Source of the DNA: Planctomycetota bacterium
GTDB taxonomy: Bacteria > Planctomycetota > UBA8742 > UBA2392
NCBI GenBank assembly: GCA_020849795.1
Contig: JADZFR010000025.1
Coordinates: 1-64,000 of the forward strand
Direction: 5' to 3'
DNA length: 64,000 nucleotides
The notes beneath the pieces are model-generated. The model was not told where the DNA came from, ran no database searches, and saw nothing but the letters and a program-made list of their open reading frames with translations. Position 1 is the first letter of the stretch, and each line of letters opens with the position of its first letter. Below are positions 1 to 64,000 of the stretch, one piece after another. Position numbers and translations under genes: made by a program.

Positions 1-124
1 AGAAGTAGTAGGCGCCCAGGTGGGCACCCTCGGGCGACTTGGCATTCAACGCGCGCCGCAACGCCTGCGCCAGCGGCAGCGGCAGGCCAGGCAACATCGA
101 GGCAGCTTTGGCAGTGTTCGACAT
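1..124 (-). CDS. Partial hypothetical protein (N-terminus only)
   Basis: An open frame begins at the ATG whose complement lies at 122-124 and runs off the left edge, giving about 41 residues (starting MSNTAKAASMLPGLPLPLAQ). It is hydrophobic and Ala/Leu-rich without a clear signal peptide. It sits just downstream of the terminator that ends the PDZ-array gene, in the same orientation, so it is probably its own transcription unit. No family can be recognised from this fragment, and it could also be a chance ORF. Confidence 0.4.
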   Translation of the reverse strand, partial: MSNTAKAASMLPGLPLPLAQALRRALNAKSPEGAHLGAYYF

Positions 125-136
125 AGGCTTGGATGG

Positions 137-168
137 AAAAAGGCCCGGCATTCACGGGAAGCCGGGCC
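137..168 (-). terminator. Rho-independent terminator after the PDZ-array gene
   Basis: Perfect 8-bp arms GGCCCGGC (142-149) and GCCGGGCC (161-168) enclose an 11-nt loop. On the minus strand the stem is followed by a T5 run (complement of AAAAA at 137-141). It lies 23 nt past the stop of the gene ending at 191. Confidence 0.85.
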
Positions 169-190
169 CTTCCGCACAGTGACGCTCAGA

Positions 191-2647
191 TCACTTCCTG
201 AATCCGCCTTCGCACTCGCCCAGCACCTGCAACGCCTGGCAGGTACCGATCAGGTCGCCGAATGCATGGTGGTCGTTCCACACTCCGCCTTCTTCGCGGT
301 CGAGCATAACGGCCTTGAGCACGATCTCGTTGGTCTTCTTGGCGGTATCGCCGCCCACTTCCTTGGCCGCCTGGATGGCGTAGTAGTGGCCAAACATCCA
401 ATAGTAAGCCGCGTTCTGGTACAGGTGACGGGCGTGCGTATGCCAGAAGTCGCGCACACGGTCGAGCTCATAGCGGTACTTGATGAACGCATCGACAGAT
501 TTCTTCAGTTGATCCTTGGTGCGCAACTTGGCCTTGTACTGCTGCAACTCACAACCGCAGATGCGGCCCACGTTGCCACGAATGTCGCTGGCAAAGGGAA
601 GGGCAAATGCCCACTGCTTGGCGTCGGCTTTGTAGAGGTAGCTTTCAAGACCCGGTATATTCGGGTCTTCGACGCGCAGGCCGGTGATCAGGCGTTCGCC
701 TGCACCCAGTGCAGATTTCGGCGGAGTCAGCCCCAGCAGGTCGCGGCCGCGGTACAGCGCAATCAGCGCCGCCGACGTCGAGTGCGTGGTCGCCAGGCCC
801 ATCCATGGGTAGTAAGCCCAGCCGCCTTCTTCGACCGGCGTCTCGCTGGGCGAGCTGAGCCGCGCCTTGGCGGTTTGCTCTTTGCCCTTGCGCTTGAAGG
901 TCACGTTGACCTCGTCGCCCGCGCTGTAGTACATCAGGACGTCGCTGAAGGCGATGCGGTCCGGCGTGTTATGGCCCTCAACCTTCGTGATCACGTCGCC
1001 GGGCTTCAAACCGGCTTTGTCGCCCGAGCCGCCGGACAGAACCTGCATGATGCGGCACTCGGAGTACAGCAACTGTGATGCCTGGCCGGCAATCGCGCCG
1101 CCGACGAACACGACGTCCATGCTGCCCGGCTGTACCAGCGGGGAAACCATGGTGGATTTCTCCATCTGTTCGCCGCCGCGGACCCAGCGCACGTTGACCA
1201 ACTCGCCGGCCGGCAGCCGCGCCGAGACAAACTGGTAGTGGTCAAGGCCGGCAATCGGCACATGGTTGATGTGTGTGATGCGGTCGCCGACCTTGATGCC
1301 AAGGCGCAGCGCCGCAAACCCCGGAAAGCGGAAGAACGCGGGGTTGCCTGTCTGCAGCCCGTACATTTCGTAGTAGGGCTTGACCTCAACACCGTCGAGG
1401 CCGCTCGTGTCTTCTGCGATCGAGAATATGTCTAGCGCGCCCTCTGGTGCGTACGCGCCTTTGAAGGTCACCGTGGTGGACTTGCCGCCGCGGCTGACGG
1501 CGATCTTCACGTCCTTGTCCGGTGCCAGCGCGCTAACGGCCTTCTTCAGGTCGGCATCGCTTGCGATGGCTATGCCGTTGATGCTGGTAATCTTGTCGCC
1601 GACTTCCATGCCGGCCTTCAGTGCGGGCGACTTGGCCAGGAAGTTGTCGGCGATGGCGCTGTTGCCATCCCAGCGCACGGCGATGCCCGTGTAGATCGGC
1701 CAGGTCATGGGAATCTGGGCGCTGATGCTCTCGACGGCGCCGCCTTCGCGCTTCACTTTCAAGTCGATCGTCTGGCCCTGGATGAACTCCAGCTCAAGCA
1801 GGTAGTAGTCAAAGGCATTTTCAATACGGATGCCTTCGGCTTCGGTGATGCGGTCGCCGGGCTTCAAGCCTGCCTTTTCGGCTGCGCTGCCGGCAACTGT
1901 GCCCTCGACTGGTGCGCCACCGCGATAGTCCTGGTCGGTCGGCAGGGTCAACACCACGCCCATGTCGCCGGGCAAAGATGCCTTGGCTGCGCGAGCGTCT
2001 GCTTTGGCGCGACGGCGCTGGTCCATCAACGTGCGCTCGCCGTTGTTGAGCTGGATGCGAAGCAGACCGTCCATGCAGCGCTTGGCCGTGCTGTGATAGA
2101 GGGCCTTGCGGTCGGCGTCGGTGGTCGACTGGTGGCGCTCAATCATGAACTCAAGGGCAAGCGTGTAGCGCCAGCAGGCGTAGTCAACCTGAAAGCTGAG
2201 CTTGCCGCGGATGATGCGGTCAATGACGAAGGCGGCTGCCTTTTCAAGCGCGGGCTCGATGCGGTCATCCAGGTGTTTGTGCGGCGCGAGCGAGATGCCT
2301 GCCAACGCGGTTACTGCAACGGCATCCATCGCCTGGTCGGCGGTGTACGACAGCAGGTGGCCTTCGAGCAGCACGTCCCACGAGCCGTTTTCCTGCTGGG
2401 CCGTCAGAACGTGGTGCGCACCTTCCTTGATCGCCGTGCGTACTTCTTCATCGGTCGGCATCGGACCGGTCAGGTCGTATGGTTCCTGCGGTACCCAGGC
2501 ATCCGGGTCGCGCTGGCTCGGGTCCAGCTTGGTCGCTTTGGCTTCTTTGACCTTGGGTTCCTGGCCGCTCTCTTGTCCGCTCACCGGCACAAAGCATGCG
2601 GGTAGCGCAAGTAACGCGCACACTGCGATCCAGCGTGAAATGATCAT
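191..2647 (-). CDS. Exported lipoprotein-like protein: alpha-toroid domain interrupted by four PDZ domains
   Basis: 818 residues. The start at 2647 is chosen because AGGAGA lies about 10 nt upstream; it gives an N-terminus MIISRWIAVCALLALPAC with a lipobox-like LPAC, so it is likely a secreted or lipid-anchored protein. Residues about 65-203 look like a squalene-cyclase/prenyltransferase-type alpha-alpha toroid (VLTAQQENGSW; LLRIQLNNG). Residues about 226-600 contain four PDZ domains, seen in the repeated GLKPGDRIT, GMEVGDKITSING, GIKVGDRITHIN and GLKPGDVITKVEG motifs. Residues 607-818 resume the toroid (EEGGWAYYPWMG). No protease catalytic domain is visible, so the PDZ domains probably bind peptides or scaffold partners. 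It ends at a strong terminator and stands 145 bp downstream of the kinase gene in the same direction. The biological function is unknown. Confidence 0.8.
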   Translation of the reverse strand: MIISRWIAVCALLALPACFVPVSGQESGQEPKVKEAKATKLDPSQRDPDAWVPQEPYDLTGPMPTDEEVRTAIKEGAHHVLTAQQENGSWDVLLEGHLLSYTADQAMDAVAVTALAGISLAPHKHLDDRIEPALEKAAAFVIDRIIRGKLSFQVDYACWRYTLALEFMIERHQSTTDADRKALYHSTAKRCMDGLLRIQLNNGERTLMDQRRRAKADARAAKASLPGDMGVVLTLPTDQDYRGGAPVEGTVAGSAAEKAGLKPGDRITEAEGIRIENAFDYYLLELEFIQGQTIDLKVKREGGAVESISAQIPMTWPIYTGIAVRWDGNSAIADNFLAKSPALKAGMEVGDKITSINGIAIASDADLKKAVSALAPDKDVKIAVSRGGKSTTVTFKGAYAPEGALDIFSIAEDTSGLDGVEVKPYYEMYGLQTGNPAFFRFPGFAALRLGIKVGDRITHINHVPIAGLDHYQFVSARLPAGELVNVRWVRGGEQMEKSTMVSPLVQPGSMDVVFVGGAIAGQASQLLYSECRIMQVLSGGSGDKAGLKPGDVITKVEGHNTPDRIAFSDVLMYYSAGDEVNVTFKRKGKEQTAKARLSSPSETPVEEGGWAYYPWMGLATTHSTSAALIALYRGRDLLGLTPPKSALGAGERLITGLRVEDPNIPGLESYLYKADAKQWAFALPFASDIRGNVGRICGCELQQYKAKLRTKDQLKKSVDAFIKYRYELDRVRDFWHTHARHLYQNAAYYWMFGHYYAIQAAKEVGGDTAKKTNEIVLKAVMLDREEGGVWNDHHAFGDLIGTCQALQVLGECEGGFRK

Positions 2648-2792
2648 GTTCGTCTTCTCCTGTGGTGGGGCACACGATACTTTCCGCACAGGGCGTCGGA
2701 AATGCTCAACTGCACAATGCTGCCAAAGAACACCCTGCGCGGGTCGGTGCGATCGTACATCGGATTGTCATTGCTTTCGAATGGGCTGGCAC

Positions 2793-5700
2793 TCAATCCT
2801 GAGGAAGCTTGGCAGCCGGCCGAAAGCCGCGGTCATCGGCCCCCTTGTCGGGCAGGCGCCGTGAACGGGCATAGGTGCGAATGTCGCCGGGCGCGTCTTC
2901 ATCCGTCTTCTGGGGTTCAATCAGGCGCGGCGACTGCCAGCTGCCGCCCCGGGCGACGCGCCGATTGCTGGCGCCGGGTTTGGTGCGCAGCACCGGGTCT
3001 TTGCCCTGCTGGCCCGGCAGCGCGTAGCCGCCTTCTTCGTACCAGTCGAGGCACCACTCTTCCACGTTGCCGGCCATCATGCGCAGTCCAAATGGCGAAT
3101 CGCCATCGGCCATCGTGTCGCCGGTGACCGTGGCGTCTCGGCCAGTGATCTTGATGTTGGCGCGCCGCGTGTTGACGGGCTCGTTGCCCCACGGAAACTG
3201 CCGTCCATCGGTTCCGCGTGCTGCAAACTCCCACTGCGCCTCGCTGGGCAGGTCGCCGGTGTCGGCGTCGGCCCACTTGCAATACGCCTGCGCACCGGTC
3301 CATGTCACGTGTGTGACCGGAAACTGGCCCTCACCCTCGGCTGCGCTCCATTGATTGCCCGCAACCTGCAAGCCGGCGAATTCGCCGGTCTCGTCCTTGA
3401 CCAGCCAGCGGCGCCCAAGCGCGTCGTCGGCGTTGACGCGCGATTCGGTCAGGAACTTTGCGAACTGCGCCCGCGTGACCTCGTACATGGCGATGAGATA
3501 GGGCGACAGCTCAATCTCACGTTCGCGCGCGTCGGGCAGCACTTCGGCTACACCACGCGTGAATTTGCCGCCGGGCACCAGCACCATCAACATGCCATCG
3601 CTAATCCGCTCGTACACCGCATGGCCCTGTGCGTTCTTCTCCAGCGGCTTGTACAGCAGGCGCTTCACTTCGATCACCACTTCGGCTGGTGTGGTGCGGC
3701 GTGCGGGGTCGGTGGCCTCGAGCGTGACCTTGAAGGGGCCGAATGCGTCCGTTTGCACATCGATGGCAAACGTGCCATCGGGGTTGACGGTGACGACTCT
3801 GCCGTTCACGGTCAGCACCGCGTCGGCGCTGTCCAGCGTGCCCTGTACCGCGATGCCGGCGGGTACTGACTCGACGCGCAGTGTACCGGCCTGCGGCAGT
3901 TCAAGCGTCAACTTGGGGGGATCAAGGTCCACAACCACAGAGCGCTTGAGTTCGCGTATGTTTCCGATCCAGTCAGTGGCGACCATCGCAATATCGTGGC
4001 GGCCCGGGGCACGCGTCACTGTGGCGCTGAAGTTGCCGTCTGTGTCAAGCTTGGTCGGTTTACCGTCAATCGCCAATGTCACGCCCCGGTTCTTGCTGAG
4101 CTTGCCGCTGATCGTGAAGTTCTCGGTGGTGACCCACACGGCGCCTTTGGGTTCGTCGATGAACGACAGCGGGTTGCGGTCGGGGCTGACCCAGAAGGTC
4201 AGAGCCTGCGTCTGATTGCCGGCGCGGTCGGTCGCCATCAACTCCAGCGTGACGTCTTTCTCCGACACAGGTATGTCCCGCTCAAACCCACCCCTGGGGT
4301 CGAGCACCAGTTCGCGCAATTCGCCGTCAATCAGCAGGGTCACTTTCAGGCCGTCGAGCCCGCTTCCTTCGTCGGTGACGCTACCCTTAAGCTTGTAGGA
4401 AGAAACGGTCGTCGGAATCACGTTGCCGTCGCGCCCTGCCAAGTCGGGCACTGCTACCAATGGGACGCTTTCGTCCAGCAGCACAAACAAGGTGCGCTCA
4501 AGGGTCGATTCGCCCAGCGCAGCTTTCACATGCAGCGTGTTCAAGCCCGGCTTGAGGTTAATCGAATCGCCCAGCGCGTACGGCACGCCGTTCAGGGTGA
4601 CTTCGCCGTTGCTGGTGCCGGGAATGCTGAATGACTTCTTGTTCACCGCCAGCGGCAGGGCCTCTAGTGCGCGGTCAGGCGGAATGGCCAGTTCAAAGGC
4701 AAGCTGTGTAGGGCTGCCGCTCCCATTGTCCTTGCCACCAAAAATGATGTACGCGCCAACCGCGGCTGCAATCAGGACCAGTAGGGCTACCGCAATCATC
4801 GGCGCCTTGCTGCGCGGCTGCAGCGAGCCCATCGAAGTGGGCGTGCTGCCCTCGAGTGTGCTGCCGTGTTGCAGCATGGCACGCGTGGCGGCAGGTGGGG
4901 CACTTGCGGCCTTGGTGTTGGCCGAGCTTGAGGAAAGTACAGACCGCGCGCCGGTCACGCCGCGCGTCTCTTCCATGGTCGGCGCTTTGAACAGGCTGGT
5001 GCCCTGGTACGGGTGCTGATCCCACCAAGCTTCCAGGGCCAGCGCCATTTCTTGCGAAGTCTGGTAGCGATCATCTTTTTCGGGCGCGATTGCCTTGTGC
5101 ACGATCGCAGCCAGGTCGCGGTCGATGTCGGGGTTGTGTTCGTTGACTAACTTCGCCTGAGACGTCAGCACGTTCCGAAAGATGTCTCGCGCGTTCTTGC
5201 CTGGAAACGGCAGCTTGCCGCACAGCATCACGTACAGCGTTGCGCCCAGCGCATAGATGTCGCTGCGATGGTCAACACCTTCGCCCTGCCACTGTTCCAG
5301 CGGCATATACTGCGGCGTGCCCATGATATAGCCGGCCATGGTCAGCTGCTCGCCGCTTTCCCCGCCCTCAGGCTGCCCGACATCGCGCACCAGGCCAAAG
5401 TCCATCAGCTTGGCGATGTCTTCTTCATTGATCATGATGTTGGCAGGCTTGATGTCGCGATGGATGATGTTGCGCGAGTGCGCATAGGCCAGCGCGTTGG
5501 CGACCATGTGGATGTAGCGCACAGAGTCATGCAGGTTCAGCCCGGGCGAGCGCATGATCTGCTCAAGTGTCTTGCCCTCGACGAACTCCATGGCCAGGTA
5601 GTAAATGCCGTCGACCTGGTCGGCACCCACCACCTGCACGATGTTCATGTGTTTGAGCCGAGCGGTGTTGCGGGCTTCACGCAGGAAGCGTTCGACCAGG

Positions 5701-5864
5701 GTCTGGTCGCCGATCAGCTTCGGGTGAATGACCTTGATGGCGTGGTAGACATCGAGCACGCGATGCCGTGCCAGGTACACGCCGCCCATGGCGCCCTGAC
5801 CCAGCTTGCGCTCGATCTTGTACGGGCCAAGCTCGCCCTTGTTCAGAAGTGGGTCGTCGCTCAT
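2793..5864 (-). CDS. Transmembrane Ser/Thr protein kinase with C-terminal FGE-sulfatase-like domain
   Basis: 1023 residues. The N-terminal Hanks-type kinase domain has the glycine loop GQGAMGGVY (22-30), K44 in HAIKVI, HRDIKPAN with D137, DFG at 155-157 and SDIYALG, so it should be active. A single membrane segment spans about 355-375, after a Ser/Ala-rich linker. The outer part contains several Ig-like beta repeats (about 385-735). It ends in a formylglycine-generating-enzyme/SUMF1-type domain (about 745-1015: VPGGKFTRG, MAGNVEEWCLDWY, RVARGGSW, RGFRPA). The late segment has no Cys pair like that of true FGEs, so the domain is probably a ligand-binding module rather than an oxidase. The ATG lies 9 nt after the stop of the upstream TlpA-like gene, suggesting an operon. 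Likely role: envelope sensor that phosphorylates cytoplasmic targets; targets unknown. Confidence 0.9.
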   Translation of the reverse strand: MSDDPLLNKGELGPYKIERKLGQGAMGGVYLARHRVLDVYHAIKVIHPKLIGDQTLVERFLREARNTARLKHMNIVQVVGADQVDGIYYLAMEFVEGKTLEQIMRSPGLNLHDSVRYIHMVANALAYAHSRNIIHRDIKPANIMINEEDIAKLMDFGLVRDVGQPEGGESGEQLTMAGYIMGTPQYMPLEQWQGEGVDHRSDIYALGATLYVMLCGKLPFPGKNARDIFRNVLTSQAKLVNEHNPDIDRDLAAIVHKAIAPEKDDRYQTSQEMALALEAWWDQHPYQGTSLFKAPTMEETRGVTGARSVLSSSSANTKAASAPPAATRAMLQHGSTLEGSTPTSMGSLQPRSKAPMIAVALLVLIAAAVGAYIIFGGKDNGSGSPTQLAFELAIPPDRALEALPLAVNKKSFSIPGTSNGEVTLNGVPYALGDSINLKPGLNTLHVKAALGESTLERTLFVLLDESVPLVAVPDLAGRDGNVIPTTVSSYKLKGSVTDEGSGLDGLKVTLLIDGELRELVLDPRGGFERDIPVSEKDVTLELMATDRAGNQTQALTFWVSPDRNPLSFIDEPKGAVWVTTENFTISGKLSKNRGVTLAIDGKPTKLDTDGNFSATVTRAPGRHDIAMVATDWIGNIRELKRSVVVDLDPPKLTLELPQAGTLRVESVPAGIAVQGTLDSADAVLTVNGRVVTVNPDGTFAIDVQTDAFGPFKVTLEATDPARRTTPAEVVIEVKRLLYKPLEKNAQGHAVYERISDGMLMVLVPGGKFTRGVAEVLPDAREREIELSPYLIAMYEVTRAQFAKFLTESRVNADDALGRRWLVKDETGEFAGLQVAGNQWSAAEGEGQFPVTHVTWTGAQAYCKWADADTGDLPSEAQWEFAARGTDGRQFPWGNEPVNTRRANIKITGRDATVTGDTMADGDSPFGLRMMAGNVEEWCLDWYEEGGYALPGQQGKDPVLRTKPGASNRRVARGGSWQSPRLIEPQKTDEDAPGDIRTYARSRRLPDKGADDRGFRPAAKLPQD

Positions 5865-5873
5865 GCCGCCGCG

Positions 5874-6587
5874 CTACTTGCCTTCCGGTTTCTGAACGCA
5901 TTCCTGCTTCAAGTACTCGAGCAGCCGGTCGCGCCAGTCGCGTTCGTATCGGCCAAAAGTCAGGATTTTGCCGTCACTGCCCACCACTACGGCGGTGGGT
6001 ACGCCCAGCACACCGTATTTTTCTTCTACTTTGTTGCCGGCATCGAAGGTGCTGGTCCAAGTGCACTCATTCGAATCCAGAAACGCCTTCTGTGAGTCGG
6101 CATTGTCGTCGCTGCCGGTACCGATACCCAGGATCATCACGTTGGAGTCCGGCGATTCGTCGATCACCTTCATCATCTTCCACAACGAGCCGTTCTTGCG
6201 GCACGCCATCTTGCAGGTCGGGCACCAGCTTGCCCAGAAGAACAACAACACCGTCTTGCCCTTCATCGCGCTAAGCTTGACCTCTTTGCCGGTACGCGTG
6301 TCGGTCAGTGTGATCTCGGGCGGCGTTTCGCCAACCTTCAACAAGCCACCAAGGTCATCGGGCAGTGCGGCGGGCGGCAGCAGGCAGACCTCGCCGGTTT
6401 CCGGGTCTATTTCGGGCTCTTTGTTTTCCGGCGCCTTGTTCTCGGGTGGCTTGTTCTCGGGCTTTGTGACTTCTCCGCTGCAGGCGTTGGACTCGGAGTT
6501 GCCTTTGGCCTTCGTGTTGCGGCAACCGGCGACCAGGAACAGTACGCACAGGACAGCGACCGGGATCAACCACAAACGGTACTGCAT
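5874..6587 (-). CDS. TlpA-like thioredoxin-fold lipoprotein (ordinary Cys-x-x-Cys)
   Basis: 237 residues. The start at 6587 is chosen because AAGGAG lies 6 nt upstream; an earlier ATG five codons upstream has less support. A hydrophobic leader ends in LVAGC, a good lipobox with Cys22. A low-complexity linker with repeated PEN motifs (about 42-60) follows. The thioredoxin fold covers about 85-230, with active site WCPTCK (C122, C125) and a GVPTAVVVG cis-proline loop. Family role: periplasmic thiol-disulfide reduction, anchored to a membrane. It precedes the kinase gene by 9 nt. It is an in-window standard-cysteine comparator for the three TGA-containing thioredoxin-like genes further on. Confidence 0.9.
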   Translation of the reverse strand: MQYRLWLIPVAVLCVLFLVAGCRNTKAKGNSESNACSGEVTKPENKPPENKAPENKEPEIDPETGEVCLLPPAALPDDLGGLLKVGETPPEITLTDTRTGKEVKLSAMKGKTVLLFFWASWCPTCKMACRKNGSLWKMMKVIDESPDSNVMILGIGTGSDDNADSQKAFLDSNECTWTSTFDAGNKVEEKYGVLGVPTAVVVGSDGKILTFGRYERDWRDRLLEYLKQECVQKPEGK

Positions 6588-6738
6588 AACGGCTCCTTGC
6601 ATCGCGAGAATGGCACTGCGTTTGGGCAGGCGCGCAAATCTATCACAACAGACTGAACATAGGAATCATGCAATAGGGTACGGAGCCCGATGCAATCCGG
6701 ATTTGCCTGCAGCCTGCCTGATCTTGTGCTGCGCATGG

Positions 6739-8112
6739 TCAGGCAATCATGGCGGCAGCAATATTGAAGTAAATCAACACCGTCACGATGTCCGCAGCAG
6801 TTGTAATGAACGGGCCGGCGGCGACAGCCGGGTCTACCTTCAAGGCCTTCATGATCAGCGGAATTGCGGCACCCAGCGTGTTGCTGGTGACAATCGCGGC
6901 GAACATAGCCAGGCCAAGGATGATCGCAACCTCGTGCACTTCGTGGCCGCCAAGTGATTGCAGCTCGGCCCCGCGTGCCAGCACAAGCCCGCATGCCGCC
7001 GCGGCCATGGTCAGCGCCAGGCCCAGGCCGACAAGCACCTCGAGACTGAAGATCTTCAGCAGGCGCCTGCGGTCAAAGTCGGGTGTGCTTACCGCCCGGA
7101 TCAGGATGCCGGCGCTCTGGGTGCCCACGTTGCCCGAGCTTGCGGCCAGCAGCGTGATGTAGGCTGCAAGCAGCGGCAGTTGCGCGAGGATCGGGTTGTA
7201 CTCCTGCTGGATCAGCACGCTCGCGGCACCCACCAGCACCAGTGCCAGAAGCCAGATCACCCGGCTGCGGTACTTTTTCAGGACCACGGCGTCGAAGTAG
7301 TCATCGAGCTTGGTTGCGACACCGTGCATTTTGAGAATGTCTTCGGTGGCTTCTTCTTCGGCAACGTCGCTGAGGTCGTCGAACGTGACAATGCCGACGA
7401 GACGGTCCTTCGAGTCAACAACAGGCAGCGCCAGCAGGTCATACTCTCGCAGCAAAGCCAGCGCATGTTCGCGGTCGTCGCTGGCTTTGGCAAAGACCAT
7501 GTTCTGCGTCATGAACTCGCTGACTTTGCGCTCCGGCGCAGAGATCACGACATCGCGCAGGCTCACGGTACCGATCAGGCGATGGACGCTGTCGATCACA
7601 TAGATGACGTACACAGTCTCAACTTCATCGGCGAAGCGGCGCACCTTGGCCAGCACGTCCGCGGCTGTGGCATCGCTGCTGATGTGCAGAAACTCGGGCG
7701 TCATCAGCCGCCCTGTGCTGTGGTCGTCATACCCCAGCAGGGCAAGCGCCTGCTTGCGGACGTCCGGGGCCAGTACCTCAAGCAGCCGGCGGGTGACGGG
7801 CCCGGGCAACTCTTTGAACAGCTCCGTGCGCGCGTCGTCGGAAAGGTCATTCAGCAGGCGCGAGAGCACCTCGGGGCGAAACTCGTTCAACAGGCGAATC
7901 TGGCTTTCCGGGTTCAGGTACTCGAACACTTCAGACTGGCGGTCGTTGGCGAGCGCGAGAAAGGCGATCAGCAGTTTGTCGTTCGGCACAGACTCAAGAA
8001 TCTCGGCCATGTCGGCTGCGTGGAATTCTTCCGACAATGCCCGGAACCCGGTGAAGTCGCCCGACCGCAGCATTTCAGCGATTTCGGGCGTAATGAGGTG
8101 CGCCAGTGCCAT
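6739..8112 (-). CDS. mgtE: Magnesium transporter MgtE
   Basis: 457 residues, normal length for the family. MgtE N domain at about 10-130 (helical, acidic), two CBS domains at about 135-255 (MTPEFLHISSDATAADVL; VSEFMTQNMVFAKASDD), and a five-helix pore domain at about 280-457 including the pore segment ASSGNVGTQSAGILIRA. Family role: Mg2+-gated channel for Mg2+ uptake across the inner membrane, with the N and CBS domains sensing cytoplasmic Mg2+. GGAGA lies 7 nt upstream of the ATG. The gene diverges from the small plus-strand gene at 8189; the gap is too short for an M-box riboswitch. Confidence 0.95.
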   Translation of the reverse strand: MALAHLITPEIAEMLRSGDFTGFRALSEEFHAADMAEILESVPNDKLLIAFLALANDRQSEVFEYLNPESQIRLLNEFRPEVLSRLLNDLSDDARTELFKELPGPVTRRLLEVLAPDVRKQALALLGYDDHSTGRLMTPEFLHISSDATAADVLAKVRRFADEVETVYVIYVIDSVHRLIGTVSLRDVVISAPERKVSEFMTQNMVFAKASDDREHALALLREYDLLALPVVDSKDRLVGIVTFDDLSDVAEEEATEDILKMHGVATKLDDYFDAVVLKKYRSRVIWLLALVLVGAASVLIQQEYNPILAQLPLLAAYITLLAASSGNVGTQSAGILIRAVSTPDFDRRRLLKIFSLEVLVGLGLALTMAAAACGLVLARGAELQSLGGHEVHEVAIILGLAMFAAIVTSNTLGAAIPLIMKALKVDPAVAAGPFITTAADIVTVLIYFNIAAAMIA

Positions 8113-8188
8113 GGGCAGTCTCCGTGATGGCGGTGAAGGCAGGAATTAGGCATTCCCGAAGGTGCGGCGACAAGCCACAATTACGCAC

Positions 8189-8944
8189 ATGCAGCGTTGT
8201 TTCGTGATGTTTGCGTTCCTGACTTTGGCCGGTGTTTTCCTGGCCGGTGGTGTGACTTCGGGTCAGGTTGCGCCGCCCAAACCGCCTGCTCCGCTTGCGC
8301 TGGCCACCGGCGACAGCGTCAGCCTGGCGTTTTCGTTGCCGGCGACACCGCGACCGCACCGGATTCATGTGCTGCGCTCAACGAAGGAAGGCACTACGTT
8401 CAGCATTGCCGCAGACCTTGACGCGTCGACATTGGCGTGGGTGGACAAGGACGTGACCGCCGGCAAGACCTATGTGTATGCGATTCGCACGCAGCGCGGC
8501 GCCGAGAAGTCCGAGATTTCGCAAAGCATCGAAGTCACGGTCGGCGGCAGCGCACGGGTGACCCTGCTGGGCGGCTCGCATGACCGCGCCTTGTTCGAGA
8601 TTGTGCTGTACAAGGGCGGCAAGAGAGTCTCGGCCCGCTTCGTGCACAAAGCGGGCGAGAAGATCGGCGACCTGGCCTGGGTCGACGAGCTGGATGGCGT
8701 CGCCGATTTCCGGCTTGGGCCCACGCTGGTACGCATCTCCCTGACCAGCAGCGAAGCCTTGGAAACCCAACGCCAAGCGCTGAAGACTGCCGGGGGCATG
8801 GCGCTGACGGACCTTGCGGGCCGGCCCATTGAACTGGACTTCAAGCTGCCGACGGGCAATCACGAGGTGGTGCAGGTCACGCTGCTGGACGCCAAGGGTC
8901 AGCCGGCATCGCTGCGTGAAGGCGAATCGCTGAAGATAGAGTAG
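8189..8944 (+). CDS. Exported fibronectin-type-III-like protein
   Basis: 251 residues from ATG 8189, chosen because it begins a signal peptide (MQRCFVMFAFLTLAGVFLAG); an in-frame start 9 codons upstream is possible and neither has a strong ribosome site. After cleavage near TSGQ the protein has a fibronectin-III-like beta domain (about 35-120; WVDKDVTAGKTYVYAIRT) and a second beta-rich region to the end (SLREGESLKIE). No catalytic motif is seen. It is convergent with glnE: its stop and the glnE stop are 5 nt apart. Probably a periplasmic or surface protein of unknown function. Confidence 0.65.
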   Translation: MQRCFVMFAFLTLAGVFLAGGVTSGQVAPPKPPAPLALATGDSVSLAFSLPATPRPHRIHVLRSTKEGTTFSIAADLDASTLAWVDKDVTAGKTYVYAIRTQRGAEKSEISQSIEVTVGGSARVTLLGGSHDRALFEIVLYKGGKRVSARFVHKAGEKIGDLAWVDELDGVADFRLGPTLVRISLTSSEALETQRQALKTAGGMALTDLAGRPIELDFKLPTGNHEVVQVTLLDAKGQPASLREGESLKIE

Positions 8945-8949
8945 GGTGC

Positions 8950-11900
8950 TCAGCGCACGTATTTCTCAAACATCCTGCGGGCGTTGTCGCGGTGCCACGC
9001 AAGTTCTTCGGTCAGTTGTCTGGCAGCGCCTGATGTGGGGCCAGCCTGGTAACCCATGCGCCGCGCAAAGACTTCGAGCGCGCCGTCCTGCGGCAACTCG
9101 TGTCGCGACACGCCATCCAGAATCTGAAGGCGGTTGACAACCTGGCGCTGAAACGCGTAGGTGCCCGCGATCGCGTCTTCGTCGGCGGCATCGATTGCTC
9201 CGCGCGCCGCCAACTGCTCAATTGCCTCCCATAGCCCCGGCTCGCGCAAGCCGTGTAACATCTGCAGGTGCGCGAGCAGAAACTCGATGTCCAGCGTTCC
9301 GCCGCGTCCCCGCTTGAGGCCGCCGGTCGGCGCCTCGGCTTCCAGCCGCGCCCGCATGTCCCGCGTGGCCTGCACGTCGACGGGCGCCCCGAATACAAAG
9401 TCATCCAGTATTGTACCGGCGCGCTTGCCCGCTGCTGTTGACGTGTCAAGCACGCGAGCACGCGTAGCCGCGATGCGTTCCCAGTAGCCGGCATCCTGAC
9501 GCAGGTACTTGTCCAGCTCGTCCAGTGTCACTGCCAGCGGGCTGCTTTTCCCGCGCGGTCGCAAGCGCAGGTCGACTTCATACAGCTTGCCACGTTCACC
9601 GCTTTGCGACAGCAGGTCACGCAGGCGCCGTGCCAGCCGCACGTAAAAGGCCTGCGCGGCGGCCGCGTCACCAAATGCGGCGGGGTCGTAGGCGAACACC
9701 AGGTCAAGGTCGCTGGCATAGTTCATGGCGCCGGAGCCCAGCTTGCCCATTGCGATGACGACAAAGTGGTCGCGCACACTTGCCTCGTCCATGGCCGAAT
9801 CGCGCGCCAATTCGCTTGCCAGCGCGTTGCGCAGCGCGAACTCAAGCAGAACATCGGCCAGCGCCGCCAGCTCGCGCAGCGTCTCGGGCAGCGGGGTACG
9901 GCCGTTGACGTCAAACAGTCCGATGCGCAGCAACTCGACGTCACGCTGCCAGAACAGCGCATCGACGGCGTCCTGGGCAAAGGCAACGCGGCTGTGCAGG
10001 TCGTCGCGCAGCCGCTGCTTGTCAAGCGCGGCAAAGGTCTGCAGGCCGTCAATGAACTCATCGACCAACCCCGGGCGCCGCGCCAGGATGTCTGTAAGCC
10101 ATTGCGACTGTGCGGCAATGCTGCCAAAGATGGCAAGCGCGCGCGGGTCTTCGGCGACCAGTTCAAACAAGACGGTCTTGGCGCCGAGGTTGGCGCAGAT
10201 CCGCTCAAAGTTCAGCAGCGTGAAGTCGGGCTGCGGCGATTTGCCGCAGAAGTCCAGCAGCGCCGGCATCATGCTGGCGAGGTACTTTCGCGCGCGCGGC
10301 CCGTACAGGCGGTTCTCCTGTGTTTCCTCGGCGAGCTCGCGAATTGCCCGGAATGCGCCAGCCGGGTCGGTGAACCCGTACGGCGCGAGGATTCCCGCCG
10401 CCTGCTGATCGCCCATGTCGTGGTCAAGCACCAGTTCGCTTTCTGCGGGCGAGCGGTGCGAGTCAAACAACCCCGCAAACAACCGCACCATCAACCCGCG
10501 CGAGCGCAACGTGTGCTTCTGCAGCGCGTGCACCAGGCGCCGCGCCGGGTCCATCGGCCGTGGTCCGCGCAGGCCCAGCGCGCGACCGATGCGCACCAGC
10601 GCGTTGCCGTGCGCGGGCAGCGTGTGGGTCTGCGCGCCTTCCCAAAGTTGCAGGCGATGTTCAACGGAACGCAGGAAACGATAGGCGTCTGCCAGTTCCA
10701 GAGCCTCGTGCGGGTTCAGTACGCCCTGGCGCGCCAGCGCATCCAGCGCTGCCAGCGTTGCCGCGCGCCGCACGCCCTCAATGCGCCCGCCGTTCAGCAA
10801 CTGCAGGAACTGCGTCACGAATTCAATGTCGCGGATGCCGCCAAACCCGGTCTTCACGTCGGTGAACTGTTCGTCGCGGTTGCCGGTGCGCTGCTCAATG
10901 CTGCGTTTCAGGGCCTGGATCTGGTTGATCTCTTCGACGGTCAGGTACTTGCGGAAGATCCATGGCTGCAGCTTTTCCACCATCTCGTGCCCGAGCGCGG
11001 TGTCGCCTGCCGCCGCACGGGCCTTGATCAGCGCCTGGCGCTCAAGCGTCGTGCCAAAACTGAAGTAGTAGTCCAGCGTGCCCTGCAGGCTGCGGGCCAG
11101 CCGGCCTCGCTTGCCCTCGGGGCGCAACCTGGTGTCTACGCGAAACACTCGGCCGTGCTCGGTGGCGTCATCCAGCAGCGGGATCAACGCCTCTGCCAGC
11201 CGCACCGCATAGCCTTGCGCGCCGACGCGTTCAGGGCCTTCGCCGTCATAGATGAACATCAGGTCGATGTCGGACGAATAGTTCAACTCGCTGGCGCCCA
11301 GCTTGCCCATGGCGATCACGCAGAACCGGAAGTCAGTCGCGGGCGTCAAGCCCTTCACCGACAGTTCCTGCCGGGCGTACTCCAGCGCGATTTCGAGGGC
11401 CGCGTCGGCCAGGGCACTGATCTCGGCGCCGGTTTCTTCGATCGGGCGTTGCAGCACGGCTTCGCGGTACAGCACGCGCAGCGCGGCCATGTAGTGGGCA
11501 ACGCGCAGCGCAGAGCGAATGTCGTCGCCGGAGGCCATGCGTGTGCGCGTGGCCGCCACGACGTCGGCCTTGGTGACCGCCGCCGCAAGTTGCGCCTCAC
11601 TGAGCTGAAGAAACTCGCGCCAGCCGTGCATCAGCAAGAAGCGCCCCAGCACGCGGGAGTGTCCAAGCAACGTGAACAACCGGCGAAAGGCCCGCGGCGA
11701 CAGCAGCGCGCCGCTGACGAAATCGGCCACGGTGGCCGGGGCGGCGGCGAACATGCGCTCAATGGCATACACCGATTCACTGGGCGAGGGCGAGTCGTCG
11801 AAGCACTCGGCAAGCAGCTCGGCAAAGCCCTGCGACAGCGGCGCGGGCAGGCGGTTGAGGTCTACGCTCAGGCCTTCAGCGGCCTTCTGCAATGACTCGT

Positions 11901-11979
11901 CCGCCGAAAGCGCGAGCTCTTCGGCGCTGTCAGGCTCGGGGATTGGCCAATCGAACTTTCGAGGGTCAACGGGTTCCAC
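8950..11979 (-). CDS. glnE: Glutamine synthetase adenylyltransferase/deadenylase GlnE
   Basis: 1009 residues, slightly longer than E. coli GlnE. It has the two-headed architecture of the family: an N-terminal nucleotidyltransferase with SDIDLMF (236-242, within GKLGASELNYSSDID) for deadenylylation and a C-terminal one with SDLDLVF (about 752-758, within GKLGSGAMNYASDLD) for adenylylation, each followed by a helical PII-response/GlnD-like domain. Role: adjusts glutamine synthetase activity to nitrogen supply in the cytoplasm. The listed start is a GTG (complement of CAC at 11977-11979) without a clear ribosome site, so the exact N-terminus is uncertain. No nitrogen-regulation genes are adjacent. 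Confidence 0.95.
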   Translation of the reverse strand: MEPVDPRKFDWPIPEPDSAEELALSADESLQKAAEGLSVDLNRLPAPLSQGFAELLAECFDDSPSPSESVYAIERMFAAAPATVADFVSGALLSPRAFRRLFTLLGHSRVLGRFLLMHGWREFLQLSEAQLAAAVTKADVVAATRTRMASGDDIRSALRVAHYMAALRVLYREAVLQRPIEETGAEISALADAALEIALEYARQELSVKGLTPATDFRFCVIAMGKLGASELNYSSDIDLMFIYDGEGPERVGAQGYAVRLAEALIPLLDDATEHGRVFRVDTRLRPEGKRGRLARSLQGTLDYYFSFGTTLERQALIKARAAAGDTALGHEMVEKLQPWIFRKYLTVEEINQIQALKRSIEQRTGNRDEQFTDVKTGFGGIRDIEFVTQFLQLLNGGRIEGVRRAATLAALDALARQGVLNPHEALELADAYRFLRSVEHRLQLWEGAQTHTLPAHGNALVRIGRALGLRGPRPMDPARRLVHALQKHTLRSRGLMVRLFAGLFDSHRSPAESELVLDHDMGDQQAAGILAPYGFTDPAGAFRAIRELAEETQENRLYGPRARKYLASMMPALLDFCGKSPQPDFTLLNFERICANLGAKTVLFELVAEDPRALAIFGSIAAQSQWLTDILARRPGLVDEFIDGLQTFAALDKQRLRDDLHSRVAFAQDAVDALFWQRDVELLRIGLFDVNGRTPLPETLRELAALADVLLEFALRNALASELARDSAMDEASVRDHFVVIAMGKLGSGAMNYASDLDLVFAYDPAAFGDAAAAQAFYVRLARRLRDLLSQSGERGKLYEVDLRLRPRGKSSPLAVTLDELDKYLRQDAGYWERIAATRARVLDTSTAAGKRAGTILDDFVFGAPVDVQATRDMRARLEAEAPTGGLKRGRGGTLDIEFLLAHLQMLHGLREPGLWEAIEQLAARGAIDAADEDAIAGTYAFQRQVVNRLQILDGVSRHELPQDGALEVFARRMGYQAGPTSGAARQLTEELAWHRDNARRMFEKYVR

Positions 11980-12045
11980 GGCGCAAGTGTGCCGCGCGAA
12001 CTGTCTGCGGGGAAGGCTGTGGTTGCCTGTACCGGCGACGGGCGC

Positions 12046-13521
12046 TTACTTGAACTTCACGATCACGCGCACCGTGCTCTGCTGCGCATTCGCGTTCCGC
12101 TCAGGCTCTTTGCCCGGCAGATAGCCCGAAATCTTGCCGTCGGTGGCAGCGGGTTTCTCAGCTTTCGCGTCTGCGCCCGGCACTGCCAGCGTGGTGTAGT
12201 CCTGATCACTGGCAAGCCGGCGAATCGCGGTGAGAAGTGCCTCCAGCTTGTCTTCCGGCAGGTCTACGCGGACGCTTTCGGTGCCTGCGTCCTCATCCTT
12301 GAGCGTCACGGCGCCGTACAGGCTTGCGATCCAGAGCACGTCATTTTGAGCAGCCAGCGCTTCCGTGGCATGTAGTACCAAAACGTGTGCGTCGGCGTCC
12401 GCTGCCGCAGCCTGGTCCGGTTGCGGTGCCGGCGGTGGAGCGCCTTGCTCATCGGCTGTTTCGGCCGCCTTCTCGCCCTGCGGCTGACCCCTGCTGCTAC
12501 CGCCGCCAGCGGCTTTGCCGGCGCTGCCGCCGGTATCTTCGCCGCCCTTGTCAGCAACGCGGCCGGCTTTGTCGCGGTTCTCACGTGTGTCAACGTCGTT
12601 CGTAGCCGAGTCGCCGTGCTTTGCTTCTTTCGCGTCCTTGGTGGCGTCGGCGTCCGCACTGCCTTCGAGCTTCTTGCCGCTGTCCCTGCCCTTTGGGGTG
12701 GTCTCGACCGGGCGAGCGTTTGCGCCGTCGTTCTGGTCTTCGGCCCGTTCTGACTCGGTCCCGTCCTGCTTTTCTTCTCCGCCGACCTTTCTGGCGGCTT
12801 CGGTTTTGCCTGTCTTTGCGTTCTCGCGGGGCTCGTCGTCCGCCGGCGCCGAGGGCGGGGTCGGATTGGCGGTGCCGCTGCTGGGAGGCTTTGCGGTGCG
12901 TGCCATCTTTGGCGTTTCCGCCAGGGATTCGGGATCCTTGCTGGGGTCTTCATTCACATCGTCGCTGTCCTTGCCCCAGGTGTCGCCGTTGCTGCCGTCC
13001 CGCTTCAGCTTCAAGTTGTCGGTCGCGCGGCGAAGCATCTCTTCGGCGTCTGCGTCTTCATAGTCAGACTTGGTGCCCGGCAGCTTTTCCGTCGCTGCGT
13101 CCGCACCGCCGCGTTTGTTGTTCTGCTCAATGACTTCGCGCGCCACATCACGGGGAGCTTCGGGCTTTGGGCTGACCAGGGCCGGGCCGAACATGATGCC
13201 CAGGGCAACGAGCAGTGCCGCGGCAATCGCATACAGAGGTGTGCGCCAGTTGGCAGTCGGCAATTGATGAATTGCCGCCACGCGCCCCGCGCCGCCCGAG
13301 CCTTCGCCGATGCGGGCAAGCACGCGGGTTGCCAGGTCGGCTGGTGCCTTCACCATCGCGTGGCGGGTCACCAGCATGCGCGTCTGCTCAAGCTCAGCGA
13401 TGTAGGCCTTGGCGTCGTCGCGCTGCAGCAGGTCCTTGATTGCAGCCTGCTCGGCGGCGGTCAATTCGCCGTCAAGCCATGCGCTCAGTAACTCGCGATG
13501 TTGTTCGTTCAAGGGCTGCAT
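12046..13521 (-). CDS. Anti-sigma-factor-like membrane protein (paralogue A)
   Basis: 491 residues. An N-terminal helical segment (MQPLNEQHRELLSAWLDGEL, about 1-75) resembles anti-sigma or zinc-finger-like domains but lacks the His-x3-Cys-x2-Cys zinc motif. One membrane helix lies at about 92-115 (LYAIAAALLVALGIMFG). A long Lys/Glu/Asp/Gly-rich disordered stretch follows (about 120-370). The C-terminal domain contains LEALLTAIRRLASDQDYTTL and ends TVRVIVKFK. The neighbour at 13636-14694 has the same plan, including the C-terminal motif. No sigma factor gene is adjacent. Likely an inner-membrane regulator with an outer sensor domain; inferred from architecture only. Confidence 0.65.
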   Translation of the reverse strand: MQPLNEQHRELLSAWLDGELTAAEQAAIKDLLQRDDAKAYIAELEQTRMLVTRHAMVKAPADLATRVLARIGEGSGGAGRVAAIHQLPTANWRTPLYAIAAALLVALGIMFGPALVSPKPEAPRDVAREVIEQNNKRGGADAATEKLPGTKSDYEDADAEEMLRRATDNLKLKRDGSNGDTWGKDSDDVNEDPSKDPESLAETPKMARTAKPPSSGTANPTPPSAPADDEPRENAKTGKTEAARKVGGEEKQDGTESERAEDQNDGANARPVETTPKGRDSGKKLEGSADADATKDAKEAKHGDSATNDVDTRENRDKAGRVADKGGEDTGGSAGKAAGGGSSRGQPQGEKAAETADEQGAPPPAPQPDQAAAADADAHVLVLHATEALAAQNDVLWIASLYGAVTLKDEDAGTESVRVDLPEDKLEALLTAIRRLASDQDYTTLAVPGADAKAEKPAATDGKISGYLPGKEPERNANAQQSTVRVIVKFK

Positions 13522-13635
13522 CTGTTCACCATACTCTTGGCGGGGAATGTTTCACCCGCGCTTCCTGACTGTTGGATGCTCTGACGTGGAATCTGGTTCC
13601 CGCTTTGATGGCAAAGCGACCTTTCGCCCTGAATA

Positions 13636-14694
13636 TCAGCGTAACTTGATATATATCAACATCTTACGATCTGAACCCGGGAGCCCGGCGTAGTCACTTT
13701 CAGGCCATCTTCCCAACTTGCCGGCCTCATTGATCGCCGGTGCTTCTTCACCACGGCCCGCGGCTGCCTGCAAGGCCAGAGGCATCCAGTTGCGAAGTGT
13801 CGGCTTGCCGGCCTTGGTCTGGCACAACACTTCGGCGCGCGCGGCAACCACGTCGGCGGTCTGGCGCAAGTCGGCCGGGATCCACAGCAGGCCGTAATTC
13901 TGACTCGTGGTCATCGCGTTCACCGAGTACAGCAGTTCAGGCAGTCGCCGTTCGCTTACGCTCAGCCTGACGCATTCGTACTGGCCGAAGTCGTGGCCGG
14001 GAAAGTCGGGGTCGGGCCGGGACTCCACCAGTTCGGCTTCGCCGTGCAAGGCTGCCAGCATCATCAAGTCGGAATACACCTGGTTCACTGTGTTGCCGCC
14101 CGTGCGCGCAAAATCGACCAGGATCTCGCAGGGCGCATCTTCCGCGCCGCGGTCAAGGCGCACGCTGGTTCGCGGCGCGTCGGGTTCGGCTGCGTCACCG
14201 GGGCCGCCGTCAGGCTGGCGCGGCAACTGGGGTGGCAGTTGCGAAACAATCGTCGGCTCAGGCTTGGGGACCGGCGCAGACTGGTGCCGCCCGGTTTCGC
14301 CACGCGTGCTGGACGCCGGGAATTCCGTCGCAAGCTGGGGGTGGGCAGGCGCGTCGCTGGTAAACGTGCCGCTTCCAAAGGCCACGCCAACGCCGATCAA
14401 CAGGGCCGCGGCAGCCGCCGTCAGCATTGCGCCGAAGCGCGGGCGGTACACTCGGCCGCGATGATCGACGTTGACTGCGGCAAGAATGCGGGTGTGCAGG
14501 CCGTGGGGGGCGCGCACTTCGCAGCACCCGGCCACGATCTGTCGAAGGCGGCGCACGTCGCGCAGGTAGGCGCGCGCTTCGAGGGAAGTTTGTGGGGACT
14601 CAAGCAGTTCTGCCGCAATCGAGGCTTCGGCGCTTGAGCATTCGCCATCGACCCAGGCATGGAGAATCAACTGTTGTTCAAGCGTAAGGGGCAT
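13636..14694 (-). CDS. Anti-sigma-factor-like membrane protein (paralogue B)
   Basis: 352 residues from ATG 14694 (MPLTLEQQLILHAWVDGE), chosen because this aligns with the start of paralogue A (MQPLNEQHRELLSAWLDGE); starts up to 19 codons upstream are open. N-terminal helical domain about 1-90, membrane helix about 95-118 (MLTAAAAALLIGVGVAFGSG), Pro-rich linker, and a C-terminal domain (LPELLYSVNAMTTSQNYGLL) matching A, ending KMLIYIKLR. The linker is much shorter than in A. It lies downstream of the adenylate cyclase in the same direction (81 bp gap) and 114 bp upstream of A. Function unknown; the tandem pair suggests gene duplication. Confidence 0.6.
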   Translation of the reverse strand: MPLTLEQQLILHAWVDGECSSAEASIAAELLESPQTSLEARAYLRDVRRLRQIVAGCCEVRAPHGLHTRILAAVNVDHRGRVYRPRFGAMLTAAAAALLIGVGVAFGSGTFTSDAPAHPQLATEFPASSTRGETGRHQSAPVPKPEPTIVSQLPPQLPRQPDGGPGDAAEPDAPRTSVRLDRGAEDAPCEILVDFARTGGNTVNQVYSDLMMLAALHGEAELVESRPDPDFPGHDFGQYECVRLSVSERRLPELLYSVNAMTTSQNYGLLWIPADLRQTADVVAARAEVLCQTKAGKPTLRNWMPLALQAAAGRGEEAPAINEAGKLGRWPESDYAGLPGSDRKMLIYIKLR

Positions 14695-14775
14695 GGCTCG
14701 CATCCGCAGCGGGCTCGCTTCGCCCGTCGTTAACATGACGCGCGCGGGCAACGAATAGTTCCCGAAAAGGTTCGT

Positions 14776-16818
14776 TCACTTGGACGTGGCCGTGGTCACG
14801 CCCTGCCAGTCATCACCGGGCGGGTGCGCGATCAACTCCTGGCAGCGGCCCAGCAGCCATTTCGCCGCGCCGTCGTCGGGCTGCTGCGCCAGCAGCTCGT
14901 TCAGCGTTTCCACGGCGGCCACGAACTCGCGGCCGCGGTACCGATCGAGCGCCTTTTCGTACAACACGAGTTGTCCGCGGAATGCCTGGGTGCCTGTCTC
15001 CAGCAGCGCGATCGGCTGATAGATCCGCACCGGCTCATGCTTGCCGACGACAATGATGCGGTCGATCTCACGGAACAGCACTTTTCCCTTGGCCAGCTCA
15101 GCGGTGCGCTGGTCCACGAGGATCTCGGTGCCGTACATTTTGTTGGCACCTTCAAGTCGAGACGCCAGGTTCACGTTGTCGCCGATCACCGTGAAGTTCT
15201 TCTTGGTCTCGGTGCCGATGTTGCCGACGACCACTTCGCCCGTGGCAATGCCGATGCGCTGAAAGAACAGCGGTTTGCCGTCGCGGGCCCACTTGACCCG
15301 CAGCTCCGCGCATGCCGCGAGGCAGGCCAGCGCCGCGCTGCATGCGCGGACGGCGTAGTCGCCCGACTTGACGAACGGCGGGCCCCAGAACGCCATGATC
15401 GCGTCGCCGATGAACTTGTCGACGTAGCCGCGTTCATCGCGCAGTGATTTGCCCAACTCGCCAAAATACTCGTTCAATTGCGCTGTAACCGCCTCGGCAC
15501 CCATGCCTTCGGCAATGGTGGTGAAGCCCTTGATGTCGGAAAAGAAGATGCTGCCCTCTTCGCGCGTGCTGGCCTGGCCCAGCAGTTCGGGTTTGTCCAG
15601 TACGCTTCGAGCCAGTGTCTCGTGGGTATACAGCCCCAGTGCCTTCAGGCCGGTCGTCATGTCATTGAACGCCTTGCCCAGCTTGGACAGCTCGTCGCGA
15701 CCCCGCACCCGCACCTGTGTGTCAAAGCGGCCTTCGCGCACGCGCATGGTCGCTTCTTCTATACGGCGCAGACGCCGGATCACGGTGTACGCGCCGAAGT
15801 AGGCCACGGCGGCTGCGACCAACCCCAGCACTGCCGCGAAAATGAAGAGACCCCGCCTTACCACGATGAACGACGCGAACTCTTTGTCGAGGCTCTTCAC
15901 GGTGATGAAGCCGGGACGGTTCTGCAGCCCCGTAGGCCCGAGGTCGCTAGAGAGGGTTAGTCCCATCAACGTCTCGCCCTCAATCTCGACTTCAAACTGC
16001 GCGCCTGCCGTGGTGCTTTCCATCGAGAGTGCACGCTTGAACACAGCCTGCGAAGACGCGCTGCCGATTTCACCCAGCGTACTTGCGGTAAGCACCTCGC
16101 CGGAGAACACGAGCTTGTGCACGGGGTTGGCATCTTCCTCGCCGGCGCTGGGCAGGTTGCCGCGAATCCACCTGCTGCTGATCTCTGTGAGTGTCACGCC
16201 GATGCCGACGACCGATCGATCCTGGATGCTCTCGAACAGGTAGGTCTGCACCACCAGAAACACGGCACCCGCGACGGGCAACACGGCCGCCTGCGAGTAC
16301 TGGTCCACCTTGCCTTCCTTGAGATCAAGATACTCGTGATAGAAGCCGTCGACGAACGCGATCAATTCGGGGTCGGCCAGCAGCCGGTCAGCGCCACTGA
16401 ACTGGTCACGGGCGGAGACTGCGACGATACTCAGGTCCTTGCCCGCGGGCGCGATCATCTTCGCGCCTTTGTCATCGGCGACGAAGGCGTCCAGGGCCGC
16501 CAGCGCGATGTCTGATTCAGAGTCTTCGCGCCAGTAGCGCGCGAAGGTCAGCAGGTTGTCGCCGAGGGTCGCGATGTCCGGGTTGGTGAGAAGCTGAACC
16601 AACTCGCTGGATTCTGCCGAGCCTTCAAGGGCGGTGCGCGAAATGCGGCTGGCCGCCCGGACCTGTGTATTGAGGAATCCGGCGTCTTTGCGCAGGTCGC
16701 TGGTGATGCGGGCGCGTGCGTCTTCTTCAAAGCGCTGGCCGCTGGTGACAACCAGTGCGCCGGTCAAGACGGCGACCAGCAGGACCACGGCGATCAACGC
16801 TTTGTAGCGCAGCGACAT
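14776..16818 (-). CDS. Membrane class III adenylate/guanylate cyclase with HAMP domain
   Basis: 680 residues. TM1 at about 5-26; a large periplasmic sensor region (about 30-310, dCache/CHASE-like in layout but not assignable); TM2 about 318-345; HAMP about 345-400 (RRLRRIEEATMRVREGRFD); class III cyclase domain about 430-590 with FFSDIKGFTTIAEGM and DKFIGDAIMAFWG (both metal Asp residues) and TVIGDNVNLASRLEG (transition-state Asn/Arg). The Lys of DKFIGD and the Asp of VIGDNVN suit ATP as substrate, so cAMP is the more likely product. A C-terminal extension (about 600-680) looks TPR-like. Likely converts an envelope signal into cAMP. Confidence 0.88.
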   Translation of the reverse strand: MSLRYKALIAVVLLVAVLTGALVVTSGQRFEEDARARITSDLRKDAGFLNTQVRAASRISRTALEGSAESSELVQLLTNPDIATLGDNLLTFARYWREDSESDIALAALDAFVADDKGAKMIAPAGKDLSIVAVSARDQFSGADRLLADPELIAFVDGFYHEYLDLKEGKVDQYSQAAVLPVAGAVFLVVQTYLFESIQDRSVVGIGVTLTEISSRWIRGNLPSAGEEDANPVHKLVFSGEVLTASTLGEIGSASSQAVFKRALSMESTTAGAQFEVEIEGETLMGLTLSSDLGPTGLQNRPGFITVKSLDKEFASFIVVRRGLFIFAAVLGLVAAAVAYFGAYTVIRRLRRIEEATMRVREGRFDTQVRVRGRDELSKLGKAFNDMTTGLKALGLYTHETLARSVLDKPELLGQASTREEGSIFFSDIKGFTTIAEGMGAEAVTAQLNEYFGELGKSLRDERGYVDKFIGDAIMAFWGPPFVKSGDYAVRACSAALACLAACAELRVKWARDGKPLFFQRIGIATGEVVVGNIGTETKKNFTVIGDNVNLASRLEGANKMYGTEILVDQRTAELAKGKVLFREIDRIIVVGKHEPVRIYQPIALLETGTQAFRGQLVLYEKALDRYRGREFVAAVETLNELLAQQPDDGAAKWLLGRCQELIAHPPGDDWQGVTTATSK

Positions 16819-16872
16819 GCGCCAGAGTGTCGCCTGCGGCTCGAATCGTGTCGAGGGTGTTTCCGGGCTGGC

Positions 16873-17601
16873 CTAGCGCCTGGCCTTTGGCAGGTCGTTG
16901 ACGGTTAGGTCGACCGCGACAGTCTGGCGCTTGCCGCCGCTCACGGTCAGCCTGCGGGTCGAAGACGGCAGGCGCGGCGCGTAGACCTCGACGGTGTACT
17001 CGCCGGGAGGCAGCGCATCAAAGAAAGCGCCCTCGTCAGACGTGCCGGACCAGTACATGCTGCCGGTGACGAACAGCGTGCCTGCCAGGCTCTCGTCTTC
17101 GTCGCACGCGATTTCGTAGGTACCGGCTGCCGCGACCCGTGTCGATGCGGATGCACCGGGCTTGACCGTCAATTCAAAGAAGTCTGCGCCGGAGAACCCG
17201 AGCACGGTCAGGGCGGTGTCCCGTCGATTTCGAACCGTCAGTTCCGTACCGGGCGACATCACCAGCTGGCTGCGCGAGAATCCGGCCTCGTCTACCACAA
17301 GTTCAACGCTGCTTGCGAGTCCGCGTGTGGTCATCGCAGCCTCGGGCACAATCACCACCACATCCGAGATTGCCTTGTAGTTCACACGCTCGAAATCTCT
17401 GCCCTTCTCGACGCTCGTGCGGGTGATGCTGTATTCGCCGTGTTCGTCTTCACGCGCCGGGCCCTTCACTCCTTCGCGGGCCTGGCCGTTCAGGGTCACG
17501 AGAATCTGGCCGCTGCCCGGCTGCGGGTCGGGGTAACTTGGCGCGCTGGCACACCCCGCCAGGGCTGCCATGAACAACAAAGTTGTCAGCGCCCAACGCA
17601 T
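16873..17601 (-). CDS. Lipoprotein, degenerate cupredoxin-like paralogue (third of three)
   Basis: 242 residues; leader MRWALTTLLFMAALAGC gives a lipobox (AGC), so it is probably lipid-anchored. The remainder follows the plan of the gene at 18311: a cupredoxin-like beta sandwich (about 105-185; MSPGTELTVRNRRDTALTVL) followed by a carboxypeptidase-regulatory-like domain (LPPGEYTVEVY). In an ungapped alignment with that gene only the Cys copper ligand is retained (IACDEDE); the two His and the Met are replaced by Val, Asp and Leu. It follows the second paralogue by 2 nt, so the three are cotranscribed. A copper role is unlikely; function unknown. Confidence 0.7.
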   Translation of the reverse strand: MRWALTTLLFMAALAGCASAPSYPDPQPGSGQILVTLNGQAREGVKGPAREDEHGEYSITRTSVEKGRDFERVNYKAISDVVVIVPEAAMTTRGLASSVELVVDEAGFSRSQLVMSPGTELTVRNRRDTALTVLGFSGADFFELTVKPGASASTRVAAAGTYEIACDEDESLAGTLFVTGSMYWSGTSDEGAFFDALPPGEYTVEVYAPRLPSSTRRLTVSGGKRQTVAVDLTVNDLPKARR

Positions 17602-17603
17602 CC

Positions 17604-18314
17604 CTATCTCCGCTTGGCAACCTTGAGTTCGGCCTTCAGGTCTTCACGGCCATTCGCAATCACCGTGACTTCCCTGCTCCAGCCCTCGGCACGCGCCTGG
17701 TAGACGACTGCCTTGTATGTGCCCGGCTTGACGTCGCGAAAAACCGCGTACTGGTCTGATGCGCCAATCCACGCGGCGCCGCTCTCGACTACGTGCAGCA
17801 CCGCATAGGCGCTGTTGTCGGATTCGGTCACCATTTCGTATGCCCCGGCCTTCGGCACCGGCACGCTACTGCTGGCGCCTGGCTCAAGATTCACCGCGAC
17901 CTCGTTGCCCTCCCGGCTGAAACCAAAGACCGACACAGCGTCCTTGCGCTGATTCGTGACCTTGAGTGTCCCCCCGGCTCTCAGCAGCAACTGACGCCGC
18001 GAAAAGCCGTCGCTGGTCAGCGTGATTTCGCAGTCGCCGGGCGTGGCCGACCCGCCGCTGCCGCCCTCAAGCACTACCACCATGTCGGGCAGCGTTTTGC
18101 CCGTGATATGGCGCTCGCGGCGCACGGCGTATTCGTCCGAGACGTTGGTGTCGTCGACAGCTTTTTCAATTAAGCGCATAGCGACCACGACCTGCCCGGT
18201 GCCGGCAGCAGGCGGAGGCAGCTCCGGGCCAGTGGCACAGGCGCCAAGCAGTGCGGCGACGGCCAAAAGCGTCGCCACATTTCGCGACACACTTTTCAGG
18301 CGAGCTACCTTCAA
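17604..18314 (-). CDS. Lipoprotein, degenerate cupredoxin-like paralogue (second of three)
   Basis: 236 residues. The start is a TTG overlapping the stop of the upstream gene by 4 nt (TTGA), with GGAG 8 nt upstream, which indicates translational coupling. The leader has a lipobox-like LLGAC. It aligns along its second half with the gene at 18311: RAGGTLKVTNQRKDAVSV matches the cupredoxin core, and DVKPGTYKAVVYQ matches the C-terminal beta domain. All four copper-ligand positions have changed (Val, Thr, Asp, Ala). It is therefore a cupredoxin-fold protein without the type 1 copper site. Likely periplasmic; function unknown. Confidence 0.7.
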   Translation of the reverse strand: MKVARLKSVSRNVATLLAVAALLGACATGPELPPPAAGTGQVVVAMRLIEKAVDDTNVSDEYAVRRERHITGKTLPDMVVVLEGGSGGSATPGDCEITLTSDGFSRRQLLLRAGGTLKVTNQRKDAVSVFGFSREGNEVAVNLEPGASSSVPVPKAGAYEMVTESDNSAYAVLHVVESGAAWIGASDQYAVFRDVKPGTYKAVVYQARAEGWSREVTVIANGREDLKAELKVAKRR

Positions 18315-19024
18315 CGTGTCATCTCCACTATCACATCGACGGTCGCGCCATCCTTAATCTCGACGGCCATGTCCACGTCCTTGAAGCGCTTCTGTTTCTG
18401 CCAGGTCAGCAGCTTGTATTTGCCAACGGGCACGCCCTTGATCTCAAATGTCTCGCCATCGCCATCAAGCAGCGCGTAAGCCGGGTTCGGCGCCACGAAG
18501 AATTTGGCATCCATGCGCTTGTGAATGCTGCAGTGCACGCTGATTTCGCCGTAATCCTCGAAGGTGTGGCTGGCGGCGGCACCCTGTTCAAAAATGCCCA
18601 AGTCCAGCTCAATGTCGCCCAGAAAGTAGACGTTGTGGCTGATCGCCTTTTCTTCGTCGTTCTCGAACGTCACATCCTGCCCGCGCGTCAGCACCGCGAA
18701 GCCGGGGTCGAACTTTGCGCCTTTCTGGCTTACCTTGAGTTCTGCGGGCACGGCGTGCTGCCCCTGCGTAGTCACCTTGCCGGCGTCGTCTACCTTGACC
18801 AGGTACACCACCATCGGCTGGTTGGGCCGCTTGGCGCTGAAGTTGACTTTGCCTTTGACCGCGCCGGTGCTGGCACTGCTCCATTTCCAGTCGCCGGACT
18901 GCGCCTTGGCAGACTTGACCCATGTGGGTGCGGGTATGTGGCGCTCGCCACGCACCGACACCAGCAGCAGCGGCAAAGCTGCAACTGCCGTCAGCGACGC
19001 AAACAATGTGATCCAGCGTGACAT
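18311..19024 (-). CDS. Exported cupredoxin-domain protein with intact type 1 copper ligands
   Basis: 237 residues from ATG 19024 (MSRWITLFASLTAVAALP, signal peptide); ATGs 3 and 12 codons upstream are possible and no start has a strong ribosome site. The cupredoxin fold (about 100-178) carries H130 (ISHNVYF) and C165-x2-H168-x2-M171 (VHCSIHKRM), a complete type 1 blue-copper set with amicyanin-like loop spacing. A carboxypeptidase-regulatory-like beta domain follows (GVPVGKYKLLTWQ). Family role: electron transfer or copper binding outside the cytoplasm. It is the first gene of an operon with two paralogues that have lost the site. The partner is not identifiable here. Confidence 0.8.
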   Translation of the reverse strand: MSRWITLFASLTAVAALPLLLVSVRGERHIPAPTWVKSAKAQSGDWKWSSASTGAVKGKVNFSAKRPNQPMVVYLVKVDDAGKVTTQGQHAVPAELKVSQKGAKFDPGFAVLTRGQDVTFENDEEKAISHNVYFLGDIELDLGIFEQGAAASHTFEDYGEISVHCSIHKRMDAKFFVAPNPAYALLDGDGETFEIKGVPVGKYKLLTWQKQKRFKDVDMAVEIKDGATVDVIVEMTR

Positions 19025-19226
19025 GCGGAACATCAAACCCGAGGCTGAGGCGCGGGTCAAGGATGACGGAAGGCCGCGCCGGTACCCCTAGCCTCTCCCA
19101 GCCGCCGCAGGCCAGCACACGCCTTGTGGGGCAGCCTGCAAGCCCCTACATTGGAACGGTTTGCAGAATTGCGCGAACCCGGAGCACCCCGGGCGCGTAT
19201 TAGTTGTGACGTTTGAACGGAGCCAG

Positions 19227-19913
19227 ATGTCCACAGCCTCCGACAACCAGGACAACAAGCTCATGGCCGCGGTAAAGCGCGGCAACATGGAGGCGTTTGA
19301 GCAACTGTTTTACAAGTACTACCGGCGGCTCTACGCGCTGTTTTATCGCCTGTGCTGGGATGACGGCCGGGCAGAGGACCTGCTTCAGGAGACGTTCATC
19401 CGCACCTGGCGTGGCGCCATGACTTTCCGCGACGACCTGAAAGTCTCAAGCTGGATCTACCGCATCGGGCGTAACTGCTGGATTGATCTTGAGGCCCGCC
19501 GCAAGTCGGTGCGCCGCGCCGTGGACGTGGAGAGCGACAGCCTGCTCGACTCCGGCCGCGTCGACGCCCTGTCGGAAAACGACCCCCGCGCCACTACCAG
19601 CGGCCGCTACGCCGCGATCAAGCCGATGCAGACGATTGATGCCCTCGCGGTGTCGCGCGACGAGGGCCCCGACATGCGCGCCGAGAAACGAGAAATCGAA
19701 GACAGCGTGCGCGCCGGCCTGCTGGACCTCGACCCGATGCACCGGCTGGTGCTGGTGATGAGCTTCTACCAGGGCATGACCTACAGCGAGATCGCGGAAG
19801 CGCTGGAGATCCCGCTGGGCACAGTCAAATCGCGCGTCTATTACGCAGAGCGCAAACTGCGCGACCGCTTGAAGCGCTTTGTCGGCAAGGCACAGGGGGC
19901 GCCCCATGCTTGA
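19227..19913 (+). CDS. ECF-type RNA polymerase sigma factor
   Basis: 228 residues from ATG 19227, chosen for GGAG 7 nt upstream; 22 further codons are open upstream. Sigma-70 region 2 lies at about 10-85 (LMAAVKRGNMEAFEQLFYKYY; EDLLQETFIRTWRG) and region 4 at about 165-220 (MSFYQGMTYSEIAEALEIPLGTVKSRV, a clear helix-turn-helix). The linker between them (about 95-155) is longer than usual for ECF factors. Its last 8 nt overlap the next gene, whose product is a membrane anti-sigma-like protein, the standard pairing for signal-controlled sigma factors. Confidence 0.93.
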   Translation: MSTASDNQDNKLMAAVKRGNMEAFEQLFYKYYRRLYALFYRLCWDDGRAEDLLQETFIRTWRGAMTFRDDLKVSSWIYRIGRNCWIDLEARRKSVRRAVDVESDSLLDSGRVDALSENDPRATTSGRYAAIKPMQTIDALAVSRDEGPDMRAEKREIEDSVRAGLLDLDPMHRLVLVMSFYQGMTYSEIAEALEIPLGTVKSRVYYAERKLRDRLKRFVGKAQGAPHA

Positions 19914-21195
19914 CGACGAGAAAGTCACGCAGGCGGCGCCGGGCCTGCAACTGGTCAGCTACGTTCTCGGCGAACTTGATGCCGACTCGCAGGTCGCCAT
20001 TGACAAGCGCGCCGAAGCCGACCCCGCCATCAAGGAAGAACTGGAAGAGATTCGCAGTCACATGCGTCTGCACCAGCAGGTGCGCAGCGTGGCGCCAAGA
20101 CGCGGCAGCTTCGAGCGGCTGCGAAGCCGCCTGAAGAAAGACGGAGCGTTTGACGGCGCGATCCCGGGCGTGCACGCGATGCTGCGCCGCAGTTTCCTGA
20201 TCGCGATGCTGGTCGGCGTGGTCGCCGTGGTGCTGCTGATCGTGTTCTCTCGCGGGGGCGAAGGCCTGGCCACACCCGAAGTGATTGGCCAGATTGTGTA
20301 CACCAGCCCGACCCTGACGGTCGGCGAGAGGCGCAGCGAAGTCGAGCGCACTGAGTTGCTGCTGAACAAGGAGTACGACACCGGCGCCTACGACGCCTTT
20401 GTCTGGCTGCCGACAGGAGTGAACAACACGTTCAGCACCATGGAAGCGCAGCCCAACAGCAGTTTCAAGTTCACACAGTCGCGACGCGTTGAAATTACGC
20501 GCGGCGAGTTTCGCCGCCTGGACATCCAGCCCGGCGGCGTGGGGGAGGGATCGTTCGAGGTTAAGACGCCCCACTGCACGGTCCAGGTGGACCAGGGCAG
20601 CCTGACAATCAACATTGCGCGAGACGGCTCCGAAACCCAGGTCAGCGTCGGGCGTGGCAGCGTGCGGGTGTATGGCCTGAACTCTGAGCGCAGCATCCCG
20701 GTCACCGCCGGCTACTGCACAAGTGTGGAACGCGGCAAACTGCCTGACCCGGCGCGGCCGGTGCTGAAGCTGCTGCTGAGCCGCGTGGCAGGCAGTGAGT
20801 TCCTGATTGAGGTCACGATGGTCAACGCCGGCTATGTACCGTTCAAGGTGCGCCGCGCCATTGACCGCGAACGCGCGTTCTCAGAGCCGATCTACCTGCT
20901 GCACGTGTCGCATGCGTCAGAGTACGAGCCCGACACAACGCCCGAAAACGTCAGCCTGCCGCCGTGGCCGCCGACACCTGAGCCCGACCCGGGCAACGAC
21001 CACACCGGCGAGACCTGGCTTGAACCGGGCGCGACCTATCGCTTCCGGTTTGATGTCAGCCCGTTGCTGGTGGTCACGCCCCGCGTCGAGCACTGGCTGC
21101 GGCTTGAGTATCGTGGCGACCTTTACGGCGCGCAGGGCGAAGCTCGAGTGCGCATCCAGAGCGAGAACCTGAAACTAGACCTGAGGTCCCGATGA
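19906..21195 (+). CDS. Membrane anti-sigma factor with FecR-like outer domain
   Basis: 429 residues; ATG 19906 overlaps the sigma gene by 8 nt and follows GGGGGCGCC. The N-terminal cytoplasmic helical domain (about 1-90: LVSYVLGELDADSQVAI, EIRSHMRLHQQV) matches the shape of anti-sigma domains. One membrane helix lies at about 98-120 (FLIAMLVGVVAVVLLIVF). The outer region contains a FecR-like beta domain (about 190-275: GSFEVKTPHCTVQVDQGSL, VSVGRGSVRVYG) and a further beta-rich region. Expected role: holds the ECF sigma factor at the membrane until an envelope signal. It overlaps the DUF4175-type gene by 4 nt (ATGA), so all three form one operon. Confidence 0.85.
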   Translation: MLDDEKVTQAAPGLQLVSYVLGELDADSQVAIDKRAEADPAIKEELEEIRSHMRLHQQVRSVAPRRGSFERLRSRLKKDGAFDGAIPGVHAMLRRSFLIAMLVGVVAVVLLIVFSRGGEGLATPEVIGQIVYTSPTLTVGERRSEVERTELLLNKEYDTGAYDAFVWLPTGVNNTFSTMEAQPNSSFKFTQSRRVEITRGEFRRLDIQPGGVGEGSFEVKTPHCTVQVDQGSLTINIARDGSETQVSVGRGSVRVYGLNSERSIPVTAGYCTSVERGKLPDPARPVLKLLLSRVAGSEFLIEVTMVNAGYVPFKVRRAIDRERAFSEPIYLLHVSHASEYEPDTTPENVSLPPWPPTPEPDPGNDHTGETWLEPGATYRFRFDVSPLLVVTPRVEHWLRLEYRGDLYGAQGEARVRIQSENLKLDLRSR

Positions 21196-23747
21196 GTCTT
21201 TCCCTGATCGAAAAGAAACTGGCGCAGTTGCGCGGGCACATCCGCCTGATGTTCCTGTCGTGGGGCCTGGCCAAGCTGCTGATCTGGGCCGCCGGGCTGA
21301 CGTTGTGGCTTTACTACACCGACCTGGTGCTGAAGTTGCCGGGAGGCATGCGCGTCGGGTTTCTGGTCTTGTCTCTGCTGATCCTGGCGGTAGTCGCGAT
21401 CCGCAACCTGGTGTACCCGTTGTCCCGTACACTCAGTGATGAAGACCTTGCGCTGCTGGTCGAGCGCGAGTACCCGCTGCTGAACGACCGCCTGATCACT
21501 TCGCTGCAACTGCTGAAAAGCCAGGAGAAGTACAAAGATGCCGCCAGCGGCGACATGATGCGCGCGGTCGTCATCGAGTCCTTCGATATTGCCGGCAAGC
21601 TGCAGTTCAACGAGGCGGTGCGCTCGCGCCGACTGCTGTACATGGTCACGGGCAGCATCCTGGCCATGGCGATCGTGTTCGGCCATGCGGTGTTTGCGCG
21701 CGGCGACATGAGCACATGGGTGCGTCGCGCCCTGGGTGGCGGGCCGGAGTGGCCGACCAACACCCAACTCGAAGTCATGATCCTGGCGCGTGACCAGTTG
21801 CCACAGTATCCGACGACCGAAGAGCTGAACGTCAACTTCACGTTCAATCCCGAGGCTTCCATACCCGAGTTGCGGGCCACCGGCGTGTATGAAGTTGCCG
21901 CCGGCAGCGACCTGCGCATCATCGCGCGCCCCAGCGGCGAAGACCCGGTCGAAGCCGAAATCCGTATCGTCTCGTTCCAGCGCGACCCCGAGACGGGTCG
22001 GTATATGCAGGTTGGCGGCCCCGTCAGCAGGCCGATGGAACGCGCCGCGATGGTCGGTGGCGAGGGCGAACAGATATTCTTTTCCTACAACAAGCTCAGC
22101 ATCATCAATCCCGTTGAGCAGATCACGATCCGCGCCGGCGACGCCACGGCAGGTCCCTTCACGGTGCGTGTGATCCCGCCGCCCGAGATCACCAGCAGCA
22201 TTGAGATCAGCTACGTCTATCCCGAGTACCTGGTGCTGGCCGAGCGCACGACCAACGAGCCTGCCATCGACGCCGTTGCGGGCACACATGTGCGTGTAAG
22301 GTTTACCACCAGCAAACCCTTGCAGTTGGAAGGGCCTGAGGCAAGCGCGTTGCTTGTCGATTTCAATGTCGGCAGCAGCCAGCGCTACCTGCTCGATACC
22401 GACCAGGCTGCGGGCGAGAACGCCTACAGCGTGCGCATCCCCGGGTTGCAGCTTGGCATGAGCCGTTGGCGCCTGAAGCTGGTGGACCGCCAGGGCATCG
22501 AAAACGGGCAGCGCATCGGTGACCTGATGCAGGTGAAGGAAGACACGGCACCGACCGTGCGGGTGCTGTTCAGCGGCGACCCGCTTGTCAGCAACCAGTT
22601 TGTGTACGTGACTGAGGACGCCGTCATTCCGCTTGAGTTCGATCTGCGCGACGACTATGGCGTGGGCAGCGCCCGCATGTTCTGGCGCTACTCGATCGAC
22701 AACGAGTTCACCGAGTACAAGCCTTTCGCCGAGGGCTTCAAACACTTGGGGTCCAAACCCGAGCGCGAGGTGAAGGGTGGTTTCGAACTCGAGTTCTCCA
22801 AGTTGCTGGCCGGCACATCGCCGCCGGCCGGGACCCGCGTGAGCGTGGAACTGTACATCCAGGCCTTTGACCTCAACCAGGTAAAGCCGGAAGACGGCTC
22901 GCCGCCGGTGTTCCAGGGCAGCAAGCACAACACCACAATGACGTACGAACTGACCGACGTTGACGAGTTGCGCGCCAAAGTCAGCAGCCAGATCCGCCAG
23001 ATCAAGACCACCATCAACGCCATGCTGACCAACCAGGCCGAGTTGCTGCAGATCAGCCTGGACGCGCTGGAGCAGCCGGGCCTGCTGGATTTCCGCAACG
23101 AAAAAGGCGAGGCCCTGCGCAAGGACCTGAACGACGCCTACCGGCGCCAGAACCAGCTGCTGCGCGACGCTGAGGTTGTACTGTCGCGCTTTGGCGTGTT
23201 CGCGCAGGTGTACCAGTTCAACCGGCTTGAACGCGAAGACCTCGCGCGCCCGCAAGAGTCGCGCATCCAGACGGTGCGCCTGCTGCTGGCAGTCGCGTCG
23301 GCCGACCGCGACTTGCAGCAGGCGATCAACAACCCGCTGGTGCGCCTGGAAGAAGCCGAGGACGACACCATCCGCACGCTGGCGCGTGATGTGATCAGCA
23401 ACCTGCGCCGCAGCCTGCTGCGTGCGTTGCCCGAGCCGGGCTTCAGCGCCGACAGCTTCGGCAAACTGATCCAGGAAAATCGTGTCTACACACCCGGATG
23501 TCTCGAGCGCGGACGCGGCATTTATGAAAACGTGCTTGAGGTCGGCATCAAGCCCAACGAACGCCGCGAACTGTTGAGTGAACTGACCAAGCAGCAGGAG
23601 CTGACTGTCTCGGTGCTGCGCGCCGTGCAGGAACAGGTGAAAAAGTGGGAAGGCTACGACGACATTCTGCAAGGCTTCCGGAACTTGCTGAAGAACCAGA
23701 AAGACACCAACGAGGGCGTAACCGACGAAGCCCGCGACGGTGACTAA
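21192..23747 (+). CDS. DUF4175-type membrane protein
   Basis: 851 residues. Two membrane helices at the N-terminus (about 22-42 and 55-72), the cytoplasmic segment with LSDEDLALLVEREYPLLNDRLITSLQ, and a third helix near 150-168. Then a long extracytoplasmic beta-rich region (about 190-590) and a helical C-terminal part (about 600-850). The layout and the N-terminal motif match the poorly characterised DUF4175 family, whose members often carry a Gln/Glu-rich helical tail; here a comparable low-complexity helical sequence is encoded by the next gene instead. ATGA overlap with the anti-sigma gene. Function unknown; likely an envelope component controlled by the sigma/anti-sigma pair. Confidence 0.75.
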   Translation: MSLSLIEKKLAQLRGHIRLMFLSWGLAKLLIWAAGLTLWLYYTDLVLKLPGGMRVGFLVLSLLILAVVAIRNLVYPLSRTLSDEDLALLVEREYPLLNDRLITSLQLLKSQEKYKDAASGDMMRAVVIESFDIAGKLQFNEAVRSRRLLYMVTGSILAMAIVFGHAVFARGDMSTWVRRALGGGPEWPTNTQLEVMILARDQLPQYPTTEELNVNFTFNPEASIPELRATGVYEVAAGSDLRIIARPSGEDPVEAEIRIVSFQRDPETGRYMQVGGPVSRPMERAAMVGGEGEQIFFSYNKLSIINPVEQITIRAGDATAGPFTVRVIPPPEITSSIEISYVYPEYLVLAERTTNEPAIDAVAGTHVRVRFTTSKPLQLEGPEASALLVDFNVGSSQRYLLDTDQAAGENAYSVRIPGLQLGMSRWRLKLVDRQGIENGQRIGDLMQVKEDTAPTVRVLFSGDPLVSNQFVYVTEDAVIPLEFDLRDDYGVGSARMFWRYSIDNEFTEYKPFAEGFKHLGSKPEREVKGGFELEFSKLLAGTSPPAGTRVSVELYIQAFDLNQVKPEDGSPPVFQGSKHNTTMTYELTDVDELRAKVSSQIRQIKTTINAMLTNQAELLQISLDALEQPGLLDFRNEKGEALRKDLNDAYRRQNQLLRDAEVVLSRFGVFAQVYQFNRLEREDLARPQESRIQTVRLLLAVASADRDLQQAINNPLVRLEEAEDDTIRTLARDVISNLRRSLLRALPEPGFSADSFGKLIQENRVYTPGCLERGRGIYENVLEVGIKPNERRELLSELTKQQELTVSVLRAVQEQVKKWEGYDDILQGFRNLLKNQKDTNEGVTDEARDGD

Positions 23748-23784
23748 CCGAGTCACGCTTCGCAATCACGTGCACTCTGCCTGG

Positions 23785-23804
23785 ACCGGACACTTGTGTC
23801 CGGT
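23785..23804 (+). terminator. Terminator-like hairpin after the sigma operon
   Basis: A nearly perfect palindrome ACCGGACAC..GTGTCCGGT (8-9 bp, tight loop) lies 38 nt past the DUF4175-type stop. It is followed by CTGTGGTTCTCT rather than a clean T run, so it may act as a weak terminator or as an mRNA-stabilising hairpin. Confidence 0.5.
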
Positions 23805-23944
23805 CTGTGGTTCTCTAAACCATTGGTAGCAAACCACTTACGTTGAAGATCAAAATCCTTCTGAATTCTACTTCTTCCTTATGAACCGAAGTGCCCTGCT
23901 TGGCGTAATACCTTTAGTGACTGACTGTTCTGCGGGGACCATTC

Positions 23945-27799
<3,855 letters not shown>

Positions 27800-27872
27800 G
27801 GAACTGGCAGCCGCGGATCGGCGTATCATACAATAGAACAAGCGGCCAAGCCGCCCAACGAAGGAAGCAGCC

Positions 27873-28787
27873 ATGAAAAAACTCATTCTTGCAGTCGCCC
27901 TCAGCGGCTTGATTGGTGCCCCTGTGTTCGCCCAGGAAGGCGGCGAGCCGGCGCCCCAGAAGACGCCGCAGGAAATGATGGCCGAGCTGCACAAGCTGAT
28001 GAAGAAGGCCAGCGACGAGATGGAGGGCCTTGAGAAGGAACTGGCCCGTGCCTCGCTTGATGCCCCCAAAGCCGACGTCGTGGCCGAACGCATTGAAAAG
28101 ATCAAGAAGGCCATGCGCGAAGGCAAGCTCGATGAGCTGCCCGAGGGCCTGCGCAAGCAGATTGCCGAGAATCCTGCCGAGTTGGCCAAGGCCAGCGGCA
28201 AGAGTGAGGAAGAGATCCGCAAGCTGTCAGAAGACAGCAAGGGCCTCGAAGAGCTGCTGCGCCAGAACCCGGAGCTGCTCAAGAAACTCGCCGAGAGCGA
28301 AAGCACCATGGAGAGTGTGACTCGCCATCAGCACGAAGCCGAAAAGAAGCTGGAAGAGACCCTGAAAAAGCAGCGCGAATCTGCCGAGTCGGCCCGCCAG
28401 AGTGTGGACGAGAGCATCAAGATCGCCCACCAGTTGAAGCAGTCCGGCCAGGGACAGGGCCAGGGCAAGCCAGACAACAAGGGCCAGAAGACCGAAGACC
28501 CGCGCCAGGGCAAAGAGCAGGAACAGGGCGGCAAGCAGCCCAACAGCAACGCCGAAGGCCAGTACCAGCCCGGTGACGGCAAGCTCAAGCCCGACGAGCA
28601 AACCGACGAGTTCGCCCGCGGCAAAGGCGACGGCTTCCAGACCAACCTGAAAGAAAAGGACATGAAGGGCGGCGCAAGCAGCGAAGACAGCCGCGAGCCC
28701 AGCAAGTACAAAGGCTTCTGGGAGAAGTTCAACCGCGAAACCCAGAAGCGCACCGAAGACCGCAAAGACGCCGGTAAAGACAAGTAG
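27873..28787 (+). CDS. Exported helical low-complexity protein
   Basis: 304 residues; signal peptide MKKLILAVALSGLIGAPVFAQ with cleavage after FAQ, and AAGGAAG about 6 nt upstream of the ATG. Residues 30-190 are helical and coiled-coil-like (PQEMMAELHKLMKKASDEM). Residues about 190-290 are Gly/Gln/Lys-rich and disordered. It follows the giant coiled-coil gene by 73 nt and ends at a strong terminator, so the two are probably cotranscribed. Composition matches its neighbour, suggesting a joint envelope role. No known family recognised. Confidence 0.75.
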   Translation: MKKLILAVALSGLIGAPVFAQEGGEPAPQKTPQEMMAELHKLMKKASDEMEGLEKELARASLDAPKADVVAERIEKIKKAMREGKLDELPEGLRKQIAENPAELAKASGKSEEEIRKLSEDSKGLEELLRQNPELLKKLAESESTMESVTRHQHEAEKKLEETLKKQRESAESARQSVDESIKIAHQLKQSGQGQGQGKPDNKGQKTEDPRQGKEQEQGGKQPNSNAEGQYQPGDGKLKPDEQTDEFARGKGDGFQTNLKEKDMKGGASSEDSREPSKYKGFWEKFNRETQKRTEDRKDAGKDK

Positions 28788-28806
28788 CCGCACACCACAA
28801 CACCAG

Positions 28807-28830
28807 CCCCGCCCGCAAGGGCGGGGTTTT
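28807..28830 (+). terminator. Rho-independent terminator
   Basis: Perfect 8-bp stem CCCCGCCC (28807-28814) / GGGCGGGG (28819-28826), GCAA tetraloop, then TTTT. It ends the coiled-coil gene pair and faces the convergent phosphodiesterase gene whose stop is at 28838, so it may serve both directions. Confidence 0.9.
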
Positions 28831-28837
28831 GCGTTGC

Positions 28838-30181
28838 CTAACGAAGGCCCAGCAGCGTCAGCACGATTGCTTTCACGTCGGTCATGGCCGGCGCCTCGGG
28901 CAGCGCGGCTGCCTCACTGCACGCGATGATCGGCCCGTCGGCAGGGTCGCGGGCCGGCAGGCCGTGACTGCCCTTGACGATCGACGGGTCGAGCGGGCAG
29001 GTGCGAAAGCGGTAGCGCAGCCCCAGCTTCTTGCGCAGCAGTGTCGCGCCGGCGCCCGCTTTGCTGCCTGCCATGAACAACTCGCACGGGTCGTAGCCGG
29101 GCTTGCGGTGGATATCGACGCTGCGCGCATAGTCAGGCGCGCTGTTATCGTCAAGCCAGTACGGGTACGCGAACCACGAGTCGGGCGCACTCAGCAGGAC
29201 CAGGTCGCCGGCGTTGCGATGCTCAATGTGCAGCCGCTGCTGGTCCGTGCGGTCCAGCACCTGCGCCACGCCGGGCAGACCTTCCAGCACGCGGCGGACG
29301 TCTGGTTCGTCGGCTGCATTGTGCAGGTACACGTGGGCGGTCTGGTGGTCGCACACGGCGAACGCGCGGCTGTCGTGCACATCCAGCATCTCGCCATAGG
29401 GCCCGGGGCGCACGCGAAGCAATCCCGCGCGGCGCAATGCCCGGTTGGGCGTCACGGCGCGGGTCACGGGTGTGATGCCGTACTCGCTGACGACCAGTAC
29501 GCCGGCGCCAATAGCTGCCGCAGCGTCAATCACCAGCTTCGCGCATGCGTCCACCTCGGCCACCAGTCGCGCAGTGTCGGCTCTCTCGCCCAGGCGCTGC
29601 AAGTCGTAATCGAGGTGGGGGAGATAGCACAGTGTCAGCGTCGGCTGCTTCTCGCGTATCACCTTGGCCGTGGCGCGCGCGATCCAGTCGCTGCTCGGCA
29701 GTCCGGCCCGCGGGCCCCAGAAGGCCTGAAACGGGAAGTTGCCGAGCGCGCCCTTGAGCTCGGCTGCCATCTCCGGCGGCTCGGTCTGGATGTCGAACTC
29801 TTTGCTGCCGTCGCTGCCGTAGTGCGGCTTGGGCGTGACCGACCAGTCGCACCCGCTGCCCTGGTTGAACCACCAGAACATCTTCGCGCTCGTGAACTTG
29901 TCACCGGCCAGCTTGCGCGCCGTGCGATACACGGGCTCGGGCAGCAGCCGGTTGCTCTGCACCCAGTTGCGCACTTCGCCCAGCTCGCGCCAGAACCACG
30001 TGTTGCCGACCACGCCATGCTGCGCGGGCTGCAGCCCGGTCAGCATGCTGGCCTGGGCGGTCATCGTGACTGCGGGGAACACCCCCGCAAGCGGCTTGCG
30101 CGCCAGCGTCGAGATAACCTGCGCCTTTGCGGCAAGCGCGGGCGTGAGCCCGACAACATTGATGACGACCAGCGGTTTCAT
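28838..30181 (-). CDS. Alkaline-phosphatase-superfamily phosphodiesterase/nucleotide pyrophosphatase-like protein
   Basis: 447 residues, no signal peptide, so probably cytoplasmic. It follows the type I phosphodiesterase/NPP pattern: N-terminal beta strand LVVINVVGLTPAL, nucleophile region FPAVTMTAQASMLTG (the Thr is the expected nucleophile), LPHLDYDLQRLG (metal-binding Asp and following residues), VLVVSEYGIT, and late KGSHGLP (His). The usual Asp of the first strand (normally FDG or IDG) is replaced (VVG), so metal binding may differ from classical members. Substrate unknown. It converges on the terminator at 28807-28830 and diverges from the lipoprotein gene at 30309. Confidence 0.75.
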   Translation of the reverse strand: MKPLVVINVVGLTPALAAKAQVISTLARKPLAGVFPAVTMTAQASMLTGLQPAQHGVVGNTWFWRELGEVRNWVQSNRLLPEPVYRTARKLAGDKFTSAKMFWWFNQGSGCDWSVTPKPHYGSDGSKEFDIQTEPPEMAAELKGALGNFPFQAFWGPRAGLPSSDWIARATAKVIREKQPTLTLCYLPHLDYDLQRLGERADTARLVAEVDACAKLVIDAAAAIGAGVLVVSEYGITPVTRAVTPNRALRRAGLLRVRPGPYGEMLDVHDSRAFAVCDHQTAHVYLHNAADEPDVRRVLEGLPGVAQVLDRTDQQRLHIEHRNAGDLVLLSAPDSWFAYPYWLDDNSAPDYARSVDIHRKPGYDPCELFMAGSKAGAGATLLRKKLGLRYRFRTCPLDPSIVKGSHGLPARDPADGPIIACSEAAALPEAPAMTDVKAIVLTLLGLR

Positions 30182-30308
30182 GGCAACGTTTTAGCCTGTG
30201 TGCGGCGCTTCGCGCCACCGGCTTTAACTTCTTCCAATGCGGCTTTGGCTATTCCTTGAAACTTGCCTGCTAGAAACCACGCCGTTGACGAAACCCAGGA
30301 GTGGATGC

Positions 30309-31022
30309 ATGCGCAAATCAGTGTTTCTGCTCGCAGTGCTGCTCGTTGGCGTAACGGCTGCCTGCAAGACGAAGGACAAAAGCGGCGGCGGGACGGGCGG
30401 CTGCAGCGCCGCCGAAAAGGCGTGCGGCGCCGACACAGACGTCGCTCAGGAGATGATCGACCGGTACCTCAACGGCACGCAGAAGGCGTCGGCGTGGGTC
30501 GCGCTGCATGAAACCGTCAGCGTCGGCCAGATGTGGCACGTCGAGAGCGACTTCGGCGCCGGCAAGAGCACCGACAAATGGCAGGTGGTCGCCAAGCCCG
30601 CAAAGAGTGAGTTCATCATCGAGAACCTGTCCGCACAGGGCGTGGTGTTGGCCTATGAGGTCGATGCCTGGGCCGACGCGGGCACGCCCAACGTCAAGAA
30701 AGCCTGGATCGGCAAGGAAGGCGCCGAGCCCAAAGAAATCAAGGTCGCCGAGTGGAAGGCCGGCATGGGCGAAGCGGCTGACGCCCCGGGCATCGTGGTG
30801 CGCGAAGACTTCGCAAACGTCGAGATGGGCGGCAAGAAGTTCGACGGCGAAGTCATCATCGTGAAAGACAGCGGCAACACGACCAGGACCTGGATCGCCA
30901 AAAACGGCTGGTTCAGCAAAGTGATCCGCATGGACATGAACGACAAGACGATGATCAAGCTGACCAAGGCCCACTTCGACGAAAAAGTCGAGACCTTCCT
31001 GAAGTGGCCCGAAGCAAAGTAG
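30309..31022 (+). CDS. Lipoprotein of unknown function
   Basis: 237 residues from ATG 30309, chosen for AGGAG 7 nt upstream; it gives MRKSVFLLAVLLVGVTAAC with a lipobox-like TAAC. After a Gly-rich linker come CSAAEKACGADTD and a mixed alpha/beta domain with VVAKPAKSEFIIENLSAQG and FDGEVIIVKDSGNTTRTW. No catalytic motif and no family recognised. It stands alone between the divergent phosphodiesterase and a terminator-like hairpin. Confidence 0.7.
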   Translation: MRKSVFLLAVLLVGVTAACKTKDKSGGGTGGCSAAEKACGADTDVAQEMIDRYLNGTQKASAWVALHETVSVGQMWHVESDFGAGKSTDKWQVVAKPAKSEFIIENLSAQGVVLAYEVDAWADAGTPNVKKAWIGKEGAEPKEIKVAEWKAGMGEAADAPGIVVREDFANVEMGGKKFDGEVIIVKDSGNTTRTWIAKNGWFSKVIRMDMNDKTMIKLTKAHFDEKVETFLKWPEAK

Positions 31023-31039
31023 CCGTGCCGCCAGCATGC

Positions 31040-31059
31040 GCCCCGGCAGCAGCCGGGGC
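31040..31059 (+). terminator. Terminator-like hairpin
   Basis: Perfect 8-bp stem GCCCCGGC / GCCGGGGC with AGCA tetraloop, 17 nt past the lipoprotein stop. The following GTTCTGCGTT is only moderately T-rich. Confidence 0.7.
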
Positions 31060-31160
31060 GTTCTGCGTTAAGGCAGCGCTTCTGGCCTGTTGGCCGGGCA
31101 CAATTCCGTAGTAATGCGACATATTGGCCGATAGACTGAGTCACTCCAATTTGGGGTAGT

Positions 31161-31861
31161 ATGCGTTTCTGGCAGTTACTTGCAGTCAGTGTATTGCTGG
31201 CGTGTTCGACGTACGCACTGCATGCACAGGCGGTTGGCGATGAAGTCGCCAACAAGGTGTTTTTGAATTCATGGAACACTCCCGGCGGGTTCAACGAAGT
31301 CACGGATTACCGTGGCAGCGTGTTGCTTCTGGACTGGTTTGGCACCACGTGAGGGCACTGCCAAAGCGCCGTGCCGCGCTTCAATGAGCTCAAGACGCTG
31401 TACGAGACGCAGGGGCTGGAGATTGTTGCTGCAAACTATGCGCAGAACGACACCGAGATCCAGGACTTCATCACCACTTACGGCGCAACCTACGGGATGG
31501 CGCGCGTGGCTGACGACTCCGGATACACTGTGCCGTCGTACTCGACTGTGTTTGCCATCGACAGGCAGGGGCGCTTGCTGTGGTCAGGGTCATCCAGCCT
31601 GGTGACCAACGCGATGGTGGAAGATTGGCTTTCGCCCCCCGCCGGCAAAGACGGGGGCAAGAAAGAAGAAGGTTGCAGTACAAGCCCGGCGCCAGGCGGC
31701 AGTGCAGCCGCCGCAGTGCTGGCAGCGCTGGCGGTGCTGGGCTTGCGCAGTAAACGAATCAAGGCGCGACGTGTGGGTGCATTGCGCGCCGGCAGCACGG
31801 TGGTTGGCAAGGACAGTGGCACGCCAGGGGCGCGCACTGACAGTTCCCAAGGGAGACAAGA

Positions 31862-31865
<4 letters not shown>
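31161..31865 (+). CDS. Selenoprotein candidate 1: thioredoxin-like protein, UGA at Cys position (U-G-H-C)
   Basis: 234 residues if TGA 31350-31352 is read as selenocysteine (residue 64). Signal peptide MRFWQLLAVSVLLACSTYA. A thioredoxin/TlpA fold (about 28-165) runs through the TGA: YRGSVLLLDWFGTT-U-GHCQSAVPRFNELKT, then a VPSYSTVFAID cis-proline loop and RQGRLLWSG. The frame before and after the TGA is identical and the TGA sits exactly where the first active-site Cys belongs; Cys67 is the resolving residue. A SECIS-like hairpin follows. The C-terminus has EEGC, a Gly/Ala hydrophobic helix and RSKR, like a MYXO-CTERM anchor, but 35 or so residues continue after it. Its stop overlaps the next ATG (ATGA), so the two are cotranslated. 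Probable extracytoplasmic redox protein. The alternative is a truncated 63-residue peptide. Confidence 0.85.
31364..31381 (+). promoter_or_regulatory. Candidate bacterial SECIS hairpin (selenoprotein 1)
   Basis: Perfect 6-bp stem AAGCGC (31364-31369) / GCGCTT (31376-31381) with loop CGTGCC. The loop begins 17 nt after the TGA and has G in its second position. A competing weaker pairing GGCAC (31354-31358) / GTGCC (31371-31375) exists. Confidence 0.65.
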
Positions 31866-33286
<1,421 letters not shown>

Positions 33287-33309
33287 GTGTCAGTCCGACA
33301 TCCACAACA

Positions 33310-33342
33310 AAGCCGCCGCGACACTGCGGCGGCTTCTGTTTT
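33310..33342 (+). terminator. Rho-independent terminator
   Basis: Perfect 10-bp stem AAGCCGCCGC (33310-33319) / GCGGCGGCTT (33326-33335), GACACT loop, then TTCTGTTTT. It ends the selenoprotein 1 operon. Confidence 0.9.
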
Positions 33343-33418
33343 AAGTACCGCGGCCGGGAGGGGTGACATCATCGGCGCAACAGGCATGATCTGTTACGAT
33401 GCCTGTCCGAGGTGACCC

Positions 33419-34834
33419 ATGCGCATACCGATTACACTCACTTTGCTGCTGACGATGGGCGGGCTTGTCGTTGCCCAGGACCAACCTGAAGACCGCCTGA
33501 GCAAGCTGGAAAAGCGGGTCAGCGAGCTGGAGAAAGAAAACGCTGACCTCAAGCGCCGCGTCGAGGCGCTTGAGAAGAAGCTCGGCGGCGCGCCCGCCGG
33601 CCCGGTCTTGTGGCAGTTTGAACTCAAGAGTGACCAGAAGGGCTCAGCCCATGTCGCCGACGTCGATGGCGACGGCAAACCCGAGATCCTATTCGGCACC
33701 TACTACGGCGACGAACACCTGTATTGCGTCGATGCAGCCACCGGCAAGCTGCGCTGGAAGCACAAGTCCGACGGCGGCCCGCTGGATGCAAGCGTTGCCG
33801 TGGCTGACCTCGATGGCGACGGCAAACCCGAGGTGCTGTCCGGCGATTCGGCCTACGGCAAGCTCTACTGTCTGGGCGCCGACGGAAAACCCAAAGGCGT
33901 GTTCCAGTTGCCCAGCGGCACCGACTCGCCGCCCGCCGTGGCTGACCTTGACGGCGACGGCGTAGTCGAGGTGCTCGCCGGCAGCATGTGGCAGCGCGAC
34001 GGCGACGGGGCAGTCACCTGCTTCAACGGTAAGTCGCGCGTGAAAGTCTGGGAGCGCCGCTTCAAGGGCTGCGTGCAAAGCGAGCCGGTGCTGGCCGACC
34101 TCAACGCCGACGGCGTTCTCGACGCGATCATCACCACCTGGCGCGGCGATCGAAAAATCCACGCCCTCAACGGCAAAGACGGCGCGTCGCTGTGGGAGTT
34201 CGAAACCCGCGGCAACGACAAGTCGATGGGCATGTATCACGGCGTCGCGATCAGCGGCACCGGCGAGAGCGTGACCGTCTACGCCGCAACCTGCGAAGGC
34301 GACGTCTACGCGCTGGACGCCGCCGGCAAGCAGCGCTGGCACAAGCGGCCCGGTGGGTACTTGTTCGCGCCGATCACGATTGCCGACTTTGACGGCGATG
34401 GCCGCGATGAGCTTGCTCTGGGCAGCAGCAAACTTCACGTGCTGAATGCCGAAGACGGCAGCGAAGCGTGGTCTGCGACGCTGGCGACAAGCCTCGACCG
34501 CGGATGCGCGCCTGTCGACGCTGATGGCGATGGCGACCTGGATGTCCTGTACTTCGTGGGCTGCAGCGTGATTGCCCGCGACGGCAAAAGCGGCGAAGTC
34601 ACGTTCACTTTCGACGCGCCCCGCAAGGGCACCACGTACGAAGAAATCAGCAGCGCGCCAGTGGTCGCGGACTTCGATGGCGACGGCACGCTGGACGTCT
34701 TCTTTGTGATCGGCGAAGGCACCAGCACCGACGACTTCAAGGGCAATCATGGTTTGGCGATGGCGATCAGGCTGAAAGGCAAGGGCAGCGGCTGGCCGAC
34801 GTTTCGCGGCAACCTGCGCCGCACCGGGCGCTAA
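33419..34834 (+). CDS. Exported FG-GAP/PQQ-like beta-propeller protein
   Basis: 471 residues; GAGGTG 5 nt upstream of the ATG; signal peptide MRIPITLTLLLTMGGLVVAQ. A short coiled coil (about 22-58; LSKLEKRVSELEKENADLK) is followed by a beta-propeller built from FG-GAP-type repeats with calcium-binding DVDGDGKPEIL, DLDGDGKPEVL, DLDGDGVVEVL and DFDGDGRDELAL, alternating with PQQ-like strands (VDAATGKLRWK). Such proteins usually mediate binding outside the cell rather than catalysis. It lies between the terminator at 33310 and the aminotransferase gene. Confidence 0.85.
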   Translation: MRIPITLTLLLTMGGLVVAQDQPEDRLSKLEKRVSELEKENADLKRRVEALEKKLGGAPAGPVLWQFELKSDQKGSAHVADVDGDGKPEILFGTYYGDEHLYCVDAATGKLRWKHKSDGGPLDASVAVADLDGDGKPEVLSGDSAYGKLYCLGADGKPKGVFQLPSGTDSPPAVADLDGDGVVEVLAGSMWQRDGDGAVTCFNGKSRVKVWERRFKGCVQSEPVLADLNADGVLDAIITTWRGDRKIHALNGKDGASLWEFETRGNDKSMGMYHGVAISGTGESVTVYAATCEGDVYALDAAGKQRWHKRPGGYLFAPITIADFDGDGRDELALGSSKLHVLNAEDGSEAWSATLATSLDRGCAPVDADGDGDLDVLYFVGCSVIARDGKSGEVTFTFDAPRKGTTYEEISSAPVVADFDGDGTLDVFFVIGEGTSTDDFKGNHGLAMAIRLKGKGSGWPTFRGNLRRTGR

Positions 34835-34866
34835 GTGCCGGGGCCGCACTTTGCTAGGATGTCTGC

Positions 34867-36000
34867 ATGCTCGACTCAGCCCAAGCGCGAAGCCTGTTTC
34901 CCGTCACCAACGACTGGGCGTACCTCAACAACGCCTATCGCGGGCCGATCAGCCTGCCCGCCGCCGCTGCCGCCAAAGGCTACATTGACAGTCTGTGCAC
35001 CCGGGGCGTCACCGCATGGGCCGACTGGGAGCGCATCTGGGAAGACACCCACAGCGAGTTCGCCGCGTTCATCGGCGCGGCCCGCGACGAAGTGCAGTTG
35101 CTCGCCAACGCCACCGACGCGCTGACGCGCGTCACCCTCGGCATCGACTGGCAGCCGGGTGACCACGCCATCGTCTACCTGCGCGACTACCCCGGCGTTG
35201 TGCGCCCCGTGCTTGACCTGGTGCGCCGCGGCGTACAGGTCACCACACTGCCCGAGCCCGAGAACGGGCAGCGCAGCGTGCGGTCGTTCGTGGACGCCTT
35301 TACGCCCCGCACCCGGCTGGTGGCAGCCAGCTGGGTGGACTTTCGCAGCGGCTTCAAACTTGACGTCGCAGCCCTGGCCGGCGCGTGCCGTGCGCGCGGC
35401 GTGTTGTGCGCCATAGATGCCGTGCAGGCCATCGGCGCCAATCCCGTAGACGCGCACGCCCTTGGCGCAGACGCCCTGACCTTTGCCAGCCGCAAGTACC
35501 TCAACGGCCTCGACGCCATCGGCGCGCTGTACATCCGGGCCGACGCAATTGACAAGGTCGCACCCCACAGCCGCGGCACCTACAGCGTGCCGCGCCCCTT
35601 TGACTTCAACTCCGTCGAGCAGCCACACGCCGACGGGGCCCGCCGTTACATGCTGGGCGCGCCGGCCATGCCGCAGGTGTATGCGCTGCAAGCCGCGCTG
35701 CGGCTGCAACGCGAAACGGGCACGGCCGCCATTCACGCGGCAACAGCGAAGCTGGCGCAGGAGACCCGTGAACGCGCGCGGGCGGCGGGGTTTGCGACCT
35801 TCGGCGACGATTGGCCGGCTGAAGCCCGCAGCCAGATCGTCAGCATCCGGCGAGACGGCAAACTCGCATCCGAAGACCTGTCTGACCGGTTGATGGCCGC
35901 GAAGGTCGCGGCGTCGGCAAGGCAGGGAATATTGCGAATCGCGCCGCACTGGTATAACACCAGCGCCGACCTACAGCGGTTGTTTGCGGCACTTGAGTGA
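34867..36000 (+). CDS. PLP-dependent class V aminotransferase-like enzyme
   Basis: 377 residues, cytoplasmic. Class V fold: substrate/anchor motif YLNNAYRGPISLP, D184 and Q187 in CAIDAVQAIGANPVD, and catalytic K210 in TFASRKYLNG, which forms the internal aldimine. The family includes cysteine desulfurases, selenocysteine lyases and kynureninase-like enzymes. The C-terminal active-site Cys of desulfurases is not visible (the corresponding region reads SARQGILRIAPHWYN), so a desulfurase or selenocysteine lyase activity is unlikely. Substrate unknown. AGGA lies 9 nt upstream. Followed by glyA 40 nt downstream; both are PLP enzymes of amino-acid metabolism. Confidence 0.85.
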   Translation: MLDSAQARSLFPVTNDWAYLNNAYRGPISLPAAAAAKGYIDSLCTRGVTAWADWERIWEDTHSEFAAFIGAARDEVQLLANATDALTRVTLGIDWQPGDHAIVYLRDYPGVVRPVLDLVRRGVQVTTLPEPENGQRSVRSFVDAFTPRTRLVAASWVDFRSGFKLDVAALAGACRARGVLCAIDAVQAIGANPVDAHALGADALTFASRKYLNGLDAIGALYIRADAIDKVAPHSRGTYSVPRPFDFNSVEQPHADGARRYMLGAPAMPQVYALQAALRLQRETGTAAIHAATAKLAQETRERARAAGFATFGDDWPAEARSQIVSIRRDGKLASEDLSDRLMAAKVAASARQGILRIAPHWYNTSADLQRLFAALE

Positions 36001-36040
36001 AGCCGGCCCCGGCGCCCGGCCACATTCCGAAGGACCTGCC

Positions 36041-37237
36041 ATGCCAACCATCCAGGAACTGATCGCCCGCGAGCGACAGCGTCAGACCCACAGCATCAAC
36101 CTGATCGCCAGCGAGAACTTCGTCAGCGAAGCGATCCTGAATGCCATGGGCACGGTCTTCACCAACAAGTACGCCGAGGGCTATCCCGGCAAGCGCTGGT
36201 ATGGCGGCTGCGAGTTCACCGACATGGTCGAGCAGCATGCAATTGACCTGGCGCGCCAACTGTTCAAGGCCGAGCACGCCAACGTGCAGCCGCACAGCGG
36301 CACGCAAAGCAATCTGGCGGCCTACATGGCGCTGATCAAACCCGGCGACAAGGTGCTGGCATTCAAGCTTGAACACGGCGGTCACCTCAGCCACGGCGCG
36401 GCCTTCAACGCCAGCGGCAAGTTCTACAAGTTCGTGCACTACGGCGTGAGCCGCGAGACCGGGCGGATCGACGAAGACGAATATACGCGCCTGCTGAAAG
36501 AAAACCCCGACGTCAAACTGGTCGTGACCGGGGCCAGCAGCTATCCCCGCGCCATTGATTTCAAGCGACTGGCGGCCATCGCGCGCGAGCACGGCGCGAT
36601 GTTCATGGCCGACATCGCGCACATCTCGGGCCTCGTGGCGGCCGGCGAACACCAAAGCCCCGTCGACGTCGCCGACGTCGTCACCATGTCGACCCACAAG
36701 ACAATCCGCGGGCCGCGCGGCGGCATGATCGTGTGCAGCAGCAAGTTTGCCTCCAAGATTGATCGCGCCGTGTTTCCCGGCGGCCAAGGCGGGCCTCTGG
36801 TGCACGTGATCGCTGCCAAGGCCGCCATGCTGGAAGAGGCGCTCAGGCCCGATTTCAAGCAGTACCAGCGGCAGGTGGTCGCCAACGCCAAGGCCATGGC
36901 CAAGGCCTTCACCGAGATCAACCCCAAGCGCTACCGCGTGCTTACTGGCGGCACTGACAACCACATGGTGATGGTGGACATCACCGGCACGGGCAAGAAC
37001 GGCATCGAGATCGAGAACCTGCTGGGCGAACAGAAGATCTACGTGAACAAGAATTTTATCCCGTACGACCCGTTGCCCGTAACGCAGACCAGCGGCATAC
37101 GCGTCGGCAGCCCGCTGCTGACCACGCTGGGCGCGACCGAGCAGCACTTCACGCAGGTCGTGCAACTGATTGATCGCGCGGTCTCAGGCGAGAACGTCGC
37201 GACGCAGGCGCAGTCGTTCATGGAATCACTGGCGTAA
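36041..37237 (+). CDS. glyA: Serine hydroxymethyltransferase GlyA
   Basis: 398 residues; the ATG at 36041 follows AAGGA and starts at the conserved N-terminal region. Interconverts serine and glycine with transfer of the one-carbon unit to tetrahydrofolate, using PLP. Conserved motifs: INLIASENF, NKYAEGYPGKRWYGG, NVQPHSGTQSN, DIAHISGL (D191, H194), STHKTIRGPRGG with PLP Lys K220, and FPGGQGGP. Length is close to normal. It sits 18 nt upstream of selenoprotein 2 and may be cotranscribed with it. Confidence 0.97.
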   Translation: MPTIQELIARERQRQTHSINLIASENFVSEAILNAMGTVFTNKYAEGYPGKRWYGGCEFTDMVEQHAIDLARQLFKAEHANVQPHSGTQSNLAAYMALIKPGDKVLAFKLEHGGHLSHGAAFNASGKFYKFVHYGVSRETGRIDEDEYTRLLKENPDVKLVVTGASSYPRAIDFKRLAAIAREHGAMFMADIAHISGLVAAGEHQSPVDVADVVTMSTHKTIRGPRGGMIVCSSKFASKIDRAVFPGGQGGPLVHVIAAKAAMLEEALRPDFKQYQRQVVANAKAMAKAFTEINPKRYRVLTGGTDNHMVMVDITGTGKNGIEIENLLGEQKIYVNKNFIPYDPLPVTQTSGIRVGSPLLTTLGATEQHFTQVVQLIDRAVSGENVATQAQSFMESLA

Positions 37238-37255
37238 ACCATTTCGAGGTGACTC

Positions 37256-38413
37256 ATGCGAACCGTGCTGTCGCTGGCCGTGCTGACACTACTGTTCCTG
37301 CCCGCCCGGGCGCAGGAACGCCCGGCTGTGAAGTTCGAGAACGTCGAGGTCAGCGGCATCACGCTCGACGCCGACGGCAAGCCGCTGGCCGGCATCTCCG
37401 TGGCCGATATGTGGAACTACGACGGAAAGTGGAGCGCCAATGGCGGCGCAAAGTCTGACGCCGAGGGCAAGTTCACGCTCACCGTCCGCACTTTTCCCGA
37501 TCAGCCGCAGCGCAGCTATCGCATCCAGGCCGGCGACGCCGACAGCAAGCTGGGCGCAGTCGCCATCGTGAAGGCCGACGCGCTCAAGAACCTGAAGTTC
37601 ACGTTGCAGCCGTTGGTCACCGTCAAAGGCACGCTCATGGGCGAAGAGGGTTTTGAGCCTGAAGCCGGAGGCTACGTCAACGTCTACTGGAAAGCCCCGC
37701 CCGTGTGGCTTTGCAGCACGCGCCTGACCACACAGAGCGCCAAGCCCGACGAAAAGGCCGTGGGCCAGGTTGTGTTTGAATTGCTGCTGCCCGTGGGCGA
37801 GTACAGCACGCTGATCAGCGCCGGAGAGGCGTTTCAGTACGCGCGGCCGGCAATCAGCACGCTGGCGGGCACGGCTGTCACGCTGGACGTGCCGCTGAAG
37901 ATTACGGCGCTGGCCAAGCACTACGGCAAGAAGGCGCCGGCGATCAACGTTGACTTCGTGCGCAACCTGCCGTCGGACATTGTGGGCAAGCGCGCCGCGC
38001 GCAAGGGCGATCCTGAACCGGTCACGCTCGACACGTTCAAGGGCCGCTGGGTGCTGCTTGAGTTCTGGGGTTTCTGGTGAGGCCCCTGCACGGGCCGCAG
38101 TTTGCCGGCACTGATGAAGTTCTGGGAAGAGCACAAAGAGCAGCAGGACAAGTTCGCGATCATCGCGATCCACAACCCCGACCAGCGGGCGGACACATTC
38201 GAGAAGCTCGACAAGCTGCTCGAGGAAAAGGGGATCATCAAGAAGTGGGGCCAGAATCTGCCGTTCACCGTGGTGCTCGACAACACCAAGACCAGCACCA
38301 CCAACTACGGCGTGCAAGCCTACCCAACCACAGTCCTGATCGACCCCGAAGGCAACGTAGTGAAAGGCGGCAGCGAAGCGATGCTGAAGCAGAAGCTGGA
38401 AGCCGCCAAGTAG
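37256..38413 (+). CDS. Selenoprotein candidate 2: carboxypeptidase-regulatory-like + thioredoxin domain, UGA at Cys position (U-G-P-C)
   Basis: 385 residues if TGA 38078-38080 is selenocysteine (residue 275). GAGGTG 5 nt upstream; signal peptide MRTVLSLAVLTLLFLPARAQ. Residues about 28-210 are carboxypeptidase-regulatory-like beta domains (GITLDADGKPLAGISVADM). The thioredoxin/TlpA domain (about 245-385) runs across the TGA: GRWVLLEFWGFW-U-GPCTGRSLPALMKFW, followed by FAIIAIHNPDQ and the cis-proline loop AYPTTVLIDPEG. The frame is unchanged and the resolving Cys is Cys278. A SECIS-like hairpin follows 13 nt after the TGA. Without recoding the product would end just before its active site. Probable periplasmic redox protein; the second gene after the aminotransferase/glyA pair. 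Confidence 0.87.
38094..38109 (+). promoter_or_regulatory. Candidate bacterial SECIS hairpin (selenoprotein 2)
   Basis: GCC-GC-AGTTT-GC-C-GGC: five base pairs with one bulged C on the 3' side; loop AGTTT begins 18 nt after the TGA with G second. A competing stem GGCCC (38081-38085) / GGGCC (38092-38096) is also possible. Confidence 0.6.
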
Positions 38414-39004
38414 AGCGCCGGGCCCTGAACTGATCTCGATGCGAGCGGAGCACCGGCAACACCAACTGCAGACAAGTGTCCCGGCCGCGCCCCAACTTGG
38501 CCACAGATCCAAGTGACGGTCCAATCAGCTGCAATTGGTTGATTAGCTTGGTGTCGGCTGCGCAGCGCTGCTGCCGCCGACGATGGTCTCGTCGATCTGC
38601 ACGCGGCCCGTGAGCGCGTCGCGTTCGCGGACATGCAGCATCTCGCGGAACTTGAGCGTCCACAGGCGCGCGGTCTTGTCGTTCACGCCAACCTGGCGCT
38701 GAAGCTGCTTGCTAGTGGCCCCGTCTTTCTCGGCGACCAGCAGGTTCGTTCGATGTGCGAACCCTGACAGCCTCAGGCCACGCAGCCGCTGATGCAGGCG
38801 CGATCTCCTTCTCCGTGAGGCATTTCACCTGGACCCTGCTGATCCACTTCGGTGCTGATCGGTTCGTCTGCCCGGCATTGAGCCGCCGCATTTCAAATCT
38901 GAAACGATTGCAGTTGCGCGCACCGCATTTGCGTGGCGAGTTTGACTTGGTGCGTGAGCGCCTGTGGTGCGCCGGCTTGAATGGGGCCAGCCCAAGGAGG
39001 AGCT
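38414..39004 (+). other. 591-bp non-coding gap with a transposase remnant
   Basis: No intact gene. The middle (38543-38770) holds a decayed IS1595-type transposase fragment on the minus strand. The last bases contain AAGGAGGAG, the ribosome site of the gene at 39005. I see no terminal inverted repeats or target duplication. Confidence 0.6.
38543..38770 (-). pseudogene. Remnant of an IS1595-family transposase
   Basis: Minus-strand translation gives NLLVAEKDGATSKQLQRQVG, then VNDKTARLWTLKFREM and LTGRVQIDETIVGG before a TAA at 38543-38545. This matches the middle of IS1595-type transposases: the helix-turn-helix (SxxQLxRxLGVxxKTA) and the first catalytic Asp of the DDE motif (VDETxVGG). The N-terminal zinc ribbon is not recognisable in frame, a stop codon occurs just upstream, and everything after the first Asp is missing. 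The element is dead. It lies next to selenoprotein 2. Confidence 0.65.
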
Positions 39005-41203
39005 ATGCGCACTTTCCTGCTGCTTGCGATGATCTATGCCGCGCCGGTGTTCGCGCAGACTGCCACCACCCCCGGCAGCATCGTGGACGAGATTCCGACC
39101 TGTCACTGTCTTGGCTTTCGCTGGCTGATCTCGGGCGACTCCGATCTCGACTGCACGGTCGCCGTGGAGTACCGCCAGGCAGGCACGACGGTGTGGCTAC
39201 CCGCGCAGCCAATGCTGCGCGTGGAGCCCGCCAGTGTCAGCGGCAATGCATTCGACCCGGGCAACCTGCTGGCGGGCAGCGTGCTGGACCTGCAGCCGGA
39301 CACTGATTACGAAATCCGGCTGACGCTGAACGATCCCGACGGCGGCGCCTCTGTGCAGACGCGCAACCTGCGTACGCGCGCGATTCCGGCTGACCCCGCT
39401 GCGCCAGTGCTCAAGTATGTCGCGCCTGGCTCGGGTGGCGGCGCGGGCTCGCAGTCCAATCCATACCTCGGCCTCGCGGCTGCGCAGGCAGGCGCGACCG
39501 CCGGCGATGTGTTCCTGCTGCAAGCGGGCACGTACTCGATTCCCAGTACCTTTACCTTTAACAGGAGCGGCACCGCCGGAAGCCCGATCGTGTGGCGCGG
39601 CGTGGATGCTGCAACCGTGATTCTCGATGGTGCGGGCAGCGCGCAGCCGGTGCTTTCGTTCTCAGGCAGCCAGCACCTGCACCTCGAGAAAGTCACCGTG
39701 CGCAACCCGCTGCGCACGGCGATCAGGGGCACGTCCACGAGAAACCTGGTGATCCGCGAGTGCGTGATTGACTGCTCGGCGGTTTCGCCGACCAGTGAAG
39801 CCTCGGGCATCCTGCTGCAGGGCGCCGGGCACGAGGGCGCGTACATTTCGCAGAACCGTATTCGCGGTAACATCGACTGGACCGGTGGCCGCAACCAGGA
39901 CGCATACGCCTGCGTGCTGCTGGGGCGCGGGCACATCATTCAATACAACGAGATCTACGACTGGTGGGACACGGCAGGCTTGGGCGGCAACGACACTACG
40001 GTCGACACCAGCGGCTGCGACATCCGCGGCAACGAGTTCCACAATGTCACCGACGACGGCATCGAAATGGACGGCGCGCGCTTCAACAATCGCATCTACG
40101 AAAACCGCTTCACCAACGTGCTGTGCGGCATCTCGTGCCAGCCGTGCCTTGCGGGGCCGACCTACATCGTGCGCAACGCGATCTACAACTACCAGCTCAA
40201 GCCGCTGAAGTTCCACATCCTCGGCAACACGCCCACAGGCATGCTGGTCTTTAACAACACGTTTGTGGGTGCTGACCCGCGCGGCATTGGCGGCGGCGAC
40301 TGGCGCAACTCGCACTTCCGCAACAACCTGTTTCTTGCCAGTGACGACTCCGGCGCGATCGCGTTTGACACCAACGCTCAGCGCTTCACGTGGGATTACA
40401 ACGGCTGGTATCAATCACCCGCGGCGTCCAACTTCGGCCGGCTTAACGGCGCCTACTACACAAGCCTGGCTGCGTTGCGTTCTGGGTTGGGACAGGAGAC
40501 GCACGGCCTGCTGGTCGACTATTCTGTATTCACCAGTGCGGCCATGCCGACACGCGGCGGTCTTGTGTATCCCTTCACCAGCGGCTTCTCGGCGCCCTAC
40601 ACGCCGGGCGCCGCAGATTTGACACTCAAGTCTGGAAGCAACGTCGCCGTCGACACGGGCATTACTCTGGCCAACATCACCGCCGGCAACGCGCCGGACC
40701 TCGGCGCCTACGAGCGCGGCGCCGGCGTGCCCGCTTACGGCCCCGCAGGTCACGGTGGCGGATCGTCAACACCCACTGCACCTTCTGCCGCCACCAATTG
40801 CACGGCATCGACGCTTTCCGGTCTGCGCATTCTTGTGAGCTTCGCCGACAACAGCAGCAATGAAGACGGTTTCCGGATTGAGCGGTCAGACGCCGGAGCG
40901 CCTTTCACCACCCTGACTACACTCGCAGCGGGCGTGACCGGATACGAAGACGCCGGTCTGACCGATGGCCTTTCTTACGGCTATCGGGTGATTGCCTTCA
41001 ACACAGTGGGCGACGCCGCGCCGTCCAACACCGCGACAGGCACGGCAGTGATCACACTGCCGGCTGGCACGGCCGGGCCGCCATCCGCTGCAGGCGGCGG
41101 CGGGTGCACGGGGGCGGGCGGCGCCGCGGGGATTCTGGCCTTGCTGCTGCTGATCGCGGCTTGTGTTTACGCGAGCTCAGCCCAGCGTTTGAAGCAGGCA
41201 TAG
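39005..41203 (+). CDS. Secreted right-handed parallel beta-helix protein with fibronectin III and C-terminal GGGGC anchor
   Basis: 732 residues; AAGGAGGAG 3 nt upstream of ATG 39005 decides the start. Signal peptide MRTFLLLAMIYAAPVFAQ. Fibronectin-like domain about 25-125; parallel beta-helix repeats about 140-560 (LHLEKVTVRNPLRTAIRGTS; RIRGNIDWTGGRNQDAY; IYENRFTNVLCGIS), a fold typical of polysaccharide lyases and adhesins; fibronectin III about 600-685; then GGGGC, a hydrophobic helix and a weakly basic end, similar to MYXO-CTERM signals. Catalytic residues cannot be identified. Its last 37 nt overlap the convergent HTH gene. Confidence 0.8.
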   Translation: MRTFLLLAMIYAAPVFAQTATTPGSIVDEIPTCHCLGFRWLISGDSDLDCTVAVEYRQAGTTVWLPAQPMLRVEPASVSGNAFDPGNLLAGSVLDLQPDTDYEIRLTLNDPDGGASVQTRNLRTRAIPADPAAPVLKYVAPGSGGGAGSQSNPYLGLAAAQAGATAGDVFLLQAGTYSIPSTFTFNRSGTAGSPIVWRGVDAATVILDGAGSAQPVLSFSGSQHLHLEKVTVRNPLRTAIRGTSTRNLVIRECVIDCSAVSPTSEASGILLQGAGHEGAYISQNRIRGNIDWTGGRNQDAYACVLLGRGHIIQYNEIYDWWDTAGLGGNDTTVDTSGCDIRGNEFHNVTDDGIEMDGARFNNRIYENRFTNVLCGISCQPCLAGPTYIVRNAIYNYQLKPLKFHILGNTPTGMLVFNNTFVGADPRGIGGGDWRNSHFRNNLFLASDDSGAIAFDTNAQRFTWDYNGWYQSPAASNFGRLNGAYYTSLAALRSGLGQETHGLLVDYSVFTSAAMPTRGGLVYPFTSGFSAPYTPGAADLTLKSGSNVAVDTGITLANITAGNAPDLGAYERGAGVPAYGPAGHGGGSSTPTAPSAATNCTASTLSGLRILVSFADNSSNEDGFRIERSDAGAPFTTLTTLAAGVTGYEDAGLTDGLSYGYRVIAFNTVGDAAPSNTATGTAVITLPAGTAGPPSAAGGGGCTGAGGAAGILALLLLIAACVYASSAQRLKQA

Positions 41204-42645
41204 CCGCCGTGGAAGTAGCTGGAGAAAAACTCCACGGCCCGGGCCCGTGCGCCCGCCATGGAATCATCGGCCAGCTCGATCACGTTGCGATGGTGTATCG
41301 CGGCGAAGTCCGGCGACAGCGTGATGTCCGTCGGCAACAACTCGACTTGGGCCAGCGTCAGCCGAAGCTGCGCGCGCGCGCGTTGCGTCAGGCGCGCTGC
41401 ACGCAGCAGTTGCGTCTTCACGATTTCTTTCAGGATGCGGGTGCGTTGCTCGATCACCGCAATGCCATCCACGAGCTTCAGCTGGGCGGTGCAGACGTTT
41501 CGCGTGGGCTGCTTCAGGACGTGCAGCAGGGCCAGCGCGCTTACGGACACCGGGTTGTCGGGCATCGCATGGGTCAGCGCGTCTTTGCGGTCGTTCGACA
41601 CACAGCGCTTCACTGCCAGCTCCAGCGTTTCCAGATCTTCCAGCCAAGCCGCAAAACGCAGGATCTGGAGCGACTTCGACGACGACATGGGCTTGTCCGC
41701 AAGGCACGTCGCTACGTCACCCAGCCCCGAGAACAGCTGCATCTTCGCGAAGTAGCCGCCGTAAAGGTCGTGGAGTACCGGCGCCGCTTCGGGCAGCGCC
41801 CGCATGACCTTGGACATGCCGCCCTGCAGGTCACCCAGGTCCATTTCCATCAGGCCGCCGGTAGCAAGCATCACGCACCAGTTGCGGCCACGCACGCCGT
41901 TGCTTAGCGCCAATGCCGCGTTGCAGATGCGCAAGGCCTCGCGCACGCGGCCCATCGCCAGCACGGCCATCACCAGGTATTGGGCGTGCAGTATGCGACG
42001 TTCGTCCATAGGCTCGCCCCAAGCCATCTGGCGGATGAACACCCTGCGGCGCCAGGCGGCACTGTTCTCGTAATCGCCGGAAAGATAGGCAAAGAAAGCG
42101 TGCTGCGCATTCAGGCGCAGCATCAACGCATCGTCGTCGCACAGGCGCGCAACCTGGTCGGCGGCTTTCAGCAACTCTGCGCCGCGTTCCAGGTCACGCT
42201 TGTCGAGCACGTTCTCCAGGTCCACGACCAGTTTTTCGAACACGGGCAGGCTGTTCTCATTCAGCTTGCGGCGCAGCTTTTCATGGTCGTCCAGTGCAGC
42301 GGATAACTCGCGCAACACGCGCAGGTGGTGCTTGCCGGTGAGCGATCCCAAACGCATGCGCGAAACCGCGCTCATGGCTTCCACCAACTCCAGCACGTTC
42401 GACGCCATCCGCTGGGTGCCCGCAGTGACGTCGGCCAGGTAGGGTGTGCCTTCCCCGGCCAGCAGCCACGCTGGGTTGACGCCCAGTTCGCGCACCAGCG
42501 ACTCGCAAAATTCCGCGGGGACCTTGCCGCCCTTCATGAAGCGGTGCACATTGGCAGGCGGGAAGCCCGTTCGGCGGCCAAGCTCGGCCTGTGAGTGAGT
42601 CTGGGCAAGGTGGTTCAGTCGTTGGCGCAGTGTGGTGGCAGGCAC
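41167..42645 (-). CDS. XRE-like HTH transcriptional regulator with long helical C-terminal domain
   Basis: 492 residues from GTG 42645, chosen because GGAGG lies 5 nt upstream; a GTG four codons earlier is the alternative. An N-terminal lambda-repressor-like HTH (about 5-65: SQAELGRRTGFPPANVHRFM) ends in LGVNPAWLLAGEG, a signature of phage-CI-like XRE regulators. Residues about 90-490 are all-helical, TPR-like (AQHAFFAYLSGDYENSAAW; RVREALRICNAALALSNG). It diverges from selenoprotein 3 (228-bp gap with inverted repeats), so it may control that gene. It overlaps the convergent beta-helix gene by 37 nt. Confidence 0.75.
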   Translation of the reverse strand: MPATTLRQRLNHLAQTHSQAELGRRTGFPPANVHRFMKGGKVPAEFCESLVRELGVNPAWLLAGEGTPYLADVTAGTQRMASNVLELVEAMSAVSRMRLGSLTGKHHLRVLRELSAALDDHEKLRRKLNENSLPVFEKLVVDLENVLDKRDLERGAELLKAADQVARLCDDDALMLRLNAQHAFFAYLSGDYENSAAWRRRVFIRQMAWGEPMDERRILHAQYLVMAVLAMGRVREALRICNAALALSNGVRGRNWCVMLATGGLMEMDLGDLQGGMSKVMRALPEAAPVLHDLYGGYFAKMQLFSGLGDVATCLADKPMSSSKSLQILRFAAWLEDLETLELAVKRCVSNDRKDALTHAMPDNPVSVSALALLHVLKQPTRNVCTAQLKLVDGIAVIEQRTRILKEIVKTQLLRAARLTQRARAQLRLTLAQVELLPTDITLSPDFAAIHHRNVIELADDSMAGARARAVEFFSSYFHGGYACFKRWAELA

Positions 42646-42672
42646 GGCATCCTCCACTTTCTGTAATGGAAT

Positions 42673-42699
42673 GCCGCAGGTAGGTCTACCATCTGCGGC
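42673..42699. promoter_or_regulatory. Palindrome between the HTH regulator and selenoprotein 3
   Basis: GCCGCAG (42673-42679) and CTGCGGC (42693-42699) form perfect 7-nt arms around a 13-nt centre that itself contains GTAG..CTAC. It lies 28 nt upstream of the regulator start, a position suited to an operator for autoregulation; an mRNA hairpin is the alternative. Confidence 0.4.
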
Positions 42700-42739
42700 G
42701 TTTCGATTCCGGCAGGGTACTACTCGTGTGATTGCTTTG

Positions 42740-42759
42740 CCCGCACTTTCAAATGCGGG
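42740..42759. promoter_or_regulatory. Inverted repeat upstream of selenoprotein 3
   Basis: Arms CCCGCA / TGCGGG with an 8-nt spacer. An overlapping second repeat ACTTTC (42745-42750) / GAAAGT (42764-42769) would be mutually exclusive with it. Located 114 nt before the selenoprotein 3 start. Could be an operator or a leader structure; role not determined. Confidence 0.35.
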
Positions 42760-42873
42760 TTCTGAAAGTGAGAGCCCGCCTGTCGATCATTCCAGATATG
42801 AAAGGCAGTTTTCCATCCGACACGGACCTTTGGGCTGCGACCGGATAGACTGCCGACCTGAACGGAGGCGCCC

Positions 42874-43854
42874 ATGAGAATTCTCTGCCTGCTGCTGCTT
42901 GCCCTGGGTTGCTCGCAACTGAGTGCGGCGGACTTCGCCATCGGCGACAACGCCCCGGACTTTGAGCTCGGTACCAACACATGGAACACGCCGCAGGGTT
43001 TGGCGCGCCTGTCGAACTATCGCGGCAAGGTTGTGCTGGTCGAAGTCTGGGCAACTTACTGAGGCCCCTGTGTGGCGGGCGTGCCCCACCTGAAAGAACT
43101 CAGCGACAAGTATCGCGAGCGCGGCTTTGAGATCATCGCTTCTACGAACGAGGACCCCGCCAAAGTCGACGAGTGGCTGGGCAAGAACCCTCTGAACTAC
43201 GGCGTCGTCTCCAAGGCCCCCGGCATCTCGGCCTACGTGAAGATGGGCCAGGGCGTGCCGCGCGGCTGGGTGATTTCCGCCGATGGCAAGATTGCCTTCA
43301 CGGGCAAGCCCGCAGACATCACGGGCGCGATGGTCGAAGGGTGGCTCAAAGACTGCGCCGACAGCAAGATCGACAAGAAACTCAAGCGCGAACTCGGTGC
43401 GGCCGTGAAGCACTACAACGCGGGCAAGTATGGCAAGGCGCTGCTGGAAGCCGAGAAGCACGAGTCCAATGAAGACGCCAGCGTTGCCGCTGACGCCAAG
43501 TTCGTGGCCGACAAAGTCCGCAAAGCCATCGACTGGCGCAAAGAAGAAGCAAAGCGCTTGCGCGATGACCGTCGCCTGACAGCGCTGGTCGCGCTGTTTG
43601 AACACGACAGCAGAGCCTATGACGGATTGGACTACGCCAACGAGTGCGCTGCCGAGGCCAAGGTCGTGAGGGCCACGTCCGAGTACAAGACGTGCAAGGC
43701 AGCCGACGAAATGCTGGCGCGCATCACCGCCACGAAAGACCTCAAGGGCGAAGCACTGGTGCGCGAGTTGGACAAGGTGATCGAGAAGTACCCCGACACA
43801 CCCGCGGGCCGCGACGCAGCGGCGCTGAAGTCCAAGGCCGCGAAAGGCAGCTAG
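42874..43854 (+). CDS. Selenoprotein candidate 3: thioredoxin-like protein, UGA at Cys position (U-G-P-C)
   Basis: 326 residues if TGA 43060-43062 is selenocysteine (residue 63). GGAGG 5 nt upstream; signal peptide MRILCLLLLALGCSQLSAA, with a possible lipobox ALGC. The TlpA/thioredoxin domain (about 20-170) spans the TGA: NYRGKVVLVEVWATY-U-GPCVAGVPHLKELSDKY, then GFEIIASTNEDPAKV and GVPRGWVISADGKI with the cis-proline. Resolving Cys66. Residues 175-326 form a Lys/Glu-rich helical extension (TPR-like). Its N-terminal part resembles selenoprotein 1 (WNTP..YRG), so the two are paralogues. A SECIS-like hairpin with a 5' bulge follows the TGA. The stop is directly followed by the next ATG, so an operon is likely. 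Confidence 0.88.
43072..43089 (+). promoter_or_regulatory. Candidate bacterial SECIS hairpin (selenoprotein 3)
   Basis: GTGG-C-GG-GCGTG-CC-CCAC: six base pairs with one bulged C on the 5' side two pairs below the loop, the same position as the bulged U in the E. coli fdhF SECIS. Loop GCGTG starts 16 nt after the TGA with G first. Confidence 0.65.
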
Positions 43855-45681
43855 ATGAAGGGAAGGCTGACATTCACGGCCATCGCATTCGCCGTCGCGG
43901 CGCTGCTGCTGTTTGCGCCGATCTCGCATGACGCCCAGAAGCGCAAATCGCGCGGCAAGAACGAGCCGGTCGAGCTGCCGCAGCCGACTTGGGGCCAGTG
44001 CTTCTGGCTGACCATCCAGCGCACCAAGTTGAAAGACGCCGCGTTCGCCACCTGGGAAGACGAGTACGCTGACATCGTGAAGCGTGTGGGCAAAGGCGGC
44101 ATGTACGTGCGCCTGAACTACGACGGCGTGCCGCTGAGCAGCGAGTTTCGCGCCGAACACGGCCTGTACGAGAGCTATGTCTGGAACAGCCCGCTCGACA
44201 GTCTGAACCCGGCATACAACACAAAAGACCGGCGCGCGCGCCAGTGGAACCAGCGCAACGAGATCGTCGACGAAAACACCGCGAACGAAAAGGGCAACCC
44301 GGCCGACGCCGACCTGACGCCCAGCTTCTATTGCCGCGAAACCTGGGACGGAATGTTCACCTACCTGCGCAACAGCGCCAAGGACTATGTGCGCCGCAGA
44401 GAGGCTGAGCGATTCACGATCTTCGCCGGACCCAACGAGTTCGAGTACGTCTTCTTCGGCGGCGACGCCTGGTATGCTGACTACTCGCCCTTTGCCGTCG
44501 CCGAGTTCCGAGACTGGCTGACGCATCGCGGGTTCTTCGCCAAGGGCCAGCCGCTCGAGGGCAAAGGCCGCCCGGGCGGTGAAGACTTCGGAGACGATCC
44601 ATCACCGGTCCGCGCCAAGGGTTCAAACAAGAGTTTCAACGCCACCTACGGCACCGACTTCACCACCTGGGAGCTGAAGTATTGGGACATTGACAAGTTC
44701 CCCAACTCGCTGCCCAAGTCCGCCAAGGGTATGCCCGGCAAAGGCGAGGCCGGCTTTATCGAGGGAGGCTTTGATTCTCCGCGCGGGCCCGGCCTGCCCA
44801 TGTGGGCGCACTACCAGAACAATGCAAAAGAGAACCCCGGCTATCGCCAGTGGCGCATCGCCGATGCCCTGCGGGAAATGCTGCGTGTGGCGGTGGAGGA
44901 GTGCGACGTTCCCAAGGCCGACATTTGGACGCGCCAGCACGGCTGCGCGTATCGCAGCTCAGGCGTCGAGTACGCGCACACGTCGCTGGCGCCGTGGATG
45001 AACGCCACATCTTTCAACAACATCGGCTTCAACCTGTACGGCATGCCGCGTGATGCCAAAGTATGGGCCGCGGTACAAAAACTGGCACAGGAGAATGGCA
45101 GCGACTGGGGCAGCTTCGAGTGTCACCCCAGCGCATTTGCGGTCCAGAAGCTGAGCACCGCTGAATACCTGCAAGCCTTGAACCTGTTCTTTGACTATGG
45201 CGCGCGCTACGTGCGATGTGTGACCTGGCTCGGCAACACCACCGGCAAAAGTGAACACGGCATGGCGCCCGGCACCATGCAAATCCGCGATACGCCGTTC
45301 GAGCCCGCGATCAAGGAATTTCTCGCGACCAAGCCGGACCGCCCGTGGAGCAGCGAGGAGGGGACTCGCTACTTCACGCCCGCACCCCGAGGCCTGAGCT
45401 TTGACGGCAGCACGCTCAAGTGGGAGCCGCGCATGTGGGAGGGCGAGAAATTCACATTCGACGACTGGGCCGCGTTCGAGCGCGTCGAGATTGCGACCTG
45501 CGACGGTGTGGAAGACGGCAAGCCCATCAACGCCAAGTCACTGGGCAAACTCGAGCGCGGTGAAGGCACAAGCTTCGTCGTCAAGGCCGCGAAGGACCTG
45601 AAGTCGTCCGTGATCGTCCGCGGTGTCTGCGACGGCAAGCTCCAGGGACCGTGGAGCAACCCCCTGGAAGTCGCGAAGTAG
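43855..45681 (+). CDS. Exported glycoside-hydrolase-like (TIM-barrel) protein
   Basis: 608 residues; the ATG directly follows the stop of selenoprotein 3. Hydrophobic N-terminal segment (LTFTAIAFAVAALLLFAPIS) acts as signal or anchor. The central part resembles GH42-type beta-galactosidases in pattern: FTIFAGPNEFEYV (Asn-Glu as candidate acid/base), DYSPFAVAEFRDWLTHRG, and later WMNATSFNNIGFNLYG and FECHPSAFAVQ. The C-terminal about 120 residues are beta-rich. Catalytic assignment is an inference from motif layout, not a firm family match. Operon position suggests that the selenoprotein serves redox maintenance of an exported protein; this enzyme has several Cys (for example EECDV, HGCAY, FECH). 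Confidence 0.55.
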   Translation: MKGRLTFTAIAFAVAALLLFAPISHDAQKRKSRGKNEPVELPQPTWGQCFWLTIQRTKLKDAAFATWEDEYADIVKRVGKGGMYVRLNYDGVPLSSEFRAEHGLYESYVWNSPLDSLNPAYNTKDRRARQWNQRNEIVDENTANEKGNPADADLTPSFYCRETWDGMFTYLRNSAKDYVRRREAERFTIFAGPNEFEYVFFGGDAWYADYSPFAVAEFRDWLTHRGFFAKGQPLEGKGRPGGEDFGDDPSPVRAKGSNKSFNATYGTDFTTWELKYWDIDKFPNSLPKSAKGMPGKGEAGFIEGGFDSPRGPGLPMWAHYQNNAKENPGYRQWRIADALREMLRVAVEECDVPKADIWTRQHGCAYRSSGVEYAHTSLAPWMNATSFNNIGFNLYGMPRDAKVWAAVQKLAQENGSDWGSFECHPSAFAVQKLSTAEYLQALNLFFDYGARYVRCVTWLGNTTGKSEHGMAPGTMQIRDTPFEPAIKEFLATKPDRPWSSEEGTRYFTPAPRGLSFDGSTLKWEPRMWEGEKFTFDDWAAFERVEIATCDGVEDGKPINAKSLGKLERGEGTSFVVKAAKDLKSSVIVRGVCDGKLQGPWSNPLEVAK

Positions 45682-46071
45682 CCGTGAAACGGCAGCCTGT
45701 CTCGGGGCATCCTGTCCTTACATATGTGTGGTGCCTGCATGGATGGCCGACCGTGCCGCACGCCGTCGCCTTTTGTGCCCGCCGCTCTGCCCCCGCCATC
45801 CGCCAAGCCGCTCGGCGCTTGGCTTGCAGCCGTATCTGCACGGAGGTGTCTCTTCGTACAACCCTCCGCCAACGCAAGCCACCATCGCCCCCTGACAGCA
45901 ATGGCCCGGATGGCGGGTGTGTGGGAAGAGTGTGGTCACGTGTATATAGACGGACTAGCATGCAGCCGGACTTGATGGCGATCGACTGATTTGATCAGGT
46001 GTATTGCGTCCAACCGCGCTTCGCGCTGCACGCTTGTTTCTCGTCTCTGTGTAATGCCACATGAGGTTCGC
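45682..46071 (+). other. 390-bp intergenic region, no gene seen
   Basis: Between the glycosidase-like gene and the kinase-WD40 gene. A small hairpin GCCGT..ACGGC follows the upstream stop. The right part is AT-richer (ACGTGTATATAGACGG; TGATTTGATCA) and probably contains the promoter of the kinase gene. I see no RNA gene, repeat or conserved ORF. Confidence 0.5.
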
Positions 46072-49000
46072 ATGTCGCAGGCTGAGGCAAAGTGGCCGGC
46101 CACGGAACTTGGCGCCGAGCGGTTTGTGCGCCGCGCGCTGGCCTTGCTCGAGGCGGATTTCCGGGGGCTGGCGCTGCACGCGCTTGCGTTGTGGGAGACT
46201 TCCGGCACGGTTTCCCCCGCCCTGTTTGAGGCACTGGGTAACCTGCAACGGCCCTCATTCGGCTCGTTCAAGGGACTCATTGATTCTCTGCGCAAGGCGC
46301 GTTCGACAGCCTCGCATGGACAAGAGCAAGCTGTCGCGCCGGAATTGGGGCGGCTGCTTGAACTGCTGGACCAGCGGCCTTCGCGAGAAACGCTCGAAGC
46401 ACTTCGTCCTCTGGCCGACCTGTGCCGCACCAAGGTGTCGGGGCTGACGCTGCTGGGCCTGTTGGCCATGCCGATTGCCTTGCGCAACGACGTAGCGCAT
46501 CAAACGCCTGCACCAGATGCGCCATTCTGGAACCGCGCCGCTGACGCACTCATCCCGCTCGTCGAGCTTCACAAGGCTGGCCTGCTGGGCCTGCGCCAGC
46601 ATCTGCAGTCGCGGGCGCCCGCTGTCCCCTGGTTCGTTGTGCGCGACGGGCGCGTGCTGACATTCAACGGCCTGACACACGACTACGCGGCCCGCTACTC
46701 GGGTGACGATGGCGACCCTTTGGTGGATGAGACGTTGGCGGGGCCGGTGTTGCGCTCTATCGCGCGCATGCTCGGTGAGGCCGAAACCAGCGAGCGCGAG
46801 CTGAAAAAGCTGCTCAAGCGCCTCGCGCCTGAGGAACTGCGCGGCGTGGTGCTGGACGACTATCTTGTGGGCCGACCCGTCGGCGAGGGTGGTTTTGCGA
46901 CGGTGCACCTGGCACGCCAGCTTTCGACAGGCCGGCGCGTAGCACTGAAGATTCTGCGCGACAGCGCGACGGCGGAAGACGCTGCGCGCTTTCAAAAGGA
47001 GGCAGAGTTTCTTTCCCTGCTCAACCACCCGAACATTGTGCAGGTCCTCGGCTATGGGGAAGGCACGTGGCTGGTGCCGCGCAACGTCGACCTGTCGGGC
47101 GAGGCCTGGTTCGAGCCTCTGTTTGTGCGCGGTAAGCCGGCAAAGACCTTCATCGCATTGGAGTGGGTTGAGGGTCGCACGCTGGAAGAAGTATGGAAGC
47201 AGATCGCTGCCCGCGACCCGAAGTCGCCGAGCCATCGAGATCTTACGCACTGGCTGGAGCAGGCGGCACGCGCGCTTGAGGTGGTGCACGGCGTGGGGCT
47301 GATTCACCGCGACATCAAGCCCTCCAACCTGATGGTGGCGGCCGATGGCAACCTCAAGCTGATGGACTTCGGCATTGCGCGCTCGCAAAGCGCCGCGCGC
47401 ACCATTCAAACTCGCTCGGGTGAAGCGCCGGGAACGCTGGCGTATATGTCGCCGGAGCAGTTGCGCATGAGGCACTCGGAGGTCGGGGTCGGATCGCCCA
47501 CGGACGTTTACTCGTTGTGCGCGACTTTTTACGAACTCTACACCGGCACGCGGATCTTCGAGTGGGATCTTGACGACACACGGATTTCCCAGGGCAAACT
47601 TGACGAAACCTCGCACTTCAAGCGGGAACACGCGCAGCGCCCGGCAGCCCCGCGCATCGCGTTGCCCCGAGCCGGGTCAGAAGTGCGCGCGCTGCTGCAG
47701 GGCGGGCTGGAGCCTGAGCCGAAGGACCGTCCTAGCGCAGGCGTGCTGGCTTCAGATGTTGCGCTGGCGCTGGCCAGCCGCCCGATCATGTACCGGCCAC
47801 CCGGGGCTGCCCGGCGAATGCAGCTGGCATACCGGCGCAACCCGCTGCTGTGGAATGCGGTGGCGGTGTTTGTGGTCTGCGCGGTCCTGGGCGTCGCCGC
47901 TTACATTTGGACCATCACGCAAGAGCAGGCGCGAACCGAAGAGCAGCGCGACATCGCGCTGGAAAACGAGCGCAAAGAAGCGGCGGCCAGGAAGCTCGCA
48001 CAGGAGAACGAGGCCGAAGCCAAGCGCCAGGAGCGAATCGCTGGCGAACGCGCTGAGGGCGAAAGGAAGGCAAAGGAGGAGGCCCAGCTGCGGCTGCGAG
48101 AATCGCGGCGAAATTCCGCGCGCATTCAGGTGAATCTGGCCCAGACGGCGCGCAAAGAACTTCGCCGGCAGGCGGCCTTGCTGCATATCCAGGCCGCGCG
48201 CGACCTGAGTGATGACTTGGAAGGTGAACCCCCGGACAACGTGCTGCGTGAAAGCACTGGTCCGCTGTGGCGTACCCGCCCGCTTTTTGCCGGACTGAAC
48301 GTGTTGGCTTCCCCGGAGTTTGGAGACTACTACGGAAGCATCTCCATGGATGCGACAGGACGCCTCGCTGTCGCACCGGTCCAAGATGGCTTGGTCGTGT
48401 GGGATGTCCTGACGGGCGACACGGTCGCGAGCTTTGGTTTTGCCTACTCCGGCTATGACTACTATTCCGCAAAGTTCTCGGCTGATGGCAGCAAGATTTT
48501 TGCCGCCGGCGCGAGCCACGTTCTGGACATCTGGGACGTGGCAACCTCGGAACGCGTTGCAAGCCTCGAGGGTCACGCCAACGACGTGCTCGCCATGGCC
48601 GAGTTCAAGTCCGACGGACTGCTCGCCACAACATCAGCTGATCGCACCATTCGTATCTGGGACACCGGCACACTGACGTCCAAAGCCAAATGGAGCGCGC
48701 CACCTGAGGTTGGCCGCGCTCTGGCTTTCAGCGCGGACGGCCGACTGCTGGCATTGGGCATGCACGAGGGGTCGGTGGCAGTTTTCAATGCCGCCGATGG
48801 TACCCAGCTTTTGGGCTGGCAGGCCCACCATGCCCAAATCCGCGACGTGGCGTGGCTCAGGGACGACCAGCAAATCATCACCGCTGGCGACGACGGTAAA
48901 ATCCATATCTGGAATGCAGCCACGGGCGACATGGTTGCGGGATTCGTCGGGCATGAAGGACCGATTCTGGACATTGCACTGAGTTACGATGAGCGCGAAC

Positions 49001-51420
49001 TGCTGTCTGGTGGCGCCGACTGCAAACTCCGGGTCTGGGACGTGCAGGCAAGTGCGCTGCGTCAGGAGATGTCGGGACACTGGGGCGCCATCAACTTCGT
49101 CAGTTTCACCCCACACCAGGGCATGGTGATCTCGGCTGCGCTGGACGGCACATGGCGGTTCTGGAACGCCGAAGCGGCCAAGGAATGCCGCGCACTTGAA
49201 GGCTTGCAGCATCAACTCCAAGGGATGGTGGTAGTTCCCGGTGGGAAGGGAGTGGCGGTAATCGAGTTCGAAGGATCGGTCGCGCTGCTGGATGTGCTGA
49301 CGGGTGCCGTGCGCTGGCGTGTATCGGAGGTGTTCGATACACCGCGCAGCGTAAGCGCCAGCCCCGATGGACGATGGATTGCTGTCGGCCAGTCCAACGG
49401 GCAGATCCTGATCTACCGCGTGCGCGACGGCTCGTTGGCGGCGGAGATTGCAGGCGAAGGCGGTGCTGTGACAACGTTGGCATTCAGTCCCGATGGGCGC
49501 GAATTGACTGCCGGTTGTGCCGACGACACGCTGAACAGGTTCAACGTCGGAACCTGGCAGCGCGTGGGCCGGATCGGGCCTCTTCCTTCGAGCGTTTCCG
49601 GCATGGATTACCTTCCGCAGGGCGACTCTGTCCTGGTCGCGTGCGATGACCGATACTTGCGGCTCATCCGCATCATTGACGGAGAAGTGCTGCGTGCCTA
49701 CCCGCAGCGTAGAAGCCTTGTGCTGAGCGGAGTCAGTGTGTCGCCCAATGGTGTGTGGGCGGTGAGCGGCAGCGACGGTTCTTCCGTTCGTGTCTGGAAG
49801 CTGGACGAAAGCGAAGAGTACACGCGCATCGACGTGGCCGGCCTAGTCATGGTCAATGCTGTCGACATCAGCCCGGATGGCGCGTTTGTGCTTGCCGCGC
49901 TTTCGGATGGATCGGTGCGCCTGATCGCGATGCGGGATGGCAAAGAGGTCCGCAGGTTCGAGGGGGCCTCCGGAGAGTCGCGTCACGTTGCATTTGCAAT
50001 CGACGGCGCGTTTGCCATTGCCTGCTCGGACGACAAGTCCGTCGCGTCTTGGGAAGTGCAACCGACAACCGTCCGCGTATCGTTTGATGCCAACACCAGC
50101 TACATGCGTTGTGCAGCCTACAGCCCCGATGAATCGCAAATCGCGACGTGCGGCAGGGACGGACGCATCCGGACATTCGATGCGACGACAGGCGAGCGAT
50201 TGGCGGAATCCGCCGACTTGGGCGAAGAGGTAACGCGGGTGGAATACGCGCCCGATGGGTCGAGCATCGCATGCTCCACGGACAAAGGGCGCATATGCCT
50301 GCTTCATCCCGAAACCCTGGGCGTGATCCTGAAACTCACGGGGCACAGTGACTGCGTCAACTACCTGCTGTTCAACAAGAGCGGCACGGAACTGGCCTCC
50401 TGCGCTTTCGACGGCACGATCCGGATCTGGAGCCTGCCGCAGGGCATCGAGCGCCTTTGCATTGACGCATCCGACACCTTCCGGGCAATCGCCTTTACGC
50501 CGGATGAAACCCAGATCGTCACCGGCGGCGCGACGGGAGCCATCAAGGTCTTCGCGTACACTTCCGGCCAGCTTCTGCGGACGTTCGACGGCCACATCGG
50601 CGCCATCCGCGGCCTGAGACTCTCGCGTGATGGCACAACTCTGGTGACGTGTTCTTACGACAAGACTGCGCGAGTCTGGGACTTCGCTTCCGGCACTGAG
50701 CGGCACCGTTTCGCAATACATCGTTTCGCCTCGCCGAGCTGGGTCGACATCAGCGCCGATGGCCAGAAACTGGTTTGCGGCGGCGACGATCGCACGGCCC
50801 GAGTCTGGGACATGGCCACGGGCCGGTTGCTCATCGTCTATGAAGAAACGAAAAGCGGCGCGCTGCACACCGTACGCTTCAACAAAGCCGGCGACGAAGT
50901 GCTGATGGCCTGCGACGGCAAGACAGCTCGCATCGTCTCGGTCAGGGCATGGGTCGACGAGGTTCCCCGCGATGATCGTGCCGCGTTCGTTTCGCGCATC
51001 GCCCGGCTGCGGCTGGATGCTGCTCAGGCGATGGTGCTGCCTGACTCGCGCGCCACCGAGACTGGCGGTGGAGGTACATGGGCCGACCCCGTGGCCTCGC
51101 TCTACCTTGTACGGGCCAAATCAGTCCTTGATGCGTTGGGTGCGCATCGACTGTCTCAACGCGCTGAGAAAGTCTGGCGCTTGTTCTGCGAGTGGCGAAG
51201 TCGGCTTGCAAATGAGCGCGTGGCGCGACTGGCGCGCCAGTGGCGCGACATGTTCGAAGGCTATCGGTACCGGGAAGTGCGTGACGCCGCCGGCAGAATT
51301 GAAAGAGTGCCCGTGCCGGAGCGCACCCGGAACGCCGGGGGTGAATACATCGGCGAGCCCGAAGGCGAGATCGACTATCAGCGCTGGTGGGACGAAGTGG
51401 TAAAGCCGGAATTCAAGTAG
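46072..51420 (+). CDS. Ser/Thr protein kinase - WD40 repeat fusion protein
   Basis: 1782 residues from ATG 46072, chosen for GAGG 5 nt upstream. Residues 1-260 form a helical N-terminal domain not recognised, containing RNDVAH (138-143), an R-x4-H pattern seen in HEPN domains. Kinase domain about 262-570: GEGGFATVHL, K293, HRDIKPSN with D414, DFG 432-434, PTDVYSLC. Membrane helix about 593-614, then a charged coiled coil (about 615-690). From about 720 to 1620 lies a long array of WD40 repeats (ending in motifs such as IRIWD, IHIWN, LRVWD, VRVWK, ARVWD), enough for two beta-propellers. C-terminal 160 residues are helical. Kinase-WD40 fusions are typical of bacteria with large signalling repertoires. 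Role: membrane signalling scaffold; targets unknown. Confidence 0.9.
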   Translation: MSQAEAKWPATELGAERFVRRALALLEADFRGLALHALALWETSGTVSPALFEALGNLQRPSFGSFKGLIDSLRKARSTASHGQEQAVAPELGRLLELLDQRPSRETLEALRPLADLCRTKVSGLTLLGLLAMPIALRNDVAHQTPAPDAPFWNRAADALIPLVELHKAGLLGLRQHLQSRAPAVPWFVVRDGRVLTFNGLTHDYAARYSGDDGDPLVDETLAGPVLRSIARMLGEAETSERELKKLLKRLAPEELRGVVLDDYLVGRPVGEGGFATVHLARQLSTGRRVALKILRDSATAEDAARFQKEAEFLSLLNHPNIVQVLGYGEGTWLVPRNVDLSGEAWFEPLFVRGKPAKTFIALEWVEGRTLEEVWKQIAARDPKSPSHRDLTHWLEQAARALEVVHGVGLIHRDIKPSNLMVAADGNLKLMDFGIARSQSAARTIQTRSGEAPGTLAYMSPEQLRMRHSEVGVGSPTDVYSLCATFYELYTGTRIFEWDLDDTRISQGKLDETSHFKREHAQRPAAPRIALPRAGSEVRALLQGGLEPEPKDRPSAGVLASDVALALASRPIMYRPPGAARRMQLAYRRNPLLWNAVAVFVVCAVLGVAAYIWTITQEQARTEEQRDIALENERKEAAARKLAQENEAEAKRQERIAGERAEGERKAKEEAQLRLRESRRNSARIQVNLAQTARKELRRQAALLHIQAARDLSDDLEGEPPDNVLRESTGPLWRTRPLFAGLNVLASPEFGDYYGSISMDATGRLAVAPVQDGLVVWDVLTGDTVASFGFAYSGYDYYSAKFSADGSKIFAAGASHVLDIWDVATSERVASLEGHANDVLAMAEFKSDGLLATTSADRTIRIWDTGTLTSKAKWSAPPEVGRALAFSADGRLLALGMHEGSVAVFNAADGTQLLGWQAHHAQIRDVAWLRDDQQIITAGDDGKIHIWNAATGDMVAGFVGHEGPILDIALSYDERELLSGGADCKLRVWDVQASALRQEMSGHWGAINFVSFTPHQGMVISAALDGTWRFWNAEAAKECRALEGLQHQLQGMVVVPGGKGVAVIEFEGSVALLDVLTGAVRWRVSEVFDTPRSVSASPDGRWIAVGQSNGQILIYRVRDGSLAAEIAGEGGAVTTLAFSPDGRELTAGCADDTLNRFNVGTWQRVGRIGPLPSSVSGMDYLPQGDSVLVACDDRYLRLIRIIDGEVLRAYPQRRSLVLSGVSVSPNGVWAVSGSDGSSVRVWKLDESEEYTRIDVAGLVMVNAVDISPDGAFVLAALSDGSVRLIAMRDGKEVRRFEGASGESRHVAFAIDGAFAIACSDDKSVASWEVQPTTVRVSFDANTSYMRCAAYSPDESQIATCGRDGRIRTFDATTGERLAESADLGEEVTRVEYAPDGSSIACSTDKGRICLLHPETLGVILKLTGHSDCVNYLLFNKSGTELASCAFDGTIRIWSLPQGIERLCIDASDTFRAIAFTPDETQIVTGGATGAIKVFAYTSGQLLRTFDGHIGAIRGLRLSRDGTTLVTCSYDKTARVWDFASGTERHRFAIHRFASPSWVDISADGQKLVCGGDDRTARVWDMATGRLLIVYEETKSGALHTVRFNKAGDEVLMACDGKTARIVSVRAWVDEVPRDDRAAFVSRIARLRLDAAQAMVLPDSRATETGGGGTWADPVASLYLVRAKSVLDALGAHRLSQRAEKVWRLFCEWRSRLANERVARLARQWRDMFEGYRYREVRDAAGRIERVPVPERTRNAGGEYIGEPEGEIDYQRWWDEVVKPEFK

Positions 51421-51563
51421 TGACAGCGCCCCTTGGCGTCGGTGGTTGTTCGTCGCGCCGCCCTGCGAAGCAACCCGCGATTACGGCTGACCAACATGGA
51501 CTGCAACCCCGGGCACAGTCCACCCGAGCACTACGCCACGAGCCGGCACCCGTGAGGCCCACA

Positions 51564-52325
51564 TCAGCGACGGTACCGCTGCTGCATCGCTGACAACGCT
51601 GCCAGAGCACAGTCTCGAAGCTCCGAATCATCGCCCTTTGCCAATTCCTGCAAGTACAGCACACCGGCAGTGAGTTGCGTCCGTGTCAGTAGTGCCACGG
51701 CGCGCATGCGTTGGCTTCGCGGTACGTTCTCAGAACGCGCTACGTCCAGAACAGCCATCTGCGCCCGATCATCGTCCAGGTACGCCAGCGCCTGCACAGC
51801 CAGGAATCTCTCCTCAGTTGTCTGGCTCGCAAGGTGGAGCAGTTCGTCGATCAGGTCGAACTGCGGATGTGTCGTGCAGGTGCGCAAGGCCTCGCGGCGG
51901 ACTTCGCTGTGCGGGCTTCGAATCGTGGACTTCAGGAGTTGCAGGAGTTGTGTGCCGCCTTCCTTGGCTGCAAGATGCCGGGCGACTTCGAACGCTGTGA
52001 GTCGAACTTCCGCCGACGCATCCGCGACCATCGCCACCGTCAGTTCCTGCATGTCCGACCTTGCGCCTGGGTCGTCGCGGAGCGCATGAAGCCTTCGAAC
52101 CCGCACGTCCGCGTCCTCGGCTTTCGATGCAGTTGAATTTTCGCCACGCGAAGCCGGGGCAGGCGTTGGTTGTGCCTCTGCTTGCCGTTCCGGGTCTGCC
52201 TGCGTGACGGGACTTCCAGCCAACAGATCAAGTCCGCTACCCATGAACAGAAGTGTGGCCAGACCAGAGAGCACGGCAACACTCGCCAGAATGCACACCA
52301 CGATGACCGGCCGCTTTCTCCCCAT
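51564..52325 (-). CDS. Membrane-anchored HEAT-repeat protein
   Basis: 253 residues from ATG 52325, chosen for GGAG 8 nt upstream; a GTG three codons earlier is the alternative. N-terminal hydrophobic helix (VIVVCILASVAVLSGLATLLF), a Pro/Ala/Gln-rich linker (about 40-65), then HEAT-type alpha-alpha repeats to the end (ASAEVRLTAFEVARHLA; HSEVRREALRTC; EERFLAVQALAYLDDD; RSQRMRAVALL). No enzymatic motif; HEAT repeats usually bind proteins. It diverges from the giant RHS gene and converges on the kinase-WD40 gene. Confidence 0.75.
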   Translation of the reverse strand: MGRKRPVIVVCILASVAVLSGLATLLFMGSGLDLLAGSPVTQADPERQAEAQPTPAPASRGENSTASKAEDADVRVRRLHALRDDPGARSDMQELTVAMVADASAEVRLTAFEVARHLAAKEGGTQLLQLLKSTIRSPHSEVRREALRTCTTHPQFDLIDELLHLASQTTEERFLAVQALAYLDDDRAQMAVLDVARSENVPRSQRMRAVALLTRTQLTAGVLYLQELAKGDDSELRDCALAALSAMQQRYRR

Positions 52326-52515
52326 TGCTGTCACTCCGATTCAGAATCGCCCACTTCGCCTCGATATCCCCACTTGCATGGAACGCTGCAATCGCATACT
52401 TATTACTAATCACTTTCCCATTTCTGCAACAACCTTGAAGTGCGCTGGGAACGATATACATTTCCCGACTCTCAGTCCAGCGAACTTCTCTCTCGGTGAA
52501 TTTGCAGGAGCAGGT

Positions 52516-55500
52516 GTGCGCACTCTTGTATTGAGCATCGCCTTAATGGCGATCGCCTTTGACAGCGTAGCTTTGATTGCCTCGCCCCATGCACCGACCG
52601 ACATGTCGGTGTCTGACACTGCGCAGTGGACCGGCAGCTTTGAGGCGGGTGCCGGGTGGTCGAAGCACCCCTTCTTCCGGGTGCGCTATCTGTCCGAGAC
52701 GCAGTCCCCGGCTACGAAGCTCCGTATCCAGGTGGGGCTCGACCCGGAGTTCACAAGCCTCATCTGGGACAGCGGCTTTTCGTCGATCGCGCCTACCAGC
52801 AACGGCGAACTGACCCCCGCTGTCGCCTACGCGGGCCCTGCGCTGCTTGAGTCCGCCACATACTACTGGCGCGGCGCAGTCCGGAATGCTGAAGGCGCAG
52901 CAAGCCCGTTTTCTCCTGAACCCGCTGCGTTTACGGTCTCTGGACCTTCCCGGCCCTGCGATCTGCGAGTCACCGCCGGATCGGGTAACGAGCAGGTGCA
53001 GGGCAACCCTGCGCCGATCGGGACAGCGAATCCGCGTTTCGGTGCTGAGTATGCCGGCGACTTGAACGGCGAGTTTCCCGTGGCAATCGGCGCCGAGGTG
53101 CAGGTGTCCCTCACCAGCGACTTTGAATGGATCGTCGCAACCAGCGGTATTGCTGAGTTCGCCCCCGTCGCTGCGGGTGCACGCAGTCCGCTGATTGCGC
53201 TCACTCTGGGCACCAATCTGGAACCCATGGTCCCCTATTTCTGGCGGTACCGATTTATTGTACCCGAAGGGCCGGACGACCTGTGGAGCGAGTGCCAGGC
53301 CAGCTTTGTTTATGTCCAGCCGGTGGCTGGCGAAGTATCACCCGGCGGCTTCACGCGCACGTCACGGAACTTCGGGCTGGGCGAGCAGGCAACCAGCGAT
53401 CTTGTGCTGGCCGACGTTGACGGCAACGGCACGATGGATGCGATCGCGACTTCCAGCGTCCTGGGCCAGGGCCACCTGCTGTTTTCATCCTTTGCGTCGG
53501 CGACGCCCGCTCCCGCTGCGGTGTTTGCCGCCGGGCGCGGCGGCCGTGCATTGATGGTCACGGGATCATTTGACCCGGACCCGACGGGGCTTCCGGGCGT
53601 TGTGATCGCGGACCAAATGGGCCTGCTGCACTACAGGTGGGAAACCGGACAAGGCTTTCAACTGGTGGAAGCATTGGAGTTTCAAGAATATGGCGAGCCG
53701 GTGGCCTTGCAGTCGGCGCACGTGGATTGGGACGGGCGCCTCGACGTCGTCATCGCCTATGAGCATCACGTTGTTGTGATTCTTGCAGGCAAGACAGGAT
53801 TCAGTGAACCACAGTTACTGTGCGAAACTGAATCGGTGGTGTCGGGCCTGTTGGTGCATGACCTGATCGAGAATGGGGCCGGCGGCGGACTGCCGCAGAT
53901 CCTCGTGCTTGCAGGCGGGGTTGCCTTGCTGTTCTCGTCGGACGGCGAACCGATCAACGAATTGGCGGTGGCGGGCGCCACGGCGGTTACGCTCGTCGGT
54001 GGTCCACTGGGCGACGCCCCTCAGGTCGCGTTCGCGGGACCACAAGACATCCTGCTGTGCAGGTACCTCAAAGACCTCGGGGGCTGGGTTGTGGACCAGC
54101 AAGGGCCGCACGGCGTCTCCGGCACTTGCCTGAGGCTCGTGGCCCGGAACCTGAATGCCGAAGCAACTCCTGAGTTGGTGCTGCAGTGTGCCGGGTGCAC
54201 AGTTGTTTTGGCACAGACAGCCAACGGGTTTGCACCGCTTGAGTACGTTGGCCACGCCGGAGGTCCGGCCGAAGTGTCGCTGCTCACGGCCCATACCGAC
54301 CTGGACGACTTTCCTGATATCGTCATTGCCCGATCCACGGGGCAACACTCCGTGTTCCGGAACGAAAGCAGGCTGGGTGTGCAGCTTTCGGGCTCAAGCC
54401 TTACCCACTTCGGCAGCAAGGACAGCTACGCGGAGTTTGAAGTCAGGCTTGACGCGGCGCCAGCCGGCACTGTCACCGTGGATTGCGAGACGTTTGAGCC
54501 CGGCAACGGCGGGGACGATGACCGCCTGCCTGATACCGCCGAATTCGCCCGTGGCCAGTCCAGCCTGCCATATGTGCCGACCAGCTCTCGCCTGGTCTTC
54601 ACACCCGGCCAGACAGTCGCGTCTTTCCGGGTGCAGGTGCTTCCGGGCTATCACGCCGCAACCTGGACCATCCATGCACGCATTGTTTCCGCCGTGGGCG
54701 CAACGGTCGCGGGCGGCCCGGCCATCACCACCGTGTATGGCGTCGGCGCCGGCACCAGCGGTCAGGCAGCGCAGCCGGGCCTGCAACGGGAGTGGCGGCT
54801 GCGCGGCGAAGTTCATGCGATGACAGTTGCCCAGGACATCACCTACCTTGGCGGCACCTTTGACGGCGTCGAATGGCAGGCCTCGGGAATGGCGGTACTC
54901 GATACGACCGGTGCCGTGCGTTTCCGGCCGCCGCAGTTTCTTGCCGCACCGGACATTCGCGCAGTGAAGACGGACGCATCGGGCAATGTGTACATCGGTG
55001 GACGCTTTGAGATCGCCGTGCCCGGGCAGCCCGGGGCCGTGATCCGCAACATCGCCAAGATTCGCTGGGACGGCACACTGGACAGCGCGTTCCGCCCGAA
55101 CCCGCATATGCAGGGCACGACGTTCGGAGCAGTGAATGCAATAGAGCTGGACACGTGGGGCCGCGTGTACTTCGGCGGCAAGTTCGATCGGCTTGAGAAC
55201 CCGCCCGTTTCAAACATGCCATTCCGAAACCTCGCGATTGTCCATGCCACCGGTACCGTGCCATCGGACGCGAACCGTTTCGGCGTGGCGCAGGGCGGCG
55301 GCGGCAGCAACGGCGAAGTGTACTGCATGCGCATCGGCGAGACGGGCACCAGCATGGGTGAGTACTGCCTGGTGGTGGGCGGAAACTACCTGGGCGGAGT
55401 GTGGTTGAACAACTCTCCGTTGGCCGGCCTGACTATCAGCAACCTCGCAGTATTCGGCATCAATGGATCGCCAAGTGTGTACGCGCAGATTCCGAGGGTG

Positions 55501-58500
55501 TATGGGGGCTCGGTCAACGCCATCGAGATCGTGCCCGGCTCGTATGGCACTTCCCTGTCGAACACCATTGTGTTCGGCGGGTCGTTCTCGGGCGTGTACT
55601 ACGGCACGACCTACTACAATGTCTGGAACCTGGCGGTCACCAACCTGCTTGGCCAGCCGCCGGCATCAAGCCCTGGCAGCCAATCGCGGGTAAACGCCCT
55701 TGTGCGCGACAGTCACGGCCGAATCTGGGCTGGCCGTTCCATAACCCCGTCGTACGGCTCCGGCACCCCGGATGCGCTCGCCGTGTATACTCTGACCGGC
55801 GGGCAGTTGAGCGCATTGTCGTTCAGTTCGGGCCTCAACAACAACGTGCTGGGCATCGCAGCCGGGAGTGACGAAGTATTGGTCGTGGGCAGCTTCACGG
55901 CGGCCGGCGCTCTGCCAGCCGGCCATCTGGCGGCATACTCAGCGCAATCCGCCTCCTTCGGCACGTTGCGGGCCAACCTGCGCGTGTCGGTTGCCGATAC
56001 CGTTCGTTGTGTCAGCGCTACCTGGTCGCCCACCGGCGCTTGCACCGGCTACGCGATTGCGGGCGCGTTTCAGCAGGTTGTTGCCTTGCGCGGCAACCTC
56101 GCCGCTGTCGACCGTCAAGGCAATCTGCTGGCCTGGTGTCCGGGTACCAACGGGCCGGTGCTGGCGATGACCACCGACGGCGCCAGCGTGTACTTCGGCG
56201 GCAGCTTCACAACGTGCGGCGGCATGCCGCGAGCGGGTGCCGCAGCGGCCACCGCAAACGATTACGCGATGCTTCCAAACGGCTTCAACCCGGGCGTTTC
56301 AGGGGCAACGGCCACGGTCCGGACAATCGTTTATGACGGGGCCGGTGCCATGTACCTCGGCGGCGACTTCACGCACGTCGGCGGCACCACCAGCCAGTTC
56401 CAGCGCACCGACGTCGCGCGTGTCAACAAGACCACAGGGTCACTCGACTCATGGCTCGTACCCCTTGACCCCACGCAGGGTAAGGGTGTGTACGCACTAT
56501 TGCACGACGCCGCGGACCAGCGCATTTACATCGGTGGCGACTTCGGCGGCACGACTTCCGTGAACAGGCCCGGCATCGTAGCAGTGACAGCCGGAACCGG
56601 AACGCTGGTCAACTGGGATGCGCAAATTACCGGCCCTTGCCGGGTCTGGGGCATTGCCGGCACGTCAAGTGACATCGTCTTCATCGGCAACTTCACGGAT
56701 GTGGGCGGCCAGGCTCGCGATGGCGCGGCGGGTGCAGATCGGGTGACAGCGGCGGTGACGACGTTCCAGCCGCAATCAGCCGGCAGTTTCAAGGCAATCG
56801 CGGCCACCGGCGGCACGGTGTATCTCGGGGGCGACTTTGCGTCATTGACCGAGGGTGGCGGAACGCCGTTCACGCGACGCGGCGTGGCAGCCTTGAGCCC
56901 AAGCGGCCTCGTGCAAGCCTGGACGGCGGATGTACTGGGTACCGGCCTGAATGAGAGTGTGAGGGTGGTGTACCTGGAAGGCATCGCGGGCGTTGACCGG
57001 GTCTGGGTCGGTGGACGATTCAGCGGCACAGCTCATGTCGGCCAGAATGACCTGACGTGGTTTCCCGGCTCCTGGTCGATCACTACACAGGGCTTGCCGC
57101 CAGCCCAATCCGGGCAACCGTACGGACCCATACAGGTGAACTTGTCAGAGGTGCTGCCTGCAACCTGGACGATCTTGTCCCCGGCGGCGCCCGGGCTGCA
57201 GATTGATTCCAGCGGGCAGATCTCGGGACTTGCCCCGACACTGCAGCACTGGCAGCCGCCACTGCTGGCGCCCGTATTGGTCATGGCCGACCACAGCGGC
57301 CAGACATGCAGCAAGTGGTTTGTTCTGACGGTGTTGCCGCCGCCTCCGCCCACCGTTGTAAGCGTCACGGGGCCGATTCAGGTCATTGAGGGCAACCAGC
57401 CAGCGCTGACACCGGCGCCGCTCTGGACAGTGACGCTGAACCAGGTGTTCGGCGCAGATGTAGTCATTCATATCGACTACGCCGACGGCCTCGCCCGGCG
57501 AGGCTACGAGTATGCGCCGCTGGTCACCCAGGTAATCATCCCGGCAGGACACTACTCGGCGCAGTTTCCGGTTACGATCTTCGGTAACACGCAACAGGAC
57601 ATCGCATATCGGGACTTTGTGCTGATCCTTTCGTCGGCCACAGGCAACGTCCAAGTCACCAACCCGCAGTATCCGGTGACAATTGAAGACGACGATTTCC
57701 CGTCGCCACGGCCGGCCTTTGTTCGCTGGTTGCAGGTGCGTGAGAACGCCACTACGCCGGCAAACTCCTTCGGCGTGGTAGCCGATCAACCATACCTGGC
57801 GTGGTCGTTCGGATCAGACTTTGTCGGCGAGGCGCAGTCGCAGTTTCAGGTTCAGCTTTCCCACGACCAGGCGTTTGGAAGTCTGGTCTGGAATTTCACT
57901 TCGCCCGTGCCTGATGCCAGTGAAGTAGTACAGGTGGGAGTGCCAGTTCCGATGGGACAGGATTGCTATGCACGCGTGCGTGTGTGGCCCACCGCCACGG
58001 GTCAGCCCAGCGAGTGGCGAACGATCAGCTACCATCGAAACTGGGCTCCGCCGGCTGCCATGCCGATAGAACCGGTTACGACTGTGCACACCGCGCGACC
58101 GATGCTGCGGTGGTCTCAGGATCGCGACACCGATGGCGACCCCCTGCACTTCGTCATCAAAATACAAGAGAGCGGTGGCAGCACGCTACACATCGTGGAC
58201 TCAAGGTCTGCCCCAGGTCTGTTCGAGGTACTTGGCGCAACAAGCTGGCAGCCGATGACCGCCGGCGGCCTGACGCCAGCTGCGGGCACGGCGTCGCAAG
58301 TTCGCTTGCGTGTGCCGGCTTCCTGGGCGCTGGCACCGCAACCGGTCTCGTGGGTCTGGAGCGTCACCACGCTCGATCCGTATGAAGCGGTAGTCAGTTC
58401 GTCCGCGCCCAGCTTTGACATCGACCCGATGTACGAGATTGCGGGAACGTACCATGACCCCAATGGTGGCGTGGGCAATCGAACAGTTCATGCGGTCGCG

Positions 58501-61500
58501 CAGGGTGGAACGCTTCTGGCCACGGCGACGACAGATCCGACGACGGGGGCCTTTCAGCTGTTGATCCCGGCAGCGCTTGCCGCTTCGGACCTCATTGCCG
58601 TGATCGTTGATCCTGCATCCGGCGCGCACGCGGCTGCGCTTATCCGATTCCCTGGCTCAGACCTTGTCGATCCGTCCGGGACGTTCGCCCAAGTGTCGCT
58701 GCATTCGGGCAAGGCGGTGATTGATTCGCGCGGCTTGTCCGCGATTGCACTGGCGGACGTGATCTCCATCCCGCACCAGCCGGGGCTGCCTTTGGTGGCT
58801 ACGCCTCCGGCCAATGACCTTGTGCTTGAGCCGGCCTTCAGCACACTGGAGCTGCGAGCCCATGTTGAGATTCGCGGCGTCGCTGCCCTGCCCGGCGAGC
58901 CAACCAACCTGCGGCTTCTCCAACCCGCCCAGAAACTGCGGATTCACGCAGGCGCCGCACTGACTCTCGGCGAAGGCGCAGCATCGGAAGTCATGGAACT
59001 GGACAACCAGGGCTCCCTGACCGTGGGCGACAACGCCACGCTCGCTCTGAACGGCCCGGCCAGCAGCAGCGGCCAATTGTGGGTTACCGCGGGCGCCAGC
59101 GTACTGCTGAACGCCGCAAACTTGAATGTCGATGGGGGTACAATCGACATCGGCGCGGCGACAGTCTACGGCTCGGGTCTCTTCGGAGTCATGACACGCG
59201 GCGCAGACCTGCGCATCGCGCAGTCCACCTTCCAGGATGCCTTCCTGGACGTCGGCGCCGACCTTACGGCCTTGGACATTGACGGTCTCGCATTCATCGG
59301 TGGAGCCGCCGGACACTGCATTCGTTGGCGCTACCACGGTGCGCCGTTCGCCAGCTTGAACGATGTCACTTTCGATTCAGTTACGGGCTTCAATGTTTCG
59401 GCACTGGCGAGTGCGGCCCGTGTCGAGCTGACTGGCTCCGGCGGTGACCATGCAGGAGAAGCGTTCGACGACGACCCCGGGGAGGCAACGGGAGGTGACC
59501 TGGTTGCCTGGCTGGCAGGAGAAGTCTCTGAGTTGTGTGCCTATGCCGGCGACAGCCGCGTGCTGCTGACATGGAATGCCGGTGGGCAGGCGGGCCCGAA
59601 TTTCCATTACGAGGTTTTCGTTGCAGCGCAGTATTCCGGGCCGTTCACGCTCATTGGCACAACTGGCGCGCTGTTCTTCGTGCACGACCCCGCGACGAAT
59701 GATGCCGAGCAGTTCTACAAGGTCAGACCGCACGCCTGGGGCAACCCGGGAACTGACAGCGACATTGTGGTTGCCACACCAAGGGCGGCGACAGTCGGGT
59801 CAGCATCACCCACCTACGTTGAAACCGACGGTATCTGGCCAGCCGTCATAGTCGGCAACCACACGCACTTCGGGGCAAGCACGTTCGTGAATTCCGCGAC
59901 CAGCGGAATGACCGTACCCGGCAGCAGCATCCTCGTGCTGTCCCGCGAATTGCTGTTGTTCGACATTGAGACCCAGTCGGTCGCCATGGGACCAGCCTCT
60001 CTCGAGGTCGTCACGCCCGACGTGTGGTCTGAGCATGGGTTCACGACATACCAGGAACTGCTACCTGTCGACCTGGAGGTGATTGCGCCGCCGTCACCAA
60101 ACTATCCCAAAGTCAGTTTCGTCCAAACGGGTGGCGCCGTGGACGAGGACGAAATCACCGACGGGGCATTTCTTGTAGCCGTCGAGTTTGATTCGCAGGG
60201 CGGGGCCGACATCGACCCCGATACGTTTGAGTGTGTCTTGGACCGCGACTTCTACGTCGGCGGCAGCACGTTAGTACAAGCCGGCGAGAACATCGCCGGC
60301 GCCCAGCATGCGCTCTGGGGCACTCCGGGGACCACTGGCGCAACATGGTCGGTTGAGCAGATTCTGGTGACGTCGGACTTGCAGCAGGAGTGGATCGCGT
60401 CAGGAGAATTGGTGATCCGGGTGCGTGTTGCCAATGAATACGGCTTCTGGACGCAGTGGCACTCTTTGCGCATTTATATCGGCGGCAACGGGCTGGCCAT
60501 CATTTCGGGCGAACTTGTACAGGGCCAGTCCAACCAGACACTGTACATCAACGGCGACTCTCTCAATGGCGCTGACTGGGTCGAATTCAGCGACTCAGAC
60601 ATCACCGTAACCGACGTGAACGTGCTCCAGGGTGGCGGTTCGTCGTACGGTGGCGGCGCTCGCTTCTTCGATGACGGCACACCGGACCTTGCAGGCCTGA
60701 ACCAGCCGGTCGTGCTCGAGGTCAAGCTCGATGTCGGGCCCAACGCAACCGTCGGCAAGGGCACATTCGACGTCGTAACACAAGGCAGCCCGCCGACGGT
60801 GCTGTCCACAGGTTCGTATTGGCTGGTCCGGGACCAGAGCGTTCCTTCCAACACGACGGCCAGCTATCCGTTTCCCATGGCCAACGCCGCAGCCGTCAAC
60901 GTCACGCTCCAGAACGGCGAATTCACCTGGCGCACTGCCGACATCGGCACCAAGGGCCGTGCGTTCCCGGTCATGTTTGACCGCACCTATCGCAGTGGCA
61001 AGACGGACTTCGACGGGCCGTTGGGTCGTGGCTGGTTCGGCACTTACCTGCAATACCTGGTCATGAAGTACGACACCGGGACGTATCCAACGCCGCACTT
61101 TGACTGGTACACACCAAACGGCGACAAGATCTCATTTGTCGCTTCTTGGGACAGCGCAGCAAACCGCTGGAAGTTTGCCACGCCAGTGGGCGTGGCGGCG
61201 TCGGCCTGGCATGAAGATAAGCCAGTGACGCAGGGCGAAAAGTTGACGCTCGCAATCACGATCCAGACCGCGGCGGGTTTGCGCTTCACGTTTGGCGGTC
61301 CCGATATGCGTGCACTACTGCCCGACCTAAGCAGGAAGTTGCCTTTGGTCCGTGTGGCCGATGCCAACGACAACCAGCACACGCTGGAATACACCAACCT
61401 CGGCTGGATGATGCAGGAGTACCGTCTCGACTACATCAACGGGGATGCTTTCAGCGAGAGTGGGTTTGCATACTCGTGTGAGTGCTTGAAGCTCGCTTAC

Positions 61501-64000
61501 CACACCAATGGCAAGATCGCCGAGATCCATCGCGTCGCCAGGCTGCGCATTCACGGTGTGGGTACCATTGACCAGAACACGTTTGAATCGGTGAAGTACT
61601 GGTACAGCGCGAATCACGAACTGACGCTGCAGCAACTGCCGACAGGCCACCGCTGGAGCCAGCTTGCGCAGAATCCGGGAGAGCTCTGGAACGGATACAT
61701 CTACCAGAACGGCTTGCTGACCAGTGTCCTGTCCCCGGCGCAGTGCGCCCCGTCGTTTGGCAGTGACACTTGGCATGCTGTTGCCGGCCTTGGCAGCGGC
61801 CAAGAAGCCGAGATCGTGAACACCTACACCCAGCAAGACGGCCCCCACGGCGCCGAGCAGCGTGTTACGTCCCAGCAACTGCCTGGCGCGCGGACTCTTG
61901 CGGTCGCCTACCAGTGCAATCTGACTTCACACGTCGTGGAGATAGCCACCGTCACACAACCGGACAATTCGACGCTTGAGCACATGCTCAACGGGTTCGG
62001 ACAGGCCGACCAGGTCAAACTGTCCGACGGAACTAACAACTATGTCACCGAGTACGAGTACCACCAAGACACGCGTGCCACCATCCGCACGACTTACCCC
62101 GGCAACAGCTCACTCTTTCTGATGTATGCGCATAGTGAACAGCTGATCGCCCAAGGCGACTTCTCGGTCCTGACTGGGACGACGCCTCCCCTGAACCAGT
62201 CATGGGTTTGGTTGACCGGGATCGGTGATTTGCAGAATCACCACCGCAAGCTGATCAAGCTCGCTAGGACTGATCCGTATGGGCGAGAGGATTTCTGCCG
62301 CTACGTCATTGTCGAGCCAGGTAGCGGAGGTCAGTGCCTGCTGGTGTACGGTGACCTCGCAGCCGAGGGCTGGACCGTCGGCAAGTGGAAATTGTACGGC
62401 AGCAACTCAAACCCGCTGTCGCGCTACAAGGTGATCCAGGAACGCCGTACTGAGGGTCGCGGCTGGACTGCCCACGATCTGGTCACCACATACGCGCACG
62501 AGGACACCGTACGATACGGGCAGTACTTTCCCAACACTTCAATGACCGTAGACAGCCGCGGCAACAAGACATTCATCGTCACCGCGAAGGTTCCGAAGTG
62601 GGTGCCGCAAGACCAGCGGGCCGACATGTCCACCGACACTTGGGCAACATATACACCAATACGGCCGACCGGCCGTAAACCCTACGCCGTCACCGTCACG
62701 TCTAGGGCAATCAGCGATCGCTACGGCCGCAAAGTAGAAGAGCAGGGGCTGCGCACTGACGGTGGAGGCCTACGAGAAGTCACGACCTACCATTACTGGG
62801 ACGGGTATGCGCACGTGGGGCAATGCGGCCAACCATCGCTGGTAGTGACCTCGAATAAATCTGGCTCAAACGGCAGTGGCACATCGCCAAAACACGCCAT
62901 CACAACTTACTCTTACGACCAGCGAGGTCACTTGGCGGTGATGCGCTCACCGCGGGGTACCGGCACAGGCGACCCGAATTATCTGCCCGAAAACTTTGAT
63001 ACGCTGTACAAGTACAATGCGGCCGGGCAGCTTGTTCACGTCAAGCACCCGCCCGCGGGTGCACCCGGCGACGCCGTGCGGCCGGAGACATACTACTTCT
63101 ACGACAAGAACGGCCGCGTGACCTCCGGAATCAGCTACCTGTCCTCTACGCACACCGGCACGTCGTCGGGATCCTCGTTGCCAGCCGACGCCTGGAAAAC
63201 AGCCGACTCTGAGCTTGAAACAACGTTTCAGCGGCCCACCACGCGTCGCGGCAGTGGGTGGCTGCACACGAAGTACACGTACAACACTCGCGGCGAAGTC
63301 ACTTCCGTGACCACGGACATTGACGCGGGAGCGGTCACGGCAACGACACAATATGAGTACGACATCATGGGCCGCTTGGTGCGCCAGACCGACCCCAGCG
63401 CACTCAAGACAGAGTACACTTATGACATACGCGGCCTGACGAAGTCCGTGACCATCGCGGCCGGTGACGCCTCACTCACGGCTGAATCAAAGTTCGCCTA
63501 TGACGTCGCAGGGAACCTGGTCTGGGAGCGATCCCCGCTCGGGACCGTCGTCGAGTACGAGTATGACGGCTTTGGCCGGCGCACCCGCACCGTTTCACCG
63601 GCCCCGGGGGGCGAACTTGTCCACGAGGTCACCTACCCCAAGCCGACGCATCCCAACATTGTGAAACAGGTGCGGCAAGGTGTATTTGATGCATACATCG
63701 TCCTGATTCCACTGGGGCAGGCACGCATCCACTGGAGCCAGCAGGACGAGCTTGGCAACACGAACAAGCAGTGGCAACTGGCACGGGATCGCAATGGCGC
63801 ACCGTTGTCCGCCGCAGTAACTCACGACGGCTATCCGGCAGCTGAAACCGGCATGCAACTGACCCCGCGCGGCGAAGTCGAGAAGTCATGGGCGGTAATG
63901 CCCGGTACTCAATACAACAGCGCGACAGTGCTTTCCGACGTCTCCATCAACGGCTTCGGCTGGGTGATGAGCGACAATCTCGCGTACTCATCATCCTCAA
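52516..64000 (+). CDS. Giant secreted RHS/YD-repeat protein with multi-domain N-terminus (incomplete at window end)
   Basis: An open frame of at least 3828 codons from GTG 52516 (AGGAG 5 nt upstream; signal peptide MRTLVLSIALMAIAFDSVAL) to the window end. Order of parts by position: fibronectin-like domains 52600-53310; FG-GAP/VCBS-like repeats 53370-54360 (LVLADVDGNGTMDAIA); Calx-beta-like domain 54390-54740; delta-60-type propeller repeats 54790-57000 (VYIGGRFEI, VYFGGKFDR, VWVGGRFSG); Ig-like 57030-57330; a second Calx-beta-like domain 57350-57700; fibronectin-like 57790-58430; beta-helix-like 58660-59490; more beta domains to 60850; then the RHS core from about 60860 with RTYRSGKTDFDGPLGRGW and YD repeats (YDIMGRLVRQ, YDVAGNLVWE, YDGFGRRTR). 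The RHS shell should enclose a C-terminal toxin or effector beyond the window. Surface or secreted protein for contact or competition is the family-based expectation. Confidence 0.88.
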   Translation, partial: MRTLVLSIALMAIAFDSVALIASPHAPTDMSVSDTAQWTGSFEAGAGWSKHPFFRVRYLSETQSPATKLRIQVGLDPEFTSLIWDSGFSSIAPTSNGELTPAVAYAGPALLESATYYWRGAVRNAEGAASPFSPEPAAFTVSGPSRPCDLRVTAGSGNEQVQGNPAPIGTANPRFGAEYAGDLNGEFPVAIGAEVQVSLTSDFEWIVATSGIAEFAPVAAGARSPLIALTLGTNLEPMVPYFWRYRFIVPEGPDDLWSECQASFVYVQPVAGEVSPGGFTRTSRNFGLGEQATSDLVLADVDGNGTMDAIATSSVLGQGHLLFSSFASATPAPAAVFAAGRGGRALMVTGSFDPDPTGLPGVVIADQMGLLHYRWETGQGFQLVEALEFQEYGEPVALQSAHVDWDGRLDVVIAYEHHVVVILAGKTGFSEPQLLCETESVVSGLLVHDLIENGAGGGLPQILVLAGGVALLFSSDGEPINELAVAGATAVTLVGGPLGDAPQVAFAGPQDILLCRYLKDLGGWVVDQQGPHGVSGTCLRLVARNLNAEATPELVLQCAGCTVVLAQTANGFAPLEYVGHAGGPAEVSLLTAHTDLDDFPDIVIARSTGQHSVFRNESRLGVQLSGSSLTHFGSKDSYAEFEVRLDAAPAGTVTVDCETFEPGNGGDDDRLPDTAEFARGQSSLPYVPTSSRLVFTPGQTVASFRVQVLPGYHAATWTIHARIVSAVGATVAGGPAITTVYGVGAGTSGQAAQPGLQREWRLRGEVHAMTVAQDITYLGGTFDGVEWQASGMAVLDTTGAVRFRPPQFLAAPDIRAVKTDASGNVYIGGRFEIAVPGQPGAVIRNIAKIRWDGTLDSAFRPNPHMQGTTFGAVNAIELDTWGRVYFGGKFDRLENPPVSNMPFRNLAIVHATGTVPSDANRFGVAQGGGGSNGEVYCMRIGETGTSMGEYCLVVGGNYLGGVWLNNSPLAGLTISNLAVFGINGSPSVYAQIPRVYGGSVNAIEIVPGSYGTSLSNTIVFGGSFSGVYYGTTYYNVWNLAVTNLLGQPPASSPGSQSRVNALVRDSHGRIWAGRSITPSYGSGTPDALAVYTLTGGQLSALSFSSGLNNNVLGIAAGSDEVLVVGSFTAAGALPAGHLAAYSAQSASFGTLRANLRVSVADTVRCVSATWSPTGACTGYAIAGAFQQVVALRGNLAAVDRQGNLLAWCPGTNGPVLAMTTDGASVYFGGSFTTCGGMPRAGAAAATANDYAMLPNGFNPGVSGATATVRTIVYDGAGAMYLGGDFTHVGGTTSQFQRTDVARVNKTTGSLDSWLVPLDPTQGKGVYALLHDAADQRIYIGGDFGGTTSVNRPGIVAVTAGTGTLVNWDAQITGPCRVWGIAGTSSDIVFIGNFTDVGGQARDGAAGADRVTAAVTTFQPQSAGSFKAIAATGGTVYLGGDFASLTEGGGTPFTRRGVAALSPSGLVQAWTADVLGTGLNESVRVVYLEGIAGVDRVWVGGRFSGTAHVGQNDLTWFPGSWSITTQGLPPAQSGQPYGPIQVNLSEVLPATWTILSPAAPGLQIDSSGQISGLAPTLQHWQPPLLAPVLVMADHSGQTCSKWFVLTVLPPPPPTVVSVTGPIQVIEGNQPALTPAPLWTVTLNQVFGADVVIHIDYADGLARRGYEYAPLVTQVIIPAGHYSAQFPVTIFGNTQQDIAYRDFVLILSSATGNVQVTNPQYPVTIEDDDFPSPRPAFVRWLQVRENATTPANSFGVVADQPYLAWSFGSDFVGEAQSQFQVQLSHDQAFGSLVWNFTSPVPDASEVVQVGVPVPMGQDCYARVRVWPTATGQPSEWRTISYHRNWAPPAAMPIEPVTTVHTARPMLRWSQDRDTDGDPLHFVIKIQESGGSTLHIVDSRSAPGLFEVLGATSWQPMTAGGLTPAAGTASQVRLRVPASWALAPQPVSWVWSVTTLDPYEAVVSSSAPSFDIDPMYEIAGTYHDPNGGVGNRTVHAVAQGGTLLATATTDPTTGAFQLLIPAALAASDLIAVIVDPASGAHAAALIRFPGSDLVDPSGTFAQVSLHSGKAVIDSRGLSAIALADVISIPHQPGLPLVATPPANDLVLEPAFSTLELRAHVEIRGVAALPGEPTNLRLLQPAQKLRIHAGAALTLGEGAASEVMELDNQGSLTVGDNATLALNGPASSSGQLWVTAGASVLLNAANLNVDGGTIDIGAATVYGSGLFGVMTRGADLRIAQSTFQDAFLDVGADLTALDIDGLAFIGGAAGHCIRWRYHGAPFASLNDVTFDSVTGFNVSALASAARVELTGSGGDHAGEAFDDDPGEATGGDLVAWLAGEVSELCAYAGDSRVLLTWNAGGQAGPNFHYEVFVAAQYSGPFTLIGTTGALFFVHDPATNDAEQFYKVRPHAWGNPGTDSDIVVATPRAATVGSASPTYVETDGIWPAVIVGNHTHFGASTFVNSATSGMTVPGSSILVLSRELLLFDIETQSVAMGPASLEVVTPDVWSEHGFTTYQELLPVDLEVIAPPSPNYPKVSFVQTGGAVDEDEITDGAFLVAVEFDSQGGADIDPDTFECVLDRDFYVGGSTLVQAGENIAGAQHALWGTPGTTGATWSVEQILVTSDLQQEWIASGELVIRVRVANEYGFWTQWHSLRIYIGGNGLAIISGELVQGQSNQTLYINGDSLNGADWVEFSDSDITVTDVNVLQGGGSSYGGGARFFDDGTPDLAGLNQPVVLEVKLDVGPNATVGKGTFDVVTQGSPPTVLSTGSYWLVRDQSVPSNTTASYPFPMANAAAVNVTLQNGEFTWRTADIGTKGRAFPVMFDRTYRSGKTDFDGPLGRGWFGTYLQYLVMKYDTGTYPTPHFDWYTPNGDKISFVASWDSAANRWKFATPVGVAASAWHEDKPVTQGEKLTLAITIQTAAGLRFTFGGPDMRALLPDLSRKLPLVRVADANDNQHTLEYTNLGWMMQEYRLDYINGDAFSESGFAYSCECLKLAYHTNGKIAEIHRVARLRIHGVGTIDQNTFESVKYWYSANHELTLQQLPTGHRWSQLAQNPGELWNGYIYQNGLLTSVLSPAQCAPSFGSDTWHAVAGLGSGQEAEIVNTYTQQDGPHGAEQRVTSQQLPGARTLAVAYQCNLTSHVVEIATVTQPDNSTLEHMLNGFGQADQVKLSDGTNNYVTEYEYHQDTRATIRTTYPGNSSLFLMYAHSEQLIAQGDFSVLTGTTPPLNQSWVWLTGIGDLQNHHRKLIKLARTDPYGREDFCRYVIVEPGSGGQCLLVYGDLAAEGWTVGKWKLYGSNSNPLSRYKVIQERRTEGRGWTAHDLVTTYAHEDTVRYGQYFPNTSMTVDSRGNKTFIVTAKVPKWVPQDQRADMSTDTWATYTPIRPTGRKPYAVTVTSRAISDRYGRKVEEQGLRTDGGGLREVTTYHYWDGYAHVGQCGQPSLVVTSNKSGSNGSGTSPKHAITTYSYDQRGHLAVMRSPRGTGTGDPNYLPENFDTLYKYNAAGQLVHVKHPPAGAPGDAVRPETYYFYDKNGRVTSGISYLSSTHTGTSSGSSLPADAWKTADSELETTFQRPTTRRGSGWLHTKYTYNTRGEVTSVTTDIDAGAVTATTQYEYDIMGRLVRQTDPSALKTEYTYDIRGLTKSVTIAAGDASLTAESKFAYDVAGNLVWERSPLGTVVEYEYDGFGRRTRTVSPAPGGELVHEVTYPKPTHPNIVKQVRQGVFDAYIVLIPLGQARIHWSQQDELGNTNKQWQLARDRNGAPLSAAVTHDGYPAAETGMQLTPRGEVEKSWAVMPGTQYNSATVLSDVSINGFGWVMSDNLAYSSSS

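Follow-up and report, generated by a model that had tools for sequence, protein, structure and literature searches.

Gene Location and Domain Organization

The gene described in this report originates from a Planctomycetota bacterium (GenBank assembly GCA_020849795.1, contig JADZFR010000025.1). It lies within a stretch of 64,000 nucleotides, which is referred to here as the window. The gene runs on the minus strand from position 2647 to 191 and encodes a protein of 818 residues. The ATG codon is at 2647 with an AGGAG just upstream, and the stop codon occupies positions 191–193. This start agrees with that of a close copy of the gene in a second genome (G193). All of the features of the protein that are described below are thus encoded on the minus strand.

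A signal sequence was read at the N-terminus (about residues 1–24, positions 2575–2647), and the structural model has a helix at residues 3–17 that is followed by a segment with pLDDT values of less than 50. From this reading of the N-terminal sequence the protein is predicted to be exported. The remainder is composed of two toroid halves that are separated by an array of PDZ domains. The N-terminal half (residues 59–203, positions 2039–2473), with helices 1–5, was delimited by profile matches and the helices of the model. The C-terminal half (residues 606–818, positions 194–832), with helices 6–12, was delimited by these same two lines of evidence and by conservation. Between them is an insert of 402 residues (204–605, positions 833–2038), whose limits were set by the alignment of homologues and by the break in the profile match.

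Four PDZ domains were found within the insert using the PDZ_2 profile: PDZ 1 at positions 1742–1969 (E 5.8e-6), PDZ 2 at 1466–1687 (E 6.2e-13), PDZ 3 at 1160–1303 (E 1.2e-4), and PDZ 4 at 863–1072 (E 5.5e-11). The match to PDZ 3 is above the cutoff together with its neighbors and covers the second half of the domain, whose full extent is about residues 402–501. The PDZ profile PF13180 matches the protein over four stretches with a score of 137.3 bits against a curated cutoff of 27, which makes it a member of this family. No protease domain was found in the gene by Pfam to E 10, and no toroid family was found in the protein by Pfam to E 10 or by NCBIfam. Since the matches of the whole protein in Pfam and NCBIfam are of the PDZ type only, the homology of the toroid halves had to be established via relatives.

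Division of One QW Motif by the PDZ Array

The original prediction was that the N-terminal half ends with LLRIQLNNG, that the sequence resumes about 400 residues later with EEGGWAYY, and that the two pieces are the parts of one QW-type motif divided by the PDZ array. The coordinates hold. The first part was located at residues 195–203 (positions 2039–2065) and the second at residues 606–613 (positions 809–832), in both cases by homologue alignments and conservation, with 402 residues between them. The rejoined motif is present in uninterrupted homologues, for example as YRYQSPRGGWGYY.

A search for homologues with an uninterrupted toroid, which had been proposed as a check, was successful, and the two halves of the window protein match these homologues consecutively. 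In one such protein (L027) the N-terminal half matches residues 118–280 and the C-terminal half matches residues 282–466, back to back. The joint in L027 reads LDGLYRYQSPRGGWGYY, and the corresponding sequence of the window protein is MDGLLRIQLNNG, followed by the 402 residues and then by EEGGWAYY. Many distant homologues are 370–500 residues in length and have no PDZ domain. Residues Q199 and W610 are 411 residues apart in the window protein, and their counterparts in the uninterrupted proteins belong to a single Q-x3-G-G-W motif (Q...GGWxYY). Both are among the residues that are invariant in all 24 of the aligned PDZ-bearing proteins (Q84, W90, Q199, G608, G609, W610, Y612, and Y613).

A profile constructed from four uninterrupted toroids (401 positions) matched the window protein in two ordered pieces, residues 59–215 (E 3.3e-12) and 591–790 (E 1.4e-21), and a 29-member profile of uninterrupted toroids likewise matched it in two pieces (E 3e-18 and 8.3e-33). 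The edges of the break vary where the local profile match stops short or overruns. The profile comparison and the tree include 98 distinct rows, of which 22 have four PDZ domains, 3 have a single PDZ domain, and 73 are others. Rows that covered fewer than 270 profile positions, had more than two profile hits, or were identical in sequence to another were dropped before this count. Loci from L143 onward were omitted as repeats of the same records. A PDZ-sized insert was found at profile positions of about 183–187 in 22 of the 22 four-PDZ rows, the window protein included, and in each of the 3 single-PDZ rows; L057_3493 was excluded from the latter count, as its profile gap is at 239–327, away from the insertion site. 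Among the other 73 rows, 72 have no break of 60 residues or more and one has a 92-residue gap elsewhere; none has a PDZ-sized insert at the site. The claim of a nested insertion is therefore upheld, with a profile that breaks at a single site only in the PDZ-bearing clade and with two halves that align to one toroid chain.

A 23rd gene of the family (L062 in genome G237), which is not included in the tree, is split by a frameshift in its first half, yet the break in its two frames falls at the same place in the profile (position 184). The frameshift reflects either decay or an assembly error.

Predicted Structure

The AlphaFold2 model of the window protein, which was obtained with a 24-row alignment, has a pLDDT of 81.9 and a pTM of 0.78. 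Residues 202–220 have pLDDT values below 50, and the linkers are of low confidence. The model contains five long toroid helices before the insert (residues 66–82, 109–126, 130–147, 157–174, and 178–198) and seven after it (621–638, 644–657, 696–705, 711–730, 743–764, 766–783, and 797–811). The resulting count of 12 takes the long helices and omits the short ones. An uninterrupted homologue that is encoded in the genome of the window was modeled with a pLDDT of 83.8 and a pTM of 0.81 and has 12 helices by the same count; its GGWGYY loop sits between the fifth (180–202) and sixth (229–244) helices.

Structure prediction had also been suggested as a check, and in the model the two halves together align to the single toroid chain of a cyclase. 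Using VIA-align, residues 62–815 of the PDZ-bearing model were superimposed on the squalene-hopene cyclase 8pak_B, a chain of 347 residues, with a Z of 23.7, an rmsd of 3.4, and 285 aligned residues. The next matches, within a few Z units, were to further cyclases and to a number of (alpha/alpha)6 sugar enzymes. The model of the uninterrupted homologue also matches these same cyclases (2sqc_A, Z 22.7), and the uninterrupted-toroid profile finds squalene-hopene cyclase by sequence (E 1.3e-24). The best whole-model matches in Foldseek were the PDZ regions of DegQ and DegP. The thioester toroids of complement and TEP proteins and the GH76-type glycosidases are among the good fold matches as well, so that no function can be assigned from the fold match by itself.

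In the predicted model both halves thus contribute to a single closed (alpha/alpha)6 toroid. We conclude with high confidence that the protein is one 12-helix (alpha/alpha)6 toroid with four HtrA-type PDZ domains inserted in the helix 5–6 loop, where they interrupt a QW motif.

Phylogenetic Distribution and Origin of the Insertion

The surveys of 294, 392, and 149 genomes that are reported here are samples from a larger group. A search of 294 Planctomycetota genomes with the C-terminal half gave matches in 168. The four-PDZ architecture was found in 23 genes and in 16 of the 16 genomes of the window's family, and the nested architecture is therefore not an assembly chimera or artifact. The clade was detected in 17 of the 392 phylum genomes surveyed, namely the 16 of the window's family and one distant planctomycete of another family (G188). 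The E values fall from about 1e-76 to 1e-33 between this clade and the next hits, and the first three proteins beyond it (L028, L067, and L027) show no break at the insertion site. In the distant planctomycete, three paralogues each bear one PDZ domain at the same site. This genome also contains at least 16 toroid-related places (L064–L067, L070, and L084–L102), whose N-terminal additions are varied.

In the tree the four-PDZ rows are on one side of a branch with a value of 100, and the four-PDZ rows together with the three single-PDZ rows are on one side of a branch with a value of 97, amid rows that are free of an insert. These trees are of the quick kind and were calculated without bootstrap. 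The window protein accordingly has the three properties of a nested family, namely an insertion between helices 5 and 6, a location inside the QW motif, and restriction to one clade.

The single PDZ domains of the distant planctomycete score highest against the profile of PDZ 3 (best 55.2 bits, mean 50.2 bits) and next against that of PDZ 2 (best 43.5 bits, mean 38.7 bits). The closeness to PDZ 3 fits one insertion, followed either by growth from one domain to four or by loss from four to one. A recent tandem duplication of the PDZ domains is unsupported, as their profiles give similar scores to the genome's other PDZ domains and to one another; the mean outgroup scores in this comparison are too low because 4 of the 10 outgroup pieces were antisense translations.

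The nested insertion is real and is fixed in the window's family. The computations establish the ancestry from an unbroken toroid, the one insertion site, the one clade, and the closed toroid in the model. The family is a clean case of nested insertion, for which the unbroken toroid that came before and the forms with one and with four PDZ domains are all available at one site.

Sequence Conservation and Relationship to Cyclases

The acidic DxDD motif defines the class II terpene cyclases. It is absent from the window protein, which is therefore not a canonical cyclase, and it is present in 2 of the 98 rows, neither of which bears a PDZ domain. The family PF13243 (SQHop_cyclase_C) has no match in the window protein to E 10. 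At E 0.001 this family was detected in 27 of 29 uninterrupted toroids versus 4 of 24 rows of the PDZ family. The protein has a cyclase-like toroid fold but lacks both of these marks of a cyclase.

A set of residues in the C-terminal half is common to the window protein and the uninterrupted toroids: R658, Y670, R695, R732, H738, Y748, and H754. In the 73 rows without an insertion at the site the counts were determined to be 72 for Y670, 70 for R695, 68 for H738, 67 for W159 of the N-terminal half, 61 for R732, 59 for R658, and 56 for H754. Among 21 aligned genes of the family, the mean pairwise identities of the N- and C-terminal toroid halves are 58.0 and 52.7%, respectively, and those of PDZ 1, 2, 3, and 4 are 51.1, 39.2, 43.5, and 34.7%, respectively. 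Conservation within the family is higher in the toroid halves than in the PDZ domains, and the toroid is therefore not a decaying shell. PDZ 2, 3, and 4 are the least conserved domains, which fits a role as linkers or scaffolds as well as it fits specific peptide binding.

Gene Neighborhood

The contig ends 190 bases downstream of the window gene. A gene found 145 bases upstream on the same strand (positions 2793–5864) encodes a Ser/Thr kinase with fused Ig-like and FGE-sulfatase domains. A functional link to this kinase was rejected: in another genome (G068) the kinase is not upstream, and kinases are found downstream. No conserved neighbor of the window-type copy was found in the four loci that could be viewed; the loci of the window and of G193 end too soon. 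Two other genes of the window were noted by eye. The first (23945–27799) encodes a repetitive, coiled-coil-like protein of 1284 residues that is very rich in Gln, Glu, and Lys, and the second (45991–51420) encodes a protein of 1809 residues that reads as a Ser/Thr kinase followed by WD40 repeats.

Of the 16 loci with the family's second type of copy, 14 have genes for an HlyD-like adaptor and an uninterrupted toroid downstream of it on the same strand; of the remaining two, one is at a contig end and the other has no adaptor or toroid. In 7 of the 16 loci a protein of the 865-residue type that weakly resembles the toroid profile is encoded upstream of this copy. The genome of the window has such a gene row on contig C2 (L043:5539–13641), which consists of the weakly toroid-like protein of 865 residues, a paralogous four-PDZ toroid, the HlyD-like adaptor, and an unbroken toroid with a lipoprotein-like start.

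Proposed Function

We propose that the four PDZ domains hang on two flexible linkers from the loop between helices 5 and 6, where they would capture other exported proteins by their C-terminal tails and keep these tails at the toroid. The conserved set of Arg, His, and Tyr residues may form a ligand-binding or catalytic pocket of the toroid, as judged from the alignments. The protein would then be a tethered, substrate-recruiting enzyme or receptor and not a terpene cyclase. Taken jointly, the nested anatomy and this mechanism of recruitment and pocket have about an even chance of being correct.

It is possible, with a smaller degree of confidence, that the toroid acts as an inert frame, or as an anchor to carbohydrate or the cell surface, and that the protein simply provides exported proteins with a multivalent PDZ scaffold. 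Four consecutive PDZ domains are scaffold-like, the DxDD motif is absent, the toroid folds include nonenzymes, and the model matches the complement and TEP thioester toroids. However, the Arg/His/Tyr set is retained in both the PDZ family and the unbroken toroids, and no other part of the protein is as well conserved as the toroid halves.

A role in the quality control of export, in which the PDZ domains bind the C-termini of unfolded proteins as in HtrA and DegQ and the toroid is a holding cavity, is unlikely. The Foldseek matches to DegQ and DegP are consistent with such a role, and the bacterial PDZ proteins are mostly linked to proteases and stress (PMC6411480). However, the gene has no protease domain, and no protease was seen among the conserved neighbors.

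A further reading takes the protein for an exported enzyme whose substrates are protein C-termini. The toroid of the protein prenyltransferases takes C-terminal peptides, and by analogy the PDZ array would feed such peptides into the toroid pocket. This would be an extracytoplasmic counterpart of the peptide uptake by prenyltransferases, and it would have arisen twice in the Planctomycetota, nested in the present family and linear in the DUF6288 proteins that are described below. We consider this reading to be a long shot. Finally, it is highly improbable that two separate helical domains merely flank the PDZ array, the outcome that was to count against the original prediction. In favor of this, Pfam finds no toroid in the window protein; against it, the two halves follow one another along a single uninterrupted profile and together match one toroid chain in the PDB.

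Comparison with Known Systems

The window protein resembles the single toroids of the squalene-hopene cyclase type (8pak, 8paj, MstE; PF13243) in its 12-helix toroid, its QW motifs, and the structural match over both halves. It differs from them in the absence of DxDD, in not being recognized by PF13243, and in the insert of 402 residues in the helix 5–6 loop. The PDZ domains are of the type found in the HtrA/DegQ proteases, but the window protein has no protease domain and its four PDZ domains are nested in a toroid. A domain is also inserted in an alpha toroid in those class II terpene cyclases that have a gamma domain within the beta toroid. The gamma insert is itself another helical toroid and is located near helices 1 and 2, whereas the insert described here consists of PDZ domains in the helix 5–6 loop.

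The closest parallel in composition is provided by DUF6288 (PF19805), whose members are also planctomycete proteins that join PDZ and toroid in one chain. No literature on nested toroid–PDZ proteins or on DUF6288 was found in the open-licence literature. DUF6288 was found in 64 of the 149 planctomycete genomes that were searched, including two places in the window's own genome (L206 and L207; others are among L186–L218). PF19805 does not match the window protein in Pfam to E 10, and it matches 1 of 24 relatives (2.1e-4). Among the 31 DUF6288 ORFs listed, both PDZ and toroid were detected in 20, and the PDZ domain precedes the toroid in all 20, whereas the PDZ domain is inside the toroid in 25 of the 25 PDZ-inserted rows. 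From these sequences DUF6288 appears to be a linear fusion of PDZ and then an unbroken toroid.

In a tree of 14 of the 25 PDZ-inserted rows, 35 of the 73 others, and 10 DUF6288 ORFs, the DUF6288 toroids form a clade of their own (branch value of 99), and a common clade for the two PDZ–toroid groups is disfavored (p-AU 0.014). PDZ and toroid have thus been joined in two arrangements, probably independently. The recurrence of the pairing of PDZ domains with a cyclase-like toroid in DUF6288, in the other order, provides a testable hypothesis for two uncharacterized families.

What the first reader, a model, noticed from the sequence alone, without database searches (positions are those of the whole stretch)
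43040..43100. Selenoprotein 3: TGA at 43060-43062 in VWATY-U-GPC with a bulged SECIS-like hairpin
The stem GTGG-C-GG / CC-CCAC has a one-nucleotide 5' bulge two pairs below the loop, the same layout as the bulged U in fdhF. The gene is directly coupled to a glycosidase-like exported protein.
Basis: partly seen in the sequence, partly recalled or inferred. Interest (0 to 1): 0.7.

Follow-up and report, generated by a model that had tools for sequence, protein, structure and literature searches.

The report
Selenocysteine redoxin in uncultured Planctomycetota
A UGA codon in this bacterial gene almost certainly encodes the rare amino acid selenocysteine in the active site of an exported thioredoxin-like enzyme; the kind of protein is known, but this uncultured Planctomycetota lineage carries an unusually large set of them.

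Summary
The finding is real at the protein level. TGA 43060-43062 lies in frame in a 326-codon gene (42874-43854) for an exported TlpA/ResA-like redoxin. It replaces the first Cys of the CxxC active site (UGPC). The genome (Planctomycetota by its named relatives) has SelA, SelB, tRNA-Sec(UCA) and a SelD that itself carries an in-frame TGA. Across fetched homologues the site is TGA or a Cys codon, never TAA or TAG. The closest orthologue (58% identity, linked neighbours) keeps the TGA, and dN/dS is about 0.35-0.4 on both sides.

The SECIS claim is weaker. The described hairpin exists (+10..+27 after the UGA, -6.9 kcal/mol) with the right spacing and loop G. It misses the published energy limit (-7.5), is no better than synonymous recoding gives (p about 0.4), and its bulge is not conserved. 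The family as a whole does carry selected SECIS hairpins: 76% of Sec genes pass the bacterial model versus 22% of synonymous shuffles; Cys homologues sit at background (27% vs 26%).

This is a new member of a known kind (UxxC redoxin selenoprotein). The more interesting context is a lineage-wide expansion: at least 11 Sec redoxin/peroxiredoxin genes plus SelD in this genome.

The parts
42874..43854 (+). Sec-containing TlpA/ResA-like redoxin gene: 326 residues with Sec63, stop TAG
   Evidence: translation with TGA=U; PF08534 59.8 bits and PF00578 52 bits, both above cut-off; AF2 model mean pLDDT 83; Foldseek best PDB hits DsbE-like 3gl3 and ResA
42874..42930 (+). N-terminal signal-peptide-like segment (MRILCLLLLALGCSQLSA)
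   Evidence: read from the sequence (inference); similar hydrophobic leaders in the homologues of A1
43060..43062 (+). UGA codon for selenocysteine (residue 63), first position of the UGPC motif
   Evidence: TGA or Cys codon at this site in the fetched homologues, none TAA/TAG; SelA/SelB/SelD/tRNA-Sec in the genome
43069..43071 (+). resolving Cys66 codon (TGT) of the UxxC motif
   Evidence: invariant in alignment A1
43072..43089 (+). SECIS-candidate hairpin GTGG-C-GG [GCGTG] CC-CCAC; bulge C43076, loop 43079-43083, 16 nt between UGA and loop
   Evidence: -6.9 kcal/mol; best hairpin of this gene under the bacterial SECIS geometry, but misses the -7.5 limit and p 0.43 against synonymous shuffles
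43258..43260 (+). Pro129, the cis-proline position of the thioredoxin fold opposite the UxxC
   Evidence: invariant column G127/P129 in A1; cis-Pro role from general knowledge of thioredoxin folds
43348..43851 (+). C-terminal all-helical domain (residues about 159-326)
   Evidence: AF2 model, helices 172-325, mostly pLDDT above 85; residues 158-319 match the C-terminal half of NCBIfam NF041382 at 41 bits, below its cut-off of 350
43855..45681 (+). 608-aa exported protein of unassigned family, coupled to the redoxin gene (TAG|ATG)
   Evidence: no Pfam, NCBIfam or PDB match; homologues in 3 other genomes of the family, with the regulator gene nearby at every locus
41167..42657 (-). divergent HTH-like regulator, 496 aa
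   Evidence: weak HTH_31 match below cut-off; linked to the redoxin orthologue in L124/L234 (50%) and to the 608-aa family at every locus where that was found

Best explanation
This is a genuine bacterial selenoprotein gene. An exported TlpA/ResA-like redoxin, with a thioredoxin domain (about residues 23-158) and a C-terminal helical domain, carries selenocysteine in place of the N-terminal, attacking cysteine of CxxC (U63-G-P-C66). SelB with Sec-tRNA(UCA) reads UGA 43060 as Sec, directed by a hairpin starting about 10 nt downstream with its loop 16-18 nt from the UGA. Shown here by computation: reading frame, domain, machinery, conservation of TGA, purifying selection, and family-level selection on the hairpin. 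Inferred: actual Sec insertion, export, the thiol-disulfide reductase or peroxidase role, and use of this particular weak hairpin as the SECIS.
For: TGA aligns with the first Cys of CxxC; PF08534/PF00578 above cut-off. Genome has SelA (536.8 bits), SelB (333.5 bits), SelD (399.5 bits, own TGA in SHGAGUGCK) and tRNA-Sec with anticodon TCA. In 101 curated homologues 79 have TGA and 22 Cys; in a wider scan TGA 85, TGC 65, TGT 21, no TAA/TAG. The orthologue in HKST-UBA88 (58%) keeps TGA; dN/dS 0.37/0.97 before and 0.35/0.99 after it. TGA-bearing homologues go with SelB across genomes: 28 of 31 versus 5 of 12, Fisher p 0.002 (not corrected for phylogeny). The published bacterial SECIS model is met by 76% of Sec genes versus 22% of their synonymous shuffles; Cys homologues 27% versus 26%. 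MFE z -2.0 versus -0.24. Compensatory base pairs in a sister clade.
Against: This gene's own hairpin is weak (-6.9 kcal/mol) and no better than synonymous recoding (p 0.17, 0.43). Its exact structure is not conserved in the orthologue or the clade. No direct evidence of Sec insertion. Homologues are related, so the family-level tests have fewer independent observations than rows. Three genomes with TGA genes lack a SelB above cut-off, perhaps because they are incomplete.
Confidence: 0.95

Rival explanations
1. The TGA is an ordinary stop or a nonsense mutation: a 62-residue peptide, or a pseudogene, with a separate downstream ORF starting at GTG 43072.
For: Table 11 gives a stop there and an ORF 43072-43854 with a GTG start; the local hairpin is not significant by itself.
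Against: The site is TGA or Cys in the homologues and never TAA/TAG; purifying selection is equal on both sides in the orthologue pair; splitting there destroys the thioredoxin domain.
Confidence: 0.03
2. UGA is read as another amino acid (Cys or Trp) by code reassignment, not as Sec.
For: The site aligns with Cys in homologues.
Against: TGA also serves as terminal stop in members of this family, including window gene 31161-31865; in-frame TGA with coding signal on both sides is rare in the window; a full Sec machinery and tRNA-Sec(TCA) are present.
Confidence: 0.01
3. It is a selenoprotein, but the SECIS is not the fdhF-like bulged hairpin: a different pairing of the same region, such as the -8.1 kcal/mol fold of +8..+27, is what SelB recognises. 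(This rival concerns only the RNA signal and is compatible with the main explanation.)
For: The alternative is more stable; the bulge is absent in the orthologue and the described pairs form in 75% of clade cells versus 72% in shuffles.
Confidence: 0.45

Closest known systems
Redoxin family selenoprotein (PF08534, UxxC), one of the families listed in PMC13188914 from earlier surveys
   Same: same Pfam domain (above cut-off) and same UxxC motif
   Different: here an exported TlpA/ResA-like protein with an extra C-terminal helical domain, in an uncultured Planctomycetota family; direct sequence comparison with the listed representative was not made
Prx-like thiol:disulfide oxidoreductase (PF00578, UxxC/UxxU) and thiol-disulfide isomerase-like protein (cd02966, UxxC), PMC13188914
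   Same: Sec at the attacking position of CxxC in a TlpA-like fold
   Different: domain borders; the C-terminal helical domain here (not compared directly)
NCBIfam NF041054 (ResA-like WAxxUGC) and NF041382 (VPGUxxT thioredoxin-like selenoprotein, type 1)
   Same: weak profile matches over residues 9-206 and 158-319 (37.4 and 41.1 bits)
   Different: far below their cut-offs (300 and 350); the motif here is WATYUGPC, not WAxxUGC or VPGUxxT
ResA / TlpA / DsbE thiol-disulfide oxidoreductases (PDB 3gl3, 4nmu, 1st9, 1jfu)
   Same: thioredoxin fold and CxxC site
   Different: Cys in the solved proteins, Sec here; the matches cover the N-terminal domain only
E. coli fdhF SECIS
   Same: hairpin 3' of the UGA, two pairs between bulge and loop, G and U in the loop (fdhF details from general knowledge)
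   Different: bulged C, not U; weak stem; bulge not conserved in the orthologue

Membership tests
bacterial selenoprotein | in-frame UGA at a position that is Cys in homologues | tested here: met
   79 TGA / 22 Cys in 101 homologues; no TAA/TAG
bacterial selenoprotein | SelA, SelB, SelD and tRNA-Sec in the same genome | tested here: met
bacterial selenoprotein | selective constraint continues past the UGA | tested here: met
   dN/dS 0.37/0.97 upstream, 0.35/0.99 downstream versus the orthologue
bacterial selenoprotein | selenium incorporation shown biochemically | not testable with these tools
   needs 75Se or mass spectrometry
bacterial SECIS model (PMC13188914) | geometry for this gene: loop 3-9 nt, stem 4-16 bp, G in the first two loop positions, 16-37 nt from the UGA | tested here: met
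   6 bp, 5-nt loop GCGUG, spacing 16 nt
bacterial SECIS model (PMC13188914) | free energy at or below -7.5 kcal/mol for this gene | tested here: not met
   -6.9 kcal/mol for the described hairpin; a fold just outside the spacing limit gives -8.1
bacterial SECIS model (PMC13188914) | hairpin stronger than synonymous recoding, family level (added control, not part of the published model) | tested here: met
   76% pass versus 22% of shuffles for Sec genes, 27% versus 26% for Cys genes; covariation in a sister clade
fdhF-type SECIS with bulged U | bulged U two pairs below the loop, conserved | tested here: not met
   bulge is C43076; paired in the orthologue; 4 of 10 clade members form the pair below it
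TlpA/ResA-like redoxin (PF08534) | Pfam profile above gathering score | tested here: met
   59.8 bits versus 26.6
TlpA/ResA-like redoxin (PF08534) | CxxC/UxxC site and conserved Pro opposite it | tested here: met
   C66, G127, P129 invariant in A1
NF041054 / NF041382 selenoprotein families | score above NCBIfam cut-off | tested here: not met
   37.4 versus 300 and 41.1 versus 350 bits

The most novel reading that the evidence does not exclude
An uncultured Planctomycetota family has an undescribed, lineage-wide expansion of exported Sec-containing TlpA/ResA-like redoxins (at least 11 Sec redoxin/peroxiredoxin genes plus SelD here). Several Sec/Cys switches and conserved tandem Sec+Cys pairs occur in it, which would make it a selenoprotein-rich lineage outside the groups so far named as such. 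Within it, SECIS hairpins appear to have re-formed in different registers, nearly always with the loop 16-18 nt from the UGA.
Probability: 0.7. Interest if true: 0.5.

Novelty: new member of a known kind. Interest (0 to 1): 0.4.

Why it matters
Standard gene callers would split this gene and its relatives at the UGA, so these redox proteins are likely to be misannotated in Planctomycetota genomes. With Sec and Cys copies of one protein family in the same genomes, the family is a natural experiment. It already shows that hairpin stability downstream of the UGA is selected in Sec genes and absent in Cys genes, and it could be used to find which SECIS features SelB needs in this phylum.

Tried and rejected
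Rfam found nothing relevant at the site. Pfam, NCBIfam and PDB sequence searches of the 608-aa neighbour gave nothing, and its AF2 model was poor (pLDDT 44), so it was not compared by fold; the glycosidase label stays untested. Nonsense mutation/pseudogene and code reassignment were considered and rejected on conservation, selection and machinery. A strict DNA motif search for the clade hairpin was mis-specified and gave nothing. The TAG reported inside the L032 match did not hold up: the translated frame is open to its terminal TAG.

Full report
Observation. The window has TGA at 43060-43062 in frame with ATG 42874 and TAG 43852-43854; read through it gives a 326-residue protein MRILCLLLLALGCSQLSA...VEVWATYUGPCVAGVPHL.... 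A codon-bias scan of all six frames of the window for TGAs with coding signal on both sides returned only two: 38078 and this one. A third Sec gene of the same kind, at 31350, fell below that scan's threshold but was found by homology.

What the protein is. PF08534 (Redoxin, 59.8 bits) and PF00578 (52 bits) match above their cut-offs, with the UGA at the first Cys of CxxC. An AlphaFold2 model from 13 homologues (mean pLDDT 83) has a thioredoxin domain followed by an all-helical domain from about residue 170; Foldseek ranks DsbE-like 3gl3 and ResA structures first, in line with the PDB sequence search. The helical domain resembles the C-terminal half of NCBIfam NF041382, a VPGUxxT selenoprotein family, and the N-terminal part resembles NF041054 (ResA-like WAxxUGC), both far below their cut-offs. 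A hydrophobic leader suggests export (inference).

Sec machinery. The window's own assembly (94% complete) holds SelA at C7:13448, tRNA-Sec with anticodon TCA just downstream at C7:15541, SelB at C46:113643, and SelD at C3:96412 with its own in-frame TGA (SHGAGUGCK). The closest named relatives are all Planctomycetota MAGs.

Comparative evidence. Homologues occur in 51 of 60 related genomes, many with exactly one in-frame TGA. Of 101 curated homologues 79 have TGA and 22 a Cys codon; a wider scan gave TGA 85, TGC 65, TGT 21, one spurious GAG and no TAA or TAG. Random nonsense mutations would not spare TAA and TAG. The nearest orthologue (G015, isolate HKST-UBA88, 58% identity) keeps TGA and has the same neighbours nearby; dN/dS is 0.37/0.97 before and 0.35/0.99 after the TGA. 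Genomes showing TGA-bearing homologues have SelB above cut-off in 28 of 31 cases, those showing only Cys forms in 5 of 12 (Fisher p 0.002; tallied from the rows shown, phylogeny not corrected). The tree needs about 11 Sec/Cys changes, at least 7 forced by well-supported branches.

SECIS, family level. The published bacterial model (loop 3-9 nt, at least 4 bp, G in the first two loop positions, 16-37 nt from the UGA, -7.5 kcal/mol or lower; PMC13188914) was applied to each gene and to 60 synonymous recodings of it. Sec genes pass in 76% of cases against 22% for their own recodings; Cys homologues pass in 27% against 26%. A separate folding test gave mean z -2.0 for Sec and -0.24 for Cys genes. 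The loop lies 16-18 nt after the UGA in nearly all Sec genes that pass, and position +18 is G in 56 of 79 Sec genes but 4 of 22 Cys genes. In the RQLP sister clade four of seven pairs show changes on both sides and no shuffle reached the covariation score; L113 rebuilt the stem while changing amino acids. So SECIS hairpins are real and selected in this family.

SECIS, this gene. A neighbouring pairing is more stable at -8.1 with the loop one base too close. In the orthologue L032 the bulged C pairs with G and there is no bulge; sister genes L033/L034 have hardly any hairpin in this region (-1.2 kcal/mol). Counting the described pairs over the clade gives 75% paired cells against 72% in shuffles, with the pair below the bulge formed in 4 of 10. 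The comparison with fdhF is therefore geometric only.

Neighbourhood. The 608-aa gene directly downstream (TAG|ATG) has no Pfam, NCBIfam or PDB relative. It occurs in three other genomes of the family besides this one, with a homologue of the divergent regulator 41167-42657 nearby at every locus. In G015 the same three genes are together but reordered; in G005 a different Sec redoxin lies beside it; at the other two loci (G014 and a second G005 copy) no redoxin of this type was found nearby. The regulator plus 608-aa pair is thus the conserved unit and the Sec redoxin a frequent, not constant, neighbour.

How it most likely works. Sec63 attacks an exported disulfide or peroxide substrate and Cys66 resolves the selenenyl-sulfide, as in TlpA/ResA-type proteins with Cys (inference from the family). 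SelB delivers Sec-tRNA at UGA 43060, guided by the downstream hairpin (inference; the exact fold for this gene is open).

Novelty. UxxC redoxin selenoproteins are a listed family (PMC13188914). Selenoproteins in Planctomycetes from a red alga were reported before in smaller numbers (PMC4807772, six putative in one isolate). Selenoprotein-rich was defined as six or more genes (PMC5029168), and the groups named there and in the passages read of PMC13188914 do not include Planctomycetota. At least 11 Sec redoxin/peroxiredoxin genes plus SelD were seen here without an exhaustive census. No paper found in the searched library describes this expansion, which is not proof that none exists.

Noticed in passing
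window 37256-38413, TGA 38078-38080: Second Sec redoxin in the window: LLEFWGFW-U-GPC in the C-terminal part of a 385-aa protein with a carboxypeptidase-regulatory-like N-terminal region (weak match).
   Followed up: partly
window 31161-31865, TGA 31350-31352: Third Sec redoxin (WFGTT-U-GHC) ending in a stretch that matches the MYXO-CTERM sorting domain above its cut-off (24.3 versus 20 bits); its terminal stop is itself TGA, so sense and stop UGA occur in one gene.
   Followed up: partly
L062 (G000:C3:96412), L207, L211, L216: Further Sec candidates in the same genome: SelD (SHGAGUGCK), a peroxiredoxin (NTSGUTKEA), an AhpC-like protein (GVWUPFC) and another UxxC redoxin (LWUQAC).
   Followed up: partly
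L020, L078, L080, L085, L086, L088, L089, L112: Tandem pairs of a Sec copy (UxxCVKALPS) next to a Cys copy (CGPC..SMPEV) recur in several genomes of the family; the Sec copy has a nearly invariant GTGAAGGCGTTGCCTTC hairpin, the Cys copy lacks that stem.
   Followed up: partly
window 41167-42657 and 43855-45681; L231, L232, L233, L234: A regulator (HTH-like, 496 aa) and an exported 608-aa protein without any known family lie close together at all five loci found in four genomes: an undescribed gene pair.
   Followed up: partly
window 38981-41203 (C-terminus): The protein ends in GGGGCTGAGG plus a hydrophobic stretch and basic residues, like a GlyGly/MYXO-CTERM-type sorting tail.
   Followed up: no
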